Shown here: one piece after another, positions 1 to 64,000 of the stretch
How positions within the stretch are numbered: the first letter of the stretch is position 1
Layout of the letters: every line of letters begins with the position of its first letter
NCBI GenBank assembly: GCA_963169875.1
Contig: CAUJEL010000067.1
Span: 1-64,000, forward strand
Source: Candidatus Zhuqueibacterota bacterium
Lineage (GTDB): Bacteria > Zhuqueibacterota > Zhuqueibacteria > Residuimicrobiales > Residuimicrobiaceae
Direction: 5' to 3'
DNA: 64,000 nt
Program-made: the position numbers and the translations under genes
Notes under the pieces: generated by a model
What the model was told of the DNA's origin: nothing
The model's input: only the letters and a program-made list of their open reading frames with translations
Database searches by the model: none

Positions 1-140
1 CGTCAGGCCAGTGCTTTGCCTGCGGCTTCCTTCAGGCGCCGGGTCACCCCGGTCACCCTTGCCGTCCGGCTAATGATTCCCCTTACCGGGCTCATAGGAG
101 ACTTCCACTCCCAAGTGTATGGAACATGCCGAGCGCACAA
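1..140. other. Unassigned left edge of the window
   Basis: This stretch lies downstream of the surA-like operon and is cut by the window edge. It is GC-rich and holds no convincing gene. A plus-strand reading frame runs through it, but it has no recognisable family match and continues into the 3' end of the surA-like gene, so I do not call it. The phrase 'ggctcataggagacttccac' (about 89-108) reminds me of short repeats flanking mobile elements in environmental genomes; that is an impression from memory, not a match I could test. Confidence 0.2.
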
Positions 141-173
141 AGTAAAAAGAGCCGGCCGAAAGGGCCGACTCTT
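141..173 (-). terminator. Rho-independent terminator after the surA-like gene
   Basis: An inverted repeat (147-157 with 163-173, one mismatch, five-base loop) forms a strong GC-rich stem on the minus strand. It is followed by a T-rich run (TTTTTACT on the minus strand). It sits 29 bases past the stop of the minus-strand isomerase gene, where the operon should end. Confidence 0.8.
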
Positions 174-201
174 CAAGTCAAATCCTATCGCCCCAAAGCT
201 A

Positions 202-1524
202 TTACCGTGCGATCTGGTCTTTTATTTCCACATGGACAAATTGTTTTAATTCCTCGATCCAGGTGTTGAATTCCTTCTGCGTTTTCATATCCAGCGCCAT
301 TTTTTGCAGAGATTCATAATCTTTCTGAAAGCTCAACTCCCGCGGCTCTTCGCGGCCATCCACCCTGAGAATATGAAAGCCATATTGCGTCTTGACCGGG
401 TCCGAGTACTTGCCTGCTGGCACGCCGGTTATGGCAAAGACGAACTCTTTGGCGCGTTCCCGCAGCTGGTCGATTTCAAAATGGCCCAGATACCCTTTAT
501 CCTCTTTGGTCGAAACATCCTCGGAATATTTGCCGACCAGTTCTTCGAAGGAGGCTCCGGCCAGAAGATTGGCATGGATCGCCTTGATGGAGTCGGCGGC
601 CACCTTTTCATCTTCAAGCGTCGGCTTGATGGTAATGAGAATGTGACGCGTATGAATTTTTTCACCGCGGCGCTCGAGCATCTGGATGATGTGAAAACCG
701 AACTGCGTTTTCACCAGATCGGAGATTTCATTGGGTTGCAGTTTATAGGCTGCTTCTTCAAAATCCCGAACGAATTCACCGCGCGCCATGAACCCTAAAT
801 CCCCCCCGCGCCCGGCAGAGCCGGGATCTTCCGAGTTTTCCTGCGCCAATTTGGCGAAATCCTCCCCGCCTGCCACCCGCTGCTTCAAAGCCAATGCTTT
901 ATCATAGGCGGCCCGCGTCGCACTCTCGCCCGGTTTCGTGGTGATGAGGATGTGGCTCAAGTCAACCGTCTCCTTGATCGGCCCGATGGAATCTTTGTAG
1001 GCTTTATAGAATGCCTCCACTTCGCGACGGCTCACCGAAATGCCTTCCATTTTTTTGGATTGAACCGTACGGATGCGCAGATTGCGTTCTATTTCCTCCC
1101 GATAATTGCGCCGGACTTTGGTGATCGGGGCGCCAAAATACTCCTCCACTTTATCCTCACCGCCGAGCTGCTGTATGACATTTTGCATTTGTTGCTGCAA
1201 ATATCGATCCACTTGCTGATCATCGGCTTTGACGGTGTCCTTGTCCGCCTGGACCAGGAGAATTTTTTGATTGATCAGACTGGTCAGGGTTTCACTTTTC
1301 AAGCGTTCAAACTGTTGCGGAGATTTGGCCGGATCAATGCGCATCTGCATGGCCATCAGATAAGCACCTTGCGACACCTCTGAATCCAATATGACATCAT
1401 CATCCACCACCGCGAGGATACGATCCAAAACTTGCTGGCATTCCGCCATCCGCGGCGAGAATGTGAATGCCGTTAAAACCAACAGAGACAGCCGGATAAT
1501 GCGGCCTTTCATTAATTCCTTCAT
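202..1524 (-). CDS. surA: SurA-like periplasmic peptidyl-prolyl isomerase with two parvulin domains
   Basis: This 440-residue protein is a periplasmic chaperone/prolyl isomerase of the SurA type, expected to escort outer-membrane proteins to the Bam machine. An N-terminal hydrophobic signal segment (residues 8-29) is followed by the SurA N-domain opening '[18 protein letters not shown]'. Two parvulin (PPIC) domains follow at about 187-283 and 292-390, each with the 'HILI' strand and a 'FGFHI' strand; the first also has 'GGDLGF'. Length matches SurA (about 430). Its ATG overlaps the stop of the upstream isomerase gene by four bases (ATGA), so the two are translationally coupled. A terminator follows the stop codon. 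Family assignment is firm; true orthology to E. coli SurA rather than a related PpiC chaperone is inferred. Confidence 0.9.
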
Positions 1525-2366
1525 TGTGGTTCTTTCTCGTTTAATGACTGTAAAATGTTCAGATCGGTTTGCGGCGTGGACTCTTTACTCAGATCTTCGA
1601 TCAATTGCTGATAGCGCGCTTCCCTTTTATTTGCCTGGACGCGTTCCACGATCGTCTCCTTCACGCGCTCCAGAGGAATTGTGCTGCCCTTGCGCCAATA
1701 CGCTTCGACCAACACCAGGTTGTAACCGGCCTCCGTTTTTATCGGGCGCGATACCTCCCCCACCCGCAGCGCAGGAACCGACCGTGCAAGCAGCGGAGAG
1801 AGGCGCGACAATGGCACCGCTCCCCAATCACCACCCGCCGCGCGGCTGCCATCTTTTGAACGGCGTTTGGCGACTTCCGCAAATGGCGTGCCCGCGCTGA
1901 TCATTTCCCGCACGGCATTGGCCTCCTGCAAATCAGAGACCAGGATCACCCGCATCTGATAGGCGTCCTCCGCATTCAAAAATTCTTCTGAATGGTCGTT
2001 ATAATAAGCTTCGATTTCCGCGTCGCTGATCATGGTGTTTAGAAATATTTTTTGATCGAGATAATGCGCGACAACATTTTCCTTAATCTGCTGCTTGATG
2101 AGATCTTGCACTTGCGGCGATTTATCCATCCCCTCTCGCAAGGCTTCCTGGTAGACCAGTTCCAATTCAATCCATCTCCGCACCAGCGCTTCCGCCTGTT
2201 GCCCGCTCCACTCTCTGCGCGCCGCGCCGGGCAGTTGTCTTTGAATCTCCTGGAGCGACAGGGTGTTCTTACCCACCCGGGCGACGATCTGTTCGCTGTC
2301 GCCGCCGCCACATCCGCTCAATCCCGCCCAAAAAGCAAGCGCAATTATTGATAGGACTTTTCTCAT
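1521..2366 (-). CDS. Lipoprotein peptidyl-prolyl isomerase (PpiC/parvulin type)
   Basis: This 281-residue protein has a lipoprotein signal with lipobox 'LSGC' (Cys19), followed by a Gly/Asp/Ser linker. A SurA-N-like helical region precedes one parvulin domain at about residues 135-225 ('[12 protein letters not shown]', '[11 protein letters not shown]'). It resembles PrsA/PpiC lipoprotein foldases that assist folding of exported proteins. Retention in the inner or outer membrane cannot be told from the sequence. It overlaps the downstream surA-like gene by four bases, and mfd ends 55 bases upstream on the same strand, so the mfd-isomerase-isomerase order forms one run. Some active-site positions of the parvulin fold look substituted, so it may act more as a chaperone than as an isomerase; that is an inference. 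Confidence 0.85.
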
Positions 2367-2421
2367 AGGACAACTATGGTATCTAATTGATTTTTTGCTA
2401 ATTATTGATAAAAATAGACAA

Positions 2422-5400
2422 TTATGAGATACTTTGCAAGAACAATTTCATTTGCTGCAGCGGGGAAACCGCATGCGCCTCATGAATCTCAAATAACAAA
2501 TCCTTATCAACTTGCTTTAACTCAAATGGATAGCACGCCTTTTGCACAATTTTACCTATCCAGGGGCGGAATTGTTCCCCGGCAGGTACGATTGCCGGAT
2601 TAAATTTTCCGCTGACACGGCCTTTGCGAACACCGATTTCATCCACGCCCGTGGTTCTCGCGAGCAGCTTGACAAAGACATAATCAATTAAATTGCGCGC
2701 CGGGTCTGGAAGCGGTCCAAATCGATCTCTTATCTCTTTTTCCAGCGTCTCCAGCGCCGCGCCCTCTTTGGCTTCGATCAGGCGTTTATAGATATCCACC
2801 CGGTCCGCTGCGGCGGGAATATAATCAGGAGGAAGGAAGGCATCACTTTGTATCTCCACCCGGGAATCCGTGATCACTTCTTTTTTCTTCGTCTCCTGTG
2901 AGGCGTTCAAATTGAGATCTTCCCTGATTTCCTGGATGGCCTCTTCAATAATCTTGGCGTACAATTCATAGCCAAGCGCATCAACAAATCCACTCTGCTC
3001 GGCGCCAAAAATGTTCCCCGCTCCGCGGATCTCCAGATCCCGCATGGCAATTTTATAGCCGGAGCCGAGATGGGAATACTCTTGAATGGTCTGCAATCGT
3101 TTGATGGCGGTTCGCGTCAGTTTCCGCACCGCCGGCACAAGAAAATAGGCGTAGGCTTGTTGATTGCTGCGCCCCACCCTGCCGCGCAATTGGTACAGCT
3201 GCGCCAATCCCAGCCGGTCCGCCCGGTTCACAATCAACGTGTTGCAATTGGGGACGTCAATTCCAGACTCGATAATCATGGTGGATACCAGACATTGAAT
3301 TTTGCCCTCGGCAAAAGCAATCATCACCTTTTCCAGTTCGCTGGCTTCCATTTGACCGTGGGCGACCGCGAAAGAAAGCTCGGGGACGAGCTCCCGCAGC
3401 AGATGCGACATGGCATAGATCGTGCCGACGCGATTATGCACGAAAAAAATCTGTCCCCCGCGGTCAGCTTCGCGCAGCATCACCTCGCGAATCAGTTCCT
3501 TGTCATAGCGGCACACCTCGGTCTTAATGGGCAGCCGGTTTCCGGGCGGCGTATTAATCAATGACATATCGCGCGCCCCCATCAACGACATATGCAGGGT
3601 TCGCGGGATGGGCGTTGCCGAGAGGGTCAGCGTATCGACATTCGCTTTGAGCAGTTTCAGCCGTTCCTTATGGAGGACGCCGAATTTTTGCTCTTCATCC
3701 ACAATTAATAGACCCAAATCCTTGAATTTTACATCGCTGGAAAGCAATCGGTGCGTGCCGATCACCAGATCGACCTCCCCGCGCTGCACCTGCGCGATCA
3801 CTTCCGACTGCTGCCGGGCACTTTTGAAACGTGACAAGGCCGCCAGACGAACCGGGAATTTCGCCAGGCGTTCGCTGAAGGTGGTGAGGTGCTGTTGCGC
3901 CAGGACCGTGGTCGGCACCAATATGGCCACCTGCTTGCCGTCGTTGAGCGCCTTAAATGCCGCTCGAACGGCCACTTCCGTTTTGCCGAATCCAACATCG
4001 CCGCAAACCAGCCGGTCCATGGGCAGCGGTTTTTCCATATCCTTTTTGATTTCGCTGATGGCGTTCAACTGATCGAGCGTCTCATCATACGTAAAAGAGG
4101 CCTCCAGTTCTTTCTGCCAAATCGTATCCGGCGAAAAGGCGTGCCCCGGCCGCAACTTGCGCATGGCATACAGCTTGATCAACTGTTCTGCGGTTTCCTT
4201 AACCCGCGCCTTGGTGCGCGTTTTCAGGCGATCCCACTCCTTGCCGCCCAGCTTGTTCAGTGCCGGCGTATAACCGTCGCGCGATGAATATTTTTGCACG
4301 CGATCCATTTTCTCGAGCGGGACGTAGAGCTTGTCGCCGTCCGCATATTCTATCTGAATGCATTCTCTGGTCTTGCCGTAAACCGCAATCTGTTTCAGTC
4401 CTTGAAAGATGCCGACTCCATATTCTGTATGAACGACGAAATCGCCTTCCCTGATTTTCAAAACATCCGCAAAGGAAACCGTCCGGCGGCTGGCTTTATC
4501 CATTTTACTGATGCGAACGCGGCCGTATATTTCGCGATTGGTGTACACATAGCAGTGCCGGTCCGGCCACTGAAATCCTTCCGATAAATTCAGTGCGGTG
4601 ACTTGCACACACTCTGGAAATTGCTCCTGAAGGATGAGTTCCCGCATGCGCTCGGCCTGAACTTCAGAATCACATAAAACAGCGATGGTGAGGTTCTCGT
4701 TGGCTTGGCGGGCGTGCTGGTCGTGGGAGACCATCTCCTGGCGCAAAAGAGCAAGATTTCCCGCGAAATGATTATTACGGGTGGCGCCCATGGTGATGAC
4801 GGGCAGCGCGGGGTCTTGTGTAAACACACTAATATCAACAACTTGAAAATCCTGTGCTTGGCGGATTAAATCTTCAGGATCGGCATAAAAAGAGTGGTAC
4901 GGCAGCGCCTCAAGCTTTTGATCCTGGGTGTAGGTTTCCAGACGAACAGAATTCGCCTCGGCACAGTTCAATAATTCATTATTAAACAACACCTTATCAA
5001 ACAATACCAGTGGCACATCATTGGAAAAATAGTCCAACAGTGTTGACGTGAGTGCGTGTATTTCTGTTTGCTGCTCCAGATAGGGTCCATGGAGCCCTGC
5101 CGCGCTCAGCGGCAGCAGCGTTATCTGTTGTTTATGAGATATGGAGATTTGCGTCTCCACATCGAAATCGCGTATGGAATCCAGTACATCTCCAAAGAAC
5201 TCCAGTCTGATGGGATGTATTTCGTCAAAGGGGAATAAATCGATCAAGCCGCCGCGTACCGACATATCGCCGGGCGCCTCCACGCGCGCCTCGCGGATGT
5301 AGCCGTGGAGAACCAGATATTCTATGAGAGAAGAAAAATCATACCCCTGGCCGGCCACCAGTGTCCGTTGCTCTTTTTGCAACAGCTGTAAAGAGAGCAC

Positions 5401-5808
5401 TTTTTCCAGCAGCGCCGCCGCGGAAGCAACCACCACAACCGGGGCTGGATCGAGCATTCTTTTCAGGGTTTTCAGCTTCTGACCGATGGTGATGCCCAGT
5501 GGGCCGACCTCATTCCACATTTGCTGGCCGTGGGCCGAAAAGTGGGCGACCTGGCCGGGGGGAAGCAATTCCAGCAGATCCTCATAGAACTGCTTGGCCT
5601 CTTCGCCGTCGGGAAAAAGACAAAGGGTCGATGCGTTTTTTTCCAGGAACAGATCGCGAACGACAAACGCCCGGGCGGCGCCCTGGCACTCCTTGACGGT
5701 CACCGATGTTGGCGTCAACAGCTGCTGCCGCAATTGGCGCATGGGTGCGCTCGTCGAGAAAAGGTGTGTGATGGTTTCTACAAGCATCATAGTTGGTTTC
5801 AGTATCAT
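2422..5808 (-). CDS. mfd: Transcription-repair coupling factor Mfd
   Basis: Mfd is a DNA translocase that removes RNA polymerase stalled at lesions and recruits UvrA. The 1128-residue chain has the full layout: an N-terminal UvrB-like module; the RNA-polymerase-interacting CarD-like domain around residue 454 ('DFVVHTEYGVGIF'); an SF2 motor with Walker A 'GDVGFGKTE' near 600 and motif II 'DEEQKFG' near 704; 'TLSATPIPRTL'; the RecG-like helicase half ending with 'QLRGRVGRS'; and the C-terminal TRCF domain. Length is typical (about 1150). ATG at 5808 has no obvious ribosome-binding site; in-frame ATGs at 5790 and 5787 are alternatives. murQ ends 67 bases upstream on the same strand. Confidence 0.97.
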   Translation of the reverse strand: MILKPTMMLVETITHLFSTSAPMRQLRQQLLTPTSVTVKECQGAARAFVVRDLFLEKNASTLCLFPDGEEAKQFYEDLLELLPPGQVAHFSAHGQQMWNEVGPLGITIGQKLKTLKRMLDPAPVVVVASAAALLEKVLSLQLLQKEQRTLVAGQGYDFSSLIEYLVLHGYIREARVEAPGDMSVRGGLIDLFPFDEIHPIRLEFFGDVLDSIRDFDVETQISISHKQQITLLPLSAAGLHGPYLEQQTEIHALTSTLLDYFSNDVPLVLFDKVLFNNELLNCAEANSVRLETYTQDQKLEALPYHSFYADPEDLIRQAQDFQVVDISVFTQDPALPVITMGATRNNHFAGNLALLRQEMVSHDQHARQANENLTIAVLCDSEVQAERMRELILQEQFPECVQVTALNLSEGFQWPDRHCYVYTNREIYGRVRISKMDKASRRTVSFADVLKIREGDFVVHTEYGVGIFQGLKQIAVYGKTRECIQIEYADGDKLYVPLEKMDRVQKYSSRDGYTPALNKLGGKEWDRLKTRTKARVKETAEQLIKLYAMRKLRPGHAFSPDTIWQKELEASFTYDETLDQLNAISEIKKDMEKPLPMDRLVCGDVGFGKTEVAVRAAFKALNDGKQVAILVPTTVLAQQHLTTFSERLAKFPVRLAALSRFKSARQQSEVIAQVQRGEVDLVIGTHRLLSSDVKFKDLGLLIVDEEQKFGVLHKERLKLLKANVDTLTLSATPIPRTLHMSLMGARDMSLINTPPGNRLPIKTEVCRYDKELIREVMLREADRGGQIFFVHNRVGTIYAMSHLLRELVPELSFAVAHGQMEASELEKVMIAFAEGKIQCLVSTMIIESGIDVPNCNTLIVNRADRLGLAQLYQLRGRVGRSNQQAYAYFLVPAVRKLTRTAIKRLQTIQEYSHLGSGYKIAMRDLEIRGAGNIFGAEQSGFVDALGYELYAKIIEEAIQEIREDLNLNASQETKKKEVITDSRVEIQSDAFLPPDYIPAAADRVDIYKRLIEAKEGAALETLEKEIRDRFGPLPDPARNLIDYVFVKLLARTTGVDEIGVRKGRVSGKFNPAIVPAGEQFRPWIGKIVQKACYPFELKQVDKDLLFEIHEAHAVSPLQQMKLFLQSIS

Positions 5809-5875
5809 AGTTGCAAAGCATCCAGGCTGTCACGGCAAAGGACAGCAGGGAACAGCTTGGCGGTTAAGGCGCGTG

Positions 5876-6796
5876 TTACTTGTTCAGATGTGCCAAGGCC
5901 TTGCGGACAAAACCCTCGCCCTTTTCCAGCAGCTCTCTGGCTTTTTCCGCGGACACGTCCCCCATGATCATGACCAATGCCGTTTTAACATGGCCCCCGG
6001 CCTTTTGCAAATAGACTTCTGCATCCTCATAGGGCACGTCGGTGACCTGCATGACGATCTTTTTGGAGCGTTCCTGGAGTTTTTTGTTGGTCATTTGCAG
6101 ATCAACCATCATGTTCTCCCACACTTTGCCGAGGCGAATCATGGCGGTGGTCGTAATCATGTTCAGCACCATCTTGGTTGCGGTGCCGGCCTTCATCCGC
6201 GTAGAACCCATCACGACTTCCGGACCGACCACCAGACAGATGGCGACATCCACCTGGATGTTCATTTCCGCGCGCGGCGTGCACGTGATGTAGAGGGTTT
6301 TTGCGCCCAACGCCCGCGCTTTTTCAATAGCGCCGATGACGTACGGCGTCCGCCGGCTGGCGGCAATGCCGCAAACCACATCCCGCGCCGTGATCTGCAA
6401 GGCCATCATATCCTCCGCGCCCCCCTCCGGCCGGTCTTCGGCGCCTTCCTGGGCGCGCGTGAGCGCCTTTAATCCGCCGGCGATGATGCCCTGGACCATC
6501 TCCGGATCGACGCCAAATGTGGGCGGACATTCCGAAGCATCCAGCACCCCCAATCGGCCGCTGGTTCCGGCGCCAACATAGATCAACCGCCCGCCTTTTT
6601 TGAACCCATCCACCACGATTTCCACGGCCCTTTCTATATAGGCCATTTCCTGGCGCACAACCGCCGCCACCTTGAGGTCTTCATCATTGATGCGATAAAG
6701 AATTTGCGAAATGGACTCCTGATCGATATTCATGGTGGCCGGATTACGGCTTTCGGTCACCAGATTTTTAATCTCATCGAAAAGAACTTTTGACAC
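5876..6796 (-). CDS. murQ: N-acetylmuramic acid 6-phosphate etherase
   Basis: MurQ cleaves the lactyl ether of MurNAc-6-phosphate to give GlcNAc-6-phosphate and D-lactate in cytoplasmic peptidoglycan recycling. The SIS-fold markers are clear: 'GAGTSGRLGVLDASECPPTFG' in the sugar-phosphate loop, including the conserved Glu, and 'GSTRMKAGTATKM' further on. I place the start at GTG 6796 (306 residues), five bases after a strong GGAGG; an in-frame GTG at 6808 lies inside that ribosome-binding site. The gene follows rsmG by about 17 bases. No MurNAc transporter is adjacent, but a BadF-family sugar kinase at 27115 could supply MurNAc-6-phosphate from free MurNAc, as MurK does in Clostridium; that link is an inference. 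Confidence 0.95.
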   Translation of the reverse strand: MSKVLFDEIKNLVTESRNPATMNIDQESISQILYRINDEDLKVAAVVRQEMAYIERAVEIVVDGFKKGGRLIYVGAGTSGRLGVLDASECPPTFGVDPEMVQGIIAGGLKALTRAQEGAEDRPEGGAEDMMALQITARDVVCGIAASRRTPYVIGAIEKARALGAKTLYITCTPRAEMNIQVDVAICLVVGPEVVMGSTRMKAGTATKMVLNMITTTAMIRLGKVWENMMVDLQMTNKKLQERSKKIVMQVTDVPYEDAEVYLQKAGGHVKTALVMIMGDVSAEKARELLEKGEGFVRKALAHLNK

Positions 6797-6813
6797 GGTA
6801 TCCTCCACTCCTT

Positions 6814-7470
6814 TTATATATGGTTGGTGATCACCACCATCTTTCTATCTGCGGTTGGATCACAGGCAAGTAAGGGCATGGACAAAATCTCCGGCTTTTG
6901 ATCCGGAAAGCGCCGCATGAATTGCGCCACCTCCGCCTCGAGATCGCCCCCCTTGAGCGCTGCCAGGGTCCCTCCCGGACGCAAAAGCGGTGCAGCCCAC
7001 GGCCACAACTGATCCAGCTTGGCCACGGCGCGACACGTTATCAGATCGTAACGAAGGGAAGGACTCGTCCTGGCGAGCATTTCGGCGCGATCGCAGATCA
7101 CCGAGATCTCCTGCAGGCCGAGCGTTGTAATGACCTCCTGGAGAAAGACCGTCTTCATGCGCCGCTAATCCAGCAACGTCATCTGCAGGGATGGCACGGC
7201 GATTTTCATGACCATGCCCGGAAACCCGGCGCCGGTTCCCAAGTCAAGAACGCGCGTTGCATTTTTCAAGACCTCCGGGCTGCAAAACCACAAGGATTCC
7301 CGGACGTGCCGCGCCACGATACGTTCGATATCTTGGCGAGAGACAAGATTGGTGCGGTCATTCCACCGTTCCAGCAAGCCGACAAATTCGCCTAATTGCT
7401 CCAGTGCTTGTGTGGGCAAATTTACATCTTTTGCCAGTTGCAACAAAGCGGTTTTATTAGCAATATGCAT
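6814..7470 (-). pseudogene. rsmG: 16S rRNA m7G527 methyltransferase RsmG interrupted by an in-frame TAG
   Basis: RsmG (GidB) methylates G527 of 16S rRNA. ATG at 7470 has a good GGAGAGG site and starts two bases before mnmG ends; an earlier in-frame GTG at 7500 lies inside mnmG. The N-terminal half (101 residues) holds the SAM-binding motif 'LDLGTGAGFPGMVMKI' and ends '...TLLD'. A TAG at 7165-7167 stands where the family has Ser/Ala ('LLDS..KR'). Reading continues in the same frame as 'RRMKTVFLQEV' through 'CRAVAKLDQLWPW' to the normal C-terminus (TAA at 6814). Only this one codon breaks the gene; the frame is otherwise intact. An ATG three codons past the TAG could reinitiate and give two half-proteins. 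It could be a real nonsense mutation, a base error, or a suppressed amber. Loss of RsmG is known to give low-level streptomycin resistance. Confidence 0.85.
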
Positions 7471-7471
7471 T

Positions 7472-9400
7472 TTATGATTCCTCTCCGGCGGATGTTTCAC
7501 GTGGAACTTTTTTCTTGTGGCGTTCTTTGTGCAAAAACACCATGATCACCGCAATATCCTCGGGACCTACGCCGAGAATGCGCGAGGCCTGGCCGAGCGT
7601 CCGTGGTTGAATGCGTTTGAGTTTCTCCCGGCTCTCCGCAGAGAGCGAAAGCAGTGCATCATAATTGAGGGACGCCGGGATAGGATGTTCTTCCATCGCC
7701 GTCATCTTTTGGATTTGCTCCTGTTGCCGCTGCAAAAACCCCTCATATTTGATCTCTATTTCCACCTGTGTACGAATGCGCCGCCACTGCGCATCCGCGC
7801 GGGCATCAAAAAGCGGGTGGTCGCTCACGCGCGCAAAATCGCAGATGGTGATTTCCGGCCGCTTGAGGATTTTGGCGATGGTGTCGGTGTGCTCGAGCGG
7901 CGCCGCACCCACCGCCTGCAAAACCGCATTGACCTCTGCGAGGGGCAGGCGCCACTCGCGCAGTTGTTGCAAGGCTTCCGCGGTGGCTTTGCGGCGCTTT
8001 TCCAGCGCGGTGTAAGCTTCCGCGCTGATCAATCCCAAGCGATAGCCATACAGCATCAACCTCAAATCGGCATTGTCCTGACGCAGATGCAGGCGGTTTT
8101 CCGCCAGGGAGGTGAACATCCGGTATGGCTCGGTGACCTCTTTGGTGACCAGATCGTCGATGAGAACGCCGATGTAGGCTTCCTGGCGGGAGAGAATAAA
8201 CGGGGGTTCGTCGCGCATTTTTTGCACCGCGTTCACGCCGGCGATAAAACCCTGGGCCGCCGCCTCTTCGTATCCAGAGGTGCCGTTGATCTGTCCCGCA
8301 AAATAGAGGCCGGAAATCGCTTTCGTTTCCAGGGTGGCGTACAATTGATTCGGCGGAAAGTAATCATATTCTATGGCATATCCGAGCCGTGTCAAATGGG
8401 CTTTTTCGAGCCCGGGAATGGATCTCACCGCCGCTATTTGCACATCTTCAGGGAGACTGGTGGAAAAACCATTGAGATAATATTCATTAGAATCCCGGCC
8501 TTCGGGCTCGAGAAAAATCTGATGACTCTCCTTGTCCGCAAAACGATTGATTTTATCTTCTATGGAAGGACAGTAACGTGGCCCCACCCCTTTAATGACA
8601 CCCTGATACAGGGGGGATCGCGACAAGCCGGTGCGCAGCAGTTCATGCGTGTGCCGGCTCGTGCGCGTCAAGTAGCAGGACTTTTGCTCGATATCGATTC
8701 GTTCATGCCGGTGCGAGAAGGGCACCACCTCTGCATCTCCGGGTTGTTCAATCATTGCGGAAAAATCGATACTGCGGCCATCAATACGCGGGGGCGTGCC
8801 CGTTTTCAGGCGGCCAACGATAAAGCCTTTTTCGCGCAGAAAGTCGGACAATCCGCTGACCGCCAGATCACCGCTGCGTCCACCGGGGAAATGGCTCATG
8901 CCGACATGGATTAATCCATTCAAAAAGGTCCCGGATGCCAGAATGACACTGCGCCCCCGTATGCGCGTGTCTATGTCGGTGAGCACGCCCTGGATTTGAT
9001 TCTCATGGATCACAAGGCCTTTGATGGCGTGCTGGCGAATGACAAGATGGGGCTGCTCTTCCAGCGTTTGGCGCATGATCTGCGAATAAGCCAGTCTATC
9101 ATTTTGGGCGCGCGGCGACCATACCGCCGGGCCCTTGGAGCGGTTCAACAGGCGAAACTGAATGCCGGACTTGTCCGCCACCACCCCCATCTCTCCACCC
9201 AAAGCATCGATCTCTTTGACCAAATGACCTTTTGCCAGACCCCCGATGGCTGGATTGCAGGACATCTGGGCAATGGAGAAAATGTTCAGGGTGATGAGCA
9301 GGGTTGATGCGCCCATGCGCGCTGCTGCCAACGCCGCTTCGCATCCGGCATGTCCCGCGCCCACAACGATGACATCATATTGGTCGTCACTTTTGTGCAT
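7472..9400 (-). CDS. mnmG: tRNA uridine-5-carboxymethylaminomethyl modification enzyme MnmG (GidA)
   Basis: MnmG is the FAD/NADH-dependent partner of MnmE that installs (carboxymethyl)aminomethyl groups on U34 of certain tRNAs. The 642-residue chain opens with the dinucleotide fold '[16 protein letters not shown]' (Gly14-x-Gly16-x-x-Gly19). It carries family blocks such as '[20 protein letters not shown]', '[12 protein letters not shown]' and 'LKTGTPPRI', and the C-terminal tRNA-binding region with 'RRATAEALQ'-like helices. Length is normal (about 630). It lies between mnmE and rsmG in the usual order. Its last codons (VPRET) are encoded by a parS-like palindrome, and a second palindrome lies just upstream of its start. 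Confidence 0.97.
7493..7508. other. parS-like site inside the 3' end of mnmG
   Basis: The minus strand reads AGTTCCACGTGAAACA. This matches the bacterial chromosomal parS consensus TGTTNCACGTGAAACA at 15 of 16 positions. ParB binds such sites to organise and segregate origins. It lies about 6-8 kb from oriC, where parS sites cluster, and overlaps the coding end of mnmG. Confidence 0.7.
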
Positions 9401-9419
9401 CTTGTATTCCCTAAATGGG

Positions 9420-9433
9420 GTTCCACGTGGAAC
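9420..9433. other. parS-like perfect palindrome between mnmE and mnmG
   Basis: GTTCCACGTGGAAC is a perfect 14-base palindrome carrying the CACGTG core of parS with GTTCC arms. It lies in the 36-base gap between the mnmE stop and the mnmG start. With the site at 7493 it forms a pair 1.9 kb apart. Confidence 0.7.
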
Positions 9434-9436
9434 CTT

Positions 9437-10837
9437 TTATTTACCTATGCAGAACTGCGAAAATATTTCCTGGAGGATCTCTTCGCTGGTGACTTCGCCA
9501 ACAATCTCTCCGATGCTGTCCAGCGCCCGGCGCAGATCGAAAGCCACAAATTCGGCCGACAATTGATCGTGTATTGATTCGACCGCCCGGTTTAAATGCT
9601 GTGCCACTTGCTGCAGCAGATTGCGGTGCCGGACTCTGGTGATAATGCCCGCCTCTTTTTCGGGCGCACGGCTTTCCATGTAACGCTTGAGTCTGTCGCG
9701 CAAATCTTCCAGTCCGGCCCCGGTCTTGCAGGAAACCTGGATGAGATTCTCTGGTTCTATCTGATGCCCAAGTTTGTGCGCCGCAAATTTTGTTTCGAGA
9801 TCGGATTTATTGAGAATGAAGATGATTTCTTGTGAGGTTGATAGTTTCAATTCGCGCAGGCGCTCGATATCTTCATCCTCGATTTTCTGACTGGCGTCAA
9901 CAACCCATAAAACCAGATCTGCCTTTTCCACCAGTGCTTTTGTACGAACCACCCCCATTTGCTCTATTTCGTTGGCGCTGTCACGGATGCCCGCGGTATC
10001 GGTGATCTTGAACAGCCAATCTTCCACACGCATTGCCTCTTCGATGGAATCGCGGGTTGTGCCTGGCTGGCTGGTGACAATGGCCCGGTCTTGTGCCAAT
10101 AAACAATTCAATAAGCTGGATTTGCCGACATTGGGTCTACCGGCGATGACGATATGGGCTCCGTCGCGGACTTCTCTGCCATAGTCAAATGTGCTGATCA
10201 GGCTTTCGATGTCCTTTTCAAGAACGCACATCTCCTCCATCAAGTGCCGCCGGTCGACAAACTGCTCATCATCCGAAAAATCCAATTCCAGCTCCAGCAG
10301 GGCACATTGATGCTTCAGTCTCTCCTTTATCGCTTGAAAGTTCCGCGACAGGTCGCCATCCAGCTGGCTGAGCGCTTGCTGCAAAGAGGTCTTGCTTTCA
10401 GCCTGGATGAGATCCGCGACCGCTTCCGCTTGCAGCAAATCCATTTTACCGTTTATATAAGCCCGCTTGGTGAATTCTCCGGCTTCTGCCATGCGGGCAC
10501 CCTTATCAAGTGCAATGCGGAAAATTTGCGAGATGACATACGTGGATCCATGGCAGTTGATCTCCACCATTTCTTCTCCGGTATAGGAATTCCCCGCCGG
10601 AAAGACGTGAAGGATCACCTGATCAATCCTGGCCGTCTGCTCGCTGCTGCGGTCTGCCACCTCAAGGTATCCGAGGTAGCGGCCGGCCTTGTGTTCATTG
10701 AGGGGACGATTCCCGGAAAAAACCTCGCGCATGATCGCAATGGCGCGATCTCCCGATAAACGGATGATGGCCAAAGCGGACCTACCGCTGGGCGTTGCCA
10801 GGGCGATGATGGTATCGTGTAATGAATGAGGTATCAT
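9437..10837 (-). CDS. mnmE: tRNA modification GTPase MnmE (TrmE)
   Basis: MnmE is the GTPase partner of MnmG in wobble-uridine modification. The 466-residue chain has the N-terminal formyl-THF-binding domain, then a G domain inserted in a helical domain: P-loop 'GRPNVGKSS' near residue 232, G2/G3 region 'TTRDSIEE' and 'DTAGIRDS', and G4 'NKSD'. It ends with the family's C-terminal 'CIGK' (Cys463). Length is typical (about 450). It sits between yidC and mnmG as in many phyla; the jag gene often found here is absent. Confidence 0.97.
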   Translation of the reverse strand: MIPHSLHDTIIALATPSGRSALAIIRLSGDRAIAIMREVFSGNRPLNEHKAGRYLGYLEVADRSSEQTARIDQVILHVFPAGNSYTGEEMVEINCHGSTYVISQIFRIALDKGARMAEAGEFTKRAYINGKMDLLQAEAVADLIQAESKTSLQQALSQLDGDLSRNFQAIKERLKHQCALLELELDFSDDEQFVDRRHLMEEMCVLEKDIESLISTFDYGREVRDGAHIVIAGRPNVGKSSLLNCLLAQDRAIVTSQPGTTRDSIEEAMRVEDWLFKITDTAGIRDSANEIEQMGVVRTKALVEKADLVLWVVDASQKIEDEDIERLRELKLSTSQEIIFILNKSDLETKFAAHKLGHQIEPENLIQVSCKTGAGLEDLRDRLKRYMESRAPEKEAGIITRVRHRNLLQQVAQHLNRAVESIHDQLSAEFVAFDLRRALDSIGEIVGEVTSEEILQEIFSQFCIGK

Positions 10838-10857
10838 AAACGTTTTTTAAATAACAA

Positions 10858-10885
10858 TGCCCCGCTTGTCGATGCAATCGGGGCA
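10858..10885 (-). other. Hairpin in the yidC-mnmE gap
   Basis: TGCCCCG (10858-10864) pairs with CGGGGCA (10879-10885), and an inner TTG/CAA may extend the stem. It lies between the yidC stop and mnmE. The bases after it on the minus strand are only weakly T-rich, so it is a weak terminator or an RNA-processing/attenuation hairpin. Confidence 0.4.
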
Positions 10886-10910
10886 CTAATTTTGATATTC
10901 TTCGCGCAAG

Positions 10911-12659
10911 TTATTTTGTTCCCGTCTTTCCGGCAGACAGGGAGACGCTTCCGGTATCAGCTACAAAGTACTTTTGATGCACTATGGAGATGACATTAAA
11001 AAGCGTATAATAGAGATTCAATCCGCTTGGAAACCCATTGAACAGCAGCATCATGAATACAGGCATGATATAAACCATGGCCTTTTGTTTTGGATCTGTG
11101 ATCGACATCTTTTGCTGCAAGATCATCGTTGCACCCATGAGAATGGGCAAAACATTGACGCTGTCGCCATATAAAGGAATACTGAAAGGGAGTGTAAAAA
11201 TGGTATCCGGGCCGGAGAGATCCTTGATCCACCAGAAAAAACCCTGCAACCGCAACTCGATCGTGCTGCGAAAAACGATATACAGCGCCCACAAAAGCGG
11301 CATTTGCAGCAATATCGGAAGACATCCCCCCATGGGGTTGACGCCTTCTTCTTTATACAATTTCATCGTCTCTTTGTTGAGGCGTTCGGGATCTTTGGCA
11401 TATTTCTCTTTCAGCTCCGTCATCTTGGGCGCCAGGGCTTGCATTTTTTTCATGGAATGAAAGCTTTTATTGGTCAACGGTAAGGTGATGACCTTGATGA
11501 TCAGAGCAAAGATGATGAGCACCAATCCGTAGTTGCTCACCACGGTGTGAATCTTTTTGAACATCCATAGCGTGGCAATGCTGAACGGCCGGATGATTTT
11601 GGCACCCATATCCATAATTTGCTCCAACCCAACACCGAAAGATTTGAGCAGATCATCATCCATGGGCCCCAGAAAAAGCGTATAGTGATCGACGGTGGTT
11701 TCTCTGATAAGGGGCATCGCCAAAGAGACAGAAAACATTTTCAATTTTTGGTTTTTCTTCTCAGGGATGGCCCTTTCCGATCCATTGACCAGCACATACT
11801 GTCCCTGCTGCGAACGCGGAATAACTACGTGGGTAAAATATTTTGTCCTCAGCGCCACCCAATCGATGCTTCCGGTTTCCTTCTGTATCTCCGCTTTTGC
11901 CTTTTCGATCTTTGTCACCTGGCCACTGGCGGCCACAGCCACCTTGGCATAATACATATCCTCGTCGAGCTTCTTTTCAGTGCTCGCCAAACCAGAGGGC
12001 ATGGAAATGAGATAGGTCTTATTGGCAATCACAGAGCCCATGTTTTCCAGTGTCACGGTCAGATCAATGGCGTAGCTGTCATTGTGCAGGGTAAATTCTT
12101 TTATCAAAGACCGATTGGCGTCGATGGGATAGACAAACCGCAAAACCTGTTGTTCCCTGGAGAGCCGGTATTCGCTTTGCGCGTCCGTTTCAAAAGACCA
12201 TGAACCCGTGTCCACACTATCGCCTTCGCGGGTGACAAATTGAATTCCATAATTACCCTGCGCTTCTTCAGGAATCATGTTCACCAGAGAGCCATCGCTT
12301 TTTTTATACTTTTTCAGGGTCCAACTCTGCAAAATGGCGCCCTTGCTGGAAAAGGAAGCATGATAGAGATCTGTTTCCACAGAGATCTCCTTGAACACAA
12401 CGCCGTCTCGGCCTTTCCATAGTGAGTTAACCGGTTCCGGGTTCGCGGGTGCAGCTGTTGCGATGACAGGAAGATCGTTGGTTTCGGGGGCCGCCACCGT
12501 ATCCTCTACAGCCTTGATAACCGGCGGTTTATTTTTTTCCATTTCACGTTGTTTATAGGCCTCTGGAAAAAAAGTCTTTTGATAAAAAGAGGATTGCACG
12601 AATATAAAGACCACTCCGATGAGCAGAAAGGCAAAAATTGTTTTCTTATCCAAGTTCAT
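10911..12659 (-). CDS. yidC: Membrane protein insertase YidC (Oxa1 family, Gram-negative type)
   Basis: YidC inserts and folds inner-membrane proteins, alone or with SecYEG. The 582-residue chain has an N-terminal anchor (residues 9-25), a large periplasmic P1 domain (about 60-350), and the conserved Oxa1 core of five membrane segments from about 365 ('YGLVLIIFALIIKVITLPLT', 'GGCLPILLQMPLLWALYIVF', 'LYYTLFNVISIVHQ'). The P1 domain indicates a diderm. yidD lies immediately upstream: its TAG stop is followed by three codons and then the yidC ATG in the same frame. Confidence 0.97.
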   Translation of the reverse strand: MNLDKKTIFAFLLIGVVFIFVQSSFYQKTFFPEAYKQREMEKNKPPVIKAVEDTVAAPETNDLPVIATAAPANPEPVNSLWKGRDGVVFKEISVETDLYHASFSSKGAILQSWTLKKYKKSDGSLVNMIPEEAQGNYGIQFVTREGDSVDTGSWSFETDAQSEYRLSREQQVLRFVYPIDANRSLIKEFTLHNDSYAIDLTVTLENMGSVIANKTYLISMPSGLASTEKKLDEDMYYAKVAVAASGQVTKIEKAKAEIQKETGSIDWVALRTKYFTHVVIPRSQQGQYVLVNGSERAIPEKKNQKLKMFSVSLAMPLIRETTVDHYTLFLGPMDDDLLKSFGVGLEQIMDMGAKIIRPFSIATLWMFKKIHTVVSNYGLVLIIFALIIKVITLPLTNKSFHSMKKMQALAPKMTELKEKYAKDPERLNKETMKLYKEEGVNPMGGCLPILLQMPLLWALYIVFRSTIELRLQGFFWWIKDLSGPDTIFTLPFSIPLYGDSVNVLPILMGATMILQQKMSITDPKQKAMVYIMPVFMMLLFNGFPSGLNLYYTLFNVISIVHQKYFVADTGSVSLSAGKTGTK

Positions 12660-12668
12660 AACAGTTCT

Positions 12669-12893
12669 CTATTCTACAGGGTCATATCCGCCAGGAAAAA
12701 ACGGATTACATTTCAGAATTCTGATCATCGCCTTGACAGAACCGCGCATGACACCTTTTTTTTCGATGACTTCCAAGGCGTAATTTGAGCAGCTGGGATA
12801 ATATCGGCAGGAAGGTGGAAAGATGGGTGAAAGGAATCTCTGATAGCCGCGAATGAGAAATAATAGGGATGTTTTAATAAGGTTGCTTTTCAC
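12669..12893 (-). CDS. yidD: Membrane protein insertion efficiency factor YidD
   Basis: YidD is a small membrane-associated protein that helps YidC-dependent insertion. The signature 'CRYYPSCSNYALEVI', 'GVMRG', 'RILKCNPFFPGGYDPV' is complete. The reading frame is open back to TTG 12977, overlapping rnpA. I prefer GTG 12893 (74 residues), because the family begins just before 'LIRGYQRFLSP' and is 70-85 residues long; the ribosome-binding site is weak for either choice. It ends with TAG. Confidence 0.85.
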   Translation of the reverse strand: MKSNLIKTSLLFLIRGYQRFLSPIFPPSCRYYPSCSNYALEVIEKKGVMRGSVKAMIRILKCNPFFPGGYDPVE

Positions 12894-12939
12894 ATTCAAT
12901 TTCGATTTCTCGATTTGTAGACGGCTGATCTCAGGCGGC

Positions 12940-13305
12940 TCACTCGGAAAATTGTGCTCTGTTTTGGTCCTTTTCAATCGTGGCCAGCAACTTTACAAAT
13001 TCATCTTCAAGAAAGAGATGGTCATGTAATAAACACTTTTCCCGAGTAAGAAATATCCATGATCCGGAGAGATTGAATTTGTGATGGTGCAGCCGCCAAA
13101 GCTCACGACCCATCCTTTTCAAGCGATTTCTGGTGACCTTTTTCAGACCACTTTTCGTCGTGAAGCCAATCCTGAGTTTTTGTTCTTGTCGTACAGCAAC
13201 TATAAAGTAATTATTTCTATAGATTTTACCATTTTTAAAGATGTCGGCAAAATCTGTATTTTTTTTTACAAGAAAACTTTTATTTAATTTATTGTTTTCT
13301 ATCAA
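12940..13305 (-). CDS. rnpA: Ribonuclease P protein component
   Basis: RnpA binds the catalytic RNase P RNA and helps it process tRNA 5' ends. The 121-residue, Lys/Arg-rich chain has the family motif 'KKVTRNRLKRMGRELWR' (RNR..KR..RE helix) after the 'IGFTTKSGL' strand. Start TTG 13305 has GAGAAG upstream and lies 13 bases after the distal end of rpmH, the universal rpmH-rnpA arrangement. It overlaps the longest yidD frame but not the yidD start chosen here. Confidence 0.95.
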   Translation of the reverse strand: MIENNKLNKSFLVKKNTDFADIFKNGKIYRNNYFIVAVRQEQKLRIGFTTKSGLKKVTRNRLKRMGRELWRLHHHKFNLSGSWIFLTREKCLLHDHLFLEDEFVKLLATIEKDQNRAQFSE

Positions 13306-13318
13306 ATTACTTCTCTAA

Positions 13319-13462
13319 TCACTCATCGCTTACGGACAATTTTTTTCTTCCTTTGGCGCGCCGTCTTTTCTACACGATCCTGACATTCTTGGATGCCATC
13401 CGTGAACGAAAGCCATGCTTGTTGGCCCGTTTTCTCCGGCTGGGCTGGAATGTGCGTTTCAT
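13319..13462 (-). pseudogene. rpmH: Ribosomal protein L34 gene with an internal in-frame TAG
   Basis: This gene was found by translating the minus strand. ATG 13462, with AAAGGAG upstream, begins '[20 protein letters not shown]', the unmistakable L34 start, and continues '[10 protein letters not shown]'. A TAG at 13370-13372 then occupies codon 31, where the family has Leu ('V-L-x-RRR'). Translation in the same frame gives 'KRRRAKGRKKLSVSDE' and TGA at 13319-13321, the normal L34 C-terminus. A 30-residue product would lack the C-terminal rRNA-binding part. L34 is normally a single-copy, highly expressed protein, so a base error, amber suppression or a second rpmH copy should be considered. 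Confidence 0.9.
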
Positions 13463-13964
13463 TCTTTTCTCCTTTTGTTTTTATAAAAGCTAATATAATT
13501 ACGAAATTATTACGTAAAAATCAAGTAGAAAATTAATTTGTTGGCGGGTATGCCTTGTCTTGTCTCCTGTAAACAGCCCCTCGCACCTTTTTGCTGGTTG
13601 CTGCATGCAACCGGTGGCGTGGAGAAAAAAAGTACTTTTTGCATTGCTATTTCAAGTGCTTTTACTAAATTGTATAGCTCCTGGGCAGGTCTCTATAACA
13701 TGTGGATAAGTAGTTTTACTTGATCGCTGTTTTTATATCTGGACAACCCAATTGATTTTTGATATGTGGATAACTGCGGGTTACACTATTAATAATTATA
13801 TGTATTTAATTTGGTTATGTTTTTATTTATACAATTGTATTTTGTTTATAACTTGTACAAATATGTTAATAACTTTTAATTTTCATCTTTTTGGGTTGAT
13901 TCAGTTTTCATAGAGCAATATGTTGATAGTTTTTATCCGGTAATACCTATTTAGCGGGAGTCCT
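13463..13964. other. Origin region, left part (rpmH-dnaA intergenic)
   Basis: This 502-base AT-rich divergent spacer between rpmH (minus) and dnaA (plus) contains no gene. Two perfect DnaA boxes (TGTGGATAA) lie at 13701-13709 and 13765-13773 in the same orientation. The stretch 13790-13880 is strongly AT-rich. Divergent promoters for rpmH and dnaA must also lie here; on the minus strand an AT-rich segment at about 13480-13530 contains TTGATT and TATATT-like hexamers, but with imperfect spacing. The location and boxes fit the dnaA-upstream half of a bipartite oriC. Confidence 0.75.
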
Positions 13965-15314
13965 ATGCATTCTGATGCAAATGTGGTGTGGGAACAGGTT
14001 TTATCCATTGTCACCACCAAAGTAAGTTCCAACAGCTTTGGAACCTGGTTAAAACCCATTAAACCTCTGAAACTTGATAACAAGGCATTGACCATCCAGG
14101 TGCCGAATCAGTTCTCATACGAGTGGCTGGAACAACATTACAGTGTCATGTTGAATCGCGCGCTCTCTCAGATATTGGGATCAGGATGCAAGCTGTTATA
14201 CTCGATCCGCATGGATGCTCCACAGCCTGCTGAAATTTCCATGCCGGTATCAAAGCCGGCCGCAAAACCGCTCATCTACCATCAGGATAATCTCAACCAT
14301 CGCTACAATTTTGAGTCCTATGTGGAGGGGGAGTGTAACAAATTTGCCAAAGCCGCTGCGCTCGCCGTCGCCAAATCCCCCGGAAAAACCACCTTCAATC
14401 CGTTGGTGATATACGGCGGCGTTGGACTGGGAAAGACCCACTTGATCCAGGCAATTGGAAATTACGCCAAGGAGCATAACAAAAGCACCCGTGTGCTCTA
14501 TGTGGATAGCGAACGTTTCACCATGGATTTCATCAATTCCATTCAGAAGAACAAAACCACGGATTTCAGCGGTCTGTACCGCAATGTCGATATTCTCTTG
14601 ATTGACGATATTCAATTCTTTGGCAACAAGGAGAAAACCCAGGACGAATTTTTTCATACTTTTAATGCCCTGCATCAAAAGGGCAAGCAAATTGTTCTAT
14701 CCTCCGACCGTCCGCCCAAGGAATTGCAGGGTATTGAGGAGCGCCTGGTATCCAGATTTCAATGGGGATTGGTTGTCGATATACAGGCGCCTGATCTGGA
14801 AACACGTCAAGCCATTCTGCAGCGCAAGGCGGAAGAGAGCAATATTGAGTTGCCCGGGGAAATTTTTCATTTTATAGCCACACACATCACCTCCAACATC
14901 CGCGAACTGGAAGGCGCCATGATCCGCCTCCTGGCCTATGCTTCTCTCAACGGAGAGGATATCAGCCTGGAACTGGCCAAAAGAGTTTTACGGAATGTAT
15001 GCATTGGCAAATCCAGAGCCATCAGTATTGAACTCATTCAAAAACTCACAGCAGAACATTTTTCCTTTGCGGATGATTTATTGCGTTCAAAAACCAGAAA
15101 AAAAGAGATTGCCCAAGCGAGACAAATCAGCATGTATTTGTGCAAACTGTTGACCGATAATTCTCTCAAAACCATTGGACTTCATTTTGGCGGAAGGGAT
15201 CATTCCACGGTTATTCATGCCATCAATTGCACAGAAGAGATCATGCGGTCGGATGACAGATATCGCGAACATATTGAATCCATTAAAAATAAAATCGAGA
15301 TTTCTCAATTGTAA
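13965..15314 (+). CDS. dnaA: Chromosomal replication initiator DnaA
   Basis: DnaA is the AAA+ initiator that binds DnaA boxes and melts the origin. The 449-residue chain has domain I (about 1-80), a short linker, AAA+ domain III with Walker A 'GGVGLGKTH' near residue 151 and Walker B 'LLIDDIQFF' near 210, and domain IV with the box-recognition signature 'GGRDHSTV' near 408. Length is normal. ATG 13965 follows GGGAG. DnaA boxes on both sides of the gene suggest autoregulation as well as origin function. Confidence 0.98.
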   Translation: MHSDANVVWEQVLSIVTTKVSSNSFGTWLKPIKPLKLDNKALTIQVPNQFSYEWLEQHYSVMLNRALSQILGSGCKLLYSIRMDAPQPAEISMPVSKPAAKPLIYHQDNLNHRYNFESYVEGECNKFAKAAALAVAKSPGKTTFNPLVIYGGVGLGKTHLIQAIGNYAKEHNKSTRVLYVDSERFTMDFINSIQKNKTTDFSGLYRNVDILLIDDIQFFGNKEKTQDEFFHTFNALHQKGKQIVLSSDRPPKELQGIEERLVSRFQWGLVVDIQAPDLETRQAILQRKAEESNIELPGEIFHFIATHITSNIRELEGAMIRLLAYASLNGEDISLELAKRVLRNVCIGKSRAISIELIQKLTAEHFSFADDLLRSKTRKKEIAQARQISMYLCKLLTDNSLKTIGLHFGGRDHSTVIHAINCTEEIMRSDDRYREHIESIKNKIEISQL

Positions 15315-15645
15315 TTTATGTTGAAAAGATGTTGAAATCGCGTGGAAAAGTCACTTTTTTTTGTTCATAACAGTTGCGTCTTCCACAATTTCCGGTTGGA
15401 CCTATATCCCGGTGTTAATAATAAGCAACTTTTTCCTCCTTTTTGAACATGCAGTTGTTGATAACAACGGTCTTTTTGAAACTTGTCTAATTTGATATTT
15501 TTACGATTAAAAAAAAGAAAAAAATAATTAATTATTTACGATTATCCACATATCCACAGCATCTACTACTACAAATATCTTGATATATTATTTTTATTTA
15601 TATAATTTAAGGTACAATTTCCTTTAAATACCCAAGGAGGCACAG
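15315..15645. other. Origin region, right part (dnaA-dnaN intergenic)
   Basis: This 331-base spacer has no gene. It contains a near-consensus box TGTTGATAA (15456-15464), an A/T-only run at about 15508-15535, and then the box/trio/AT-rich module annotated separately. AGGAGG before dnaN ends it. A possible dnaN promoter is TTGATA (15580-15585), 15 bases, then TATAAT (15601-15606); the short spacing weakens the call, and it would overlap the unwinding element. Confidence 0.75.
15542..15612 (+). other. Origin basal unwinding element: DnaA boxes, DnaA-trio and AT-rich stretch
   Basis: TTATCCACA (15542-15550) is a perfect DnaA box, followed at once by aTATCCACA (15550-15558, one mismatch). CTACTACTAC (15563-15572) then reads as three DnaA-trios, and a nearly pure A/T stretch (15573-15612) follows. 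This order and orientation (box, trio, DUE) is the basal unwinding system defined in Bacillus subtilis, also between dnaA and dnaN. It is the best candidate for the strand-opening point. Confidence 0.75.
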
Positions 15646-16818
15646 ATGAATTTTTCAGTTTCAAAAAAAGACTTTTTTGAAGCCCTGCAAAAGGTAATCG
15701 GCGTTGTCCCGCAAAAGACCACCATTTCTATACTGACCTGCATCTTGATGGATTTGAGAAATGGCATTTTGCATCTGACAGGCACCGATTTGGAGATATC
15801 AATTACAACGACCCTCTCTGTCAACAGCGAAGAAGAAGGATCCGTGGCTATTCCCGCAAAGATACTCCTTGAGATCGTTCGTGAACTCCCTGATGTACCA
15901 TTGCAGATATCTTCAGATGCAGATAACAAGCTTATTATCAAAACCGAAAAAGGTGAATATAAATTAGCCACGCAGCCCAAAGAAGATTTTCCAAAAATCA
16001 GTGTTGAAGAAGGCGAACTGGCTTTTCAGTTGGATTCTGAACTGCTCAGTCATATGGCTGAAAAAACCATGTTTGCGGTTTCAAATGATGAACTGCGGCC
16101 CGCGTTGACTGGCATTAATATGGAGTTGCTGCCCGGGGAAATGCGTTTTGTCGCCACCGACGGCCACCGGCTCGCCAAAATAACCACGGGAAATATTCTG
16201 CTCGGCGACGATGTCAGGCGTAATTTGATCATTCCGACTAAAACCTTGCATCTCTTGTTGCGTAATATGCAAAGCGCAGAAAAATGTGGCATTCAGATCG
16301 GGGAAGATCATATTGTTTTCAGTCTGCAAAATGCCATCATCTATTCAAAACTGATAAGCGGCACCTATCCCAATTATGAGCGCGTCCTGCCAAAAGATAA
16401 TGATAAATATTTGCAGATCAACCGGGAATTGTTGATCTCTTCGCTGCGTCGCGTCTCCATCTTTTCCAGTTCATTGACGCGCCAGGTGAGATTGATTGTC
16501 AGCAACACGGAAGTGACCATTCGCTCTGAAGATATCGAATTTGGCGCTGAGGCCAAAGAAGTCATTCCGGCAAAATTCAGCGATTCCTGGCTCCAGATCG
16601 GATATAATTCGATTTATCTGATGGATGTTTTGCGCCATTTGGTCGGTGAGGAGATCATTTTTGAGTTAAAGGATGGTACCAGTGCTGCGATCATTCGTCA
16701 GGTAGAAAAAGATGAAAAAGAGGATGTGCTCATGTTGCTCATGCCCATCCGCATCAATGAAGAAAACGATAATGCCAATCCACCTCAGGAATCTGAGTAT
16801 TCCTATTCTGCTGAATAG
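15646..16818 (+). CDS. dnaN: DNA polymerase III beta sliding clamp
   Basis: DnaN forms the ring clamp that tethers replicative polymerase. The 390-residue chain shows the three-fold clamp architecture, with family blocks 'PQKTTISILTCILMDL', 'TGTDLEISI', 'ELRPALTGINMEL', 'FVATDGHRLAKI', 'SGTYPNYERVLP', and C-terminal 'LLMPIRI' followed by an extra acidic tail of about 20 residues ending in TAG. AGGAGG lies just before the start. recF starts after only three bases and in the same frame. Confidence 0.97.
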   Translation: MNFSVSKKDFFEALQKVIGVVPQKTTISILTCILMDLRNGILHLTGTDLEISITTTLSVNSEEEGSVAIPAKILLEIVRELPDVPLQISSDADNKLIIKTEKGEYKLATQPKEDFPKISVEEGELAFQLDSELLSHMAEKTMFAVSNDELRPALTGINMELLPGEMRFVATDGHRLAKITTGNILLGDDVRRNLIIPTKTLHLLLRNMQSAEKCGIQIGEDHIVFSLQNAIIYSKLISGTYPNYERVLPKDNDKYLQINRELLISSLRRVSIFSSSLTRQVRLIVSNTEVTIRSEDIEFGAEAKEVIPAKFSDSWLQIGYNSIYLMDVLRHLVGEEIIFELKDGTSAAIIRQVEKDEKEDVLMLLMPIRINEENDNANPPQESEYSYSAE

Positions 16819-16821
16819 AAA

Positions 16822-17962
16822 ATGGACTCAAATATGCATTTGAGTTCATTATGCATTGATTCTTTCAGAAATATTGAAAAACAACATTTCCAGTTTAATT
16901 CGGAAAAAAACTACTTTTTTGGAGATAATGCCCAGGGCAAAACCAATTTATTAGAAGCCATCTATTTATTGTGTTTGTGCAAATCCTTCCGTTCAGCGGT
17001 AGATCAGGAAATGATCCAGATGGGCAAAGAGGAATACAAGCTGAACGGCCGTTTTATGGATGCACAAAATATCGAGCACGAGGTCCTTTTTCATTATGGC
17101 CAAAGAGAGGGGAAACACATATCGCTGGATGGCAAGCCTATCTACCAATACTCCAGCCTTGTAGGCCAATTTCCAGTTGTCATTCTCTCGGTGGCCGATT
17201 ATGACATCACGCATGGGCCGCCGCAGCAACGGCGGCGATTCATAAATATACTCTCCTCCCAATGTTCTCCCCGATATTTGAGTGATCTCAAGGAGTATGA
17301 ACGGATCGTTAAACAGCGCAATAAAGTGTTGGGTTCGATTCAATCCGGAAAACGGTACGCGGAATCGGAGTTGGAGGTTTGGGATGAGCAATTGCTGCAA
17401 AAAGGCGCTGCGGTGATCATGTTCAGACATCAAATCGTCGTTGAACTCAACCAGTTGATTCAAAACTATTATAGGATAATCGCCTGGGGCAGCCCAGATA
17501 TCTTTTCCGTCACCTATCAACCCCGCATCGACATTTTGCATCCTGGTGATGTGGTGGATCAATTCAGGATGGCCCTGCAAAGGTCACACAAATTGGAAAA
17601 GATGCGTGGCATGACGTTAGTGGGTCCGCATCGTGATGATTTTGTTTTTAAAATTGGTGAACGTCCCCTGAGAAATTATGGATCCCGCGGCGAGCACAAG
17701 AGTGCGCTGATAAGCCTCAAAGCGGCGGAAGCCACCTTGCTTCGGCAGCGGCTGCAGGTTTCTCCTCTTTTGCTGCTCGATGATCTCTATGCGGAGTTGG
17801 ATCGAATACGCGGAGAAAAGGTAATGGATATTTTTTCCGATGGCAGTCAGTGTTTTATCACTGCAACGTCATTCGATTATGCCGCGCTGCAGACGACGCA
17901 GGCTATAAATGATCAGAAGACCCAATTTTTTGTGAAACAGGGAATTTTTACTTTAAAAAATA

Positions 17963-17973
<11 letters not shown>
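16822..17973 (+). CDS. recF: DNA replication and repair protein RecF
   Basis: RecF is an SMC-like ATPase that loads RecA at single-strand gaps. Walker A 'GDNAQGKTNLLEAI' lies at residues 34-47, the signature-like region at 'HKSALISLKAAEA', and Walker B 'LLLLDDLYAELD' near 315. Length (383) is typical. It follows dnaN by three bases in the canonical dnaN-recF pair and overlaps the DUF721 gene by 11 bases. Confidence 0.95.
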
Positions 17974-20196
<2,223 letters not shown>

Positions 20197-20227
20197 GATG
20201 CGACCACTCAAACCGTAGATAAAGCAT

Positions 20228-22660
20228 ATGAGCGAAACAAACGAAAAAATAGTACCTGTTCTCATTGAACAAGAAATGCGCAGTTCCTATATCGATTATT
20301 CGATGTCGGTGATTGTGGCGCGCGCGCTCCCGGATGTGCGGGATGGTTTAAAACCGGTGCATCGGCGTGTATTGTATGGCATGCTGGATTTGGGATTGCG
20401 CCCCACTTCCGCATATAAAAAAAGCGCCCGCATCGTGGGTGAAGTTTTGGGTAAATATCATCCTCATGGCGATTCCGCTGTGTATGATGCCATGGTGAGA
20501 ATGGTGCAGGATTTTTCCTTGCGCTATCCCCTGGTGGATGGACAAGGTAATTTCGGCTCCATTGATGGGGATGCTGCTGCGGCCATGCGTTACACTGAGG
20601 CGCGGCTGTCGCCCATTGCGGAAGAGGTCATTCGTGATATTGAGAAAGACACGGTTGACTTTGTGCCGAATTTTGATGATTCTCTCAAAGAACCTTCCGT
20701 AATGCCATCCCTCTTGCCGACACTGCTGGTCAACGGAGCGGCAGGTATTGCGGTCGGCATGGCCACCAACATTCCTCCGCACAACCTGCGCGAGGTCGTT
20801 GACTCCTTGACGGCGTTGATTGATAAACCCGATCTCAAGCCTGAAGATATCCGCAAATATCTCAAAGGTCCGGATTTTCCGACCGGCGCGATCATTTCAG
20901 GCGATGAAGAGATCAACACCTATTTTAAAACCGGACGCGGCAAACTCTCGGTTCGCGCGCGCGTGCACGTTGAGGAAGTGAGCGGCGGCCGCCAACGGAT
21001 CGTGGTGACAGAGATCCCCTATCAGGTGAACAAAACCTCATTGATCGAGCGCGTGGCGGAGATGGTGCGGGAGAAAAAGATCGATGGCATCTATGATATC
21101 CGCGACGAGTCTGACCGTGACGGCATGCGCATTGTGTTTGAATTGAGAAAAGAAGCGGATGCCGAAGCCGTGCTCAAGGACCTGTTCCGCCATACCCAGA
21201 TGCAGACTACGTTTGGCGTCATCATGCTCGCCCTGGTGGATGGCCAACCCAAGGTGATGAACATCAAGCAATTTCTGACGGAATTTCTCAAATTCCGACA
21301 TGAAGTGATTTTGCGAAGGACCAAATTCGAATTAGAAAAGGCAGAACAGCGCGCGCATATTCTCGAAGGTTTAAAGATAGCGCTCGATAACATTGATGCC
21401 GTTATCGCTTTGATCAAAAAATCCAAAGATGTTGATTCCGCGCGAAAAGGGCTCATGAAGAATTTCAAATTGTCTGAAATTCAGGCCCAGGCGATTCTGG
21501 ATATGCGGTTGCAGCGGCTCACCGGACTGGAACGGCGCAAAATTGAGGACGAGTATAAAGAGCTAATAAAATTGATCGAAAAATTGCGGTCACTGCTGCA
21601 GAGCAAATCCCTGCGCATGCAATTGATCAAAACCGAATTGCTCACTCTCAAAGAAAAATATGGCGACAACCGGCGTACGCAGATTGTGACAAAATCCAGC
21701 GATGGCGAATCTTCTTTGAAAGAGATGGTATCAGAAGAAGAGTTCATCATCGCCGTGACACGAAATGGCCAAATCGGACGTTTTGCGCTTTCAGACTATG
21801 ATGCAGAAACTGTGCAAAGTATGTTGAATGGGAAGGATTACATCCGTTTTGTTTTCAATTCCATCAACAGCCATCCGTTGCTCTTTTTCTGTGAATCGGG
21901 CAAGGCGTTTATCTCGCGGACCAGTTTTATTCCCTTTGTCAGCGGCGATGTGAAAGGCGTTTCCATCAGCCGCCTCCTGCAAATAAGCAGCGAAGAGCGG
22001 GTCGTCGCTTGTTATGAAGTTGAAAAGTTGGCGGAAGACCACTATGCCTTCCTGACAACCCACTCCGGACTGGTCAAAAAAGTCGCACTCTCTGAATTGT
22101 CGCGCACCAAAGCAGGCGGGCTCACGGTCATCGCCATGCGTGATCAGGATACGCTGGTATCGGCGCTCTTGACGGACGGCAAGAAAGAGATCTTCATCGC
22201 GACGGCGGAAGGCAAGTGTATTCGTTTTTCGGAAGAAGATGTCCGGGATATGGGTGCTGCTGCCGGCGGTATAAAAGGGATAACCCTGGAGAACAAAGAC
22301 CGGGTTATCGCCGTCTCGACGATAGCGAAAAAGGACACGCACAATCTCTCCATCACCGCCCTCGGTTTCGGAAAACGCAGTGACTGGGGTGAATACAGCG
22401 CCATAAAACGCGGCGGCAAGGGTGTGGTAAACTACAAATGTTCTGAGAAGGTGGGGAGTGTTGTTTCTGTGATAGAGGTACGCAACAATGAACAAGTCTT
22501 TTTGGCAACCAGAAAAGGCAAGCTGAAACGCGCAAAGGTGAAAGATATAAAGGTGATGGGGCGCGCTACGCAAGGCATGGCCGTGGCCAACATCCTTAAA
22601 GGCGACGAAATTGTTGAAGTTTTTGTGAACCCCGAGCTGCAGATTAAAAAAAGCAAATAA
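20228..22660 (+). CDS. gyrA: DNA gyrase subunit A
   Basis: GyrA carries the DNA-cleaving tyrosine and the DNA-wrapping C-terminal domain. The 810-residue chain has the winged-helix region with '[12 protein letters not shown]' and the catalytic Tyr122 in 'RYTEARLS'. The quinolone-resistance positions equivalent to E. coli Ser83 and Asp87 are both wild type. Six beta-pinwheel blades follow from about residue 500, with the GyrA-box-like sequence 'QGKDYI'-type 'NGKDYIRF' and 'KRGGKGVVN', supporting gyrase rather than topoisomerase IV. Confidence 0.96.
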
Positions 22661-22809
22661 TCATTTTAAATCAAAGGGTCTATTCTGAAAAGCCGCAACC
22701 ACGAAGTTACACGAATTGTCTCATAAAAGTCAGGATGTTTGTTGTTGGCGTGATCAGCAAACTGAGTGGTTCTTGGCGTGGACTCATCAATAGCAGGAAT
22801 GGAGGATCT

Positions 22810-23586
22810 ATGAAGCAAACCTGGATTATCCGTCCTCGATCCGTTTTCTTGTTTATCTCTTGTCTGCTTTTTGCCGTTCTCATCGTCCAGGCGGGATTTT
22901 CTCTTGAGGATGCTGCAAAAAAAGGATTGGTGACATACGTCGAGGGAATGGCCAAAAAGCAGAAGCTGCAAGACGTGGACTGGCTCAGCGTGGCGGAGAA
23001 TACGCCGGTGATATCGGGAGAGCGCGTGCGGACGTTCTCCGAATCTCGCGCGGAACTGGAGCTGGCGAAGATGGACCGCATCCGCATGGCGCCGAAAACG
23101 ACCATCGATATTCTCAAACTCTATGAAGAGTCCAAGGAGCAGGTTCGGGAATCGACCGTGTTGCTGCAGTCCGGGGATATTTGGGCGAATATCGCGAAAA
23201 AAGATGAAAAAGTAAAATTTTCCATCAACACCCCGGTCGCGGCAGCTGCGATCACGGGGACCACCTTGCGCCTGAGTGCCGATGCGGATTCCACGGCCGA
23301 GCTGAAAGTTTACACGGGAGAAGTGGTTATCAGCAATGTGCCTGCGGACAGCGTCAAGACGGTGAAAAAAGCGAGTCTGCAGCCTTATCAGGTGGAAGGT
23401 CCCAAACAGATTGCAGGCCCTCGTGAAGTCTCGATGCAAGAATGGACGCTGATTGTTAAAAGCATGCAAAAAGTCAGAGTGAACAAACACGGTCAGATAC
23501 AGCAGACGGGGTCTTTCAGCAGCAGTGATCCGGATGAGCAAAGCGATTGGGTGAAATGGAACCAGGAGATGGATCGCCGCCCATAG
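22810..23586 (+). CDS. Exported FecR-domain protein
   Basis: ATG 22810 follows GGAGG and gives 258 residues; the frame is open further upstream to 22735, but that start has no site. An N-terminal hydrophobic segment (residues 10-30) is a signal peptide or anchor. The FecR-like beta domain covers about 55-190 ('TPVISGERVRTFSESRAELEL', split by variable loops; 'LLQSGDIWANI', 'FSINTPVAAAAITGTTLRL', 'VYTGEVVISN'). FecR domains outside iron-sensing systems are often periplasmic or surface proteins of unknown role; no sigma factor or TonB receptor is adjacent. The stop lies three bases from the convergent patatin gene, with no terminator between. It ends in TAG. Confidence 0.8.
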   Translation: MKQTWIIRPRSVFLFISCLLFAVLIVQAGFSLEDAAKKGLVTYVEGMAKKQKLQDVDWLSVAENTPVISGERVRTFSESRAELELAKMDRIRMAPKTTIDILKLYEESKEQVRESTVLLQSGDIWANIAKKDEKVKFSINTPVAAAAITGTTLRLSADADSTAELKVYTGEVVISNVPADSVKTVKKASLQPYQVEGPKQIAGPREVSMQEWTLIVKSMQKVRVNKHGQIQQTGSFSSSDPDEQSDWVKWNQEMDRRP

Positions 23587-23589
23587 ACG

Positions 23590-26304
23590 TTAAAAATCAA
23601 AGCCCGCATTGAAATAGATTCTATCATTTCCGTTACTGGCGCGGCCATAGGCAAAAGAGATGGGTCCAAGCGGCGTGCTCAGAGCCAGCGCCGCGCCTTT
23701 TCCGGAAATAAAATCCTCCGCTTTTACTTCCACAGAGTTTTTCCATACAGAGCCAAAATCGACGCGCACAGAGAGATAAAACTGGAGGTAGCTTTTCCAG
23801 GGAATATTATACATATATTCCAGGCTTCCCAGGATCAGGTTGCGTCCTTGCCATTCACCATCGCGAAGGCCGTAGAAGGTGTTGATACCACCGATGCGAT
23901 ACTGTTCTGAAAAGGGGGTTGTCAGGTCGGAGGTGCCCCAATAAAGTCGCGGAGAAATTGTACTTCTCCTCATCCAGGGATAAAAGGCGGTGAGCTGATT
24001 TTGCACTTTAAAATAGGAAATATCAGCGCCCAGGAATTTGCCCGAGGACACTTCATAGGAAAATGTATGAAACTTGCCGCGGGTTGGAAAGGGCACACGA
24101 TCTCGCGTATCGATGACAGAATGCAGTCCCAGGGTATTGATGAGCAGATCACCCGGGTCGTAACCGGATCCGGAGATGCTCTGAATATGGATTTTCTCCA
24201 GGCGCATCTGACCGGACAGGGTGCCAAGTCGGGCGATTTGGGTGCCCAGGTTCATGTTGAGGCCACTGGTGCGGCGTTCATATTCACCCAACCCCGCAAA
24301 ATTTTCATAATAAAAAATCTTGTTCACTTCTTGCTTGAGGGTGAACTGGCTTGTCAGGTATGTCTTGAATATCCGGTTGGCATTCAGCTGCAAGGCAATT
24401 TTGTGATCGCGTTGGCCATATTGTCCATGCAGGGTTAAATCATTGGCGGTTCCAAAAAGATTTTCATCCGCAATTTCTATGAAGGCCTTGCCTCTGCGTT
24501 CATCGCTGAAATGGGCGCCAAAGCGGGTCACCATGTGTTTTTTCTCTTTGAGCCGGACCGAGATATCCCAGCCATTTTCACCCGGCTGCGGCAGTAAGGT
24601 CACCGCGTCAAACAGACCAGTTCCAAAGAGATTATTGATGGCGGTGGTTGCGATATCTCGTCGAAAAAGAGAGCCCTTTTTCAGGGTGAATTCTCGATCC
24701 AGTACGAATTGTTTGGTACGCTGCTGCCCTTCAAAACGGACACTTGTTATGACGCCCTCATTGATGTAGATATGGGCATTTCCGGTCTGTTCATTGTATA
24801 CCGCGCGATGAATTTCCGCCAGAGAGTAGCCAAAATCACGATAGGTTTTTATAATATTTTGAAACGCAATTTTGCTGATGTGGCGATTGATCAGTTGGCC
24901 CAACAGCGGTGAAAAGGGTTTGACCAGGAATGAATCCGGCAAAACCGTATTGCCGTAAAAGAGAACCCCGGTTAAGCGCGGATTGGGCGTCAATGTATAT
25001 ACCAACGTAGTGTCGCGATCGATTATTTGCACCGACGCACGCACATCCTTGAAATACCCGGTATCCCACAAGATGGACATTTGTTCCTGGATGTCATGCT
25101 CGCAGAGAATTTGCGGGGTGCTGAGATTGATGATGTTCTCCAGAGCGATCTCGGTCGCGGGCTGCGACATTATTTTGCTGATGGTATAGCGGGGTGTGGA
25201 TGCGAATTTTATCTGCTGAAATTCTTGTGATTTTTTACGCAAAGCCGGGATGATGGCGTGCGTCCTTTTTCTGCCTTCTTCATACAGGGTTTGAATCTCA
25301 TCAATCCTGGTGGACGTGGCTGAAAAGTCGCTGAAACTGATCGATAAATCGGCGCGCTGCAATTGACGAAAATTGTGATCTTGCTGCATGATGGTGGTAA
25401 CTTGATCCGCCATTTCCCACGGTGCGCGCATATTTTCACGGTCACGCAAGTTTGCGGTGCAGTTGATGGCAAAAACAATATCGGCGCCAAAAGCGCGGGT
25501 TTCATCAACCGGGATGTTATCTTTCAATCCTCCGTCCACCAGAAGATAGCCGTCATATTCCACGGGGAAGAGAAGCAACGGGATGGCGATGGATCCGCGC
25601 ATGGCTTCGATCAAATGGCCTTTTTCCAGGACAATTTTTTGACCGGAAAGCAGGTCGGTGGCGATAATTTTTAAAGGTACCCGTAAACGGCTGAAATCGT
25701 GGCTGTGCAGCGGGGCATCCAGGAGCAAATCAGTCAGTTTTTCGGTCAATGTCTGTCCCGGGGTAACGCCTTCCGGAAGCGAAAACTTGAAATCCTCGAT
25801 GCGCGCCTGCAAAAAAGCGCGCGAGCGTTTCTGTTTTTCCGCCAAAAACAGGGTGGCGCGGCTCGGCGTGTCTTTGAGAAGTTCATTGATATTCAATTTT
25901 TGGATGGAGGACCAGATTTCATCCGGGCTATACCCCGAGGCGTAAAGCCCGCCGATGATCGCGCCGATAGAGGTTCCAGTAATATAGTCTATGGGAACCC
26001 TGTTTTCTTCCAGGGCCTTCAAGGCCCCGACCATGGCGATGCCTCGTACGCCGCCACCACTCAAGGCCAATCCCAGCTTGGGGCGGCGAATCTGCTTCTC
26101 CGGAATCAGACTGAATGGCTCGTTGCGTTCTTCCAGGTCAAGCTGAAACTCAGCCAGCACAACCGGATGAACGGGCGCGGAAGGATGAACCACGGAAGCG
26201 AGTGACAGCAAGAAGTATAATAGGCCGCACCAATGCCAGGTGGCGTGATTCCTGGTTGTGGCCTCTGTGCGCGCATAACTCTTGTGTCGTGGCAAAAAAA
26301 GCAT
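23590..26304 (-). CDS. Patatin-like phospholipase fused to POTRA and Omp85 barrel
   Basis: This 904-residue surface protein has a signal region (about 25-51) and then a patatin domain with oxyanion loop 'SGGGVRG' (82-88), nucleophile 'GTSIG' (Ser112) and catalytic Asp in 'LLVDGGLKDN' (near 257). Two or three POTRA-like repeats follow (about 380-600; 'LTGVLFYGNTVLPDSFL', 'VRFEGQQRTKQFVL'). A C-terminal Omp85/BamA-type beta-barrel ends in the aromatic 'FDF' expected for Bam recognition. The architecture matches type Vd autotransporters such as PlpD, although Bacteroidetes-group proteins of this layout often keep the lipase attached. Role: outer-membrane or surface lipid hydrolysis. Substrate is unknown. 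The nearest minus-strand start is ATG 26304. Confidence 0.92.
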   Translation of the reverse strand: MLFLPRHKSYARTEATTRNHATWHWCGLLYFLLSLASVVHPSAPVHPVVLAEFQLDLEERNEPFSLIPEKQIRRPKLGLALSGGGVRGIAMVGALKALEENRVPIDYITGTSIGAIIGGLYASGYSPDEIWSSIQKLNINELLKDTPSRATLFLAEKQKRSRAFLQARIEDFKFSLPEGVTPGQTLTEKLTDLLLDAPLHSHDFSRLRVPLKIIATDLLSGQKIVLEKGHLIEAMRGSIAIPLLLFPVEYDGYLLVDGGLKDNIPVDETRAFGADIVFAINCTANLRDRENMRAPWEMADQVTTIMQQDHNFRQLQRADLSISFSDFSATSTRIDEIQTLYEEGRKRTHAIIPALRKKSQEFQQIKFASTPRYTISKIMSQPATEIALENIINLSTPQILCEHDIQEQMSILWDTGYFKDVRASVQIIDRDTTLVYTLTPNPRLTGVLFYGNTVLPDSFLVKPFSPLLGQLINRHISKIAFQNIIKTYRDFGYSLAEIHRAVYNEQTGNAHIYINEGVITSVRFEGQQRTKQFVLDREFTLKKGSLFRRDIATTAINNLFGTGLFDAVTLLPQPGENGWDISVRLKEKKHMVTRFGAHFSDERRGKAFIEIADENLFGTANDLTLHGQYGQRDHKIALQLNANRIFKTYLTSQFTLKQEVNKIFYYENFAGLGEYERRTSGLNMNLGTQIARLGTLSGQMRLEKIHIQSISGSGYDPGDLLINTLGLHSVIDTRDRVPFPTRGKFHTFSYEVSSGKFLGADISYFKVQNQLTAFYPWMRRSTISPRLYWGTSDLTTPFSEQYRIGGINTFYGLRDGEWQGRNLILGSLEYMYNIPWKSYLQFYLSVRVDFGSVWKNSVEVKAEDFISGKGAALALSTPLGPISFAYGRASNGNDRIYFNAGFDF

Positions 26305-26343
26305 GGGGAAGCATCCTTTTGTAGCAAGGAAGGGATATAAAGA

Positions 26344-26392
26344 AGGTGCAGCGCATTTTACAGGACGGGATCTCGTAAAATGGGATGCACCT
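26344..26392. other. Long interrupted inverted repeat between patatin gene and bioY
   Basis: AGGTGCA (26344-26350) pairs with TGCACCT (26386-26392), and ATTTTAC (26355-26361) pairs with GTAAAAT (26375-26381). Four-base internal loops separate the two stems, and the apical loop is 13 bases. No T-run follows, so it is not a simple terminator. It lies about 85 bases upstream of the bioY promoter candidate. Confidence 0.5.
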
Positions 26393-26477
26393 CAGTCTCT
26401 GGACACGCTCTAGCTATCTAAATATATCAAAGCGCGCCAGTAAAAGCAATAGCAAAAACCAGAAGAATGAAAAGAGA

Positions 26478-26506
26478 TTGACAACCGTGCGCCTATTTCG
26501 TATTTT
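26478..26506 (+). promoter_or_regulatory. Sigma-70-type promoter for bioY
   Basis: A perfect -35 box TTGACA (26478-26483), 17 bases, then -10-like TATTTT (26501-26506). The predicted start would be about 26512, leaving a leader of about 40 bases before bioY. Confidence 0.6.
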
Positions 26507-26554
26507 AATAAGTGATTGTTTGCTGATAACTCATAACAGGATGGGATTTTTGCG

Positions 26555-27118
26555 GTGAGAAGCAGAACGCGGCAATTGGCGTTTATGGGGCTGTTTACGG
26601 CGTTGACAGCGCTCGGCTCCTTCATGAGAATCCCCTTTTTTCCTGTTCCATTGACCTTACAGAGTTTTTTCCCGTTGCTGGCCGGCTGTTTTTTCTCACC
26701 CATGGCCGCTGCGGCCACCCAGATCGCCTATCTCTGTTTGGGCCTGGCCGGCTTGCCGGTATTTAACCAGGGAGGCGGAATCATGTATGTCCTGCACCCC
26801 ACCTTTGGCTATTTACTGGCGATGCCCGTTACAGCAGCCCTGGTTTCTTTTTGGGTCAGACGTGACCCTCGTCAGGCTGGCTTCGGCCGGATTTTCAGGA
26901 TTACTTTCTCGTGCGGACTTTTTTTATTGCTGATCGGCAGTTTGTGGCTCTATGTGATTTTTTCATGGGTTTCGGATGCTGAGATGACGCCCATGAAGAC
27001 CATCTGGTTAGGCATGATCATTTTCATCCCAGCGGAGTTGCTTAAAGCAATCGCCGCTTCGTTTCTGACTATTAAAATACAACATAGAATAAAGATTCAG
27101 ACAGGAGGTGCAGGATGA
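26555..27118 (+). CDS. bioY: BioY-family biotin transporter substrate-binding subunit
   Basis: BioY is the S-component of ECF-type biotin uptake and can also work alone. The 187-residue protein has about six membrane segments and the family signature 'FFPVPLTLQSFFPLLAG', followed by 'PVFNQGGGIMYVLHPTFGYL'. The loop between segments four and five is longer than usual. GTG 26555 is the only sensible start, with AGGATGGG upstream. It overlaps the downstream kinase gene by four bases. No EcfA/EcfT genes and no biotin-synthesis genes are nearby, so this cell probably imports biotin; the substrate is inferred from family membership. Confidence 0.88.
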   Translation: MRSRTRQLAFMGLFTALTALGSFMRIPFFPVPLTLQSFFPLLAGCFFSPMAAAATQIAYLCLGLAGLPVFNQGGGIMYVLHPTFGYLLAMPVTAALVSFWVRRDPRQAGFGRIFRITFSCGLFLLLIGSLWLYVIFSWVSDAEMTPMKTIWLGMIIFIPAELLKAIAASFLTIKIQHRIKIQTGGAG

Positions 27119-28089
27119 CCAAATTGGTAATTGGTTTGGATGGTGGCGGCACCAAAACGCTGGGAGTCCTTGTTTCCAGTGAAGGGAAAATCTTGGCGCG
27201 GGAAACCGGAGAATCCTCGAATATTCAGGCCATTGGCGCCGAGAAGCTGGGGATCGTCCTGCGCGCCCTGGTCGAAAAACTGGCGGCTGCTGCCGGTGTT
27301 ACGCTCCAGGATATTGATCATTTGTATGCAGGATTGGCCGGAGCGGGCCGGCCGGCAGACCGTGAAACCATTTCGAAAATGGTCACGGAGAACGGTTTGG
27401 CGAAAAACCACACAATCGATACCGATGCCGCCGCTGCGCTCGCGGGCGCATTTGCGGGGGGGCCCGGCGTCATTGTGATCTCCGGCACCGGTGCCATCTG
27501 TTTTGGGAAAGATGCGTCCGGCACGCTGTACCGTTGCGGCGGCTGGGGTTATTTACTCGGCGATGAAGGAAGCGGCTATTATATTGGCCAGCAAGCCTTG
27601 ATCGCTGCGCTGAAAGATTTGGATGGACGCGGGCCCAAAACCGTGCTGCGCGAATTGTATGAAAACCGCTACGGACTCAGCAGCATCGATGTGATCATTT
27701 CACAAATTTATTCCGGAAAGATCGATCGCACCGAAATAGCCAGCAATGCTCCCTTTGTCTTTGAAGCCGCGGAGAAAGGGGATATAGCGGCCCGGCAAAT
27801 AGTCGAAAGCGCCGGCCGGGAGATCGGCAAGCAGGTCGCTGCCACAGCCAAACGCATGGGATGCGAGCAAGGCGAGGTCGAGGTCGCCTTGATCGGCAGC
27901 GTGTTCAAGCAACGCGATACTCTCATGCCCTTCATGAAAGACGAGGCCCTAAAGGTGGCCGCGCAGGCGCGCTTTATCGATCCCCGCTTTGAGCCGGCCA
28001 TCGGGTCCGCTATTCTCGGACTTTTAAAAGAACAAATATCCATTACGGATAAACTGCTCGCGGAACTTGAAAAGAGCCTGGCGTCCTGA
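27115..28089 (+). CDS. BadF/BcrA-family amino-sugar kinase (GlcNAc/MurNAc kinase-like)
   Basis: This 324-residue ASKHA-fold kinase has phosphate-1 'GLDGGGTKTLGVL' (residues 8-20), 'LAGAGRP', phosphate-2/adenosine elements 'DTDAAAALAGAF' and 'ISGTGAICFG', then 'GGWGYLLGDEGSGYYIG', typical of N-acetylglucosamine kinases of the BadF/BadG family. MurK, a characterised relative, phosphorylates both MurNAc and GlcNAc. With murQ elsewhere in this window it could complete a cytoplasmic MurNAc salvage route; that is an inference. The start overlaps the bioY stop (ATGA) and has GGAGGTG just upstream. A strong terminator follows. Confidence 0.85.
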   Translation: MTKLVIGLDGGGTKTLGVLVSSEGKILARETGESSNIQAIGAEKLGIVLRALVEKLAAAAGVTLQDIDHLYAGLAGAGRPADRETISKMVTENGLAKNHTIDTDAAAALAGAFAGGPGVIVISGTGAICFGKDASGTLYRCGGWGYLLGDEGSGYYIGQQALIAALKDLDGRGPKTVLRELYENRYGLSSIDVIISQIYSGKIDRTEIASNAPFVFEAAEKGDIAARQIVESAGREIGKQVAATAKRMGCEQGEVEVALIGSVFKQRDTLMPFMKDEALKVAAQARFIDPRFEPAIGSAILGLLKEQISITDKLLAELEKSLAS

Positions 28090-28105
28090 GCCTTTTTGCA
28101 TAATG

Positions 28106-28132
28106 AAAAAAGCCCCCATTGGGGGCTTTTTT
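28106..28132. terminator. Bidirectional terminator between the sugar-kinase and thioredoxin-like genes
   Basis: AAAAAAGCCCCC (28106-28117) pairs with GGGGGCTTTTTT (28121-28132) around a three-base loop. It has an A-tract before and a T-tract after, so it can end transcription in both directions between two convergent genes. Confidence 0.92.
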
Positions 28133-28654
28133 TTATTTTTTTGTCGTGGACCAGGAGCGTAAAAATTGCAGCACTTTTTCCGGATCGTGTCCCTTGAGTT
28201 GGTGATCTTTGGGGAATTCCAACGATCCGGTCTCCTGGGAACAGAGCTGAAGACCGTCCGAATCAAGAACGACCAGCGCGGGAAGTCCAAGTTTGTTGGG
28301 ATGGCCGTACTTTTCATCCACATCCATGTTGTGGTCTCTCTTGCCAAGATCAACCAGGACCAATTCAAAATGGGTTTGTAAATACTCTTTTATGACTGCA
28401 TTGGTCTCGAATAAATGGTGCAAGCGCTGGCACCAGGGGCACCAGTTGCCGCCAAATATCAGAAGAATTCTTTTCTGGCCTGCTTGAGCACGCGAGATGG
28501 CGGCGGCTATATCCTCTTTTGCATCCGCATGGACATCATAGATATCCTTGAATTCAAAGTTATCCTTGTAATGCGATTTCTCCGGGGCTTTTTTACATCC
28601 TGACAGATTTACAATCAAGATAGATATGAATACAATGCACAGGAGTTTCTTCAT
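28133..28654 (-). CDS. Thioredoxin-fold lipoprotein
   Basis: This 173-residue protein has a lipoprotein signal with lipobox 'LSGC' (Cys20) and a thioredoxin-like domain. The active site is 'NWCPWC' (Cys72, Cys75), and the cis-proline strand appears as 'LGLPALVVLD'. It resembles DUF255/thioredoxin_7 periplasmic disulfide reductases. It probably acts outside the inner membrane on exposed cysteines; no cytochrome-maturation genes are adjacent. The stop codon abuts the terminator, and the LEA-like lipoprotein gene lies 16 bases upstream on the same strand, suggesting one transcript. Confidence 0.85.
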   Translation of the reverse strand: MKKLLCIVFISILIVNLSGCKKAPEKSHYKDNFEFKDIYDVHADAKEDIAAAISRAQAGQKRILLIFGGNWCPWCQRLHHLFETNAVIKEYLQTHFELVLVDLGKRDHNMDVDEKYGHPNKLGLPALVVLDSDGLQLCSQETGSLEFPKDHQLKGHDPEKVLQFLRSWSTTKK

Positions 28655-28670
28655 AACGGCCTTTCACGGT

Positions 28671-29510
28671 TTATTTTACGATGGACACTATTTGCTTTGT
28701 TTCGATTGGCAGCGCCAGGTTTCCAAAGGGCGTATCCAGATCCGCACCGCCGCTGATATTACACTCTATGGATCCGCCCCCCAGCGCCGTTTTAAGGGAG
28801 GAGGCTGCGCTGAGGAAATCGAGTTTGATGGGCAGCCGGATTTCACCCGTGCCCTTGGAGGGAACGGCTGCGGCTTGGCTGGTTTCGCCCGTCGCGACGG
28901 ACTGCCCCGCCAATTGAATGGCATAGTTGAGCTTGCCAAGATTAAACCCGAAAGTGTTCGGATTCTTCAACCGCATCACCAAATTCAGATCAATGCCCGT
29001 CAAATTCAATTTATTGACTTTGAGACCCTGCAGGGATACTTCCGGGATACGGATATTGGGCAGTGAACCCGATTTCGAAAAAGGCACCGTAAGATTGGAA
29101 AAGATGCCGGATGGCGTGATCGAGCCGCTCAACTGATAGGCGAGCGAATCGAGGGATTTGGTGTTCTGGATCAGTGAATAGATTTCCTTGAATTGCAGGG
29201 TGAGGGGGATGTGCACATGGCTCTCTCCCTGCGCGGCCACGCTGACCCCTTTGGTTTCATTGCCGGATAAAAGCTCTTTATCCTGCAAGGCAAAGCGGTA
29301 GGTATAACCACTCAAATTCATGCCAAAGCCATTGGGGTTGTGAACCTGGAGATCAAAGTCCAGCGTGACTGATTGAAAATTGATGTTATCCAGTTTGACC
29401 CCGGCAATCTTTACTGACGGGGACTGTACCAGTTGCTGTAAACTCTGACAAGACAGAAAAATGAAGAAAAAAGCCAACGCAGTGAAAACAAGCGCAATTT
29501 TCGGTTTCAT
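28671..29510 (-). CDS. LEA14-like (WHy-domain) lipoprotein
   Basis: This 279-residue protein has an N-terminal hydrophobic signal with Cys21 in 'FLSC', so it is a probable lipoprotein. Two WHy/LEA type-2 repeats follow, about 35-145 ('FDLQVHNPNGFGMNLSGYTY') and 160-275 ('MRLKNPNTFGFNLGKLNYA'). The Asn-Pro-Asn/Thr 'NPNxFG' signature recurs in both. Proteins of this class are linked to desiccation or stress tolerance and are common lipoproteins in Gram-negatives; their molecular role is unclear. It lies two bases from deoC, so it may share that transcript. Confidence 0.8.
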   Translation of the reverse strand: MKPKIALVFTALAFFFIFLSCQSLQQLVQSPSVKIAGVKLDNINFQSVTLDFDLQVHNPNGFGMNLSGYTYRFALQDKELLSGNETKGVSVAAQGESHVHIPLTLQFKEIYSLIQNTKSLDSLAYQLSGSITPSGIFSNLTVPFSKSGSLPNIRIPEVSLQGLKVNKLNLTGIDLNLVMRLKNPNTFGFNLGKLNYAIQLAGQSVATGETSQAAAVPSKGTGEIRLPIKLDFLSAASSLKTALGGGSIECNISGGADLDTPFGNLALPIETKQIVSIVK

Positions 29511-29512
29511 GT

Positions 29513-30214
29513 TTATTCTCCCGGTTTATGGACTTGCTGTATAATCGATACGCTCGCACTGGCGCCGATGCGGCTGGCGCCGGCGTGGATCATCTCCAGA
29601 GCCGTCGCCAAATCTCGGATTCCTCCGGAGGCTTTGACGCCGATTTTTGCACCGACGGTCTGCCGCATCAGACGAATATGATCCGCCTTTGCCCCGGCGG
29701 CCGCAAACCCCGTGGAGGTCTTGACATATCCCGCGCCGGCCGCTACTGCCAGCTCGCAAGCCCGGATGATTTCATCATCCCTGAGCAGGCAGGTCTCGAG
29801 GATGACTTTAACGAGGTGGGGGGCTGAAGCCGCGACCACCGCGGCCACATCTTCCTGCATCTTTGCAAAATGGCCGGATTTGAAACGGCCGATGCACATG
29901 ACCATGTCGATTTCCGTGGCCCCCTGAGAAATCGCCAGTTTTGCTTCTTCAACCTTGATGCTGGTCTGCGATGCGCCGAGCGGGAAACCGAGGACAGTGC
30001 AAACCGGTATTTTTTCGTCGCGAAGCTGTCCGGCACAACAGGGAACCCAGACCGGATTCACGCAAACCGAGGCGAAACGATAGTCCACGGCTTCCCGGCA
30101 TAGCGCATGAATCTGTGATTCTGTTGCATCTGCCTTGAGTAACGTGTGGTCGATCATGGCCGCTAATTGTTGTGGATCTAATTGTTCTGCAAATGATTTT
30201 GAAAACAGATTCAT
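29513..30214 (-). CDS. deoC: Deoxyribose-phosphate aldolase
   Basis: DeoC cleaves 2-deoxyribose-5-phosphate to glyceraldehyde-3-phosphate and acetaldehyde in deoxynucleoside catabolism. The 233-residue TIM barrel has 'VCVNPVWVP', 'FPLGA', 'EIDMVMCIGRFKSG', 'KVILETCLL' with the catalytic lysine region, and the Schiff-base Lys in 'GYVKTSTGF' (near residue 164), then 'KASGGIRD' and 'RIGAS'. Its ATG overlaps by four bases the stop of the upstream pseudoenzyme gene, an unusual coupling. No other deo genes are visible. Confidence 0.95.
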   Translation of the reverse strand: MNLFSKSFAEQLDPQQLAAMIDHTLLKADATESQIHALCREAVDYRFASVCVNPVWVPCCAGQLRDEKIPVCTVLGFPLGASQTSIKVEEAKLAISQGATEIDMVMCIGRFKSGHFAKMQEDVAAVVAASAPHLVKVILETCLLRDDEIIRACELAVAAGAGYVKTSTGFAAAGAKADHIRLMRQTVGAKIGVKASGGIRDLATALEMIHAGASRIGASASVSIIQQVHKPGE

Positions 30215-30990
30215 ATCAGCCAGGACTCCACCTGTTTCAGGGTAAAGGATTTTAATCTGTTTGCGTGTGCGAAGAGAAGGGGTAAAATTTCCTGCGTTCT
30301 GATAACACCCAGGGCACCTGCCGCGCAGGCGATTTCGTCAAAGCTTTGCACCAGATCGTAGCGGCCGGTTTTAGCATGGACCATCAAGGGGACCGGATGC
30401 CAGGTTATATTTCCATGCGTCGTCGGGCAGGAATAATCTCCGGTGACAGCCAGAACATCCGGATTCAAGGCGGTGAGCTGCGGGACCAGAGCGTCCAACT
30501 CCTCAAGGGCCTTGATCTTTTCATAATAACCGCCCTGACGGCTCATCCGCTCCGTTTCATTCACATGAACCAGAATAAAATCGTAATCAGGGTAACAGCT
30601 GCACGCAGCCTGCATGGTTGCGACGGTGCCCTGAGCGCCGTCAACTACATCAAAATCGCAGGCGCGACAGATCTCCTGATAACGGGTATTTTCCGTGATC
30701 GCACAGGCCTTGATGGAAAAGTGCTCTTTCCAGGAACGCGGACCCTGGTCGCGGCTGTGCAGTAAGACCTGTAATGCAACCTCCTCGGCCGGCGTCATCC
30801 CGGGCGCAGCAATCTGATGTAATCCGGTAATGGATTTCCGCGCCAAAGCATTCAGATGCGGGCGGTGCGACTGCTGTAATTCTGTGAGCATGTTGGGGCC
30901 GGACTGAATGCCCCCAACACCACCTATCAGAAGAAGTAGTATTTTTGTGTTCTGTTCCCCGGTGATCAACGGCAAATCACGGTCTTGCAT
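30211..30990 (-). CDS. Degenerate AlkP-superfamily phosphoglycerate-mutase-like protein
   Basis: This 259-residue protein aligns by eye with the ends of archaeal-type 2,3-BPG-independent phosphoglycerate mutase (ApgM) but is far shorter (ApgM is about 400). The opening 'ILLLLIGGVGG' stands where the metal-binding 'DG.GD' should be. 'PGMTPAEEVALQ' replaces the catalytic-serine segment 'PG..SD.A'. 'HVNETERMSRQGGYYEKI' replaces 'H....DEAGHDGD..KK', losing Asp and His ligands. 'AVTGDYSCPTTHGNITWHPVP' keeps the Asp but has Tyr for His in 'TGDHS.P'. The insert domain is missing. It is therefore almost surely not an active mutase. It is coupled to deoC by a four-base overlap and diverges from a complete gpmI. 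A sensing or scaffolding role is possible but unproven. Confidence 0.7.
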   Translation of the reverse strand: MQDRDLPLITGEQNTKILLLLIGGVGGIQSGPNMLTELQQSHRPHLNALARKSITGLHQIAAPGMTPAEEVALQVLLHSRDQGPRSWKEHFSIKACAITENTRYQEICRACDFDVVDGAQGTVATMQAACSCYPDYDFILVHVNETERMSRQGGYYEKIKALEELDALVPQLTALNPDVLAVTGDYSCPTTHGNITWHPVPLMVHAKTGRYDLVQSFDEIACAAGALGVIRTQEILPLLFAHANRLKSFTLKQVESWLI

Positions 30991-31028
30991 ATTTATGCTT
31001 CCAAGAGAAAGAGTTCTATTTTGATAAC

Positions 31029-31057
31029 AAGATAAACTATTTCATTCTTTTTATCAA
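31029..31057 (-). promoter_or_regulatory. Promoter for the mutase-like/deoC operon
   Basis: On the minus strand TTGATA (31057-31052), 17 bases, then TATCTT (31034-31029). It lies about 40 bases before the ATG at 30990 in the divergent gap with gpmI. Confidence 0.5.
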
Positions 31058-31158
31058 TCAAAATCAGTGAGCGTGATGAAATATGATGCGCAGCAGGATT
31101 TTATTTCTTATATTTATAGGATATTTCTACCTGACTGAACAAAATAAAGGAATTCAGG

Positions 31159-32787
31159 ATGTCTCTAATTTTAAAAAAATTAAACTCTTTTTCCGGCCGC
31201 CCCGGGCCGCTGTTGCTGATCATCATGGACGGGGTCGGACTTGGAAAACAGGATGACGGGAATGCCGTTTATTTGGCGCAAACGCCCACACTGGATAAGC
31301 TCCTGCAAAGCCCGCTGGTGGCTAAATTAAAGGCCCATGGTACCGCGGTCGGATTGCCATCGGATGAGGATATGGGCAACAGCGAAGTAGGGCACAACGC
31401 CATTGGCGCAGGCCGGGTTTTTTCACAGGGCGCCAAGCTGGTGGAAGGCTCTATCCAAACCGGAAAAATCTTTTCTTCAGATATCTGGAATGAACTGGTG
31501 GCCCGGGGGTGTAACGGCCGCACACTGCATTTCATCGGCCTTCTTTCCGATGGCAATGTGCATTCGCACATTAAACAGCTCTTCGCACTGTTGCATGCGT
31601 GTGCCAAAAGCCGCGTTCACACGGTTCGACTCCATGTCCTGCTCGATGGCAGAGATGTCGGAGAGAAAACCGCACTGACCTATATCGCACAAACCGAGGC
31701 GGTTCTCGACAAGATCAACAGCGAATCCGGGTTTGATTATCGTATCGCTTCAGGCGGCGGCCGCATGGTGACAACCATGGATCGCTATAATGCGGATTGG
31801 TCGGTAGTGGCGCGGGGTTGGCAGGCGCATGTCCTGGGACAAGGACGCGGGTTCCGTTCTGCGGCAGAAGCGGTTGAGACGATGTATGCGGAAGACGAAA
31901 AAATCACCGATCAATATCTGCCGGCATTCGTGATTGTCGACGAAAAAGAAAGTCCCATAGGTGCCATCAAGGATGGGGACGGCGTTATCAATTTTAATTT
32001 TCGCGGCGATCGCGCCATGGAAATTTCCCGGGCTTTTGAAGAAAAAGAGTTTCATGAATTCGACCGGCAAGTGAGGCCGGAGGTCCTCTATGCGGGCATG
32101 ATGGAGTACGATGGCGATCTGCATATTCCGAAGAATTATCTGGTCTCCCCCCCGGAGATCGATCGCGTACTGTCCGAGTATCTATGCGCCTCCGGAGTGA
32201 CCTCCTTTGCCCTGTCCGAAACCCAAAAATACGGGCATGTGACCTATTTCTGGAACGGCAACCGATCCGGCTATATTGATGAAAAACTGGAAACATTTGT
32301 TGAAATTCCCTCTGACCGGATTGAATTTGACAAAGCGCCCAAAATGAAAGCGCGGGAGATTGCCGACAAAGCCGAGGAATTGCTGCGTAAGGGCGGGTAT
32401 CGCTTTGGCCGGGTCAATTTTGCCAATGGCGACATGGTTGGACACACCGGAAATATGGAAGCGACCATCACAGCGGTGGAAACTGTGGATCAATGCGTCG
32501 CCAGGTTGATAAACGTGGTGACGGAGTTGCAAGGCCTTGTGGTGGTGACGGCGGATCATGGCAATGCCGACGAGATGTTCACCGTGAAGGGCGGAAAAAA
32601 ATCCACCAAAACAGCGCATACGCTCAATCCAGTACCCTTTATCATTGTTGATCCGCTCTTCAGTGATGAGTACAAAATGGCGAATATGCCGCATCCGGGG
32701 TTGAGCAATATTGCCGCCACACTCCTCAATTTACTGGGTTACCAATCTCCCCGGGAATATGATGCTTCGTTGATAGAATTCAAATAG
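31159..32787 (+). CDS. gpmI: 2,3-bisphosphoglycerate-independent phosphoglycerate mutase
   Basis: GpmI interconverts 3- and 2-phosphoglycerate in glycolysis/gluconeogenesis using two Mn ions and a phosphoserine. The 542-residue chain has the metal motif 'IMDGVGLG', catalytic Ser75 in 'DMGNSEVGHN', 'DGRDVGEKTA', 'NFRGDRA', 'NFANGDMVGHTGN', and 'VTADHGNADEM'. All ligands missing from the neighbouring divergent homologue are present. AGGAATTCAGG precedes the ATG. It ends in TAG after 'YDASLIEF'. Confidence 0.97.
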   Translation: MSLILKKLNSFSGRPGPLLLIIMDGVGLGKQDDGNAVYLAQTPTLDKLLQSPLVAKLKAHGTAVGLPSDEDMGNSEVGHNAIGAGRVFSQGAKLVEGSIQTGKIFSSDIWNELVARGCNGRTLHFIGLLSDGNVHSHIKQLFALLHACAKSRVHTVRLHVLLDGRDVGEKTALTYIAQTEAVLDKINSESGFDYRIASGGGRMVTTMDRYNADWSVVARGWQAHVLGQGRGFRSAAEAVETMYAEDEKITDQYLPAFVIVDEKESPIGAIKDGDGVINFNFRGDRAMEISRAFEEKEFHEFDRQVRPEVLYAGMMEYDGDLHIPKNYLVSPPEIDRVLSEYLCASGVTSFALSETQKYGHVTYFWNGNRSGYIDEKLETFVEIPSDRIEFDKAPKMKAREIADKAEELLRKGGYRFGRVNFANGDMVGHTGNMEATITAVETVDQCVARLINVVTELQGLVVVTADHGNADEMFTVKGGKKSTKTAHTLNPVPFIIVDPLFSDEYKMANMPHPGLSNIAATLLNLLGYQSPREYDASLIEFK

Positions 32788-32970
32788 CCTGAATTATTCA
32801 CCGCAAAGGGCGCAGCGGTACGCAAAGAAAAGAAAAACATGAAAATGGCATTGATAACAACTTTGATGGCTGAGATCAAAATCAAATCAAAAATTTTTCG
32901 ATTTTTGTAATAAAAACAGCTTGGCGGCCTCGGCGCGCCCGGCGGTTTATGAACAGAACAGGATAGATGG
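32788..32970. other. Intergenic spacer after gpmI
   Basis: This 183-base gap holds no gene. It starts with 'caccgcaaagggcgcagc', which recalls the degenerate 'CGCAAAG' intergenic repeats of some environmental genomes. An A/T-only hairpin (CAAAAAT/ATTTTTG, about 32888-32908) is present, but no convincing terminator. Confidence 0.3.
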
Positions 32971-34881
32971 GTGGGGTTTTTTCTCGGAGGTTTTTTGCAA
33001 GGACTCGCACATTTTATCATAAACGACAGTGATGAAATCCTCGCGGCCTGGACGCCGCGCATTCGACAATTGCTGCCGGAACCGGCCAGGGAATTGGCGC
33101 CGACACTCGCCCAGCAGTTATGGACCGCGCTGACCATTTTCATCGTTGATGATGATCTGGATGCCGCGGTGCATCATCTCGAGCGAATTGGTCAGGAGAT
33201 CCTCTTCGAAATCCCGGATGCGCTGTCTGTGATCACCAAAGCCCTGTTGTTGAGCCGTTACATTTTATTGCCGGCGATGATAAAACACAACGGCGGTTCA
33301 AGCAATAGTCTGCAGACCTTCAGCGATATCAACGACCAGTTCGAACCCCTGCTTCTGCGCCTGAGTACTTTGCGGAAAGGGCCGGAACCCCCGGAGCAGA
33401 AAACCCTTTCCGGGGATTTTATCAAGGCCGCGGAATTGGGCCTGTTAAGGATCGATTTTGCCGGCATCGGCCTATTTGTTGTCGATGCGCAGAACAACGT
33501 GCTCTACTGGGGCGAAAGTCTAACCCCCATGTATGGTATCTCGGCGGCGGAGATGGTGGGGCAAAATCTGACCACACGCATGGCGGTTTCGGAAAAAATG
33601 GGCGGCGTGCAACGTGCGATCCGGGACGCGTTGTTAAATGGCGAGGAAGTGGAATTATGGGAGGATGTGCACCGCTCGGTTACCAATAAAGAGCTGATGG
33701 TGGACTGTAAAATAGCCCCGGTCCGGGATTCCGAGCGGCGGATTATCGGCGCGAGCGTTCTGGTCCATGATATCACCGAACGCCGTGAGCGCGAACGCGC
33801 CTTGCAGAAATACGAGCGCTACTTTGAAAATATCCTTCATGATGCGGCGGACGCCATCATTATCCTGGACGCGCAGGATCGCATCGTGATGTGGAACAAA
33901 GCCGCGGAGGCCATCTATGGTTGGCGCAAAGAAGAGGTCGTGGGAAAACCCGTCGGTTTCATTGTGCCTGACGATTCTGATTCACGCAAGGAGATCGATT
34001 GGATTAATGCGGAAGTGCGCAAGAAGGGATATGTACGAAATTTTCGTACACATCGATTGACGCGTGAGGGCAAAAAGGTTACCATTGAAGTGAGCAGGAC
34101 GGCCATCAAGGATGAAACGGGACAATTTATCGGCAGCAGCGTCATCAGCCGCGACATGACGCAGAATGAACAGCTGCGCAATCAATTGGTGCATTCGGAA
34201 AAATTATCCGCGGTTGGGACGCTCGCCGCAGGCATCGCCCATGAAATCGGAACCCCTCTCACCGCCATCTCCTCTCTTTCGCAACTCCTCAGGGCAAAGA
34301 GCAATGATCCCTTTTTCACCGAGAAAATTGCTTTGATCCAGCAATCGATCGACCGGATCAGCCGTATTGTCCGCACCCTGGTCGATTTTTCCAGACCGAT
34401 CAAACAGAAAATTGAAAACGTATATCTCAACAGCGTCATTGAAGACGTGGTTCACATCATCAAATATGACCGCCGCTTGAAGTACCGGGATGTGAAAGCC
34501 GAATTGACGCCGCAGATTCCCCAGGTTCGTGCTAGCTTTGATCAGTTGTTGCAGGTTTTTATTAATATCTGTCTCAACGCGGCGGATGCCATGGAGCAGA
34601 TCAGCGAAGGAAAGTTACTCATCCGAACCTGGTGCGACGATGAGATGGTCTATGCTTCTGTGAGCGATAATGGCACCGGCATTTCCCCGGAGCACCTGCC
34701 GCATATTTTTGAACCATTTTTTACCACCAAGGCGGAAGGCAAAGGGACCGGGCTGGGGTTATGGGTGAGCTATAATATCGTGAAAGCGTATTCAGGGGAG
34801 TTGTCCGTAACCAGCGCCCCCGGTGAGGGAACCACTTTTATAGTATCACTTCCGGTTCTGGCGGAAGTGAAGGCGGAGTGA
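32971..34881 (+). CDS. PAS-domain sensor histidine kinase (NtrB-like)
   Basis: This 636-residue cytoplasmic kinase has no membrane segment. An uncharacterised helical N-terminal region (1-150) is followed by two PAS domains (about 160-275 and 285-405), each closed by a PAC motif ('[15 protein letters not shown]', '[14 protein letters not shown]'). The HisKA domain has phosphoacceptor His424 in '[10 protein letters not shown]', and the HATPase has '[10 protein letters not shown]', 'SDNGTGI' and '[15 protein letters not shown]'. It senses an unknown cytoplasmic cue and should phosphorylate the regulator seven bases downstream. GTG 32971 has AGGA seven bases upstream; TTG 32995, with GGAGG four bases upstream, is an alternative. 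Confidence 0.92.
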
Positions 34882-34888
34882 GGGCGAC

Positions 34889-36253
34889 ATGGGAAATCGT
34901 GTCTTGCTGGTCGACGACGATGATATCACCCGCGAGTCTCTCGCGGCGGTGCTGAAAAATCATGGATTTTTTTGTGACCAGGCTGCCAACGGTCTGATCG
35001 CCTTGCAACAGATGCAGACCCAGAGCTATGATGTGATCCTGACGGATATCGAGATGCCGGTCATGAATGGCATGCAATTGATGGAAAAAAGCGCTGAATT
35101 GGATCTGCGCGGATCTTTCATCATCATCACCGCCTATGCTTCGGTGGATACCGCCATTGAGGCGCTGCGAAAAGGGGCCTATGACTATCTTCTCAAGCCG
35201 CTGAATTTTGAAGATGTGGCTGTGAAGGTGGATAAATTGATTGAGCACAAGGCGCTGGTCCAGGAAAATCAGTCTCTGCGGCAGGAAATTCACGCCCAAT
35301 ATGACTTTTCCAATATCGTGGGAAAAAGTACTGCCATCCGCAAGGTCTTTGATACCATCCGTAAAGTATCAGATAGCGACAGTCATGTTCTCATCAGCGG
35401 AAACAGCGGGACTGGCAAGGAGCTGGTCGCCAAGGCGATCCATTATAACAGCCCGAGAAGAAAAGGCCGCTTTGTTGCCATCAACTGCGGCGCGGTGACC
35501 GAGACCTTGTTTGAAAGTGAAATATTCGGACACAAAAAAGGAAGTTTTACCGGCGCGGTGGCCGACAAGGATGGATTGTTCAAGGTGGCGCACAACGGGA
35601 CGCTCTTTCTGGACGAGATCAGCGAGATGTCGTTGACGGCGCAGGCCAAATTATTGCGCGCGCTGGAGAACAAGGAAATTCTGCCCGTAGGCGCTACGGT
35701 GCCGCTTTTGGTCAATGCGCGCGTCATCGCAGCGACCAACCGGATACTGCTGCAGGAAGTGCAGCAGGGGCGCTTTCGCGAAGATCTTTATTACCGCCTG
35801 AACGTGATAGATATTCATCTGCCGTCTCTCCAGGAACGGCGAGCGGATATTCCGTTGCTGGTACAACATTTTATTGAAAAGTACAATCGCCAGATGAACC
35901 GCCAGGTGAAAAAAGTCGCCCCCGAAGTGATGGAGATGATGTGCAACCGCAGCTGGAAAGGGGAAGTGCGGGAGTTGGAGAATTTTATTGAGCGGTTGAT
36001 GATATTTGCCGAGGGGGATACTATTCGCACGGCCGATGTGCCTGTCGAGTTTTCCGCCCCCATTGAGCGCATGGAAAAATATGCAGACAAAGCCACCTTG
36101 AGGAGTGCGGTGGCTGCTTTTGAGCGGGATTATATCCGCGCGCAGTTGGCCAAGCACGAAAATCATCGCGGCCTGGCGGCCAAGGCCATGGGGATTGGGG
36201 AAGCCACGCTCTATCGCAAGATGAAAGAGTTGGGGCTGCAGGGATCCGGCTGA
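34889..36253 (+). CDS. NtrC-family sigma-54-dependent response regulator
   Basis: This 454-residue regulator has a receiver domain with phospho-Asp53 ('ILTDIEMP') and an AAA+ sigma-54 activator domain: Walker A 'GNSGTGKELV', 'ESEIFGHKKGSFTGAV' carrying the GAFTGA-type loop as GSFTGA, and Walker B 'LFLDEISEMS'. A Fis-type helix-turn-helix is at the C-terminus ('LAAKAMGIGEATLYRKMKEL'). It should activate sigma-54 promoters when phosphorylated by the adjacent kinase. Targets are unknown. The stop lies seven bases from the convergent yjbQ-like gene. Confidence 0.95.
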   Translation: MGNRVLLVDDDDITRESLAAVLKNHGFFCDQAANGLIALQQMQTQSYDVILTDIEMPVMNGMQLMEKSAELDLRGSFIIITAYASVDTAIEALRKGAYDYLLKPLNFEDVAVKVDKLIEHKALVQENQSLRQEIHAQYDFSNIVGKSTAIRKVFDTIRKVSDSDSHVLISGNSGTGKELVAKAIHYNSPRRKGRFVAINCGAVTETLFESEIFGHKKGSFTGAVADKDGLFKVAHNGTLFLDEISEMSLTAQAKLLRALENKEILPVGATVPLLVNARVIAATNRILLQEVQQGRFREDLYYRLNVIDIHLPSLQERRADIPLLVQHFIEKYNRQMNRQVKKVAPEVMEMMCNRSWKGEVRELENFIERLMIFAEGDTIRTADVPVEFSAPIERMEKYADKATLRSAVAAFERDYIRAQLAKHENHRGLAAKAMGIGEATLYRKMKELGLQGSG

Positions 36254-36260
36254 ACCGCCT

Positions 36261-36674
36261 TCACCCCCCAATTATTTTTATGATGATGCGCTTTCTTCGT
36301 TGTCCATCAAACTCCGCGTAATAAATCTGTTGCCAGGGGCCTAAATCCAAACGACCATCAGTGACCGGGACAATCACCTCGTGATGCATAAGAAGGCTTT
36401 TGAGGTGGGCATCTCCGTTGACTTCTCCGGTGCGATGATGTTTATAGTCGGACTTTTTCGGCGCCAAGGTTTCCAGCCAGGATTCAATATCCTCTATCAA
36501 GCCCGATTCAGCATCATTCACATATACCGCGGCGGTGATGTGCATGGCAGAGATCAATGCCATGCCTTCTTGAATTTTGCTTTTTTGCAGTGCCAGTTCG
36601 ACCTGGTGGGAGATATTGATAAATTCCCGTTGTTTGCTGGTGTTGAACCAGATATATTCAGTATACGATTTCAT
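36261..36674 (-). CDS. YjbQ/UPF0047 family protein
   Basis: Starting at ATG 36674 gives 137 residues, the usual YjbQ length; the frame extends to 36710 without support. Family motifs are '[10 protein letters not shown]', '[20 protein letters not shown]', '[21 protein letters not shown]'. The conserved His/Asp cluster of the trimeric fold is intact. E. coli YjbQ has weak thiamin-phosphate-synthase activity, but its true role is unsettled. It lies 22 bases downstream of the unknown helical gene and probably shares its promoter. Confidence 0.88.
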
Positions 36675-36696
36675 GGAGTTTCTGTCAAAACCGCAA

Positions 36697-37209
36697 CTAA
36701 AACTGATCACCGAGAATCAGCGCTTCCCGTTCAAAGAGGGCCTGATTAAAGTTATCGATAAAGTCCGCGATATGGAGGAAGTGATCTTCAAAGAAGGTTT
36801 TTTCCATTTTTTGCTGCATCAAGGCTGCGAGTTCTTCCGCAATACCGCTTAACCCCCCCAGCATGGCGGTCTCCCGTTTATAGATGTTTTCCAATCGTTT
36901 ATCAGAGATTTTTTCGAGCGAAAAGAAGGATTTGCCCGCATAGGTTGGCGCCCGCAGGCTCTGGCTGATGGTGGAGAGCTTGCGGCGTGTGGACTGTGAC
37001 AAATCCGTGAGACGCCGCTTGTCTTCGTCGACGTGCGCCGCCGGCAGACCATTCAGCTGTTGCAGAATTTCGTCAATTTTTTCAATCATGCAAAGCCGAA
37101 TTTGCTGATCAGAGTTTTTACGCCGCGCGCTGCTATCATAACCATGGTATTCATGGACCACTTGCGAGAGCATCTTGGGCGTTTCAGAAGACGATGATGG
37201 CAAGACCAT
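36697..37209 (-). CDS. Uncharacterised helical protein
   Basis: ATG 37209, eight bases after AAGGAGTGA, gives 170 residues; the longer frame from 37284 adds a hydrophobic stretch but has no ribosome-binding site. The protein is predominantly helical and charged ('[17 protein letters not shown]', '[19 protein letters not shown]', '[20 protein letters not shown]'), suggesting coiled coil. No membrane segment or known domain is seen. It ends in TAG. It has its own promoter and a long structured leader, followed by yjbQ. I do not recognise the family. Confidence 0.65.
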
Positions 37210-37464
37210 CTCAGTCACTCCTTGATGTTGAAATGAAATCACAGACCCGCATAACAAGGCCTGCAGCCAAAAACAAAAAAGCACTACCCATGGAAAAAGC
37301 CGGATTATTCTGGATTATATATAGACCAAAGGCATATCGAGGAATAGAGGGCCATCTTGCTGGGCGGAGACGCTGGATAGATATAATAAAAAACCGGCCA
37401 CAAGATGGTATCATGAAATAAATGGCCAATAACAGGCCATGGTTGATTGATGGTATGGTATATA
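37210..37464 (-). promoter_or_regulatory. Structured leader with alternative hairpins upstream of the helical gene
   Basis: On the minus strand, downstream of the promoter, ATGGCC (37440-37435) pairs with GGCCAT (37427-37422). The same GGCCA can instead pair with TGGCC (37400-37396), which is followed by GG and six T's (37393-37388), a terminator-like arrangement. A third pairing, CCATCTTG+TGG (37408-37398) with CCA+G+CAAGATGG (37363-37352), would sequester TGGCC. Mutually exclusive pairings around a T-run suggest attenuation or a small-molecule/RNA switch; no known riboswitch class was recognised. Confidence 0.4.
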
Positions 37465-37493
37465 AATATATACTTAAACGACCTGAAAGTCAA
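37465..37493 (-). promoter_or_regulatory. Sigma-70-type promoter for the helical gene and yjbQ
   Basis: On the minus strand TTGACT (37493-37488), exactly 17 bases, then TATATT (37470-37465). It has near-consensus boxes and spacing. It lies between rtcB and the helical gene, about 255 bases before the chosen start codon. Confidence 0.65.
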
Positions 37494-37530
37494 TAGATTT
37501 TTGCATCAACGTGCGGTTCCGTGATGGGGG

Positions 37531-38970
37531 TCACCCTTTGATGACGCCGGCGGGGTGAAGTTTCGCGATCTTTTTAGCCAGGCCTGCACCAGCCACGGCG
37601 TCCACAACCTGGGCGACATCTTTATAAGCTTCGGGAAGTTCCTCGGCCATCGTCTCATGACTGGAGGCGCGGGCGATTATGCCCCGGTCTGCAAGTTCAC
37701 GCGCCAGAGCTCGTCCGCGGGCGGTTTTTAAGGCCTGGGTTCTGCTCATGAGCCGTCCAGCCCCGTGGCAGGCGGAGCCGAAGGTTTCCTGCATGGCTCT
37801 TTCAGTGCCGGTGAGAACGTACGAATACCGCCCCATGTCACCGGGGATGAGGACCGGCTGCCCGATTTCCCGGTATGCGGCGGGGATTTCGCTGTGATGC
37901 GGGCCAAAGGCGCGGGTCGCTCCTTTGCGATGAACACATAAGGGCCGCTTGACACCGTCTACGACATGTGTTTCAATTTTGGCGATGTTATGTGCCACCT
38001 CGTACACAACCTGCATATTCAGTGCCTGCACCCCGATGCCTAGGGCGCGCATCATGGCTTCACGAACCCAGTGTGTGATCATCTGGCGGTTGGCAAAGGC
38101 AAAATTGACAGCGCTGGCCATGGCGGCCAAATACTGTACACCCTCATCAGATTTAACCGGGGCGCAACAGAGTTGACGATCCGGCAATTCAATGCCGTAT
38201 TTCTGACTCGCGCGAAGCATCACTCTGATGGTGTCTTCACAGACTTGATGTCCCAGACCTCTGGATCCGGTATGTATGGTGATCGTGACCTGGTTTTTAT
38301 GCAGCCCCATCGCTGTTGCCGCCGGTTCGTCAAAGATCTCTTTGACTATGCCAATTTCCACAAAATGATTACCGGATCCCAGTGTGCCCAATTGGGCGCG
38401 TCCCCGTTCGAGGGCATGCTGGCTGACGAATTCCGGATCTGCAGAGGCCATGACGCCGTTTTCTTCGATTTTATCCAGATCTTCGCCATAGCCATATCCG
38501 TTTTCCACCGCCCAGGCCGCCCCCTGACGAAGGACCCTTTTTTCTTCTTTTTCGCTCAATTTGATCGGGCCGGTTGACCCAACGCCGCTCGGAACCGCGC
38601 GAAACAAGGCGTCTACCAGAGGTTGCAGTTTGGGTTTAATATCTTCCAGGCACAGATCCGTTCGCAACAGGCGGACGCCGCAGTTGATGTCATAACCGAC
38701 ACCGCCGGGAGATATGACGCCGTCATCCAGGTCGAATGCGGCGACACCCCCTATTGGAAATCCGTAACCCCAATGGATATCCGGCATGGCATAGGAGTAT
38801 CCCACGATTCCGGGCAGCCAGGCGACATGGGCGGCCTGCTCCGCCGCATGGTCTTTGAGAATATCTTTGAGCATTTTTTCCGAAGCATAGATGCGAGCAG
38901 GAACCCGCATCTTTCCCGTGCGGGGGATCTCAAACAGGTAATCATGAATCCGCTGCATATTCTCTTGCAT
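37531..38970 (-). CDS. rtcB: tRNA/RNA-splicing ligase RtcB
   Basis: RtcB joins 2',3'-cyclic phosphate and 5'-OH RNA ends using GTP and Mn. ATG 38970 gives 479 residues; the frame opens at TTG 38985, overlapping the archease stop. Family blocks: 'MPDIHWGYGFPIGGVAAFD', 'GGVGYDINCGVRLL' (metal Cys), 'GSGNHFVEIG', 'HTGSRGLGHQV', 'VHRKGATRAF' and 'SCHGAGRLMSRTQA' with the guanylylated His region. This is the archaeal/eukaryal-type long form that uses archease, and archease is the next gene upstream. Role: RNA repair or tRNA healing. Confidence 0.95.
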   Translation of the reverse strand: MQENMQRIHDYLFEIPRTGKMRVPARIYASEKMLKDILKDHAAEQAAHVAWLPGIVGYSYAMPDIHWGYGFPIGGVAAFDLDDGVISPGGVGYDINCGVRLLRTDLCLEDIKPKLQPLVDALFRAVPSGVGSTGPIKLSEKEEKRVLRQGAAWAVENGYGYGEDLDKIEENGVMASADPEFVSQHALERGRAQLGTLGSGNHFVEIGIVKEIFDEPAATAMGLHKNQVTITIHTGSRGLGHQVCEDTIRVMLRASQKYGIELPDRQLCCAPVKSDEGVQYLAAMASAVNFAFANRQMITHWVREAMMRALGIGVQALNMQVVYEVAHNIAKIETHVVDGVKRPLCVHRKGATRAFGPHHSEIPAAYREIGQPVLIPGDMGRYSYVLTGTERAMQETFGSACHGAGRLMSRTQALKTARGRALARELADRGIIARASSHETMAEELPEAYKDVAQVVDAVAGAGLAKKIAKLHPAGVIKG

Positions 38971-38981
38971 GAGGGGGTCTC

Positions 38982-39401
38982 TCAAAGATCAAAAAAGAGC
39001 AAAGCGCGCCATTTTCCGGGGGATTCCTGTTGCGCCATGATTTTGTGGTAGGTAATGGCTTTTATTTCCGTGTGGATAGCGTGCCGCAGAGGATTTATTG
39101 TTTCCCCCGCGACCTGGGCGGAGAGGCTGCCAGCCGTCCATTCAAAATGAACCACTTCAGCGAATAGATACTGATGTACCTGAAAGAGGTAATTTAATTC
39201 CGAGAGCCAGTTGACCAACAGCTCCGCCGTGTCATCGCCGCACACGTGAATGTCCTGTTTTTCTTGTGCGGCAATGACGCACTGCGGGCAAATCAGATGG
39301 AACATGCCCCGTGCTGCCGTTTGCAGCAAATCCCGAAAAGACAGGGCTTCGATTTCAAGCCCTGCATCTGCGGTATGATCCACGATCGTATAGCGGCCCA
39401 T
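38982..39401 (-). CDS. Archease
   Basis: Archease activates RtcB guanylylation and multiple turnover. ATG 39401, preceded by GAGAGG, gives 139 residues, the usual size; the frame is open to 39488 inside the upstream gene. Motifs: 'HTADAGLEIEALSFRDLL' (conserved Asp), 'AARGMFHLI', 'LLVNWLSELNYL' and 'EIKAITYHKI', ending in the acidic tail 'LLFFDL'. The start is seven bases after the HerA-like gene stop, and the stop lies just before rtcB, so the three are one operon. Confidence 0.93.
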   Translation of the reverse strand: MGRYTIVDHTADAGLEIEALSFRDLLQTAARGMFHLICPQCVIAAQEKQDIHVCGDDTAELLVNWLSELNYLFQVHQYLFAEVVHFEWTAGSLSAQVAGETINPLRHAIHTEIKAITYHKIMAQQESPGKWRALLFFDL

Positions 39402-39408
39402 GGCCCTC

Positions 39409-41796
39409 TCATTCAAACGTTTGCTGCAACGTTCCGTCACCCGTCTGCCAGAAAGGCAACCATAACAGGGCGGTGAAACGGACATCAATGTCGCTCTTTT
39501 TGGGGCGCATCGCGGAGACTTCCAAACGCTGTTGCATGGGATCGGTTTGCTGATCGATGAGCGCGATTTCCTGATCCAATTCCGTCTGTAAATCCGTGAG
39601 CCGTTGCTGCAGGACTTCCAGGCTTTCTTCGGCGTTATTGATATCGCCGCGTTCCTTGGCCGAGCGCATCCCGCTGCGCATGGCGCTGCCGGCGCGATTC
39701 AGGGTGGTTGCAGAGATGGTTTTTCGTCCAAACAGAGCGCCCAGCAGGGTGGTACCCACGGTGACCGCCGTTTGCACCGATTGGGAACGAAAATCGGATT
39801 TTTCTTTCGCCAGCTTCTGTTCCGCGCGCATGATCCGGTCCTGCAGGGCCGCGGTCTTCGATGCATACCGTTTGCGCAAGTCGTCCACCGCGGCATCCCG
39901 TTTTTCCCGGGCCATTTGCGAGATGCGGATGCGAAAGTCGCGCTCGCTCTCACCGGGGTTGGAAGATAATTTTAAACTGGTGCTTTTATAGCTTTCGATC
40001 TGGGCGGTACGGAAGAGCTTGTCAGCATACGCTGCCGTCCATAATTTAATACTGTCAGGCTTCACGGCCGCAGCCGGCAAATGATCAAACGAGGCGCCTT
40101 CGGCGGGTGTTTTTTCCAGGTCGCCATCCGAAAGGGCGGTATCTCTTGCCTGGTCCCAATCCACGGCGACCGCGCCATCGACGATGGGGGTCCATTGAGA
40201 ATATCGCTGACTGGCATCAGCGCCAAAATGAACATCGGCGATGCCCAAAACAACCGGGCGATAGAGCAGCGTCGCCTGCGCGATTTTATGGCCGCGGACA
40301 GGAGCAAAGTACTCCTTGATTTGCGGAGGAATCGCCGGCCGCAATTGTTTGCCGGAAGGGATGGACGACGGCCCGGAAGATTTTACAGACGCAGGATTTG
40401 CAGCGTTTTTACTCAGCTGCTTTATCTGTGCCAGCGTTAATGGGCCGCGCAGATAGGAGAGCGCCCAGCGCGTCTGAAAAATCACGGGTTCTTTTTCATG
40501 GATGTTCTTCATCAGGAAGACGCGTTTTCCCAGGGATGCGATGGATTTGCTCAAAGAGGGATCGAGGTCCCCGGCACTGGAACGCAAACCCTCCACAACT
40601 TTTTCAATATCCTGCTGCGTCTGCAGACGGCCGATGAACCAGGTGCCGGTGTTGGAAAGCGCTTTGTAATCGAGATCGACCGGGTTCTGCGTGGCCAGCA
40701 TGACACCGACACCAAAGGCGCGCGCCTGTTTGAGCATGATCATGATGGGTTTTTTCGATGGCGGGGCAGCCACTGGCGGTAGATATCCCGCAACTTCATC
40801 CATGTACAAGAGCGCGCGCAGGCTGGTAGTTCCCGGCTGGCTGCGCATCCAGGAGACGATTTGGTTCAACAGCAGGGTGACAAAAAACATCCGCTCAGAA
40901 TCGCTCAAGTGAGCAATATAAAATATGGAAATGCGCGGTTTGCCGTTTTTACCATACAGCAGCGTCCCGATATCGAGCGCTTCCCCCGAGAGCCAGGTGG
41001 AAAACCCCGGAGCAGCGAGAAGATTATTGAGCGCGATGGCCAATTCAAAACGCTCTTTGGCCGGATAAAATGAATCGACGGCAAAGGCGCCCACTCTGTC
41101 AAAAGGCGGGGTCTGGATGGCACTGATCAACGAAGCGAGGTCGAGATTTTGGCCGTTTTGCCAGAAATGATAAAAAATATTCGAGATCAGGATGTGATCA
41201 CGGCTTTTTATGGGATCCGCATCAATGCCAATCAAACCCAGCAACCCGGTCACGGTGGTTGATATGAGATCGCCAACGGCTTCGCGATCCTGAATGATCT
41301 CTTCGCTTGGGCAGACGAAACTGTTGAGAATGGAGACGGGAACGCCCGCGGTGCTGCCGGGTGTGAAGATGGTGAAATCAGCGGCATCCCGTAATCGTTG
41401 AATGCGCGCGCCATCTTGACCCCATTGCGCCAGACCGTTTTTCCAGGCATCGGCTTGTGCGGCGGCAAAATCTTCAGGGCTGAGCCCCTGTTGCCGGGCC
41501 TCATCCGCATTGATCCAGGGCGCGAACTCGGCCGCGGAGAGACCGGGAAACGAGAGCATGAGATTGGTCATATCCCCTTTGGGATCGATGATCAAAGCCG
41601 GGATGTTATCAATGGCGGCTTCCTCCAGCAGGGAAATGCACAACCCGGTCTTGCCGCTTCCGGTCATGCCGACGCAAACCCCGTGGGTCACCAGATCTTT
41701 GGAATCGTAAAGAATCATATCGTCAAGAACCTGTTTCCTGGCGGGGTCGTATGTTTTGCCCAGATAAAACATACCGAGTTTTTCAAAATCAGCCAT
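39409..41796 (-). CDS. HerA/DUF87-type ATPase with C-terminal coiled coil
   Basis: This 795-residue hexameric-type AAA ATPase has Walker A 'GMTGSGKT' (residues 43-50), 'ALIIDPKGDM', Walker B 'LLYMDEVAGYLPP' (near 330), and sensor 'MLATQNPVDLDY', then 'RLQTQQDIEKVVEGL'. The C-terminal third (about 600-780) is charged and coiled ('DALQDRIMRAEQKLAKE'-like and 'LEVLQQRLTDLQTELDQE'). It has no membrane segment. HerA relatives pump or unwind DNA in repair and defence; the substrate here is unknown. It lies directly upstream of archease and rtcB and 24 bases after the phosphohexomutase gene. Confidence 0.85.
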   Translation of the reverse strand: MADFEKLGMFYLGKTYDPARKQVLDDMILYDSKDLVTHGVCVGMTGSGKTGLCISLLEEAAIDNIPALIIDPKGDMTNLMLSFPGLSAAEFAPWINADEARQQGLSPEDFAAAQADAWKNGLAQWGQDGARIQRLRDAADFTIFTPGSTAGVPVSILNSFVCPSEEIIQDREAVGDLISTTVTGLLGLIGIDADPIKSRDHILISNIFYHFWQNGQNLDLASLISAIQTPPFDRVGAFAVDSFYPAKERFELAIALNNLLAAPGFSTWLSGEALDIGTLLYGKNGKPRISIFYIAHLSDSERMFFVTLLLNQIVSWMRSQPGTTSLRALLYMDEVAGYLPPVAAPPSKKPIMIMLKQARAFGVGVMLATQNPVDLDYKALSNTGTWFIGRLQTQQDIEKVVEGLRSSAGDLDPSLSKSIASLGKRVFLMKNIHEKEPVIFQTRWALSYLRGPLTLAQIKQLSKNAANPASVKSSGPSSIPSGKQLRPAIPPQIKEYFAPVRGHKIAQATLLYRPVVLGIADVHFGADASQRYSQWTPIVDGAVAVDWDQARDTALSDGDLEKTPAEGASFDHLPAAAVKPDSIKLWTAAYADKLFRTAQIESYKSTSLKLSSNPGESERDFRIRISQMAREKRDAAVDDLRKRYASKTAALQDRIMRAEQKLAKEKSDFRSQSVQTAVTVGTTLLGALFGRKTISATTLNRAGSAMRSGMRSAKERGDINNAEESLEVLQQRLTDLQTELDQEIALIDQQTDPMQQRLEVSAMRPKKSDIDVRFTALLWLPFWQTGDGTLQQTFE

Positions 41797-41820
41797 AACA
41801 ATCCTCTTATTAGTTGACGA

Positions 41821-43191
41821 TTATTTCGTTCCCAGGCGAGCGAATTCCGCTTTAAGGGCGGCAACCCGGCTTTCAGCCTCTTCTTCGCTGGGCGCTTCTG
41901 CGATCACGCGCACGATGGGTTCCGTATTGGAGGCGCGAATATGAACCCAGGATTTTTCAAACAGGAACTTGAGTCCATCGGTCACATCAATATTTTCTGA
42001 ACGATGCGCTTCGGTCAACCGGGCCACCATAGCTTTGGCATCAACACCGAAGGGCAGGGTGATTTTATCTTTTACCATGACATACTGCGGCAGGTCCGCA
42101 TGGACCCGAGAAACCGGTTTTGATTTTTCCACCAGATACTGCAAAATCAGCGCGATGCCAACAATGGCGTCGCGACCCAGATGGAGCGGCGGATAGATCA
42201 CCCCGCCATTACCTTCTCCCGCCATCAGGGCCTTGATCTGACGCGCTTTCGTCGCCACATGAATCTCTCCCACGGCTGTGCGATGGACCCGGACGCCATA
42301 TTTATGCGCGATATCGTTGATGGCCAGAGAAGTGGAGGCGTTGACCGCGACATCACCGGGTGTATGCGATAGGACAAAATCCGTGGCCATGGCCAGGGTG
42401 TATTCTTCTCCCAAAGGTACGCCCTCTTCAGATACCAACGCCAGGCGATCGACATCGGGATCCACGGCGATACCGAGATCAGCCCCATGTTTGACAACTG
42501 CGGCACAGAGGTCTTTCAAGTTTGCGGGTAGCGGTTCCGGGCTTCTCGGAAATCGGCCATGCGGTTCCAGATTCAAATAGATCACTTCGCAGCCGAGATC
42601 CTGCAGAAACTCCGGCAAGATCGTGCCGCCTGCGCCGTTGCAGGGATCGGCGACGATTTTGAAATGGCGCTTGCGGATGGCCGCCACGTCAATGAGTGCC
42701 AGCTTTTTAACGCAGGCGATGTGATAGTCGGCAGCGTTTTCGTCACGAATGACCTTGCCGATTGTATCCCAGGCGGCAAAAGAATAGCGGTCCTGCTGAA
42801 CGCGTTCGAGAATATGGGCGCCTTCCTCAGGACTCAGGAACAAGCCATCCGGAGCCAATAGTTTTAATGCATTCCATTCCCGCGGATTATGACTGGCGGT
42901 GATGATGATGCCGCCCTTATTTTCAGGCTTTTCAGTTGCCATGGCGGTAGTGGGCGTGGTCGTCATGCCGATATCCACCACATCACAGCCAACCGCCATT
43001 AATCCCGACCATACTGCGAACTTGATCAAATCACCGCTGACGCGGGAGTCTCTTCCGACAACGATGCGTCCCGGGCCAAAGTGACTGCCGTAAGCCTGGG
43101 CGAACCGCAGTGCCACATCCGGCGTGAGACCGTCACCGACGATCCCGCGCACGCCCGAGACGGAAATCATGAGGTTCTTTAATTCGGCCAA
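41821..43191 (-). CDS. Phosphohexomutase (phosphoglucosamine/phosphomannomutase family)
   Basis: This 456-residue alpha-D-phosphohexomutase interconverts 1- and 6-phosphates of a hexose or hexosamine. Active phosphoserine loop 'GIIITASHNPREWNALK' (Ser near 100), metal loop 'DPDVDRLALV' (near 247), sugar loop 'GEGNGGVIYPP', and phosphate loop 'RASNTEPIVRVIAEA'. The start 'SGVRGIVGDGLTPDVAL' is closest to GlmM-like enzymes, so UDP-GlcNAc synthesis is likely, but mannose or glucose substrates are not excluded. Start TTG 43191 has GAGGA upstream. A glycosyltransferase gene precedes it by 41 bases. Confidence 0.9.
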   Translation of the reverse strand: MAELKNLMISVSGVRGIVGDGLTPDVALRFAQAYGSHFGPGRIVVGRDSRVSGDLIKFAVWSGLMAVGCDVVDIGMTTTPTTAMATEKPENKGGIIITASHNPREWNALKLLAPDGLFLSPEEGAHILERVQQDRYSFAAWDTIGKVIRDENAADYHIACVKKLALIDVAAIRKRHFKIVADPCNGAGGTILPEFLQDLGCEVIYLNLEPHGRFPRSPEPLPANLKDLCAAVVKHGADLGIAVDPDVDRLALVSEEGVPLGEEYTLAMATDFVLSHTPGDVAVNASTSLAINDIAHKYGVRVHRTAVGEIHVATKARQIKALMAGEGNGGVIYPPLHLGRDAIVGIALILQYLVEKSKPVSRVHADLPQYVMVKDKITLPFGVDAKAMVARLTEAHRSENIDVTDGLKFLFEKSWVHIRASNTEPIVRVIAEAPSEEEAESRVAALKAEFARLGTK

Positions 43192-43232
43192 GATAGATCC
43201 TCTTTAAAGTTAATGAGTCGTCTTGATTAAGC

Positions 43233-44816
43233 TTAAATATTCGCATGAATGCCATTGATTTTTTGCCGCCGCCGCAGGGCATAGAGGCGCATGTGATCTT
43301 TGGCATTGTCGTTGACATCGATGGTCACCTGATCGATCATGTGGTCTGTGCCGCCGGAATGGCGCACGACTTTATAGATTGGATCCCAGACGCGGCCGAT
43401 GCGATACACTTCCGCGCACTTGTTGACCAGTTCATAGTCTTCACCATAGTTGCGCGAATAGGGCGCATCGTTCATGCCAAACCAGCCCAATTCCTGAAGC
43501 ACTTTGATCTTGATGGATCGCGGAGCACCGGCGCCGCCGATGCGCAATAGGTTATTGCGGCCGTTTTCTTCGCTCCACTCATCGTGCGTGACGATGAATG
43601 GTTTGCCATTTACCAGGACCGGTTCAACCTGGCCGTCAGCCTTTTTTTCAAAAACCTGATAAGAGCCGATCACCATGCCTGTGCGATCATCTTCATCATA
43701 GACCTTGAGGATTTTTTCCACCGCATCCGGAAAGAGGAGATCATCCGAATCGAGCTGAACATAGTATTTCGCTTTTGAGGACTGCAAGGCGTCGTTGAAA
43801 CACAAGCCGAGCACGTTCATGTCATGGACGAGGAGACGGACGGGCGGTTTGGCCACATCATATTTGTCACCCCCGGCCATATATCGTTTCACCGCGGCGA
43901 CGGTTGGGTCGGACTCGCCGCCATTGCAGACCACGACGATTTCGATGTTTTGCACGGTCTGCGCCTGAACCGACTCGATGGCGGCACAGATGAATTCCGG
44001 CCGGTTGAAGACCGGAATCACCACAGACACCAGACATTTTTTAAAAGCGAGTTCTTCCTCTGCGGAATAGGTCACTTTATGATAATTTTGACCCGGCGCC
44101 AGATAGGCTTTAATGCGTTTAAGATGTTCAGTCACAATGGTTTCTGCTTCAATCTGAACGTCCTTACCCGCCTTCAGATAGGCGAAAACATCCAGCCCTT
44201 TGGCGACGGCGTAAGCGACGTAGGGAACGCCGTTGAAGCGGTTGCTGATATGCATGATCTTGCCAGTTTCGAAAGCTTTGAGTCGAAGGTCATACATCGG
44301 ATTGAAAGCGTATTTTTCATCGCAGCCGGCAATTGATTTGATAAAAGTATGATTGAAAAGCAGGCAGTAGCCCATTTCCCAGCTATCGGTGAGGCGTCCG
44401 GCATGCCATTCGAGGAGTTTGCGCTCCTTGCGAACGTCGTTGTCCATCAGATCATAATCGGTGTAGAGCAGAGCGGTTTCTGGATGGCGGTCCATGGCCA
44501 TGACATAAAAGCGCGTGGCGGAGCGTTTGAATTCGAGGGCATTGGTCAGGTTGTTGCAGATGAGCACATACTGGCCGCGGGCTTGCTTCAGGGCGGCGTT
44601 GAGCGCTTTGGCTTTGTTTTCCAGGCTCACGGTTACATAGTCAAAATTATATTTTTCAGCCATTTTTTCAATAGCGTGATTTTCTCCGAAGAAGATGACC
44701 TGAAAATTCCGCGCATATTGATTTTGCAGGGAATCGATCATGCGATGAAGCGCTTCTTCAGAATAAGGCAGCTGTGCCGGAGCATAGAACAGCAATGACA
44801 GGCGAATATCATTCAT
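43233..44816 (-). CDS. Two-module family-2-type glycosyltransferase
   Basis: This 527-residue protein carries two GT-A-like domains. The C-terminal one (about 255-490) is intact: 'VSVVIPVFNRPEFICAAIES', DXD region 'YYVQLDSDDLLFPDA', and acceptor-loop 'NYGEDYELV'. The N-terminal one (about 1-240) follows the same outline but has 'YVLICNNLTNALEF' where the DXD should stand, so it is probably non-catalytic. No membrane segment; likely cytoplasmic or membrane-peripheral. Substrate unknown. AAGGAG precedes ATG 44816. It heads the minus-strand run ending in rtcB and diverges from the TMTC-like genes. Confidence 0.82.
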   Translation of the reverse strand: MNDIRLSLLFYAPAQLPYSEEALHRMIDSLQNQYARNFQVIFFGENHAIEKMAEKYNFDYVTVSLENKAKALNAALKQARGQYVLICNNLTNALEFKRSATRFYVMAMDRHPETALLYTDYDLMDNDVRKERKLLEWHAGRLTDSWEMGYCLLFNHTFIKSIAGCDEKYAFNPMYDLRLKAFETGKIMHISNRFNGVPYVAYAVAKGLDVFAYLKAGKDVQIEAETIVTEHLKRIKAYLAPGQNYHKVTYSAEEELAFKKCLVSVVIPVFNRPEFICAAIESVQAQTVQNIEIVVVCNGGESDPTVAAVKRYMAGGDKYDVAKPPVRLLVHDMNVLGLCFNDALQSSKAKYYVQLDSDDLLFPDAVEKILKVYDEDDRTGMVIGSYQVFEKKADGQVEPVLVNGKPFIVTHDEWSEENGRNNLLRIGGAGAPRSIKIKVLQELGWFGMNDAPYSRNYGEDYELVNKCAEVYRIGRVWDPIYKVVRHSGGTDHMIDQVTIDVNDNAKDHMRLYALRRRQKINGIHANI

Positions 44817-45160
44817 ATTGTACTCCTTGGTTAAGATGTTGCTTTTAAAATTTCAATTGTTTAATATAGCCAACCTAACATAATGTTTCAATCTTTTTTT
44901 GAAGGACAGACATTCGCGCTGGCATGACAAAACCGCAGGAACCAGGTGTTCCAGCCGGGAAAAAATACCTGGGGCAGGAGGGCAACAGGGGGCCGGGAAG
45001 TGTGCCCCGCTGGCGCCCATGGTTCCGCACCCGGGCGTTTTTAATATTGTAAATATTGCAATTAAAGGAACTTCTTTCCTGGCGTTTGCCAGGAAAATTG
45101 GTACAATAATTGCAATTTTTGTGATTCCATTTCCAGGTTGAACATCAAGGGCAGAACGAG
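44817..45160. other. Divergent intergenic region with a perfect hairpin
   Basis: These 344 bases separate the divergent glycosyltransferase genes and contain no gene. A perfect nine-base stem TTTCCTGGC/GCCAGGAAA with a four-base loop lies at 45075-45096. It is flanked by two near-copies of ATTGCAATT (about 45054-45062 and 45109-45117). TACAAT (45102-45107) could be a -10 box for the plus strand, but the -35 is poor. The section 44940-45040 is GC-rich and unexplained. Confidence 0.4.
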
Positions 45161-46849
45161 ATGAAAAATAAAGCAAAAAAGCAGGAAAAAAAGAAAAATC
45201 AAACGGGCTCGCGGGATTGGTATGCTTTGATCCTGTTCACCGTGATCCTGATGGCCGTGCTTTTGCTATATGGCCGGACGGTAGAGTATGATTATACCTA
45301 CCTCGATGATAATGAGCTCATCTTGAAGAATCAGCATATATTGCGTCATCTGGGGAATCTGGCTTATGCCTTCCAGGAGGATGTATTTTTCTCTTTCAGT
45401 GACGCCTATTACCGGCCCATGTTGACAACCTCTTTTCTGATTGATGGCCAATTCGGCGTGCACACGTTGGTTCCATTTCATGTGAGCAACCTGATCATCC
45501 ATGTCCTCTGTGCCTGGCTGGTGTTTGTGCTGCTGCGCAAACTGACCCAGAACCGCCATATGGCGGGATTCTTTGCCGTGCTCTTCGCCGTTCATCCTGT
45601 GCTCAGTCAGGCGGTCGCCTGGGTTCCCGGAAGGAACGATTCACTGCTGGCGCTGTTCGTTTTGGCCGCATTCCTTTCCTTGTTGGTGTATATGGAGAAA
45701 AAGGGCTGGTTTTTTTATTTATCGCATATGTTCTTTTTTGTCCTGGCCCTTTTCACCAAGGAAACCGTTCTTCTCTTTGTCTTCGTCTGTATGGCCTATT
45801 TGCTGTTGATCGTTCGTCCGCAAAATGTCTGGCGGATCATCATGAAATTGGGTCTTGGCTGGAGTTTGGCAACCGGCCTTTATCTGATCATGCGCTCCAT
45901 CGCCATGGTCCATCCCATTCAATATAGCTTTCGGGAGATGTTTTTATCCACCTGGATCAGCCTGCCCGCCTTGTTACAGTTTTTGGGAAAAATCTTTTTC
46001 CCCTTCAACCTCTCTGTTTTGCCGACCATGTTGGATACGACCTATCTTTATGGGATCGGCGTGGTGCTGCTCTTAACGCTCGCTTGCTGGTACAAGCGCA
46101 AAACCCTGGATTGGCGGATGGTCGCGCTGGGCGGGGTTTGGTTTTTGATGTTCATCATCCCCTCTTTCATCCGGCCCAATGCGGATATCATGGTTAACTT
46201 TCTGGAGCATCGCACCTATCTTCCCATCATCGGGATTTTCCTGATCGCCGGCGGATTGCTCAGGGGCGCCGCGGTTACGTCACGAGTATTTATAATTGCG
46301 GCAGCCAGCGTTATTCTCTTGATGTCCATCGTAAACTGGTTTCATGTGCCCCATTTTCAGAACCGGCTTGTTTTCTGGAACAATGCCGCAAGCAATTCTC
46401 CAAACTCCCCGTTAGCCCAGCGCAACCTCGGGGCTATGCTTTATCTCGATGGGGATAAAGACCGCGCCGCGCATTATTTTCGCAAAGCGCTTGCGCTGAA
46501 TCCGTTTGAACCCATGGCGAATATGAATCTGGGACTCATTGCCATGGATCAAAATAATCTGGCGCTCGCCGAGTCGCTCTTTGTCCGCGAGGCAACGATC
46601 AACCCTTATTATGCCAACGCCTATTTCAATTTGGGAATATTGCATTATAAAAAAGGGCAAGCGGATCAGGCGGCCGCGGCCTGGGAACGAACCCTGCAAC
46701 TCGACGCCAATTTTGAGGCGGCGTACATCAATTTAATCGTTCTTCTGTATGAGAACCAGCGGATAGAACCAGCAAAAGCGTATATGAGGATACTGCGCAG
46801 CAGAAATATGGCGATTCCAGCAGAGCTGATCCGTCTTGTTGGTTTTTAA
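45161..46849 (+). CDS. TMTC-like GT-C membrane glycosyltransferase with TPRs, copy 1
   Basis: This 562-residue protein has about ten membrane segments, followed by three or four tetratricopeptide repeats (about 420-550, 'AQRNLGAMLYLDGDKDRAAHYF' repeating with 34-residue period). The first external loop has 'YTYLDDNELILKN' with the acidic pair expected at a GT-C catalytic site, then 'DAYYRPMLTTSF', 'HPVLSQAVAWVPGRND', 'FTKETV' and 'FLEHRTYLPIIG'. These match the eukaryotic TMTC O-mannosyltransferase/bacterial TPR-GT-C family. It probably transfers a lipid-linked sugar to a periplasmic acceptor. Acceptor unknown. The next gene is a paralogue, 15 bases away. Confidence 0.82.
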   Translation: MKNKAKKQEKKKNQTGSRDWYALILFTVILMAVLLLYGRTVEYDYTYLDDNELILKNQHILRHLGNLAYAFQEDVFFSFSDAYYRPMLTTSFLIDGQFGVHTLVPFHVSNLIIHVLCAWLVFVLLRKLTQNRHMAGFFAVLFAVHPVLSQAVAWVPGRNDSLLALFVLAAFLSLLVYMEKKGWFFYLSHMFFFVLALFTKETVLLFVFVCMAYLLLIVRPQNVWRIIMKLGLGWSLATGLYLIMRSIAMVHPIQYSFREMFLSTWISLPALLQFLGKIFFPFNLSVLPTMLDTTYLYGIGVVLLLTLACWYKRKTLDWRMVALGGVWFLMFIIPSFIRPNADIMVNFLEHRTYLPIIGIFLIAGGLLRGAAVTSRVFIIAAASVILLMSIVNWFHVPHFQNRLVFWNNAASNSPNSPLAQRNLGAMLYLDGDKDRAAHYFRKALALNPFEPMANMNLGLIAMDQNNLALAESLFVREATINPYYANAYFNLGILHYKKGQADQAAAAWERTLQLDANFEAAYINLIVLLYENQRIEPAKAYMRILRSRNMAIPAELIRLVGF

Positions 46850-46864
46850 CCGCCAGGATGCCGG

Positions 46865-48400
46865 ATGAGGAACAGAATGCGCGCATTGCTGACCAGATAT
46901 CGAAGTAAATTTTTCTCTCTCGCCCTTTTTACCCTGCTCACGGTTATCCTGTATGGGCCAAGCCTGTGGTATGATTATACCTACATGGATGACCATCAAT
47001 TATTACTCAAAAATTGGCAAATCCTGAATGATCTGTCGCGGATGGACCAGGTTTTCAAGGAGGACGTTTTCTTTGATGAGGAGGACGCCTATTACCGGCC
47101 ACTCCTGGCGCTTTCCTTGATGGTGGACGCACAACTGGGAGGGACAGGATTATTCTTTTTTCATCTCACTAATTTACTGCTGCACATTATCTGCTGTTTT
47201 CTGGTTTTTATGTTGCTGGAACGATTACGGGTTGCTCCGGTTAACGCCGTGTTGTTGGGTGCTGTTTTTTGTGTTCATCCGTTGCTGGTCCAGGCGGTGG
47301 CCTGGGTGCCCGGACGCAATGATACGCTGCTGGCCCTGTTTGTGCTGGCCTCTTTCCATTTTTTATGGTCCTTCGTACAAGTGCAAAAAGGACGTTATGC
47401 CGCCGGGCATCTCATATTTTTTACGGCGGCCCTGTTCACCAAAGAGACGGTGATTCTGTTTTTAGGCGTGTGTCTCATGGCCATTTTTCTATTTAAAAGC
47501 AGGCGTCTCACCCTGGCGGATTGGGGCCTGTTGGGCGGAGGCTGGTTTTCCGCCTGCGCACTCTATGTGTTGATGCGGCAACAGGCCATGGTTCACCCGG
47601 TGCCTGTCGACTATGTCTACCTCGGCAAATCCTTTGTCCTCGGGATTCCCGGTTTGTTGCAATACGTTGGGAAAATGATACTGCCCATCCGGCTTTCCGT
47701 GCTTCCCGTAATCCGTGATAGCGGCATTCTGGGGCCGTTTCTGGGAATTCTCATCCTGGTCCTCCTGATGGTATGGCGGTGGTCCAGGATGCAGCGTCGT
47801 TTTACGCTTTTCAGTTTGCTGTGGATGGTACTTTTTTTAACGCCGGCGATTTTGCGGCCCAACCCGGGCATCATGATCAACTTTCTCGAACATCGCACCT
47901 ATCTGCCCCTGATTGGCGTATTGATGATGGTCGGCCAAATGCAGCTATGGCCGCCGCGGTTTTCTTCACGACATCATGTATTGCTGGTTGTTTTTTTGCT
48001 GTTTTTTGTCCGTTCATGGCTGCACCGCGATGTATTTGAGGACAAAAAGAATTTTTGGGAGAATGCAGCGAGGACTTCACCGAGTGCGGCACTGGCGCAG
48101 TTCAATCTGGGGGTGGTTTATTATGATCTGGGTGATAAAGAGCGCGCCGCGACTCAGTTCCAAAAGTCCCTGCAACTCGATCCGCGGGATATTCCTTCCA
48201 TGGTCAATCTCGGGACGCTGGCCATGGAAAAAGGTGCTTATGCAGAGGCGGAGGCGCGCCTGCTATCGGCTATCGCGCTGAATGAAAAATATGGCTATGC
48301 CCATGACCAGTTGGCGGAACTGTACGCAAAGATGGGGCGGCAGGACGCGGCAAGAGAGGCCAGGCTCAGAGCCCGGGCCAATGGATATGAAGCACCCTGA
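46865..48400 (+). CDS. TMTC-like GT-C membrane glycosyltransferase with TPRs, copy 2
   Basis: This 511-residue paralogue of the preceding gene is collinear along its whole length. 'YTYMDDHQLLLKN', 'DAYYRPLLALSL', 'HPLLVQAVAWVPGRND', 'FTKETVI' and 'FLEHRTYLPLIG' match position by position. It has about ten membrane segments and two or three TPRs (about 400-500; 'AQFNLGVVYYDLGDKERAATQF'). It lacks the Lys-rich N-terminal extension of copy 1. Close linkage and similarity indicate tandem duplication, with divergence suggesting different acceptors or a heteromeric pair. Confidence 0.82.
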   Translation: MRNRMRALLTRYRSKFFSLALFTLLTVILYGPSLWYDYTYMDDHQLLLKNWQILNDLSRMDQVFKEDVFFDEEDAYYRPLLALSLMVDAQLGGTGLFFFHLTNLLLHIICCFLVFMLLERLRVAPVNAVLLGAVFCVHPLLVQAVAWVPGRNDTLLALFVLASFHFLWSFVQVQKGRYAAGHLIFFTAALFTKETVILFLGVCLMAIFLFKSRRLTLADWGLLGGGWFSACALYVLMRQQAMVHPVPVDYVYLGKSFVLGIPGLLQYVGKMILPIRLSVLPVIRDSGILGPFLGILILVLLMVWRWSRMQRRFTLFSLLWMVLFLTPAILRPNPGIMINFLEHRTYLPLIGVLMMVGQMQLWPPRFSSRHHVLLVVFLLFFVRSWLHRDVFEDKKNFWENAARTSPSAALAQFNLGVVYYDLGDKERAATQFQKSLQLDPRDIPSMVNLGTLAMEKGAYAEAEARLLSAIALNEKYGYAHDQLAELYAKMGRQDAAREARLRARANGYEAP

Positions 48401-48556
48401 CGCAAAGATTTGATGTATCTGGCGAGAAGGACCCTGATCCGGTGTCAACAAATGGTATAATCCTGATTCAATTCACCCATGAGGTGCGGGCAAATAATCA
48501 CTGCGGGCAAGTTTACACAGAATCCGGGAGGGATGTGATGGGCAGATAACTTGTTG

Positions 48557-48585
48557 TTGACTTTGTGGCTGCAAATAATTATTTT
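48557..48585 (+). promoter_or_regulatory. Promoter candidate for glgC
   Basis: TTGACT (48557-48562), 17 bases, then TATTTT (48580-48585), about 50 bases before the glgC ATG. It shares the TATTTT -10 form with the bioY promoter. Confidence 0.5.
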
Positions 48586-48636
48586 TGCAAAAATCGTTAC
48601 ATGTTCTGCACAATCCCGTGAGCCGGAGGGCCGTTT

Positions 48637-49926
48637 ATGCTTAAAGTCCTCGCCATCATTCTTGGTGGCGGACGGGGTACTCGATTATACCCACTCACAA
48701 AACTACGCGCTAAACCGGCCGTACCTTTGGCAGGAAAATATCGCCTGATTGATATTCCCGTCAGCAATTGTATCAATTCCGGCATTCAAAAAATCTATGT
48801 TTTAACGCAGTTTAATTCCGCATCTCTGAACCGTCACATCGCCCAGACGTATCATTTTTCGCCGTTGAGTGAGGGTTTTGTTGAAATACTGGCGGCGCAG
48901 CAAACGCCGGAAAATTCCGATTGGTTTCAAGGCACGGCAGATGCCGTGCGACAATATGTGACCACCTTCATCGAACACAAGGTGGATGAGTTTTTGCTCC
49001 TCTCTGGCGATCATCTTTACCATATGGATTACCGGCCGTTCATTCAATATCATCGCCAAAGCGGCGCCGATTTGACGATTTCTGTTTTGCCCGTGTCACA
49101 GGCCAATGCTTCCGAATTTGGTATTTTGAGAATTAACCGCGAGGGCGATGTTGAGGAATTCCGCGAGAAGCCCCGGGGGGCGCAGCTGCTGGAGATGCAG
49201 ACCCAACCGGGCATCCCGGGCCTTGATGAAGAGATCTTGAGTAGCAAACCATACATCGCGTCGATGGGGATTTACGTTTTTAAAAAAGAGGCCTTGATCC
49301 GCTTGTTGAAAGAGAAGGCCCATTTCACCGATTTCAGCAAGGAGATGATTCCTTCCGCTGTGAAGGATTTGCGCATCAAAGCATATCTGTTCAAAGATTA
49401 TTGGGAAGATATTGGTACCATTGAAGCGTTTTATAATGCGAATATGCAACTCCTGTCTCAACCGGTGCCGACATTTGATTTTTACGATGTAAACCATCCT
49501 GTTTACACGCGGCCGCGTTTTCTGCCTCCGAGCCTGATCTCAGACAGTCACATTGTGGAATCCATGGTATGTGATGGCTGTACGGTCACCGGCGCCCGGA
49601 TCAAACACTCCATTATTGGCATCCGCAGTCGCATCGATAAGGGCACCTTGCTGGAGGATTGCCTGATCATGGGTGCTGATTATTACCAATCCCGGGATGA
49701 GATCGCCCAAAACAGGGAGCAGGCACTGCCGCCAATAGGCATCGGGCCGGATACTGTTATCAAAAGAGCCATTGTTGACAAAAATGCCCGAATCGGGAAA
49801 AGCGTGACCATCCTCAATCGCGAGAGGATTCAAGAGGCATCCAGAGAAAAGGAGGGCATCTGGATCAGCAAAGGCATTGTCATCATCATGAAAGGCGCCA
49901 TAGTCCGCGATGGAACCGCCATTTAA
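48637..49926 (+). CDS. glgC: Glucose-1-phosphate adenylyltransferase (plant/cyanobacterial-type GlgC)
   Basis: GlgC makes ADP-glucose for glycogen. The 429-residue chain opens '[20 protein letters not shown]' and '[20 protein letters not shown]', a block almost identical to plant and cyanobacterial enzymes. It continues with 'GTADAVRQY', '[11 protein letters not shown]', 'FGILRI', '[10 protein letters not shown]', '[13 protein letters not shown]', then a left-handed beta-helix ending '[10 protein letters not shown]' and '[16 protein letters not shown]'. Length and C-terminus are plant-type. GGAGGG precedes the ATG. Neighbouring GHMP kinase suggests a sugar-activation cluster; no glycogen synthase is adjacent. 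Confidence 0.93.
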
Positions 49927-50018
49927 AGGTACTGTTTGTGAATTATGCAAGCGAGAGATTCTAACGAATTGCTGTCTATGATGGCACCGCAAAAATATTA
50001 CAGGAGCAAATTGTAATC

Positions 50019-51428
50019 ATGCTCGAAAAGACTTCCATGACAGATGTGATATCTTTTATCCAGGATATTCCAAAAAAATTGGGGGGCGTCTTTTCCCCGC
50101 AACGGCCTATTTACATCGCTCAGGTCCCCGGACGTCTCGATATCATTGGCGGTATTTGTGCCTCCTGTGGAGGAACGGTGGTGCAATCCCCGCTCGCGCA
50201 GGGCGTTATGATTGCGATACAATGGCGCAGTGATCAACGCATTTTGATGCGGAATTTAAACCTGAACAAGGAACGGATACTCACCATTGAGTACCGGCTC
50301 GACGAGGTGCTGCGCGCCGCGGGCGAACAGGATTGGATTTCCCTGCAAACCCTGTTTTCCGCACCGGAGAAACGCTGGAGCGGCCATGTGTTGGGCGCCA
50401 TCGCGCAGCTCTGCGCCCGCTATCCCCTGCAAAAGGGCTGGCCCGGATTCAATGTCGCCATAAGCAGTTCGCTTCCAGTTGGCGCAGGATTGGGTTCCTC
50501 GGCGGCGCTGCAGGCCGGGCTGATTTTGACCCTGAGGGAGGCCTTGAACCTGCCGTTTGACGCATCAGAAACCGCCAGTATCGCGGCTGCCATCGAGACA
50601 GAGGTTATGCAGCAGCCGGGTCATCCAGCAGACTATAGCGCGATTTTGCATGGTCAGAAGAATAAGCTGATGGTCCTCCATTGCCAGGAAAACAGCGCCC
50701 CCCGGTTTCTCGATCTGCCAAACGGTCTTCAGTGGGCGACCCTGGACTCTGGAATTCGTAAACCGGCGGAATGGCAGAAACAGAGGGAGTTTCAGGCGGC
50801 GCTCCATATGGGCAGCAGCCTCTTGCATGAATTGATCCGGGCCGGCGCGCCTGTCTCCGAGGGCGATGTCGAAAGGACGGGCGTTTCCCGGCAAGTGTGG
50901 CAAAGTCATTTTAAAAAAAGAATTCCCTATCGAAGAACGGGGGAGGAGTTCCTTGGCAGTCCGCATGTCAAGATGCCAGCCGGGGTCCCCATTGATCCGC
51001 AAAAGAAATATATGCCCCGTTCGGCCGTAGAATATCTGATCGAGGAAAATGAACGCGCACGGGCGTTTGTAAGCCTTTTTGAAGAGAGGCCGCCCGATTC
51101 CACAGAACAAGCGTGGATTGAAGCGGGGGCGTTGCTCTTCGCCTCCCATGATCACTATTGCAAAATGAGTGGTTTGGTTTGCCCTGAGGCGGATTGGCTG
51201 GTGGAACAAGCCCGAGCACTGGGATCAGAACGAGGTATCTATGGCGCGCGCGCCATGCCTGGCGGGATGGGAAGTTCTATCGTAATCCTTGCGGCCGCTA
51301 ACGCCAATGATACGCTGCAAAACCTTGTTTCACAATATCAGGATCGATTCGGCCGGCCGGCAAGTTTGCTGCGAGGCAGCGCTGCCGGGTGTTTGCAGTC
51401 GGGTGTTGTGACGACACAATTCGATTAG
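50019..51428 (+). CDS. GHMP sugar kinase (galactokinase/L-arabinokinase-like)
   Basis: This 469-residue GHMP kinase has motif 1 'VPGRLDIIGGICASCGGTVV', the ATP loop 'LPVGAGLGSSAALQAG' and C-terminal 'ARAMPGGMGSSIVIL'. The first motif is closer to the plant L-arabinokinase form 'PGRLDVMGGIADYSG' than to galactokinase 'GEHTDY', and lacks the Asp-Tyr pair. A 'HPADYSAIL' segment may hold the catalytic Asp. The mid-region (about 280-380) has an insert absent from small galactokinases. Likely a C1 sugar kinase feeding nucleotide-sugar synthesis, but the sugar is not known. AGGAG lies 12 bases upstream; a second in-frame ATG is at residue 7. It ends in TAG. Confidence 0.8.
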   Translation: MLEKTSMTDVISFIQDIPKKLGGVFSPQRPIYIAQVPGRLDIIGGICASCGGTVVQSPLAQGVMIAIQWRSDQRILMRNLNLNKERILTIEYRLDEVLRAAGEQDWISLQTLFSAPEKRWSGHVLGAIAQLCARYPLQKGWPGFNVAISSSLPVGAGLGSSAALQAGLILTLREALNLPFDASETASIAAAIETEVMQQPGHPADYSAILHGQKNKLMVLHCQENSAPRFLDLPNGLQWATLDSGIRKPAEWQKQREFQAALHMGSSLLHELIRAGAPVSEGDVERTGVSRQVWQSHFKKRIPYRRTGEEFLGSPHVKMPAGVPIDPQKKYMPRSAVEYLIEENERARAFVSLFEERPPDSTEQAWIEAGALLFASHDHYCKMSGLVCPEADWLVEQARALGSERGIYGARAMPGGMGSSIVILAAANANDTLQNLVSQYQDRFGRPASLLRGSAAGCLQSGVVTTQFD

Positions 51429-51484
51429 GGAAGCAGGTTTATGATCTGCGTGCAAAACATACTTGTGCAAAGGGGTAAATATTG

Positions 51485-53296
51485 ATGCGTATAAAGATAC
51501 GCTATATAGATGGCGACCGGCTCAAGCGGTCCATCATTGCCTCCGCGGGAAGAATCAGCGAAATGCGGGAAGCGCTCAATAATATCAATGTTTTTCCCGT
51601 AGCGGACGCGGACACTGGCACCAATATGGCCATGACCATGCAAAGCATCGTTACCAGTGCGCAGTCCTGCCCCTATTCCTCGCTTGCACAAGTATGCAAT
51701 TGCATTTCTGAGGGCGCGCTCAACGGCGCGCGCGGGAACTCGGGCGCCATTCTGGCGCAGTTTTTTCAGGGCCTTTCAGAGGGCGCGGGCGGACGCGAAC
51801 GACTATCCCCCGAAGAATTCGCCGATGCGGTCACCCTCGCCGTCACGCGGGCGCGCGAAGCGCTGGCCAATCCGAGAGAAGGGACTATTTTAACGGTGAT
51901 GCAGGATTGGGCCGATTACCTCAAACAGCAGGCCATTGGCAAGGAAGATTTTGTCGAACTCTTCACCGATGGTCTCAAGCGCGCCCGGGAATCGTTGGCT
52001 GAGACGCCCAGCAAGCTCAAGATACTGCAAAAAGCGGGTGTGGTTGACGCCGGGGCCCAGGGATTTGTTCACCTTTTGGAGGGCTTGTCCGATTTTATAG
52101 ATTCCGGCAAAATTGCGGCCTATCGCGCCAAAACCCATATGGTCGAGAAGATTCGCCATTTCCATTTTCATAAAATCGATGACGAAATCAAATTTCGCTA
52201 TTGCACCGAGGGGCTCATCCAGGGTGAGGCTATTGATAAAAAGGAACTGCAGAAGCAGTTGAGCCGGATGGGGGACTCCTTGATTGTGGTTGGCAGTTCG
52301 CATAAGGCGCGCATTCATATCCACACCAATGAACCCCAGGCTGTTTTCGACCTGATCGGCCAGTTTGGAACGGTGCTGCAGACCAAGGCGGAGGACATGA
52401 AAAAGCAGCACGAAGAAGCCCTTGCATTGGCGCCGAAAAAGGGCATTGCCCTGGTGACGGATTCGACTTGCGATCTACCCCCGGAAGTTTTCGAAGAATT
52501 TGACATCAACGTTGTCCCGGTGATCATCCAAATCGGAGATAAAGGCTATCAAGACCGGGTGGAAATCCAGTCGATCGATTTTTACAAAATTCTCCTGGCA
52601 GATACGCATCGGCTCACGACGTCACAACCCCCGGTGGCCAGTTTCAGAGAAGTCTATGCCCGGTTGCTCGAAAAGTATGAAGCGATTATTTCCATCCACA
52701 TTTCAGAAGGTTTGAGCGGAACCATCAACGGCGCCAGAATCGCGGCCAAGGAATTCGCGCACAAAATCAATATTGAGGTGATAAACAGCAAGACCACCTC
52801 AGCCGGGTTGGGGCTCGTTGTTCACGAAGCTGCCAAGATGATCGAAGAGGGATTGTCTTTTTCCGAACTGAAAGAAAAGATTCAACTCTGTGTGCAGCGG
52901 GTCAAGGTTTTTGTCAGTATTCCGACCCTGAAATACATGATCCGGAGCGGCCGGGTGCAAAAACCAAAAGGTTTATTGGCCACGCTGCTGCAAATAAAAC
53001 CGGTCATCGGCCTGGATGAAGAGGGCAAAGCGGTGGAGCTGGCAAAAGTCATCGGCAAAAAAAGAGTGGCCGAAAAAACGCTTGAATTGGCGCTGAATTA
53101 TGCCCGCAAACTCGTCAGTCCAAAATTTATTATCGTCCACATGATGGCGCAAGAACAAGCTGAAAAATTCCGCCGCCTGATCATGACCGAATTTGAGCAG
53201 GCGGATATCCCGGTTTTAGATGCCTCCCCGGCATTGGGTCTGCACGCGGGGGTTGGCGCCACCGCCATCGCCGTCCTGGGCGAGCCCTTATCGTAA
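51485..53296 (+). CDS. FakA-FakB fusion: DAK2 kinase domain plus DegV fatty-acid-binding domain
   Basis: This 603-residue protein joins two families that are normally separate subunits. Residues about 5-200 are a DhaL/DAK2 ATP-binding domain ('NVFPVADADTGTNM', 'GARGNSGAILAQFFQG', 'GVVDAGAQGFVHLL'). Residues 220-315 are the FakA middle domain ('YCTEGLIQGE', 'KARIHIHTNEP'). Residues 322-600 are DegV/FakB ('LVTDSTCDLPPEV', 'TSQPPVASF', 'IHISEGLSGTINGARIA', 'VFVSIPTLKYMIRSGRV', 'GLHAGVGATAIAV'). The FakA C-terminal domain is absent. FakA with FakB makes acyl-phosphate from fatty acids, the PlsY substrate, and plsY follows by 22 bases. Start ATG 51485, with AAGGGG upstream. Confidence 0.9.
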   Translation: MRIKIRYIDGDRLKRSIIASAGRISEMREALNNINVFPVADADTGTNMAMTMQSIVTSAQSCPYSSLAQVCNCISEGALNGARGNSGAILAQFFQGLSEGAGGRERLSPEEFADAVTLAVTRAREALANPREGTILTVMQDWADYLKQQAIGKEDFVELFTDGLKRARESLAETPSKLKILQKAGVVDAGAQGFVHLLEGLSDFIDSGKIAAYRAKTHMVEKIRHFHFHKIDDEIKFRYCTEGLIQGEAIDKKELQKQLSRMGDSLIVVGSSHKARIHIHTNEPQAVFDLIGQFGTVLQTKAEDMKKQHEEALALAPKKGIALVTDSTCDLPPEVFEEFDINVVPVIIQIGDKGYQDRVEIQSIDFYKILLADTHRLTTSQPPVASFREVYARLLEKYEAIISIHISEGLSGTINGARIAAKEFAHKINIEVINSKTTSAGLGLVVHEAAKMIEEGLSFSELKEKIQLCVQRVKVFVSIPTLKYMIRSGRVQKPKGLLATLLQIKPVIGLDEEGKAVELAKVIGKKRVAEKTLELALNYARKLVSPKFIIVHMMAQEQAEKFRRLIMTEFEQADIPVLDASPALGLHAGVGATAIAVLGEPLS

Positions 53297-53318
53297 CTCT
53301 CTTTGAAAGGCACTGATC

Positions 53319-53951
53319 ATGTTCACTATTTTGGCCATAGTGGTTGTCTCCTATATCATCGGATCTGTTCCGACCAGCATCATTGCCGGAAAGATCCTGC
53401 GCGGAATCGACATTCGCGAGCACGGTTCGGGCAACGCGGGTGGCACCAACGTTTTTCGCGTTCTCGGCTGGAAACCAGGGGTATTTGTCATGCTGGTCGA
53501 TGTTTTCAAAGGGTTTGCGGCGACCTATTGGATTCCAGCACTGCTGGCTCCGCTGTCCAATCATCTGCCCCTGCTGCAATTGCTGGCGGGAACGGCTGCC
53601 GTCGTAGGACACATCTGGACGGTTTTCGCGGGATTTCGCGGCGGCAAAGGCGTTGGTACAGCCGCCGGCATGCTCCTGGCTTTGTTTCCCCAGGCGCTGA
53701 TTTATTGCCTGCTGGTGTTCCTCCTGGTGCTCGCCATCACGCGCATCGTTTCGATCAGCTCCATGATGGGTGCCATCACCCTGCCAATCGTTTTGTCCAT
53801 TTTCAGATATGGCTTGTATAAACCCGTGCCCCTGCCGTTATATATCTTTAGCTTTTTGGCCGCAGCGTTGATCATCTATACACATCGCGCCAACATCAAA
53901 CGCCTGCTCAACGGCACAGAAAACCGTTTCGGCCGGCCGAAAAAAGCGTGA
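53319..53951 (+). CDS. plsY: Glycerol-3-phosphate acyltransferase PlsY
   Basis: PlsY transfers an acyl group from acyl-phosphate to sn-glycerol-3-phosphate, the first step of phospholipid synthesis. The 210-residue membrane protein has about five segments and the three motifs: 'GSVPTSIIAGKIL...HGSGNAGGTNVFR', 'VVGHIWTVFAGFRGGKGVGT', and the C-terminal 'IIYTHRANIKRLLNGTENR'. It follows the fatty-acid-kinase fusion closely, so the two likely act in sequence: exogenous fatty acid, then acyl-phosphate, then lysophosphatidate. Confidence 0.95.
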   Translation: MFTILAIVVVSYIIGSVPTSIIAGKILRGIDIREHGSGNAGGTNVFRVLGWKPGVFVMLVDVFKGFAATYWIPALLAPLSNHLPLLQLLAGTAAVVGHIWTVFAGFRGGKGVGTAAGMLLALFPQALIYCLLVFLLVLAITRIVSISSMMGAITLPIVLSIFRYGLYKPVPLPLYIFSFLAAALIIYTHRANIKRLLNGTENRFGRPKKA

Positions 53952-53958
53952 AATGATT

Positions 53959-54209
53959 CATGACAGCACCTTCTGTCATGCTCTGCAGGACCGGGCGAGG
54001 GAAACCACCCCCACGCCACGGCGGTGGCAGCCGCACGGGTGGCGGCAGAAGCAGGCGCAAGCGTTCTTTTCTTGGGGCCTATCAGCGGCAGGCATGACGA
54101 AGGACATGAAGAGATCCTGCAGCACAAAGCAAGCGCACTGTCTGTAAATACACTTTTATCCAGGCATCAGCTGATTTTTGACATCCCTTATGGTGACAAC
54201 AAATCATGA
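53959..54209 (+). pseudogene. Possible broken gene between plsY and the EamA transporter
   Basis: From 53964 one frame is open to TGA 54207-54209 and reads like real protein: 'GEGNHPHATAVAAARVAAEA', then 'GASVLFLGPISGRHDEGHEE', then 'ILQHKASALSVNTLL'. Its stop overlaps the downstream transporter ATG by four bases (ATGA), as in coupled operon genes. Yet it has no ATG in frame. ATG 53959, in another frame, gives 'MTAPSVMLCRTGRG', and a single-base shift near 53995-54010 would join the two into an 83-residue protein. No family recognised. It could be a frameshifted small gene, a remnant, or non-coding. Confidence 0.4.
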
Positions 54210-55090
54210 AATTACCCGTCTCGGCCTTTACCACGAGCATCATTTTAGGGGCAGGACTTGTCTCTATCTCTCTGGCTTCGATACTGATCAAACTGTGTCC
54301 TGCACCGCCATTGGTCATCAGCACCTATCGTTTGGGGTTGGCCGCGTTTTTTTATCTTCTCGTCAGCACCGTGCGGCGTAAACCGGTCTGGCGCGCCTTT
54401 GATAAAACACAACGAAAATGGGCCCTTTTTTCGGGCATGTTCCTCTGCATCCATTTTGTCGCCTGGATATCTTCTCTTTCGTATACCTCGGTGGCGAATT
54501 CGGTGGTGCTGGTGCAAATATTTCCGGTTTTTGTTGCGCTGGGGAGCTGGATGTTACTGGGGGAAAAGCCGAACCGATTGACCCTGATCGGCATTTTTCT
54601 CGCCCTGTGCGGAAGCATCCTGATCAGCAGTTTTGACGAAAGCGGCGGAACGTCTCGAGCCCTCGGCAACGCGCTGGCCATTGTCGGCGCCATCGGCGCA
54701 GCCGGCTATTTCATCATTGGCCGCAAATTACGCACGCACATTGACACCCTCAGATATGTGAGTTTCGTCTATACGGTCGCAGCATTATTAACATTTTTGA
54801 TCACGTTTTCTGCCCGGCAGCCCTTGACCGGCTTTTCTGCTTCAACGTATCTCTATCTGTTCGCCATTGCCATGATTCCCCAAGTCATCGGTCACACGAG
54901 TCTGAATTGGGCGTTGAAGCATTTCTCCGCCACGACGGTTTCCATTGTGACCCTCTCCGAGCCCCTGGGCGCATCTGTTCTTGCATTATGGATATTGCAC
55001 GAATCTCTCTCCGATGTAAAAATTGTTGCCGGATTGTTAATCCTGTGCGGCGTTGCCCTGACCATTTTGGGCGAACGGAAAAAAGACTGA
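54206..55090 (+). CDS. EamA/DMT-family transporter
   Basis: This 294-residue protein has ten membrane helices in two EamA repeats (about 10-140 and 155-290). Motifs include 'ASILIKLCPAPPLVISTYRL', 'SLSYTSVANSVVLVQIFPVFVAL' and, in the second repeat, 'VIGHTSLNWALKHFSATTVS' and 'EPLGASVLALWILHESLS'. This is the drug/metabolite transporter superfamily; members export amino acids, purines or other metabolites, and the substrate here cannot be predicted. ATG 54206 overlaps the preceding damaged frame by four bases. Confidence 0.85.
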   Translation: MKLPVSAFTTSIILGAGLVSISLASILIKLCPAPPLVISTYRLGLAAFFYLLVSTVRRKPVWRAFDKTQRKWALFSGMFLCIHFVAWISSLSYTSVANSVVLVQIFPVFVALGSWMLLGEKPNRLTLIGIFLALCGSILISSFDESGGTSRALGNALAIVGAIGAAGYFIIGRKLRTHIDTLRYVSFVYTVAALLTFLITFSARQPLTGFSASTYLYLFAIAMIPQVIGHTSLNWALKHFSATTVSIVTLSEPLGASVLALWILHESLSDVKIVAGLLILCGVALTILGERKKD

Positions 55091-55225
55091 CCGTTGTAAC
55101 CCGGCAAGGCACAATCCCCGTTTTTCTGCACAGCAAGGGACTGGTGCTGGCGGAGGATTTTTTGCTTGTGAATCAGGCAAATTAATTCTAAATTATGGTT
55201 TAATAAATGACTAACATAAGAAGAT

Positions 55226-57250
55226 ATGATGACTCTTTGGCAAAAAATAGTGTGGTTGCTCTTCCCCGGGCTGATCGCAGTCATGGCGTGTTCCTCCAGT
55301 CGTAAAGTGTCCGAATCTGCGCCGCGCCGGGAATACAACAGAGAAGCCATGCATCACATCATCAACGGCACCATTGAAGATCTGATTGGTGAGCCCAAGA
55401 ATGCCCTGGTGGAATATCATCAGGCCGCGGAGATCGATTCCTCGTCCAGCGGCATTTATCTGGCGATTGCAGAGAATTATTACTTTCTGGAAGAATACAA
55501 CTCTACTATTCGCATGGCGCGCAGAGCGCTGCAGCGCGATACAAAAAACCTCAAGGCGCTTGAATTGCTGGCGGCGGCCCATGAAAAGCAGCGCCAGTTC
55601 AAAGAGGCGATGCTGGTTTATGAACAGATGATCAAGCTGGATGCAAAAGACATCGAGATATTGTACAGTCTGACCTCTCTGCAAATCATCAGTCGTGAAT
55701 TTGACAAGGCACTCGTCTCTTACAAGCGGCTGGTGTCGGCGGGGCTGGATGACCCTGAATACCGTCTGCGCATCGGACATCTGCTGTTTCAAAATCAGGC
55801 TTTCTCGCAAGCCGGGTCGGTCTATCAGGACGTGAGCAAGAGTCATCCCGATTTTGAGCCGGCCTATCTCGCGTTAGCCGCGATCAGCAAAGCGCAAAAG
55901 GATACCACCGCGGCAATCCGGATTTATAAAAATGCCCTCGAGAAGCAGACCGGCTTCGAGGAAGTCAAGGCTGAATTGCGCATTCTCCTGGAACGCAGCA
56001 AGCGGATTGATGAGGCCATTCTGCTGTTCAAGAATTTGATCAAACGCGACTCCACGAACATTGGCGACAAGCTGCAGATAGGACAATATTATTTTCAACA
56101 GGGCGATACCCTGGCTGCGCAGGACTGGTTCAAATCCATCATCGCGGCGCATCCGCAAAGTGAACGCGGCTATCTCGCCCTGGGTGCGGTGCGGCGTGCT
56201 CAGCGCGATACCGTTGGCGCCATATCGGCATATGAAGCGGCCATCGCCGTGAACCCGATGTTTTTGGATTCGCGGCGCCGGCTTCGCGATCTTTATGTGG
56301 GCCGGGGACGCTGGGATGACGCCATCGCCCTATACGAGGCGCTGAAAGAGAATGATTCGACCTATGTCGGCGCACGGATCGAGATCGCCAATCTTCTCAC
56401 GCAAAAAGGCGACACCCTCAAGGCCATCGCATCCTGTGAAGAATTGGAAAAATCCCATGGTGAAGACTGGCGAGTCCCGATAACGCTTGGCCGCTTGCTC
56501 ATGGTCAATGACCAGTTTCTGGCAGCACAACCGCGATTTGATAAGGCGCTGCAACTCCGCAATGATTTGTCGTTGGTCTGGGTATTGCGCGGCGTTAATC
56601 TCATCCAGCTTGATAGTCTGTCCTCGGCCAAAACCCATTTTCTCGGGGCGTTGGCGCTATTTCCGAACGAGCCAGAAGTCAACTACTATCTTGGTTTTAT
56701 TTGTGCACAACTGAATCAGAACCGCGAAGCCATCTCGTATCTGGAAAAAGCGCATCAACTGGACGAGAACAATCTTCAGACGCTGTTGACATTAGCGAGT
56801 CTGTATGATGAAGAGGAGGCGTTCGATGAGGCGCAACAGCTCTATGAAGTATTGTATAAAGAGAATCCGGACAGCCCCATCATTCTCAATAATTACGCCT
56901 ACCATTTGGCGGTGTTGAAAAAAAATCTGCCACAAGCCAGAGAGATGGCGCAAAAAGCGCTGGAACTGGATCCGGAAAACGCCGCTTACTGGGATACCCT
57001 CGGCTGGGTCCTGTTTCAAATGAAAGAGTATGATGCCGCTCGCGAACATATTCAAAAATCCATCGACTTGAGCAGCGATTCAGCGGAAGTGCTGGAGCAT
57101 ATGGGGGATGTTTATGTGAAATTGGCGGATCCTGATAACGCCAGAAAGTATTATCTGCAAGCCCTCGAAGTGGATCATTCCAGAACCGAAATCAACGAAA
57201 AATTGCGCAGCCTTGACCGTCAGCAAGGGCCATCTCCGGATAAACAATGA
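55226..57250 (+). CDS. TPR-repeat lipoprotein
   Basis: This 674-residue protein has a lipoprotein signal 'LIAVMAC' (Cys22 or 23), then 15 or more tetratricopeptide repeats through to residue 660 (for example 'PDFEPAYLALAAISKAQKDTTAAIRIYKNAL' split by 34-residue period, 'AAYWDTLGWVLFQMKEYDAAR'). This makes a long superhelical scaffold. In FCB bacteria such lipoproteins often accompany cell-envelope or polysaccharide systems. The stop overlaps by four bases the start of the DUF4292 lipoprotein, so the two are coupled. ATG 55226 and 55229 are equally possible starts. Confidence 0.88.
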   Translation: MMTLWQKIVWLLFPGLIAVMACSSSRKVSESAPRREYNREAMHHIINGTIEDLIGEPKNALVEYHQAAEIDSSSSGIYLAIAENYYFLEEYNSTIRMARRALQRDTKNLKALELLAAAHEKQRQFKEAMLVYEQMIKLDAKDIEILYSLTSLQIISREFDKALVSYKRLVSAGLDDPEYRLRIGHLLFQNQAFSQAGSVYQDVSKSHPDFEPAYLALAAISKAQKDTTAAIRIYKNALEKQTGFEEVKAELRILLERSKRIDEAILLFKNLIKRDSTNIGDKLQIGQYYFQQGDTLAAQDWFKSIIAAHPQSERGYLALGAVRRAQRDTVGAISAYEAAIAVNPMFLDSRRRLRDLYVGRGRWDDAIALYEALKENDSTYVGARIEIANLLTQKGDTLKAIASCEELEKSHGEDWRVPITLGRLLMVNDQFLAAQPRFDKALQLRNDLSLVWVLRGVNLIQLDSLSSAKTHFLGALALFPNEPEVNYYLGFICAQLNQNREAISYLEKAHQLDENNLQTLLTLASLYDEEEAFDEAQQLYEVLYKENPDSPIILNNYAYHLAVLKKNLPQAREMAQKALELDPENAAYWDTLGWVLFQMKEYDAAREHIQKSIDLSSDSAEVLEHMGDVYVKLADPDNARKYYLQALEVDHSRTEINEKLRSLDRQQGPSPDKQ

Positions 57251-58059
57251 TTCGATTTCTGATGCCACGAAACCCTGGCCGGGCCATACGCCTGCCAGTG
57301 GCGCTGACCGGCCTGCTGCTGTTGGTATGGTCCGGGTGTTCTGTTTGGAAGGCCAAGCCAGTCATCGCGCCGGACGAGAACAGGCTGGAGAATATACTCG
57401 CAATGATCAGGCATCATGATGCCCGGCTGGATCGTTTAAAAGGCCGCGGCCGCATGGTGATCGACCTGCCAGAACAATCCATGACGCTCGACGCACATGT
57501 GATTGTCGATCGGCCGGATACATTCTATATCAGATTGGAAGCGCTTTTCGGACTGGATGTGGGGTGGCTGTTTGTTGTAAAAGACAAGTATACTTTTTAC
57601 AGTCCCATGCAAAACACCTGGGCCAGCGGCAGCACGGATTCCTTGCGGATGGGACCGTTACCGGATTTTTTCATCGACAGTCATGCAGTTCTCGGCGCCT
57701 TCGCGGGTTTGGCGTTGGTGAATAACTTGGAAAATATGCATATCACCCGGGAGGGCAAAGATCTGATCCTCTCCGGGACCACAGAGTTGGGGGCGCAGAA
57801 GCATTGGGTCGATCGCGGCCGGGGGATCATCATCCGTTCGGAACAATATGATACAACCGGGCAGGTGCTGGTCCGAACTTCCTATGAGCGTTTCAGTAAA
57901 CTGAATGGTGTGTTCGTGCCGAGGACCATCCGGCTGCAACGCCCCGGCCAACGGCAAGGCGTGACGATGTTTTATGAACAACTGCAGGTCAATGAAAAAC
58001 TCTCGGCAAAGGACATTAAAATCAAGATACCACGAAACGCACGCAGAGTTTCATGGTGA
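57247..58059 (+). CDS. DUF4292/LolB-like lipoprotein
   Basis: This 270-residue protein has a lipoprotein signal ending 'LVWSGC' (Cys33). The body is a single beta-rich domain resembling LolA/LolB half-barrels: 'RLKGRGRMVIDLPEQSMTLD', 'DTFYIRLEALFGLDVGWLF', 'KYTFYSPMQNTW', and the C-terminal 'KLSAKDIKIKIPRNARRVSW'. It matches the DUF4292 family, found with TPR lipoproteins in Bacteroidetes-group genomes. A role in carrying lipids or lipoproteins across the periplasm is plausible but inferred from fold only. Translation is coupled to the TPR gene. Confidence 0.78.
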   Translation: MIRFLMPRNPGRAIRLPVALTGLLLLVWSGCSVWKAKPVIAPDENRLENILAMIRHHDARLDRLKGRGRMVIDLPEQSMTLDAHVIVDRPDTFYIRLEALFGLDVGWLFVVKDKYTFYSPMQNTWASGSTDSLRMGPLPDFFIDSHAVLGAFAGLALVNNLENMHITREGKDLILSGTTELGAQKHWVDRGRGIIIRSEQYDTTGQVLVRTSYERFSKLNGVFVPRTIRLQRPGQRQGVTMFYEQLQVNEKLSAKDIKIKIPRNARRVSW

Positions 58060-58105
58060 GCGGCGTGCATGCAAAAATGGTAGCGGTCGATTTTAAGGAA
58101 GGTTA

Positions 58106-59110
58106 ATGAAAACGCACATCGAAAAAGCCCCGCTGGATTTTTCCCTGGTTATCGCATGCTTCAATGAAGAGGAATCCCTTGGGGAACTGTATGATAAAAT
58201 AACAGCGGTCATGAGAGCGATGTCGGCCACCTATGAAATTATCTTTATTGATGATGGTTCGATTGATGGTTCGGCCGGGGTGATCGAAAGCCTGCATGAA
58301 AAAGATAATCGCGTCAAACTGATTCAATTTCTCCATAATTATGGCAAGTCCGCAGCCTTGGCCGCTGGTTTTAAACTCGCCGCTGGCCGCTACGTTATTA
58401 CCATGGATGCGGATCTTCAGGATGATCCGGAAGAAATTCCGAAACTGCTGGAAAAATTGCAGCAGGGATATGATCTGGTCTCGGGATGGAAAAAAGTCCG
58501 TCATGATCCCATAAGTAAAAGATGGGCATCCAAAGTCTATAATTATTTTACTTCTCTTTTCAGCGGAATCCGTCTCCATGACTTTAATTGCGGGTTAAAA
58601 ATATATCGCAGAGAAGTTGTGAGAACCTTGCGGGTGTATGGTGAAATGCATCGCTATCTGCCGGTCATCGCATTTCGCAATGGATTCAGGGTGACAGAAC
58701 TGCCGGTGCGGCATCATGCGCGCAAATACGGTCACTCCAAATTCGGCGTGGCCCGATTCGCCCGCGGCGCATTTGACCTCTTGACCATCTCTTTCCTGAC
58801 CCGCTATAAAATGCGGCCCCTTCATCTCTTCGGCGTTCTTGGCGTGCTGTCGTTTTTAGGCGGCTTTTTTATCTCTCTTTTTCTCGCTTACGAACGTATC
58901 TTTGCCAATAAGTATCTCAGCAATCGCCCCATGCTTTTTTTAGGTGTGCTCCTGATCATTGTCGGGGTGCAATTTTTTTCCATTGGGCTTTTGGGAGAAA
59001 TGATAACCTCGCTTCGCAAGGATACGGATGCCTTTCTGGTCAAGCGATGTCTGGGGTGTGGAGACCGTCCTCTAAATCCAACAGTTGGCGACCATATCCA
59101 TACGCTCTAG
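58106..59110 (+). CDS. Polyprenyl-phosphate-type family-2 glycosyltransferase
   Basis: This 334-residue protein has a GT-A domain (1-230) with 'FSLVIACFNEEESLGELYDK', 'IFIDDGSIDGS', 'NYGKSAALAAGFKLAAGRYV', DXD 'TMDADLQDDPEEI', and 'DFNCGLKIYRREVV', followed by 'RKYGHSKFG'. Two membrane helices at the C-terminus (about 240-310) match the DPM1/GtrB-like class that loads sugar onto undecaprenyl phosphate. It could supply the lipid-linked donor for the TMTC-like enzymes at 45-48 kb; that link is an inference. It ends in TAG with a short Cys-containing tail. Confidence 0.9.
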   Translation: MKTHIEKAPLDFSLVIACFNEEESLGELYDKITAVMRAMSATYEIIFIDDGSIDGSAGVIESLHEKDNRVKLIQFLHNYGKSAALAAGFKLAAGRYVITMDADLQDDPEEIPKLLEKLQQGYDLVSGWKKVRHDPISKRWASKVYNYFTSLFSGIRLHDFNCGLKIYRREVVRTLRVYGEMHRYLPVIAFRNGFRVTELPVRHHARKYGHSKFGVARFARGAFDLLTISFLTRYKMRPLHLFGVLGVLSFLGGFFISLFLAYERIFANKYLSNRPMLFLGVLLIIVGVQFFSIGLLGEMITSLRKDTDAFLVKRCLGCGDRPLNPTVGDHIHTL

Positions 59111-59202
59111 CCGGTCTCAACCAGCACATTTTTCCAAAACCGCCAGGCGCTTGAACCGGGTAACAGGGCAGGCGCCTTTATCAGGTAAAGGATAGAGGGT
59201 AA

Positions 59203-61824
59203 ATGCAGAAACGATTGTCCGGAATAATTGGCATGGTTCTTTTCTGTTTTTCGCCGCTCATTGCAGCGGAAGGACCGCTCCCGCTTTCTCTTTCAGGCGC
59301 GCACCTGCAGATGTCGCCTGATGGCACCCACCTCATTGTGTCCGGGCCCCATGAAGAAGGCCTCTTCCTGTACCATCCTGAGAGCGCGCGTCTGACCATG
59401 CTGAGTTCACGAGCGGGGACGGCGAGAAATGCCACCTGGTCCAGCGATGGCCAATGGATTGCGTATAAGGATTTTATTTCCACGGCGGAACAAACCCGGC
59501 AAATTCCCCGGTTGCATCACCTGACCAGCGGCGCAGTGATGGATTTATGCGCGCCGGCCGAATTCGTTGGAACCCCGAGTTTTTCTGCAAACGGTTTGCT
59601 CGCCTGCACCTCCGGAAAAACGTTGATCGTACAAAACGTGCCCAACGGAGAGCGACGCACTTTTTCACTACCTGGTTATGTGAACCTGGCGCCGATTTCT
59701 CCGCAGGGAGAAATTGTCGTCTATAATGATGCGGCGGATCAGTTATGGTTGCTGCATTTGCGTACCCGGCGAACATCGCGGTTGACCAACGATTCAACCG
59801 GCTATTTTGCCCCATCCTGGTCTCCTGATAGCGACGCGATCCTCGCCATGCGCATGGATGGCCATGTTGTTGTTATCCCTGTCCCGGATGCAAAAATGAT
59901 TGATCTTGGGGAAGGATATCACCCGAATTGGTCACGGGATGGTAAAAAAATTATTTTCACACGCGTGATTCGTTCTGGTGAATACCTTGTCGATAGCCTG
60001 GCCATCGCCATTTTTTCCCTTGAAAGCAGAAAGATGACCAGCCGGCCCCTGTTGTCCCCGCATGGCGAATCTCCCATCTTCGGACCGCACGATGATATCT
60101 GGTGGATCGATACCGAGGAGGGGAGCCTATATCAAGCCCCTGGCGATCCGTCTGCGGCATGGACCAGCAACCGCTATTTTCTTGACAGCGCGTTGCTGGA
60201 GCCGCCCTTGAAAGAGGCTGTGGTCAATCGCCCCGGGGAAATAAGCGCAGAAGAAGATGTTTTTGATATTCCCTACTTGCACCAAGCCTATGATACGCCG
60301 GATTGGTTCAATGGAAATTGGGCGTGCGGCGGGACTTCCGCGGTGATGTGCCTGGCATATTATGGCATCTTACCCAAATGGCCAACCTATGTAAGTTCGC
60401 CCGAAAGGCATATCAGTGAATTCGGCCGCTATATCAGCGATATTTACACCTATCGGGATTATACCTTCAATATCGGCGGCCAGGATCCAAACGGAAAGAC
60501 GGGTTACGGCGCTTATGGCTACATCATCCAGAACAATTGGGCGGACACGAAAGGAAATATGGCGAGTTATGCGCGACGCCATGGTCTGGGTTCTACGGTC
60601 GATTGGTCGCCACAGCGCGCAGAGGTTATGCAGGAGGTGAATCAAAAACTTCCCTTTGTCCTGTTGAACAGCTTGACAACCTCCGGGCACTATATCAGCG
60701 TCATCGGCTACGAGAAAGAGGCTACCACGGTTATCGTCAATGATCCCTGGGGCGACAAAAACAGGGGGTATCCCAATAACTATGGCCAGCGCGCCAAATA
60801 TGATTGGCCCGGCTATAACAATGGACATCGCAGCCTCAATACCGTGCATTGCTTCATTTATTTTCGCAATACCATCCCGGACCTGAAGCCCGTTGTGACC
60901 AACGACACGGACACGACGCATATCGCGCAAAGTTTTCCTTTTTCTGCGAAAATTGCAAATCTCGGTTGGACGGCCAGTACCGCAACGAAAGCGGTTGTTG
61001 TTTTTTCCACGAACACCATGTATAACGCAACAGATATTCACATCGGGCATGTGGAGATCCCTGCGATCGCGGCGGCGGACACATTTCACCTGACGGAGCG
61101 CTTTACCGTCCCGGATAGTTTGACCAGCGCCATGTATGCCGTCGGTTTATCCGTTGATGCAGAAAACCTCATTGCGGAAGTAGAGGAGAACAATAACTTC
61201 TCCTTCATGAGAAAACTGGTCTGCGGAAGACCGGTGATCTCGACCTTGAAACCGGCAGCGGGAAGCAACATGGCCGGGGGTTCTCCGACCATCTCGGTGG
61301 AGTATTTTGACCGCGTCACAAGTATTGATACGAGGTCTGTGCAACTCACGGTGGACGGGGAAGATGTGACCAGTCAGAGCCAGGTGGGCGCGCGATTTAT
61401 CACCTATAATCCCCAAATTCCACTTGCAGAAGGTCTGCATCAAATCGAAGTATCGCTGCAGAATAGTTGGGGATATGCCGCATCACGGATTTGGAGCTTT
61501 ACAGTTTCTCCTGCAGCAAACGTCTCTACTGGCGCGGTGGAAGCCCAGGCATCGAGCCTGCTGCAAGCGCATCCAAATCCCTTTAATGCCGCCACACGTA
61601 TCACGTTCGAACTGAACAGGGCGCAAAAAACCAGGCTCCAGGTTTTTGATCTCGCCGGCCGATGTGTAGCCACCCTTGTGGACGATGTACTGCAATCGGG
61701 CAGGCATGAACGCATATTCGCAGGGACCGATGACAAGGGTGTGCCTCTGCCCAGTGGGGTCTATTTCAGCCGCCTCGAAACCGCATCGCAGCGCCTGATC
61801 AACCGTCTGTTGTTGCTGCGCTAA
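59203..61824 (+). CDS. Secreted propeller-C39-like peptidase protein with T9SS sorting domain
   Basis: This 873-residue secreted protein has a signal peptide (1-22) and a TolB/WD40-like propeller (about 30-330, repeats such as 'LQMSPDGTHLIVSGP', 'SWSPDSDAILAMRMDG'). A peptidase C39-like domain (350-555) has Cys in 'NWACGGTSAVMCLAYYG', His in 'SGHYISVIGYE' and Asn/Asp in 'VNDPWGD'. A CARDB domain (about 565-675), an Ig-like module (680-770), and a C-terminal type-A sorting domain follow ('HPNPFNAATRITFEL', 'VFDLAGRCVATLV', 'GVYFSRLETAS'). It probably travels through the type IX system. Whether it is a protease or an amidase is open. GAGGGTAA precedes ATG 59203. Confidence 0.85.
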   Translation: MQKRLSGIIGMVLFCFSPLIAAEGPLPLSLSGAHLQMSPDGTHLIVSGPHEEGLFLYHPESARLTMLSSRAGTARNATWSSDGQWIAYKDFISTAEQTRQIPRLHHLTSGAVMDLCAPAEFVGTPSFSANGLLACTSGKTLIVQNVPNGERRTFSLPGYVNLAPISPQGEIVVYNDAADQLWLLHLRTRRTSRLTNDSTGYFAPSWSPDSDAILAMRMDGHVVVIPVPDAKMIDLGEGYHPNWSRDGKKIIFTRVIRSGEYLVDSLAIAIFSLESRKMTSRPLLSPHGESPIFGPHDDIWWIDTEEGSLYQAPGDPSAAWTSNRYFLDSALLEPPLKEAVVNRPGEISAEEDVFDIPYLHQAYDTPDWFNGNWACGGTSAVMCLAYYGILPKWPTYVSSPERHISEFGRYISDIYTYRDYTFNIGGQDPNGKTGYGAYGYIIQNNWADTKGNMASYARRHGLGSTVDWSPQRAEVMQEVNQKLPFVLLNSLTTSGHYISVIGYEKEATTVIVNDPWGDKNRGYPNNYGQRAKYDWPGYNNGHRSLNTVHCFIYFRNTIPDLKPVVTNDTDTTHIAQSFPFSAKIANLGWTASTATKAVVVFSTNTMYNATDIHIGHVEIPAIAAADTFHLTERFTVPDSLTSAMYAVGLSVDAENLIAEVEENNNFSFMRKLVCGRPVISTLKPAAGSNMAGGSPTISVEYFDRVTSIDTRSVQLTVDGEDVTSQSQVGARFITYNPQIPLAEGLHQIEVSLQNSWGYAASRIWSFTVSPAANVSTGAVEAQASSLLQAHPNPFNAATRITFELNRAQKTRLQVFDLAGRCVATLVDDVLQSGRHERIFAGTDDKGVPLPSGVYFSRLETASQRLINRLLLLR

Positions 61825-61852
61825 GGGGTTTACTTGTGAACGGGACGCGACC

Positions 61853-63793
61853 ATGATCGACAACATTATTTTGGATTTTGATTCAACAATTATCAACGCC
61901 GAAGGCGTTGAATTGATCATTGTGCATGCTTTGGAAAGAGAAAGCCCGGAAAAGGCCGGCGCGTTGAAAGCGCAGCTTCATGAGATGACGCTCAAGGCGA
62001 CCAATGGAGAAATCCCCCTTGGAGAAGCGCTGAGATTGCGCTTTAATTTAACCGAAGTGCTGCGGGAAGATGTGGAAAAAGCCGCCGCATTGATTGTTAA
62101 TTCGATGAATCCCATGGTGGCCGAGACCATAGAAGCGTTGCGCCGCGCCGGTAAGCAGATCTATGTTTTCAGCACCAGCTTTGACGAAATTGTCCGCCCG
62201 GTCACCGATGCCTTACTCATTCCCAAGGACCATGTTTTTTCAAATCAACTGATCTATGATTTCACCGGCCGGGTTGTTGGTATCAATGAAAACAATCCGT
62301 TATTTTTCACCGTTGGCAAGGGCTTTTTGGCCGAGCAGCTCAAGAACGAGGGGCGCCTTCCCGGACGAACCGCTGTGGTGGGGGATGGCTCCACCGATCT
62401 CTCCCTGCGAAAAAATAATATTGCCCAGATTTTTGTATACTATTCCGGTGCACAGATTTTGCAGGAGATCCGGCAGCAAGCCGATTTTTCCATTGAACGA
62501 TTCAATCAATTATTGCCCCTCTTTTTTTCCGAAGCGGAGTATTCTTACAAGCAGGCCGAAACAGAGGCGCCGGTTGAGAACGAAGTGACTGTGCGGCCCA
62601 GGGCGGTCTTGTTGGAAAACATCCATGAAAAGGCGGTCGCCTGTCTTCACGATGCGGCGGTGATTTTGGAAACCCATAAGGGCGTCTGGAATGAGGAGGA
62701 ACTGATCACCGGGGCGCAGGGCGCTCACCTCCTGGGCATCCGCTCGCAGAGTCGCGTCACGGCGCGCGTCATTGAATCGCTGCCCGAGTTGTGGGCGGTT
62801 GGCGCTTTTTGTATTGGTATCAACCAAATTGATCTCGACGCAGCAGCCCGTGCGGGCATTCCTGTTTTCAATGCGCCGTACAGCAACACGCGGAGTGTGG
62901 CCGAGCTGGTGGTCGGCGAGACCATCATGCTCATGCGCCGGGTCATGGAGAAAAACGCCGCAGCGCACCAGGGGCGTTGGCTTAAGACGGCCGAAGGCTG
63001 TTCGGAGGTCCGGGGAAAAACCGTTGGCATCGTCGGGTATGGACATATAGGCTCACAGGTCTCCGTTTTGTTTGAGAGCATGGGCATGTCCGTGGTTTTT
63101 CATGATATTGTTGACAAGCTGCCGCTGGGCAACGTCCGGCGCGCCCAGAATTTGCACGCATTGCTGGAACAGGCCGATGTGGTCACGCTGCATGTGCCCG
63201 ACACGCCGGAGACGCGCGGGATGATCGGCGCGGCGGAGTTACAGAGGATGAAGGCAGGTTCCTTTTTAATCAATTCCAGCCGTGGCAAGGTGGTAGAGCT
63301 GCAGGCGCTGTATAATGAATTAAAGGCGGGCCGTCTCGCAGGCGCGGCCATCGATGTGTTCCCCCGGGAGCCCGGCCGCGCGGATGAGGCGTTTACTTCG
63401 CCGCTGCAGGGATTGGAAAATGTGATCTTAACGCCGCACATTGGCGGCAGTACCCGGGAAGCCCAGGAGAATATTGCGCTTTATGTGGGCAAAAAATTGG
63501 TCACCTATTTAAACACGGGCAATACACAGGGCGCAGTCAATTTTCCCGAAGTGGATATGCCGCGCATGGCGGGCACCCATCGGATTCTCCATATTCACAA
63601 GAATGTTCCGGGCGTCCTGGCCAAGATCAACAGCGTTTTTGCGCGCCGCAACATCAATGTCGCCGGCCAGATGCTGCAGACGAATGATCACATCGGGTAT
63701 CTGGTGGTGGATGTGGATCACCATATTTCGGGGCATGTCCTTGAACTCATGCGCCATATAACCGAGACCATAAAAATCAGAAAAATTGCGTAA
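61853..63793 (+). CDS. SerB-SerA fusion: HAD phosphatase plus D-3-phosphoglycerate dehydrogenase
   Basis: This 646-residue fusion has an N-terminal HAD phosphatase (1-220) with nucleophile 'DFDSTIINAEG' (Asp8), 'STSFDEIV', and 'VVGDGSTDLSL', like phosphoserine phosphatase. A phosphoglycerate dehydrogenase (about 245-565) follows: 'AFCIGINQIDLDAAARAGIP', the NAD fold 'VGIVGYGHIGSQVSVL', 'NSSRGKVVEL', 'AIDVFPREPG' and 'TPHIGGSTREAQENI'. A C-terminal ACT domain (570-645; 'VPGVLAKINSVFARRNINVAG') probably senses serine. Steps one and three of serine synthesis would sit in one polypeptide. The middle step (SerC) is not in the window. Confidence 0.88.
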   Translation: MIDNIILDFDSTIINAEGVELIIVHALERESPEKAGALKAQLHEMTLKATNGEIPLGEALRLRFNLTEVLREDVEKAAALIVNSMNPMVAETIEALRRAGKQIYVFSTSFDEIVRPVTDALLIPKDHVFSNQLIYDFTGRVVGINENNPLFFTVGKGFLAEQLKNEGRLPGRTAVVGDGSTDLSLRKNNIAQIFVYYSGAQILQEIRQQADFSIERFNQLLPLFFSEAEYSYKQAETEAPVENEVTVRPRAVLLENIHEKAVACLHDAAVILETHKGVWNEEELITGAQGAHLLGIRSQSRVTARVIESLPELWAVGAFCIGINQIDLDAAARAGIPVFNAPYSNTRSVAELVVGETIMLMRRVMEKNAAAHQGRWLKTAEGCSEVRGKTVGIVGYGHIGSQVSVLFESMGMSVVFHDIVDKLPLGNVRRAQNLHALLEQADVVTLHVPDTPETRGMIGAAELQRMKAGSFLINSSRGKVVELQALYNELKAGRLAGAAIDVFPREPGRADEAFTSPLQGLENVILTPHIGGSTREAQENIALYVGKKLVTYLNTGNTQGAVNFPEVDMPRMAGTHRILHIHKNVPGVLAKINSVFARRNINVAGQMLQTNDHIGYLVVDVDHHISGHVLELMRHITETIKIRKIA

Positions 63794-63861
63794 TGAATTA
63801 TCCCTTTTTCGGTGTATATTTTTTCTAAATGGCATCTACCAGGAGCAAGACAGAGGTGAAT

Positions 63862-64000
63862 ATGAGACAGCTAAAGATCGGCATAGCCGGCGTTGGCAAA
63901 TTGGGAACCTTTCACTGCAATACCCTAAGCCAAATCCCGGACGTGCAGTTGGCGGGTGTTTATGATGTGGATTCCGGCCGTGCCGGAGAGGCAGCAAGCC
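63862..64000 (+). CDS. Gfo/Idh/MocA-family oxidoreductase, 5' end only
   Basis: The gene starts at ATG 63862, with AGAGGTG upstream, and runs off the window after 46 codons. It reads 'MRQLKIGIAGVGKLGTFHCN' and then 'LAGVYDVDSGRAGEAA', the NAD(P)-binding start of Gfo/Idh/MocA dehydrogenases ('GxGxxG..H', 'GVYD'). Substrate cannot be told from this fragment. It lies 68 bases after the serine-synthesis fusion. Confidence 0.8.
   Translation, partial: MRQLKIGIAGVGKLGTFHCNTLSQIPDVQLAGVYDVDSGRAGEAAS

Follow-up and report, generated by a model that had tools for sequence, protein, structure and literature searches.

Pseudoenzymes and the exchange of one phosphoglycerate mutase for another are both known kinds of evolutionary change. 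Mutase chemistry in the superfamily that comprises ApgM and GpmI needs two metals and a phosphoserine. To our knowledge, a displaced phosphoglycerate mutase normally vanishes. A study of bacteria describes how iPGM, dPGM and the archaeal-type iPGM were gained, lost and transferred, and reports a single archaeal-type pseudogene, interrupted by an in-frame stop, in C. phytofermentans (PMC2964296). The gene analyzed here, which we call SHORT, lies in a stretch of 64,000 nucleotides of a Candidatus Zhuqueibacterota genome (contig CAUJEL010000067.1, positions 1 to 64,000; the window) and differs from that pseudogene in that it encodes an intact and selected, though by its sequence catalytically dead, protein beside the replacement.

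The closest described proteins are ApgM (PRK04135.1/TIGR00306; PDB 2zkt, 3idd, 3kd8) and GpmI (TIGR01307). ApgM shares with SHORT the predicted core fold, the C-terminal WHPxP and R-D..FDE..C motifs, a sister position in the tree and an archease-rtcB locus, whereas SHORT has only one Asp ligand, neither nucleophile Ser nor insert domain, and a score below the ApgM cut-offs. GpmI belongs to the same superfamily, is encoded by the adjacent gene and performs the reaction of the SHORT ancestor, but unlike SHORT it is an intact enzyme of 542 aa with the full catalytic set.

SHORT Is an ApgM-Like Protein Lacking Most Active-Site Residues

The genes relevant for this study are listed in Table 1. Pfam assigns SHORT to the Metalloenzyme superfamily (PF01676, 72.5 bits, cut-off 24.3). 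The best curated model was ApgM PRK04135.1, with 192.8 bits far under the 468-bit cut-off, and TIGR00306 (ApgM) gave 123.3 bits and did not reach its cut-off of 320. In a Foldseek search with the AlphaFold2 model (pLDDT 92.1, pTM 0.91), the closest PDB structure was 2zkt, the ApgM of P. horikoshii, with a TM-score of 0.86 by query. The model thus predicts that the phosphatase-like fold is retained, in agreement with the outline of ApgM/AlkP-superfamily mutases recognized in a first-pass annotation of the window. A profile search of the organism's own genome revealed no second ApgM above the TIGR00306 cut-off. An origin of SHORT from GpmI was rejected, as the protein matches ApgM models and not TIGR01307, and so was a truncated gene or an assembly error, as the same architecture is present in nine complete orthologues. 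A pipeline using the Pfam match alone could name such a protein phosphoglycerate mutase, an annotation that is corrected here.

Table 1. Features of the window around SHORT, with coordinates, strand and basis of the assignment.
Feature	Position	Strand	Basis
deoC, deoxyribose-phosphate aldolase	29513-30214	-	TIGR00126, 269 bits
SHORT (name used here), ApgM-like protein predicted to be dead, 259 aa	30211-30990	-	ORF call, ATG start
Codons of residues 23-42: former metal-Asp position (G23) and newly invariant segment	30865-30924	-	alignment
Intergenic region between the divergent SHORT and gpmI, 168 bp	30991-31158	.	gene coordinates
gpmI, intact 2,3-BPG-independent phosphoglycerate mutase	31159-32787	+	TIGR01307, 430 bits
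PAS-type histidine kinase and sigma54-type response regulator	32971-36253	+	named from sequence
rtcB, tRNA-splicing RNA ligase; ancestral apgM locus member	37531-38985	-	PF01139, 588 bits
archease, RtcB activator family; ancestral apgM locus member	38985-39488	-	PF01951, 112.6 bits
HerA/DUF87-like ATPase, 795 aa	39409-41796	-	

For the analysis of the catalytic site, the window protein and eight orthologues were aligned with eleven full-length ApgM proteins of the same phylum. In this alignment, the window protein lacks six of the seven metal and nucleophile positions. At the positions corresponding to Asp12, Ser62, Asp403, His407, Asp444, His445 and His462, the window protein has G, E, E, R, D, Y and I, respectively, whereas the full-length relatives have D (11/11), S, D, E, D, H and H. 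None of the nine aligned short forms retains the first Asp, the Ser, the fourth ligand or the last His; the Asp403-like residue is missing in eight (G013 has D) and the His of 'GDHS' in five. The Asp444-like residue is the sole original ligand that is invariant across the nine. Moreover, the insert region comprises 11-41 residues in the short forms versus 162-164 in the full-length proteins, corresponding to a missing domain of about 150 residues. The first-pass annotation had reported the loss of the N-terminal metal Asp, the catalytic Ser, the paired Asp/His ligands, the His of 'TGDHS' and the insert domain from the window protein alone, and all of these losses were recovered in the alignment. 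They are not chance events, because nine intact ORFs with 38-57% identity to the window protein have them too.

Since metal site, nucleophile and insert domain are missing, SHORT cannot, judging from the sequence, act as a mutase by the known mechanism. On the sequence level a rebuilt metal site was rejected as well: of the original ligands just one is invariant, and the invariant His198 (WHP) close by is a non-ligand already in full-length ApgM. The GpmI encoded in the window possesses every catalytic motif.

The full-length PRK04135-type ApgM proteins of the phylum (L015, L018, L014, L079, L077, L021, L016, L020, L080, L022 and L019) all have a GEDG motif, whose Glu replaces the metal-ligand His of the GHDG found in archaeal ApgM and GpmI. 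As this holds for all eleven, the active full-length enzymes of this phylum may use a Glu-substituted metal site.

SHORT Is Conserved under Purifying Selection and Has Acquired New Invariant Residues

The short form is carried by ten genomes, all belonging to one order. The copy in G003 is split over two contigs, and the other nine are intact ORFs that, at about 40% identity, contain neither a stop codon nor a frameshift. In the phylogenetic tree, the short forms constitute one clade (support 100/100, branch 0.94) beside PRK04135-type ApgM; the short form has a single origin in one remodelling event. A pattern-based scan of the genomes of 84,980 species, which weak or divergent short forms could escape, yielded eight loci, all in order members already seen, and no short form outside the phylum.

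For the closest pair (G003/G005), dN/dS of SHORT was 0.20 (bootstrap 0.12-0.32) and that of gpmI 0.063, which makes the evolution of SHORT roughly threefold faster. Two more distant pairs gave a dN/dS of about 0.2 for SHORT, with dS being near saturation there. SHORT is kept under purifying selection, and it combines the two properties of a pseudoenzyme, lost catalytic residues and a protein conserved under such selection. The description of SHORT as a conserved dead mutase in the first-pass annotation therefore stands, based on the single origin, the purifying selection and the newly invariant residues described below.

Fourteen alignment columns are invariant in the nine short forms but occupied by at least three different residues in the eleven full-length relatives, a group that is much less diverged than the short clade. 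Nine of them are located at residues 29-42 (Q29-S30-G31-P32-N33..L35..Q39-Q40..H42), which form the loop and helix directly after the lost metal Asp, and ten within residues 29-48. A48 and R51 come after the 29-42 cluster, and Y156 follows the lost Asp/Glu loop. Being a new constraint, this pattern would not result from decay alone, and the fourteen residues, most of them close to the former metal Asp, suggest that SHORT has taken on a binding role without catalysis.

SHORT Is Located Where gpmI Probably Replaced apgM

The gpmI gene adjoins SHORT in all ten carriers, and archease and rtcB usually come next. The order gpmI-SHORT-archease-rtcB was found in G006, G010, G011 and G013, and gpmI-SHORT-archease in G014; in G005, SHORT is followed by a HerA-like ATPase gene, archease and rtcB, with gpmI being divergent. 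In the window, gpmI is likewise divergent from SHORT, as stated in the first-pass annotation, and deoC lies downstream of SHORT. Here, archease and rtcB are located 7-9 kb from SHORT beyond gpmI, and the local gene order is therefore rearranged. A scan of the 168 bp between SHORT and gpmI detected promoter and terminator signals no more than expected by chance, and no column of the GpmI alignment separates carriers of SHORT from non-carriers.

Some further features of these loci were observed. The HerA/DUF87-like ATPase gene of the window adjoins archease and rtcB, and a homologue sits between SHORT and archease in locus L042. The histidine kinase/response regulator pair downstream of gpmI is also found near gpmI in several relatives. 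A class I/II aminotransferase gene, assigned by Pfam for G008 and by sequence similarity judged by eye for G016 and G017, is present between gpmI and archease in the corresponding loci L111, L115 and L116, in the place of SHORT.

The cluster gpmI-archease-rtcB also exists without SHORT, namely in G009, G012 and G015 and, in another family, in G022. SHORT is dispensable, because it is absent from the first three, which are members of the order retaining this cluster. In the GpmI tree, the carrier G014 is nested among non-carriers, which on a vertical reading requires more than one loss of SHORT; a gain by transfer in G014 is the alternative.

Full-length apgM heads the same type of locus. The order apgM-NAPRTase-like-archease-rtcB was found in G023, G028 and G063, rtcB being preceded by an additional gene in G063, and apgM-archease was found in G067. 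The full-length loci examined thus include four with apgM a short distance upstream of archease. In the loci of G028, G023 and G063 (L124, L125 and L129), a glycolytic mutase gene and a nicotinate phosphoribosyltransferase-like gene thus share one locus with the RNA repair genes archease and rtcB. One genome had both full-length ApgM and GpmI, 15 had ApgM only, 43 GpmI only and 22 neither. The presence of gpmI in only one of the 16 genomes with full-length apgM corresponds to p = 1.3e-5 in Fisher's test, which treats related genomes as independent. Carriers of SHORT have gpmI in ten of ten cases and full-length PRK04135-type ApgM in none.

Because apgM heads the same archease-rtcB locus and nearly excludes gpmI, we conclude that SHORT is what remains of an apgM after gpmI had assumed its function at the same locus. 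Common descent with ApgM is supported both by the 100/100 clade and by the archease-rtcB locus. In the simplest history, gpmI took over the mutase role, apgM shrank once, and some lineages then lost SHORT. The adjacency of SHORT and gpmI goes back in part to the ancestral locus and may reflect history rather than function.

Discussion

The data described above make it probable that SHORT is a shrunken, dead, vertical descendant of ApgM that has been retained for a non-catalytic role. Its ancestor would have been an ApgM phosphoglycerate mutase heading an apgM-(NAPRTase-like)-archease-rtcB locus, and the mutase job would have passed to GpmI encoded beside it. SHORT itself, which lacks metal site, nucleophile and insert domain, arose in one remodelling event and has since been maintained across the order by purifying selection; newly constrained are Y156 and residues 29-42, the loop and helix that come after the missing metal Asp. 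Most likely, SHORT would act by binding, its former active-site face offering either a surface for docking or a pocket for a ligand. Our leading guess is a regulator or adaptor of a non-catalytic kind. GpmI might be considered as first candidate partner because of its adjacency to SHORT in all carriers, with RtcB/archease or a small anionic metabolite as alternatives. The more specific idea that the glycolytic enzyme, once displaced, turned at its original locus into a non-catalytic modulator of GpmI or archease/RtcB is tentative and, on balance, unlikely to be correct.

SHORT might instead be a relic slowly decaying after the takeover by gpmI, with a stable fold or translation coupling in the operon being weakly selected. 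Its evolution is faster than that of its neighbours (57% identity between G000, the window genome, and G001, compared to 81% for GpmI and 73% for DeoC), several members of the order that have this locus lack it, which implies losses on the GpmI tree, and its candidate partner is only putative. However, a dN/dS clearly below 1, the nine complete orthologues free of stop codons and frameshifts, and the fourteen newly invariant columns, mostly in one segment, would not be expected for a decaying gene, and we regard this explanation as unlikely.

We consider it rather improbable that SHORT is a new enzyme whose old active-site cleft has been remodelled to catalyse another reaction, without metals, via invariant polar residues. 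Such residues are in fact numerous (Q29, S30, N33, E37, Q39, Q40, H42, Y155, Y156, K158, K160, D185, H198, R210, D212, E219 and C222), several are new, and by homology they are located on loops around the old site. On the other hand, the insert domain, and with it half of the old pocket, is missing, E37, K158, D185, H198, R210, D212, E219 and C222 were inherited from full-length ApgM, where all of them except D185 are non-ligands of the metal, and SHORT shows no likeness to other enzymes beyond its superfamily.

The proposal of the first-pass annotation that SHORT is tied to deoC, as a sensor or scaffold coupling DeoC and deoxyribose catabolism to glycolysis, is highly improbable and largely refuted: the 4-nt overlap (ATGA, 30211-30214) was confirmed but occurs in G000 only, and deoC directly neighbours SHORT in just two further carriers, G001 and G002; a gap of about 220 nt replaces the overlap in G001, which belongs to the same genus, and deoC is non-adjacent in the other seven carriers, lying away from SHORT wherever it was found. 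The search for homologues thus recovered the same losses in ten genomes of one order, but not a conserved neighbourhood with deoC. As deoC is present in 20 of 22 genomes of the order irrespective of SHORT, a stable linkage was rejected, and the one observed here reflects a recent, incidental gene arrangement.

A literature search of limited coverage yielded no report of an ApgM that, after its displacement, persisted next to the replacing enzyme as a dead and domain-reduced protein under selection. All stages of this process are present at one locus in living relatives, with full-length apgM, gpmI plus SHORT, and gpmI alone. The locus therefore provides a natural series for studying how pseudoenzymes arise and whether they acquire a function. 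If SHORT is indeed a modulator of GpmI or archease/RtcB, it would represent a route by which the replacement of an enzyme creates a new regulatory protein.
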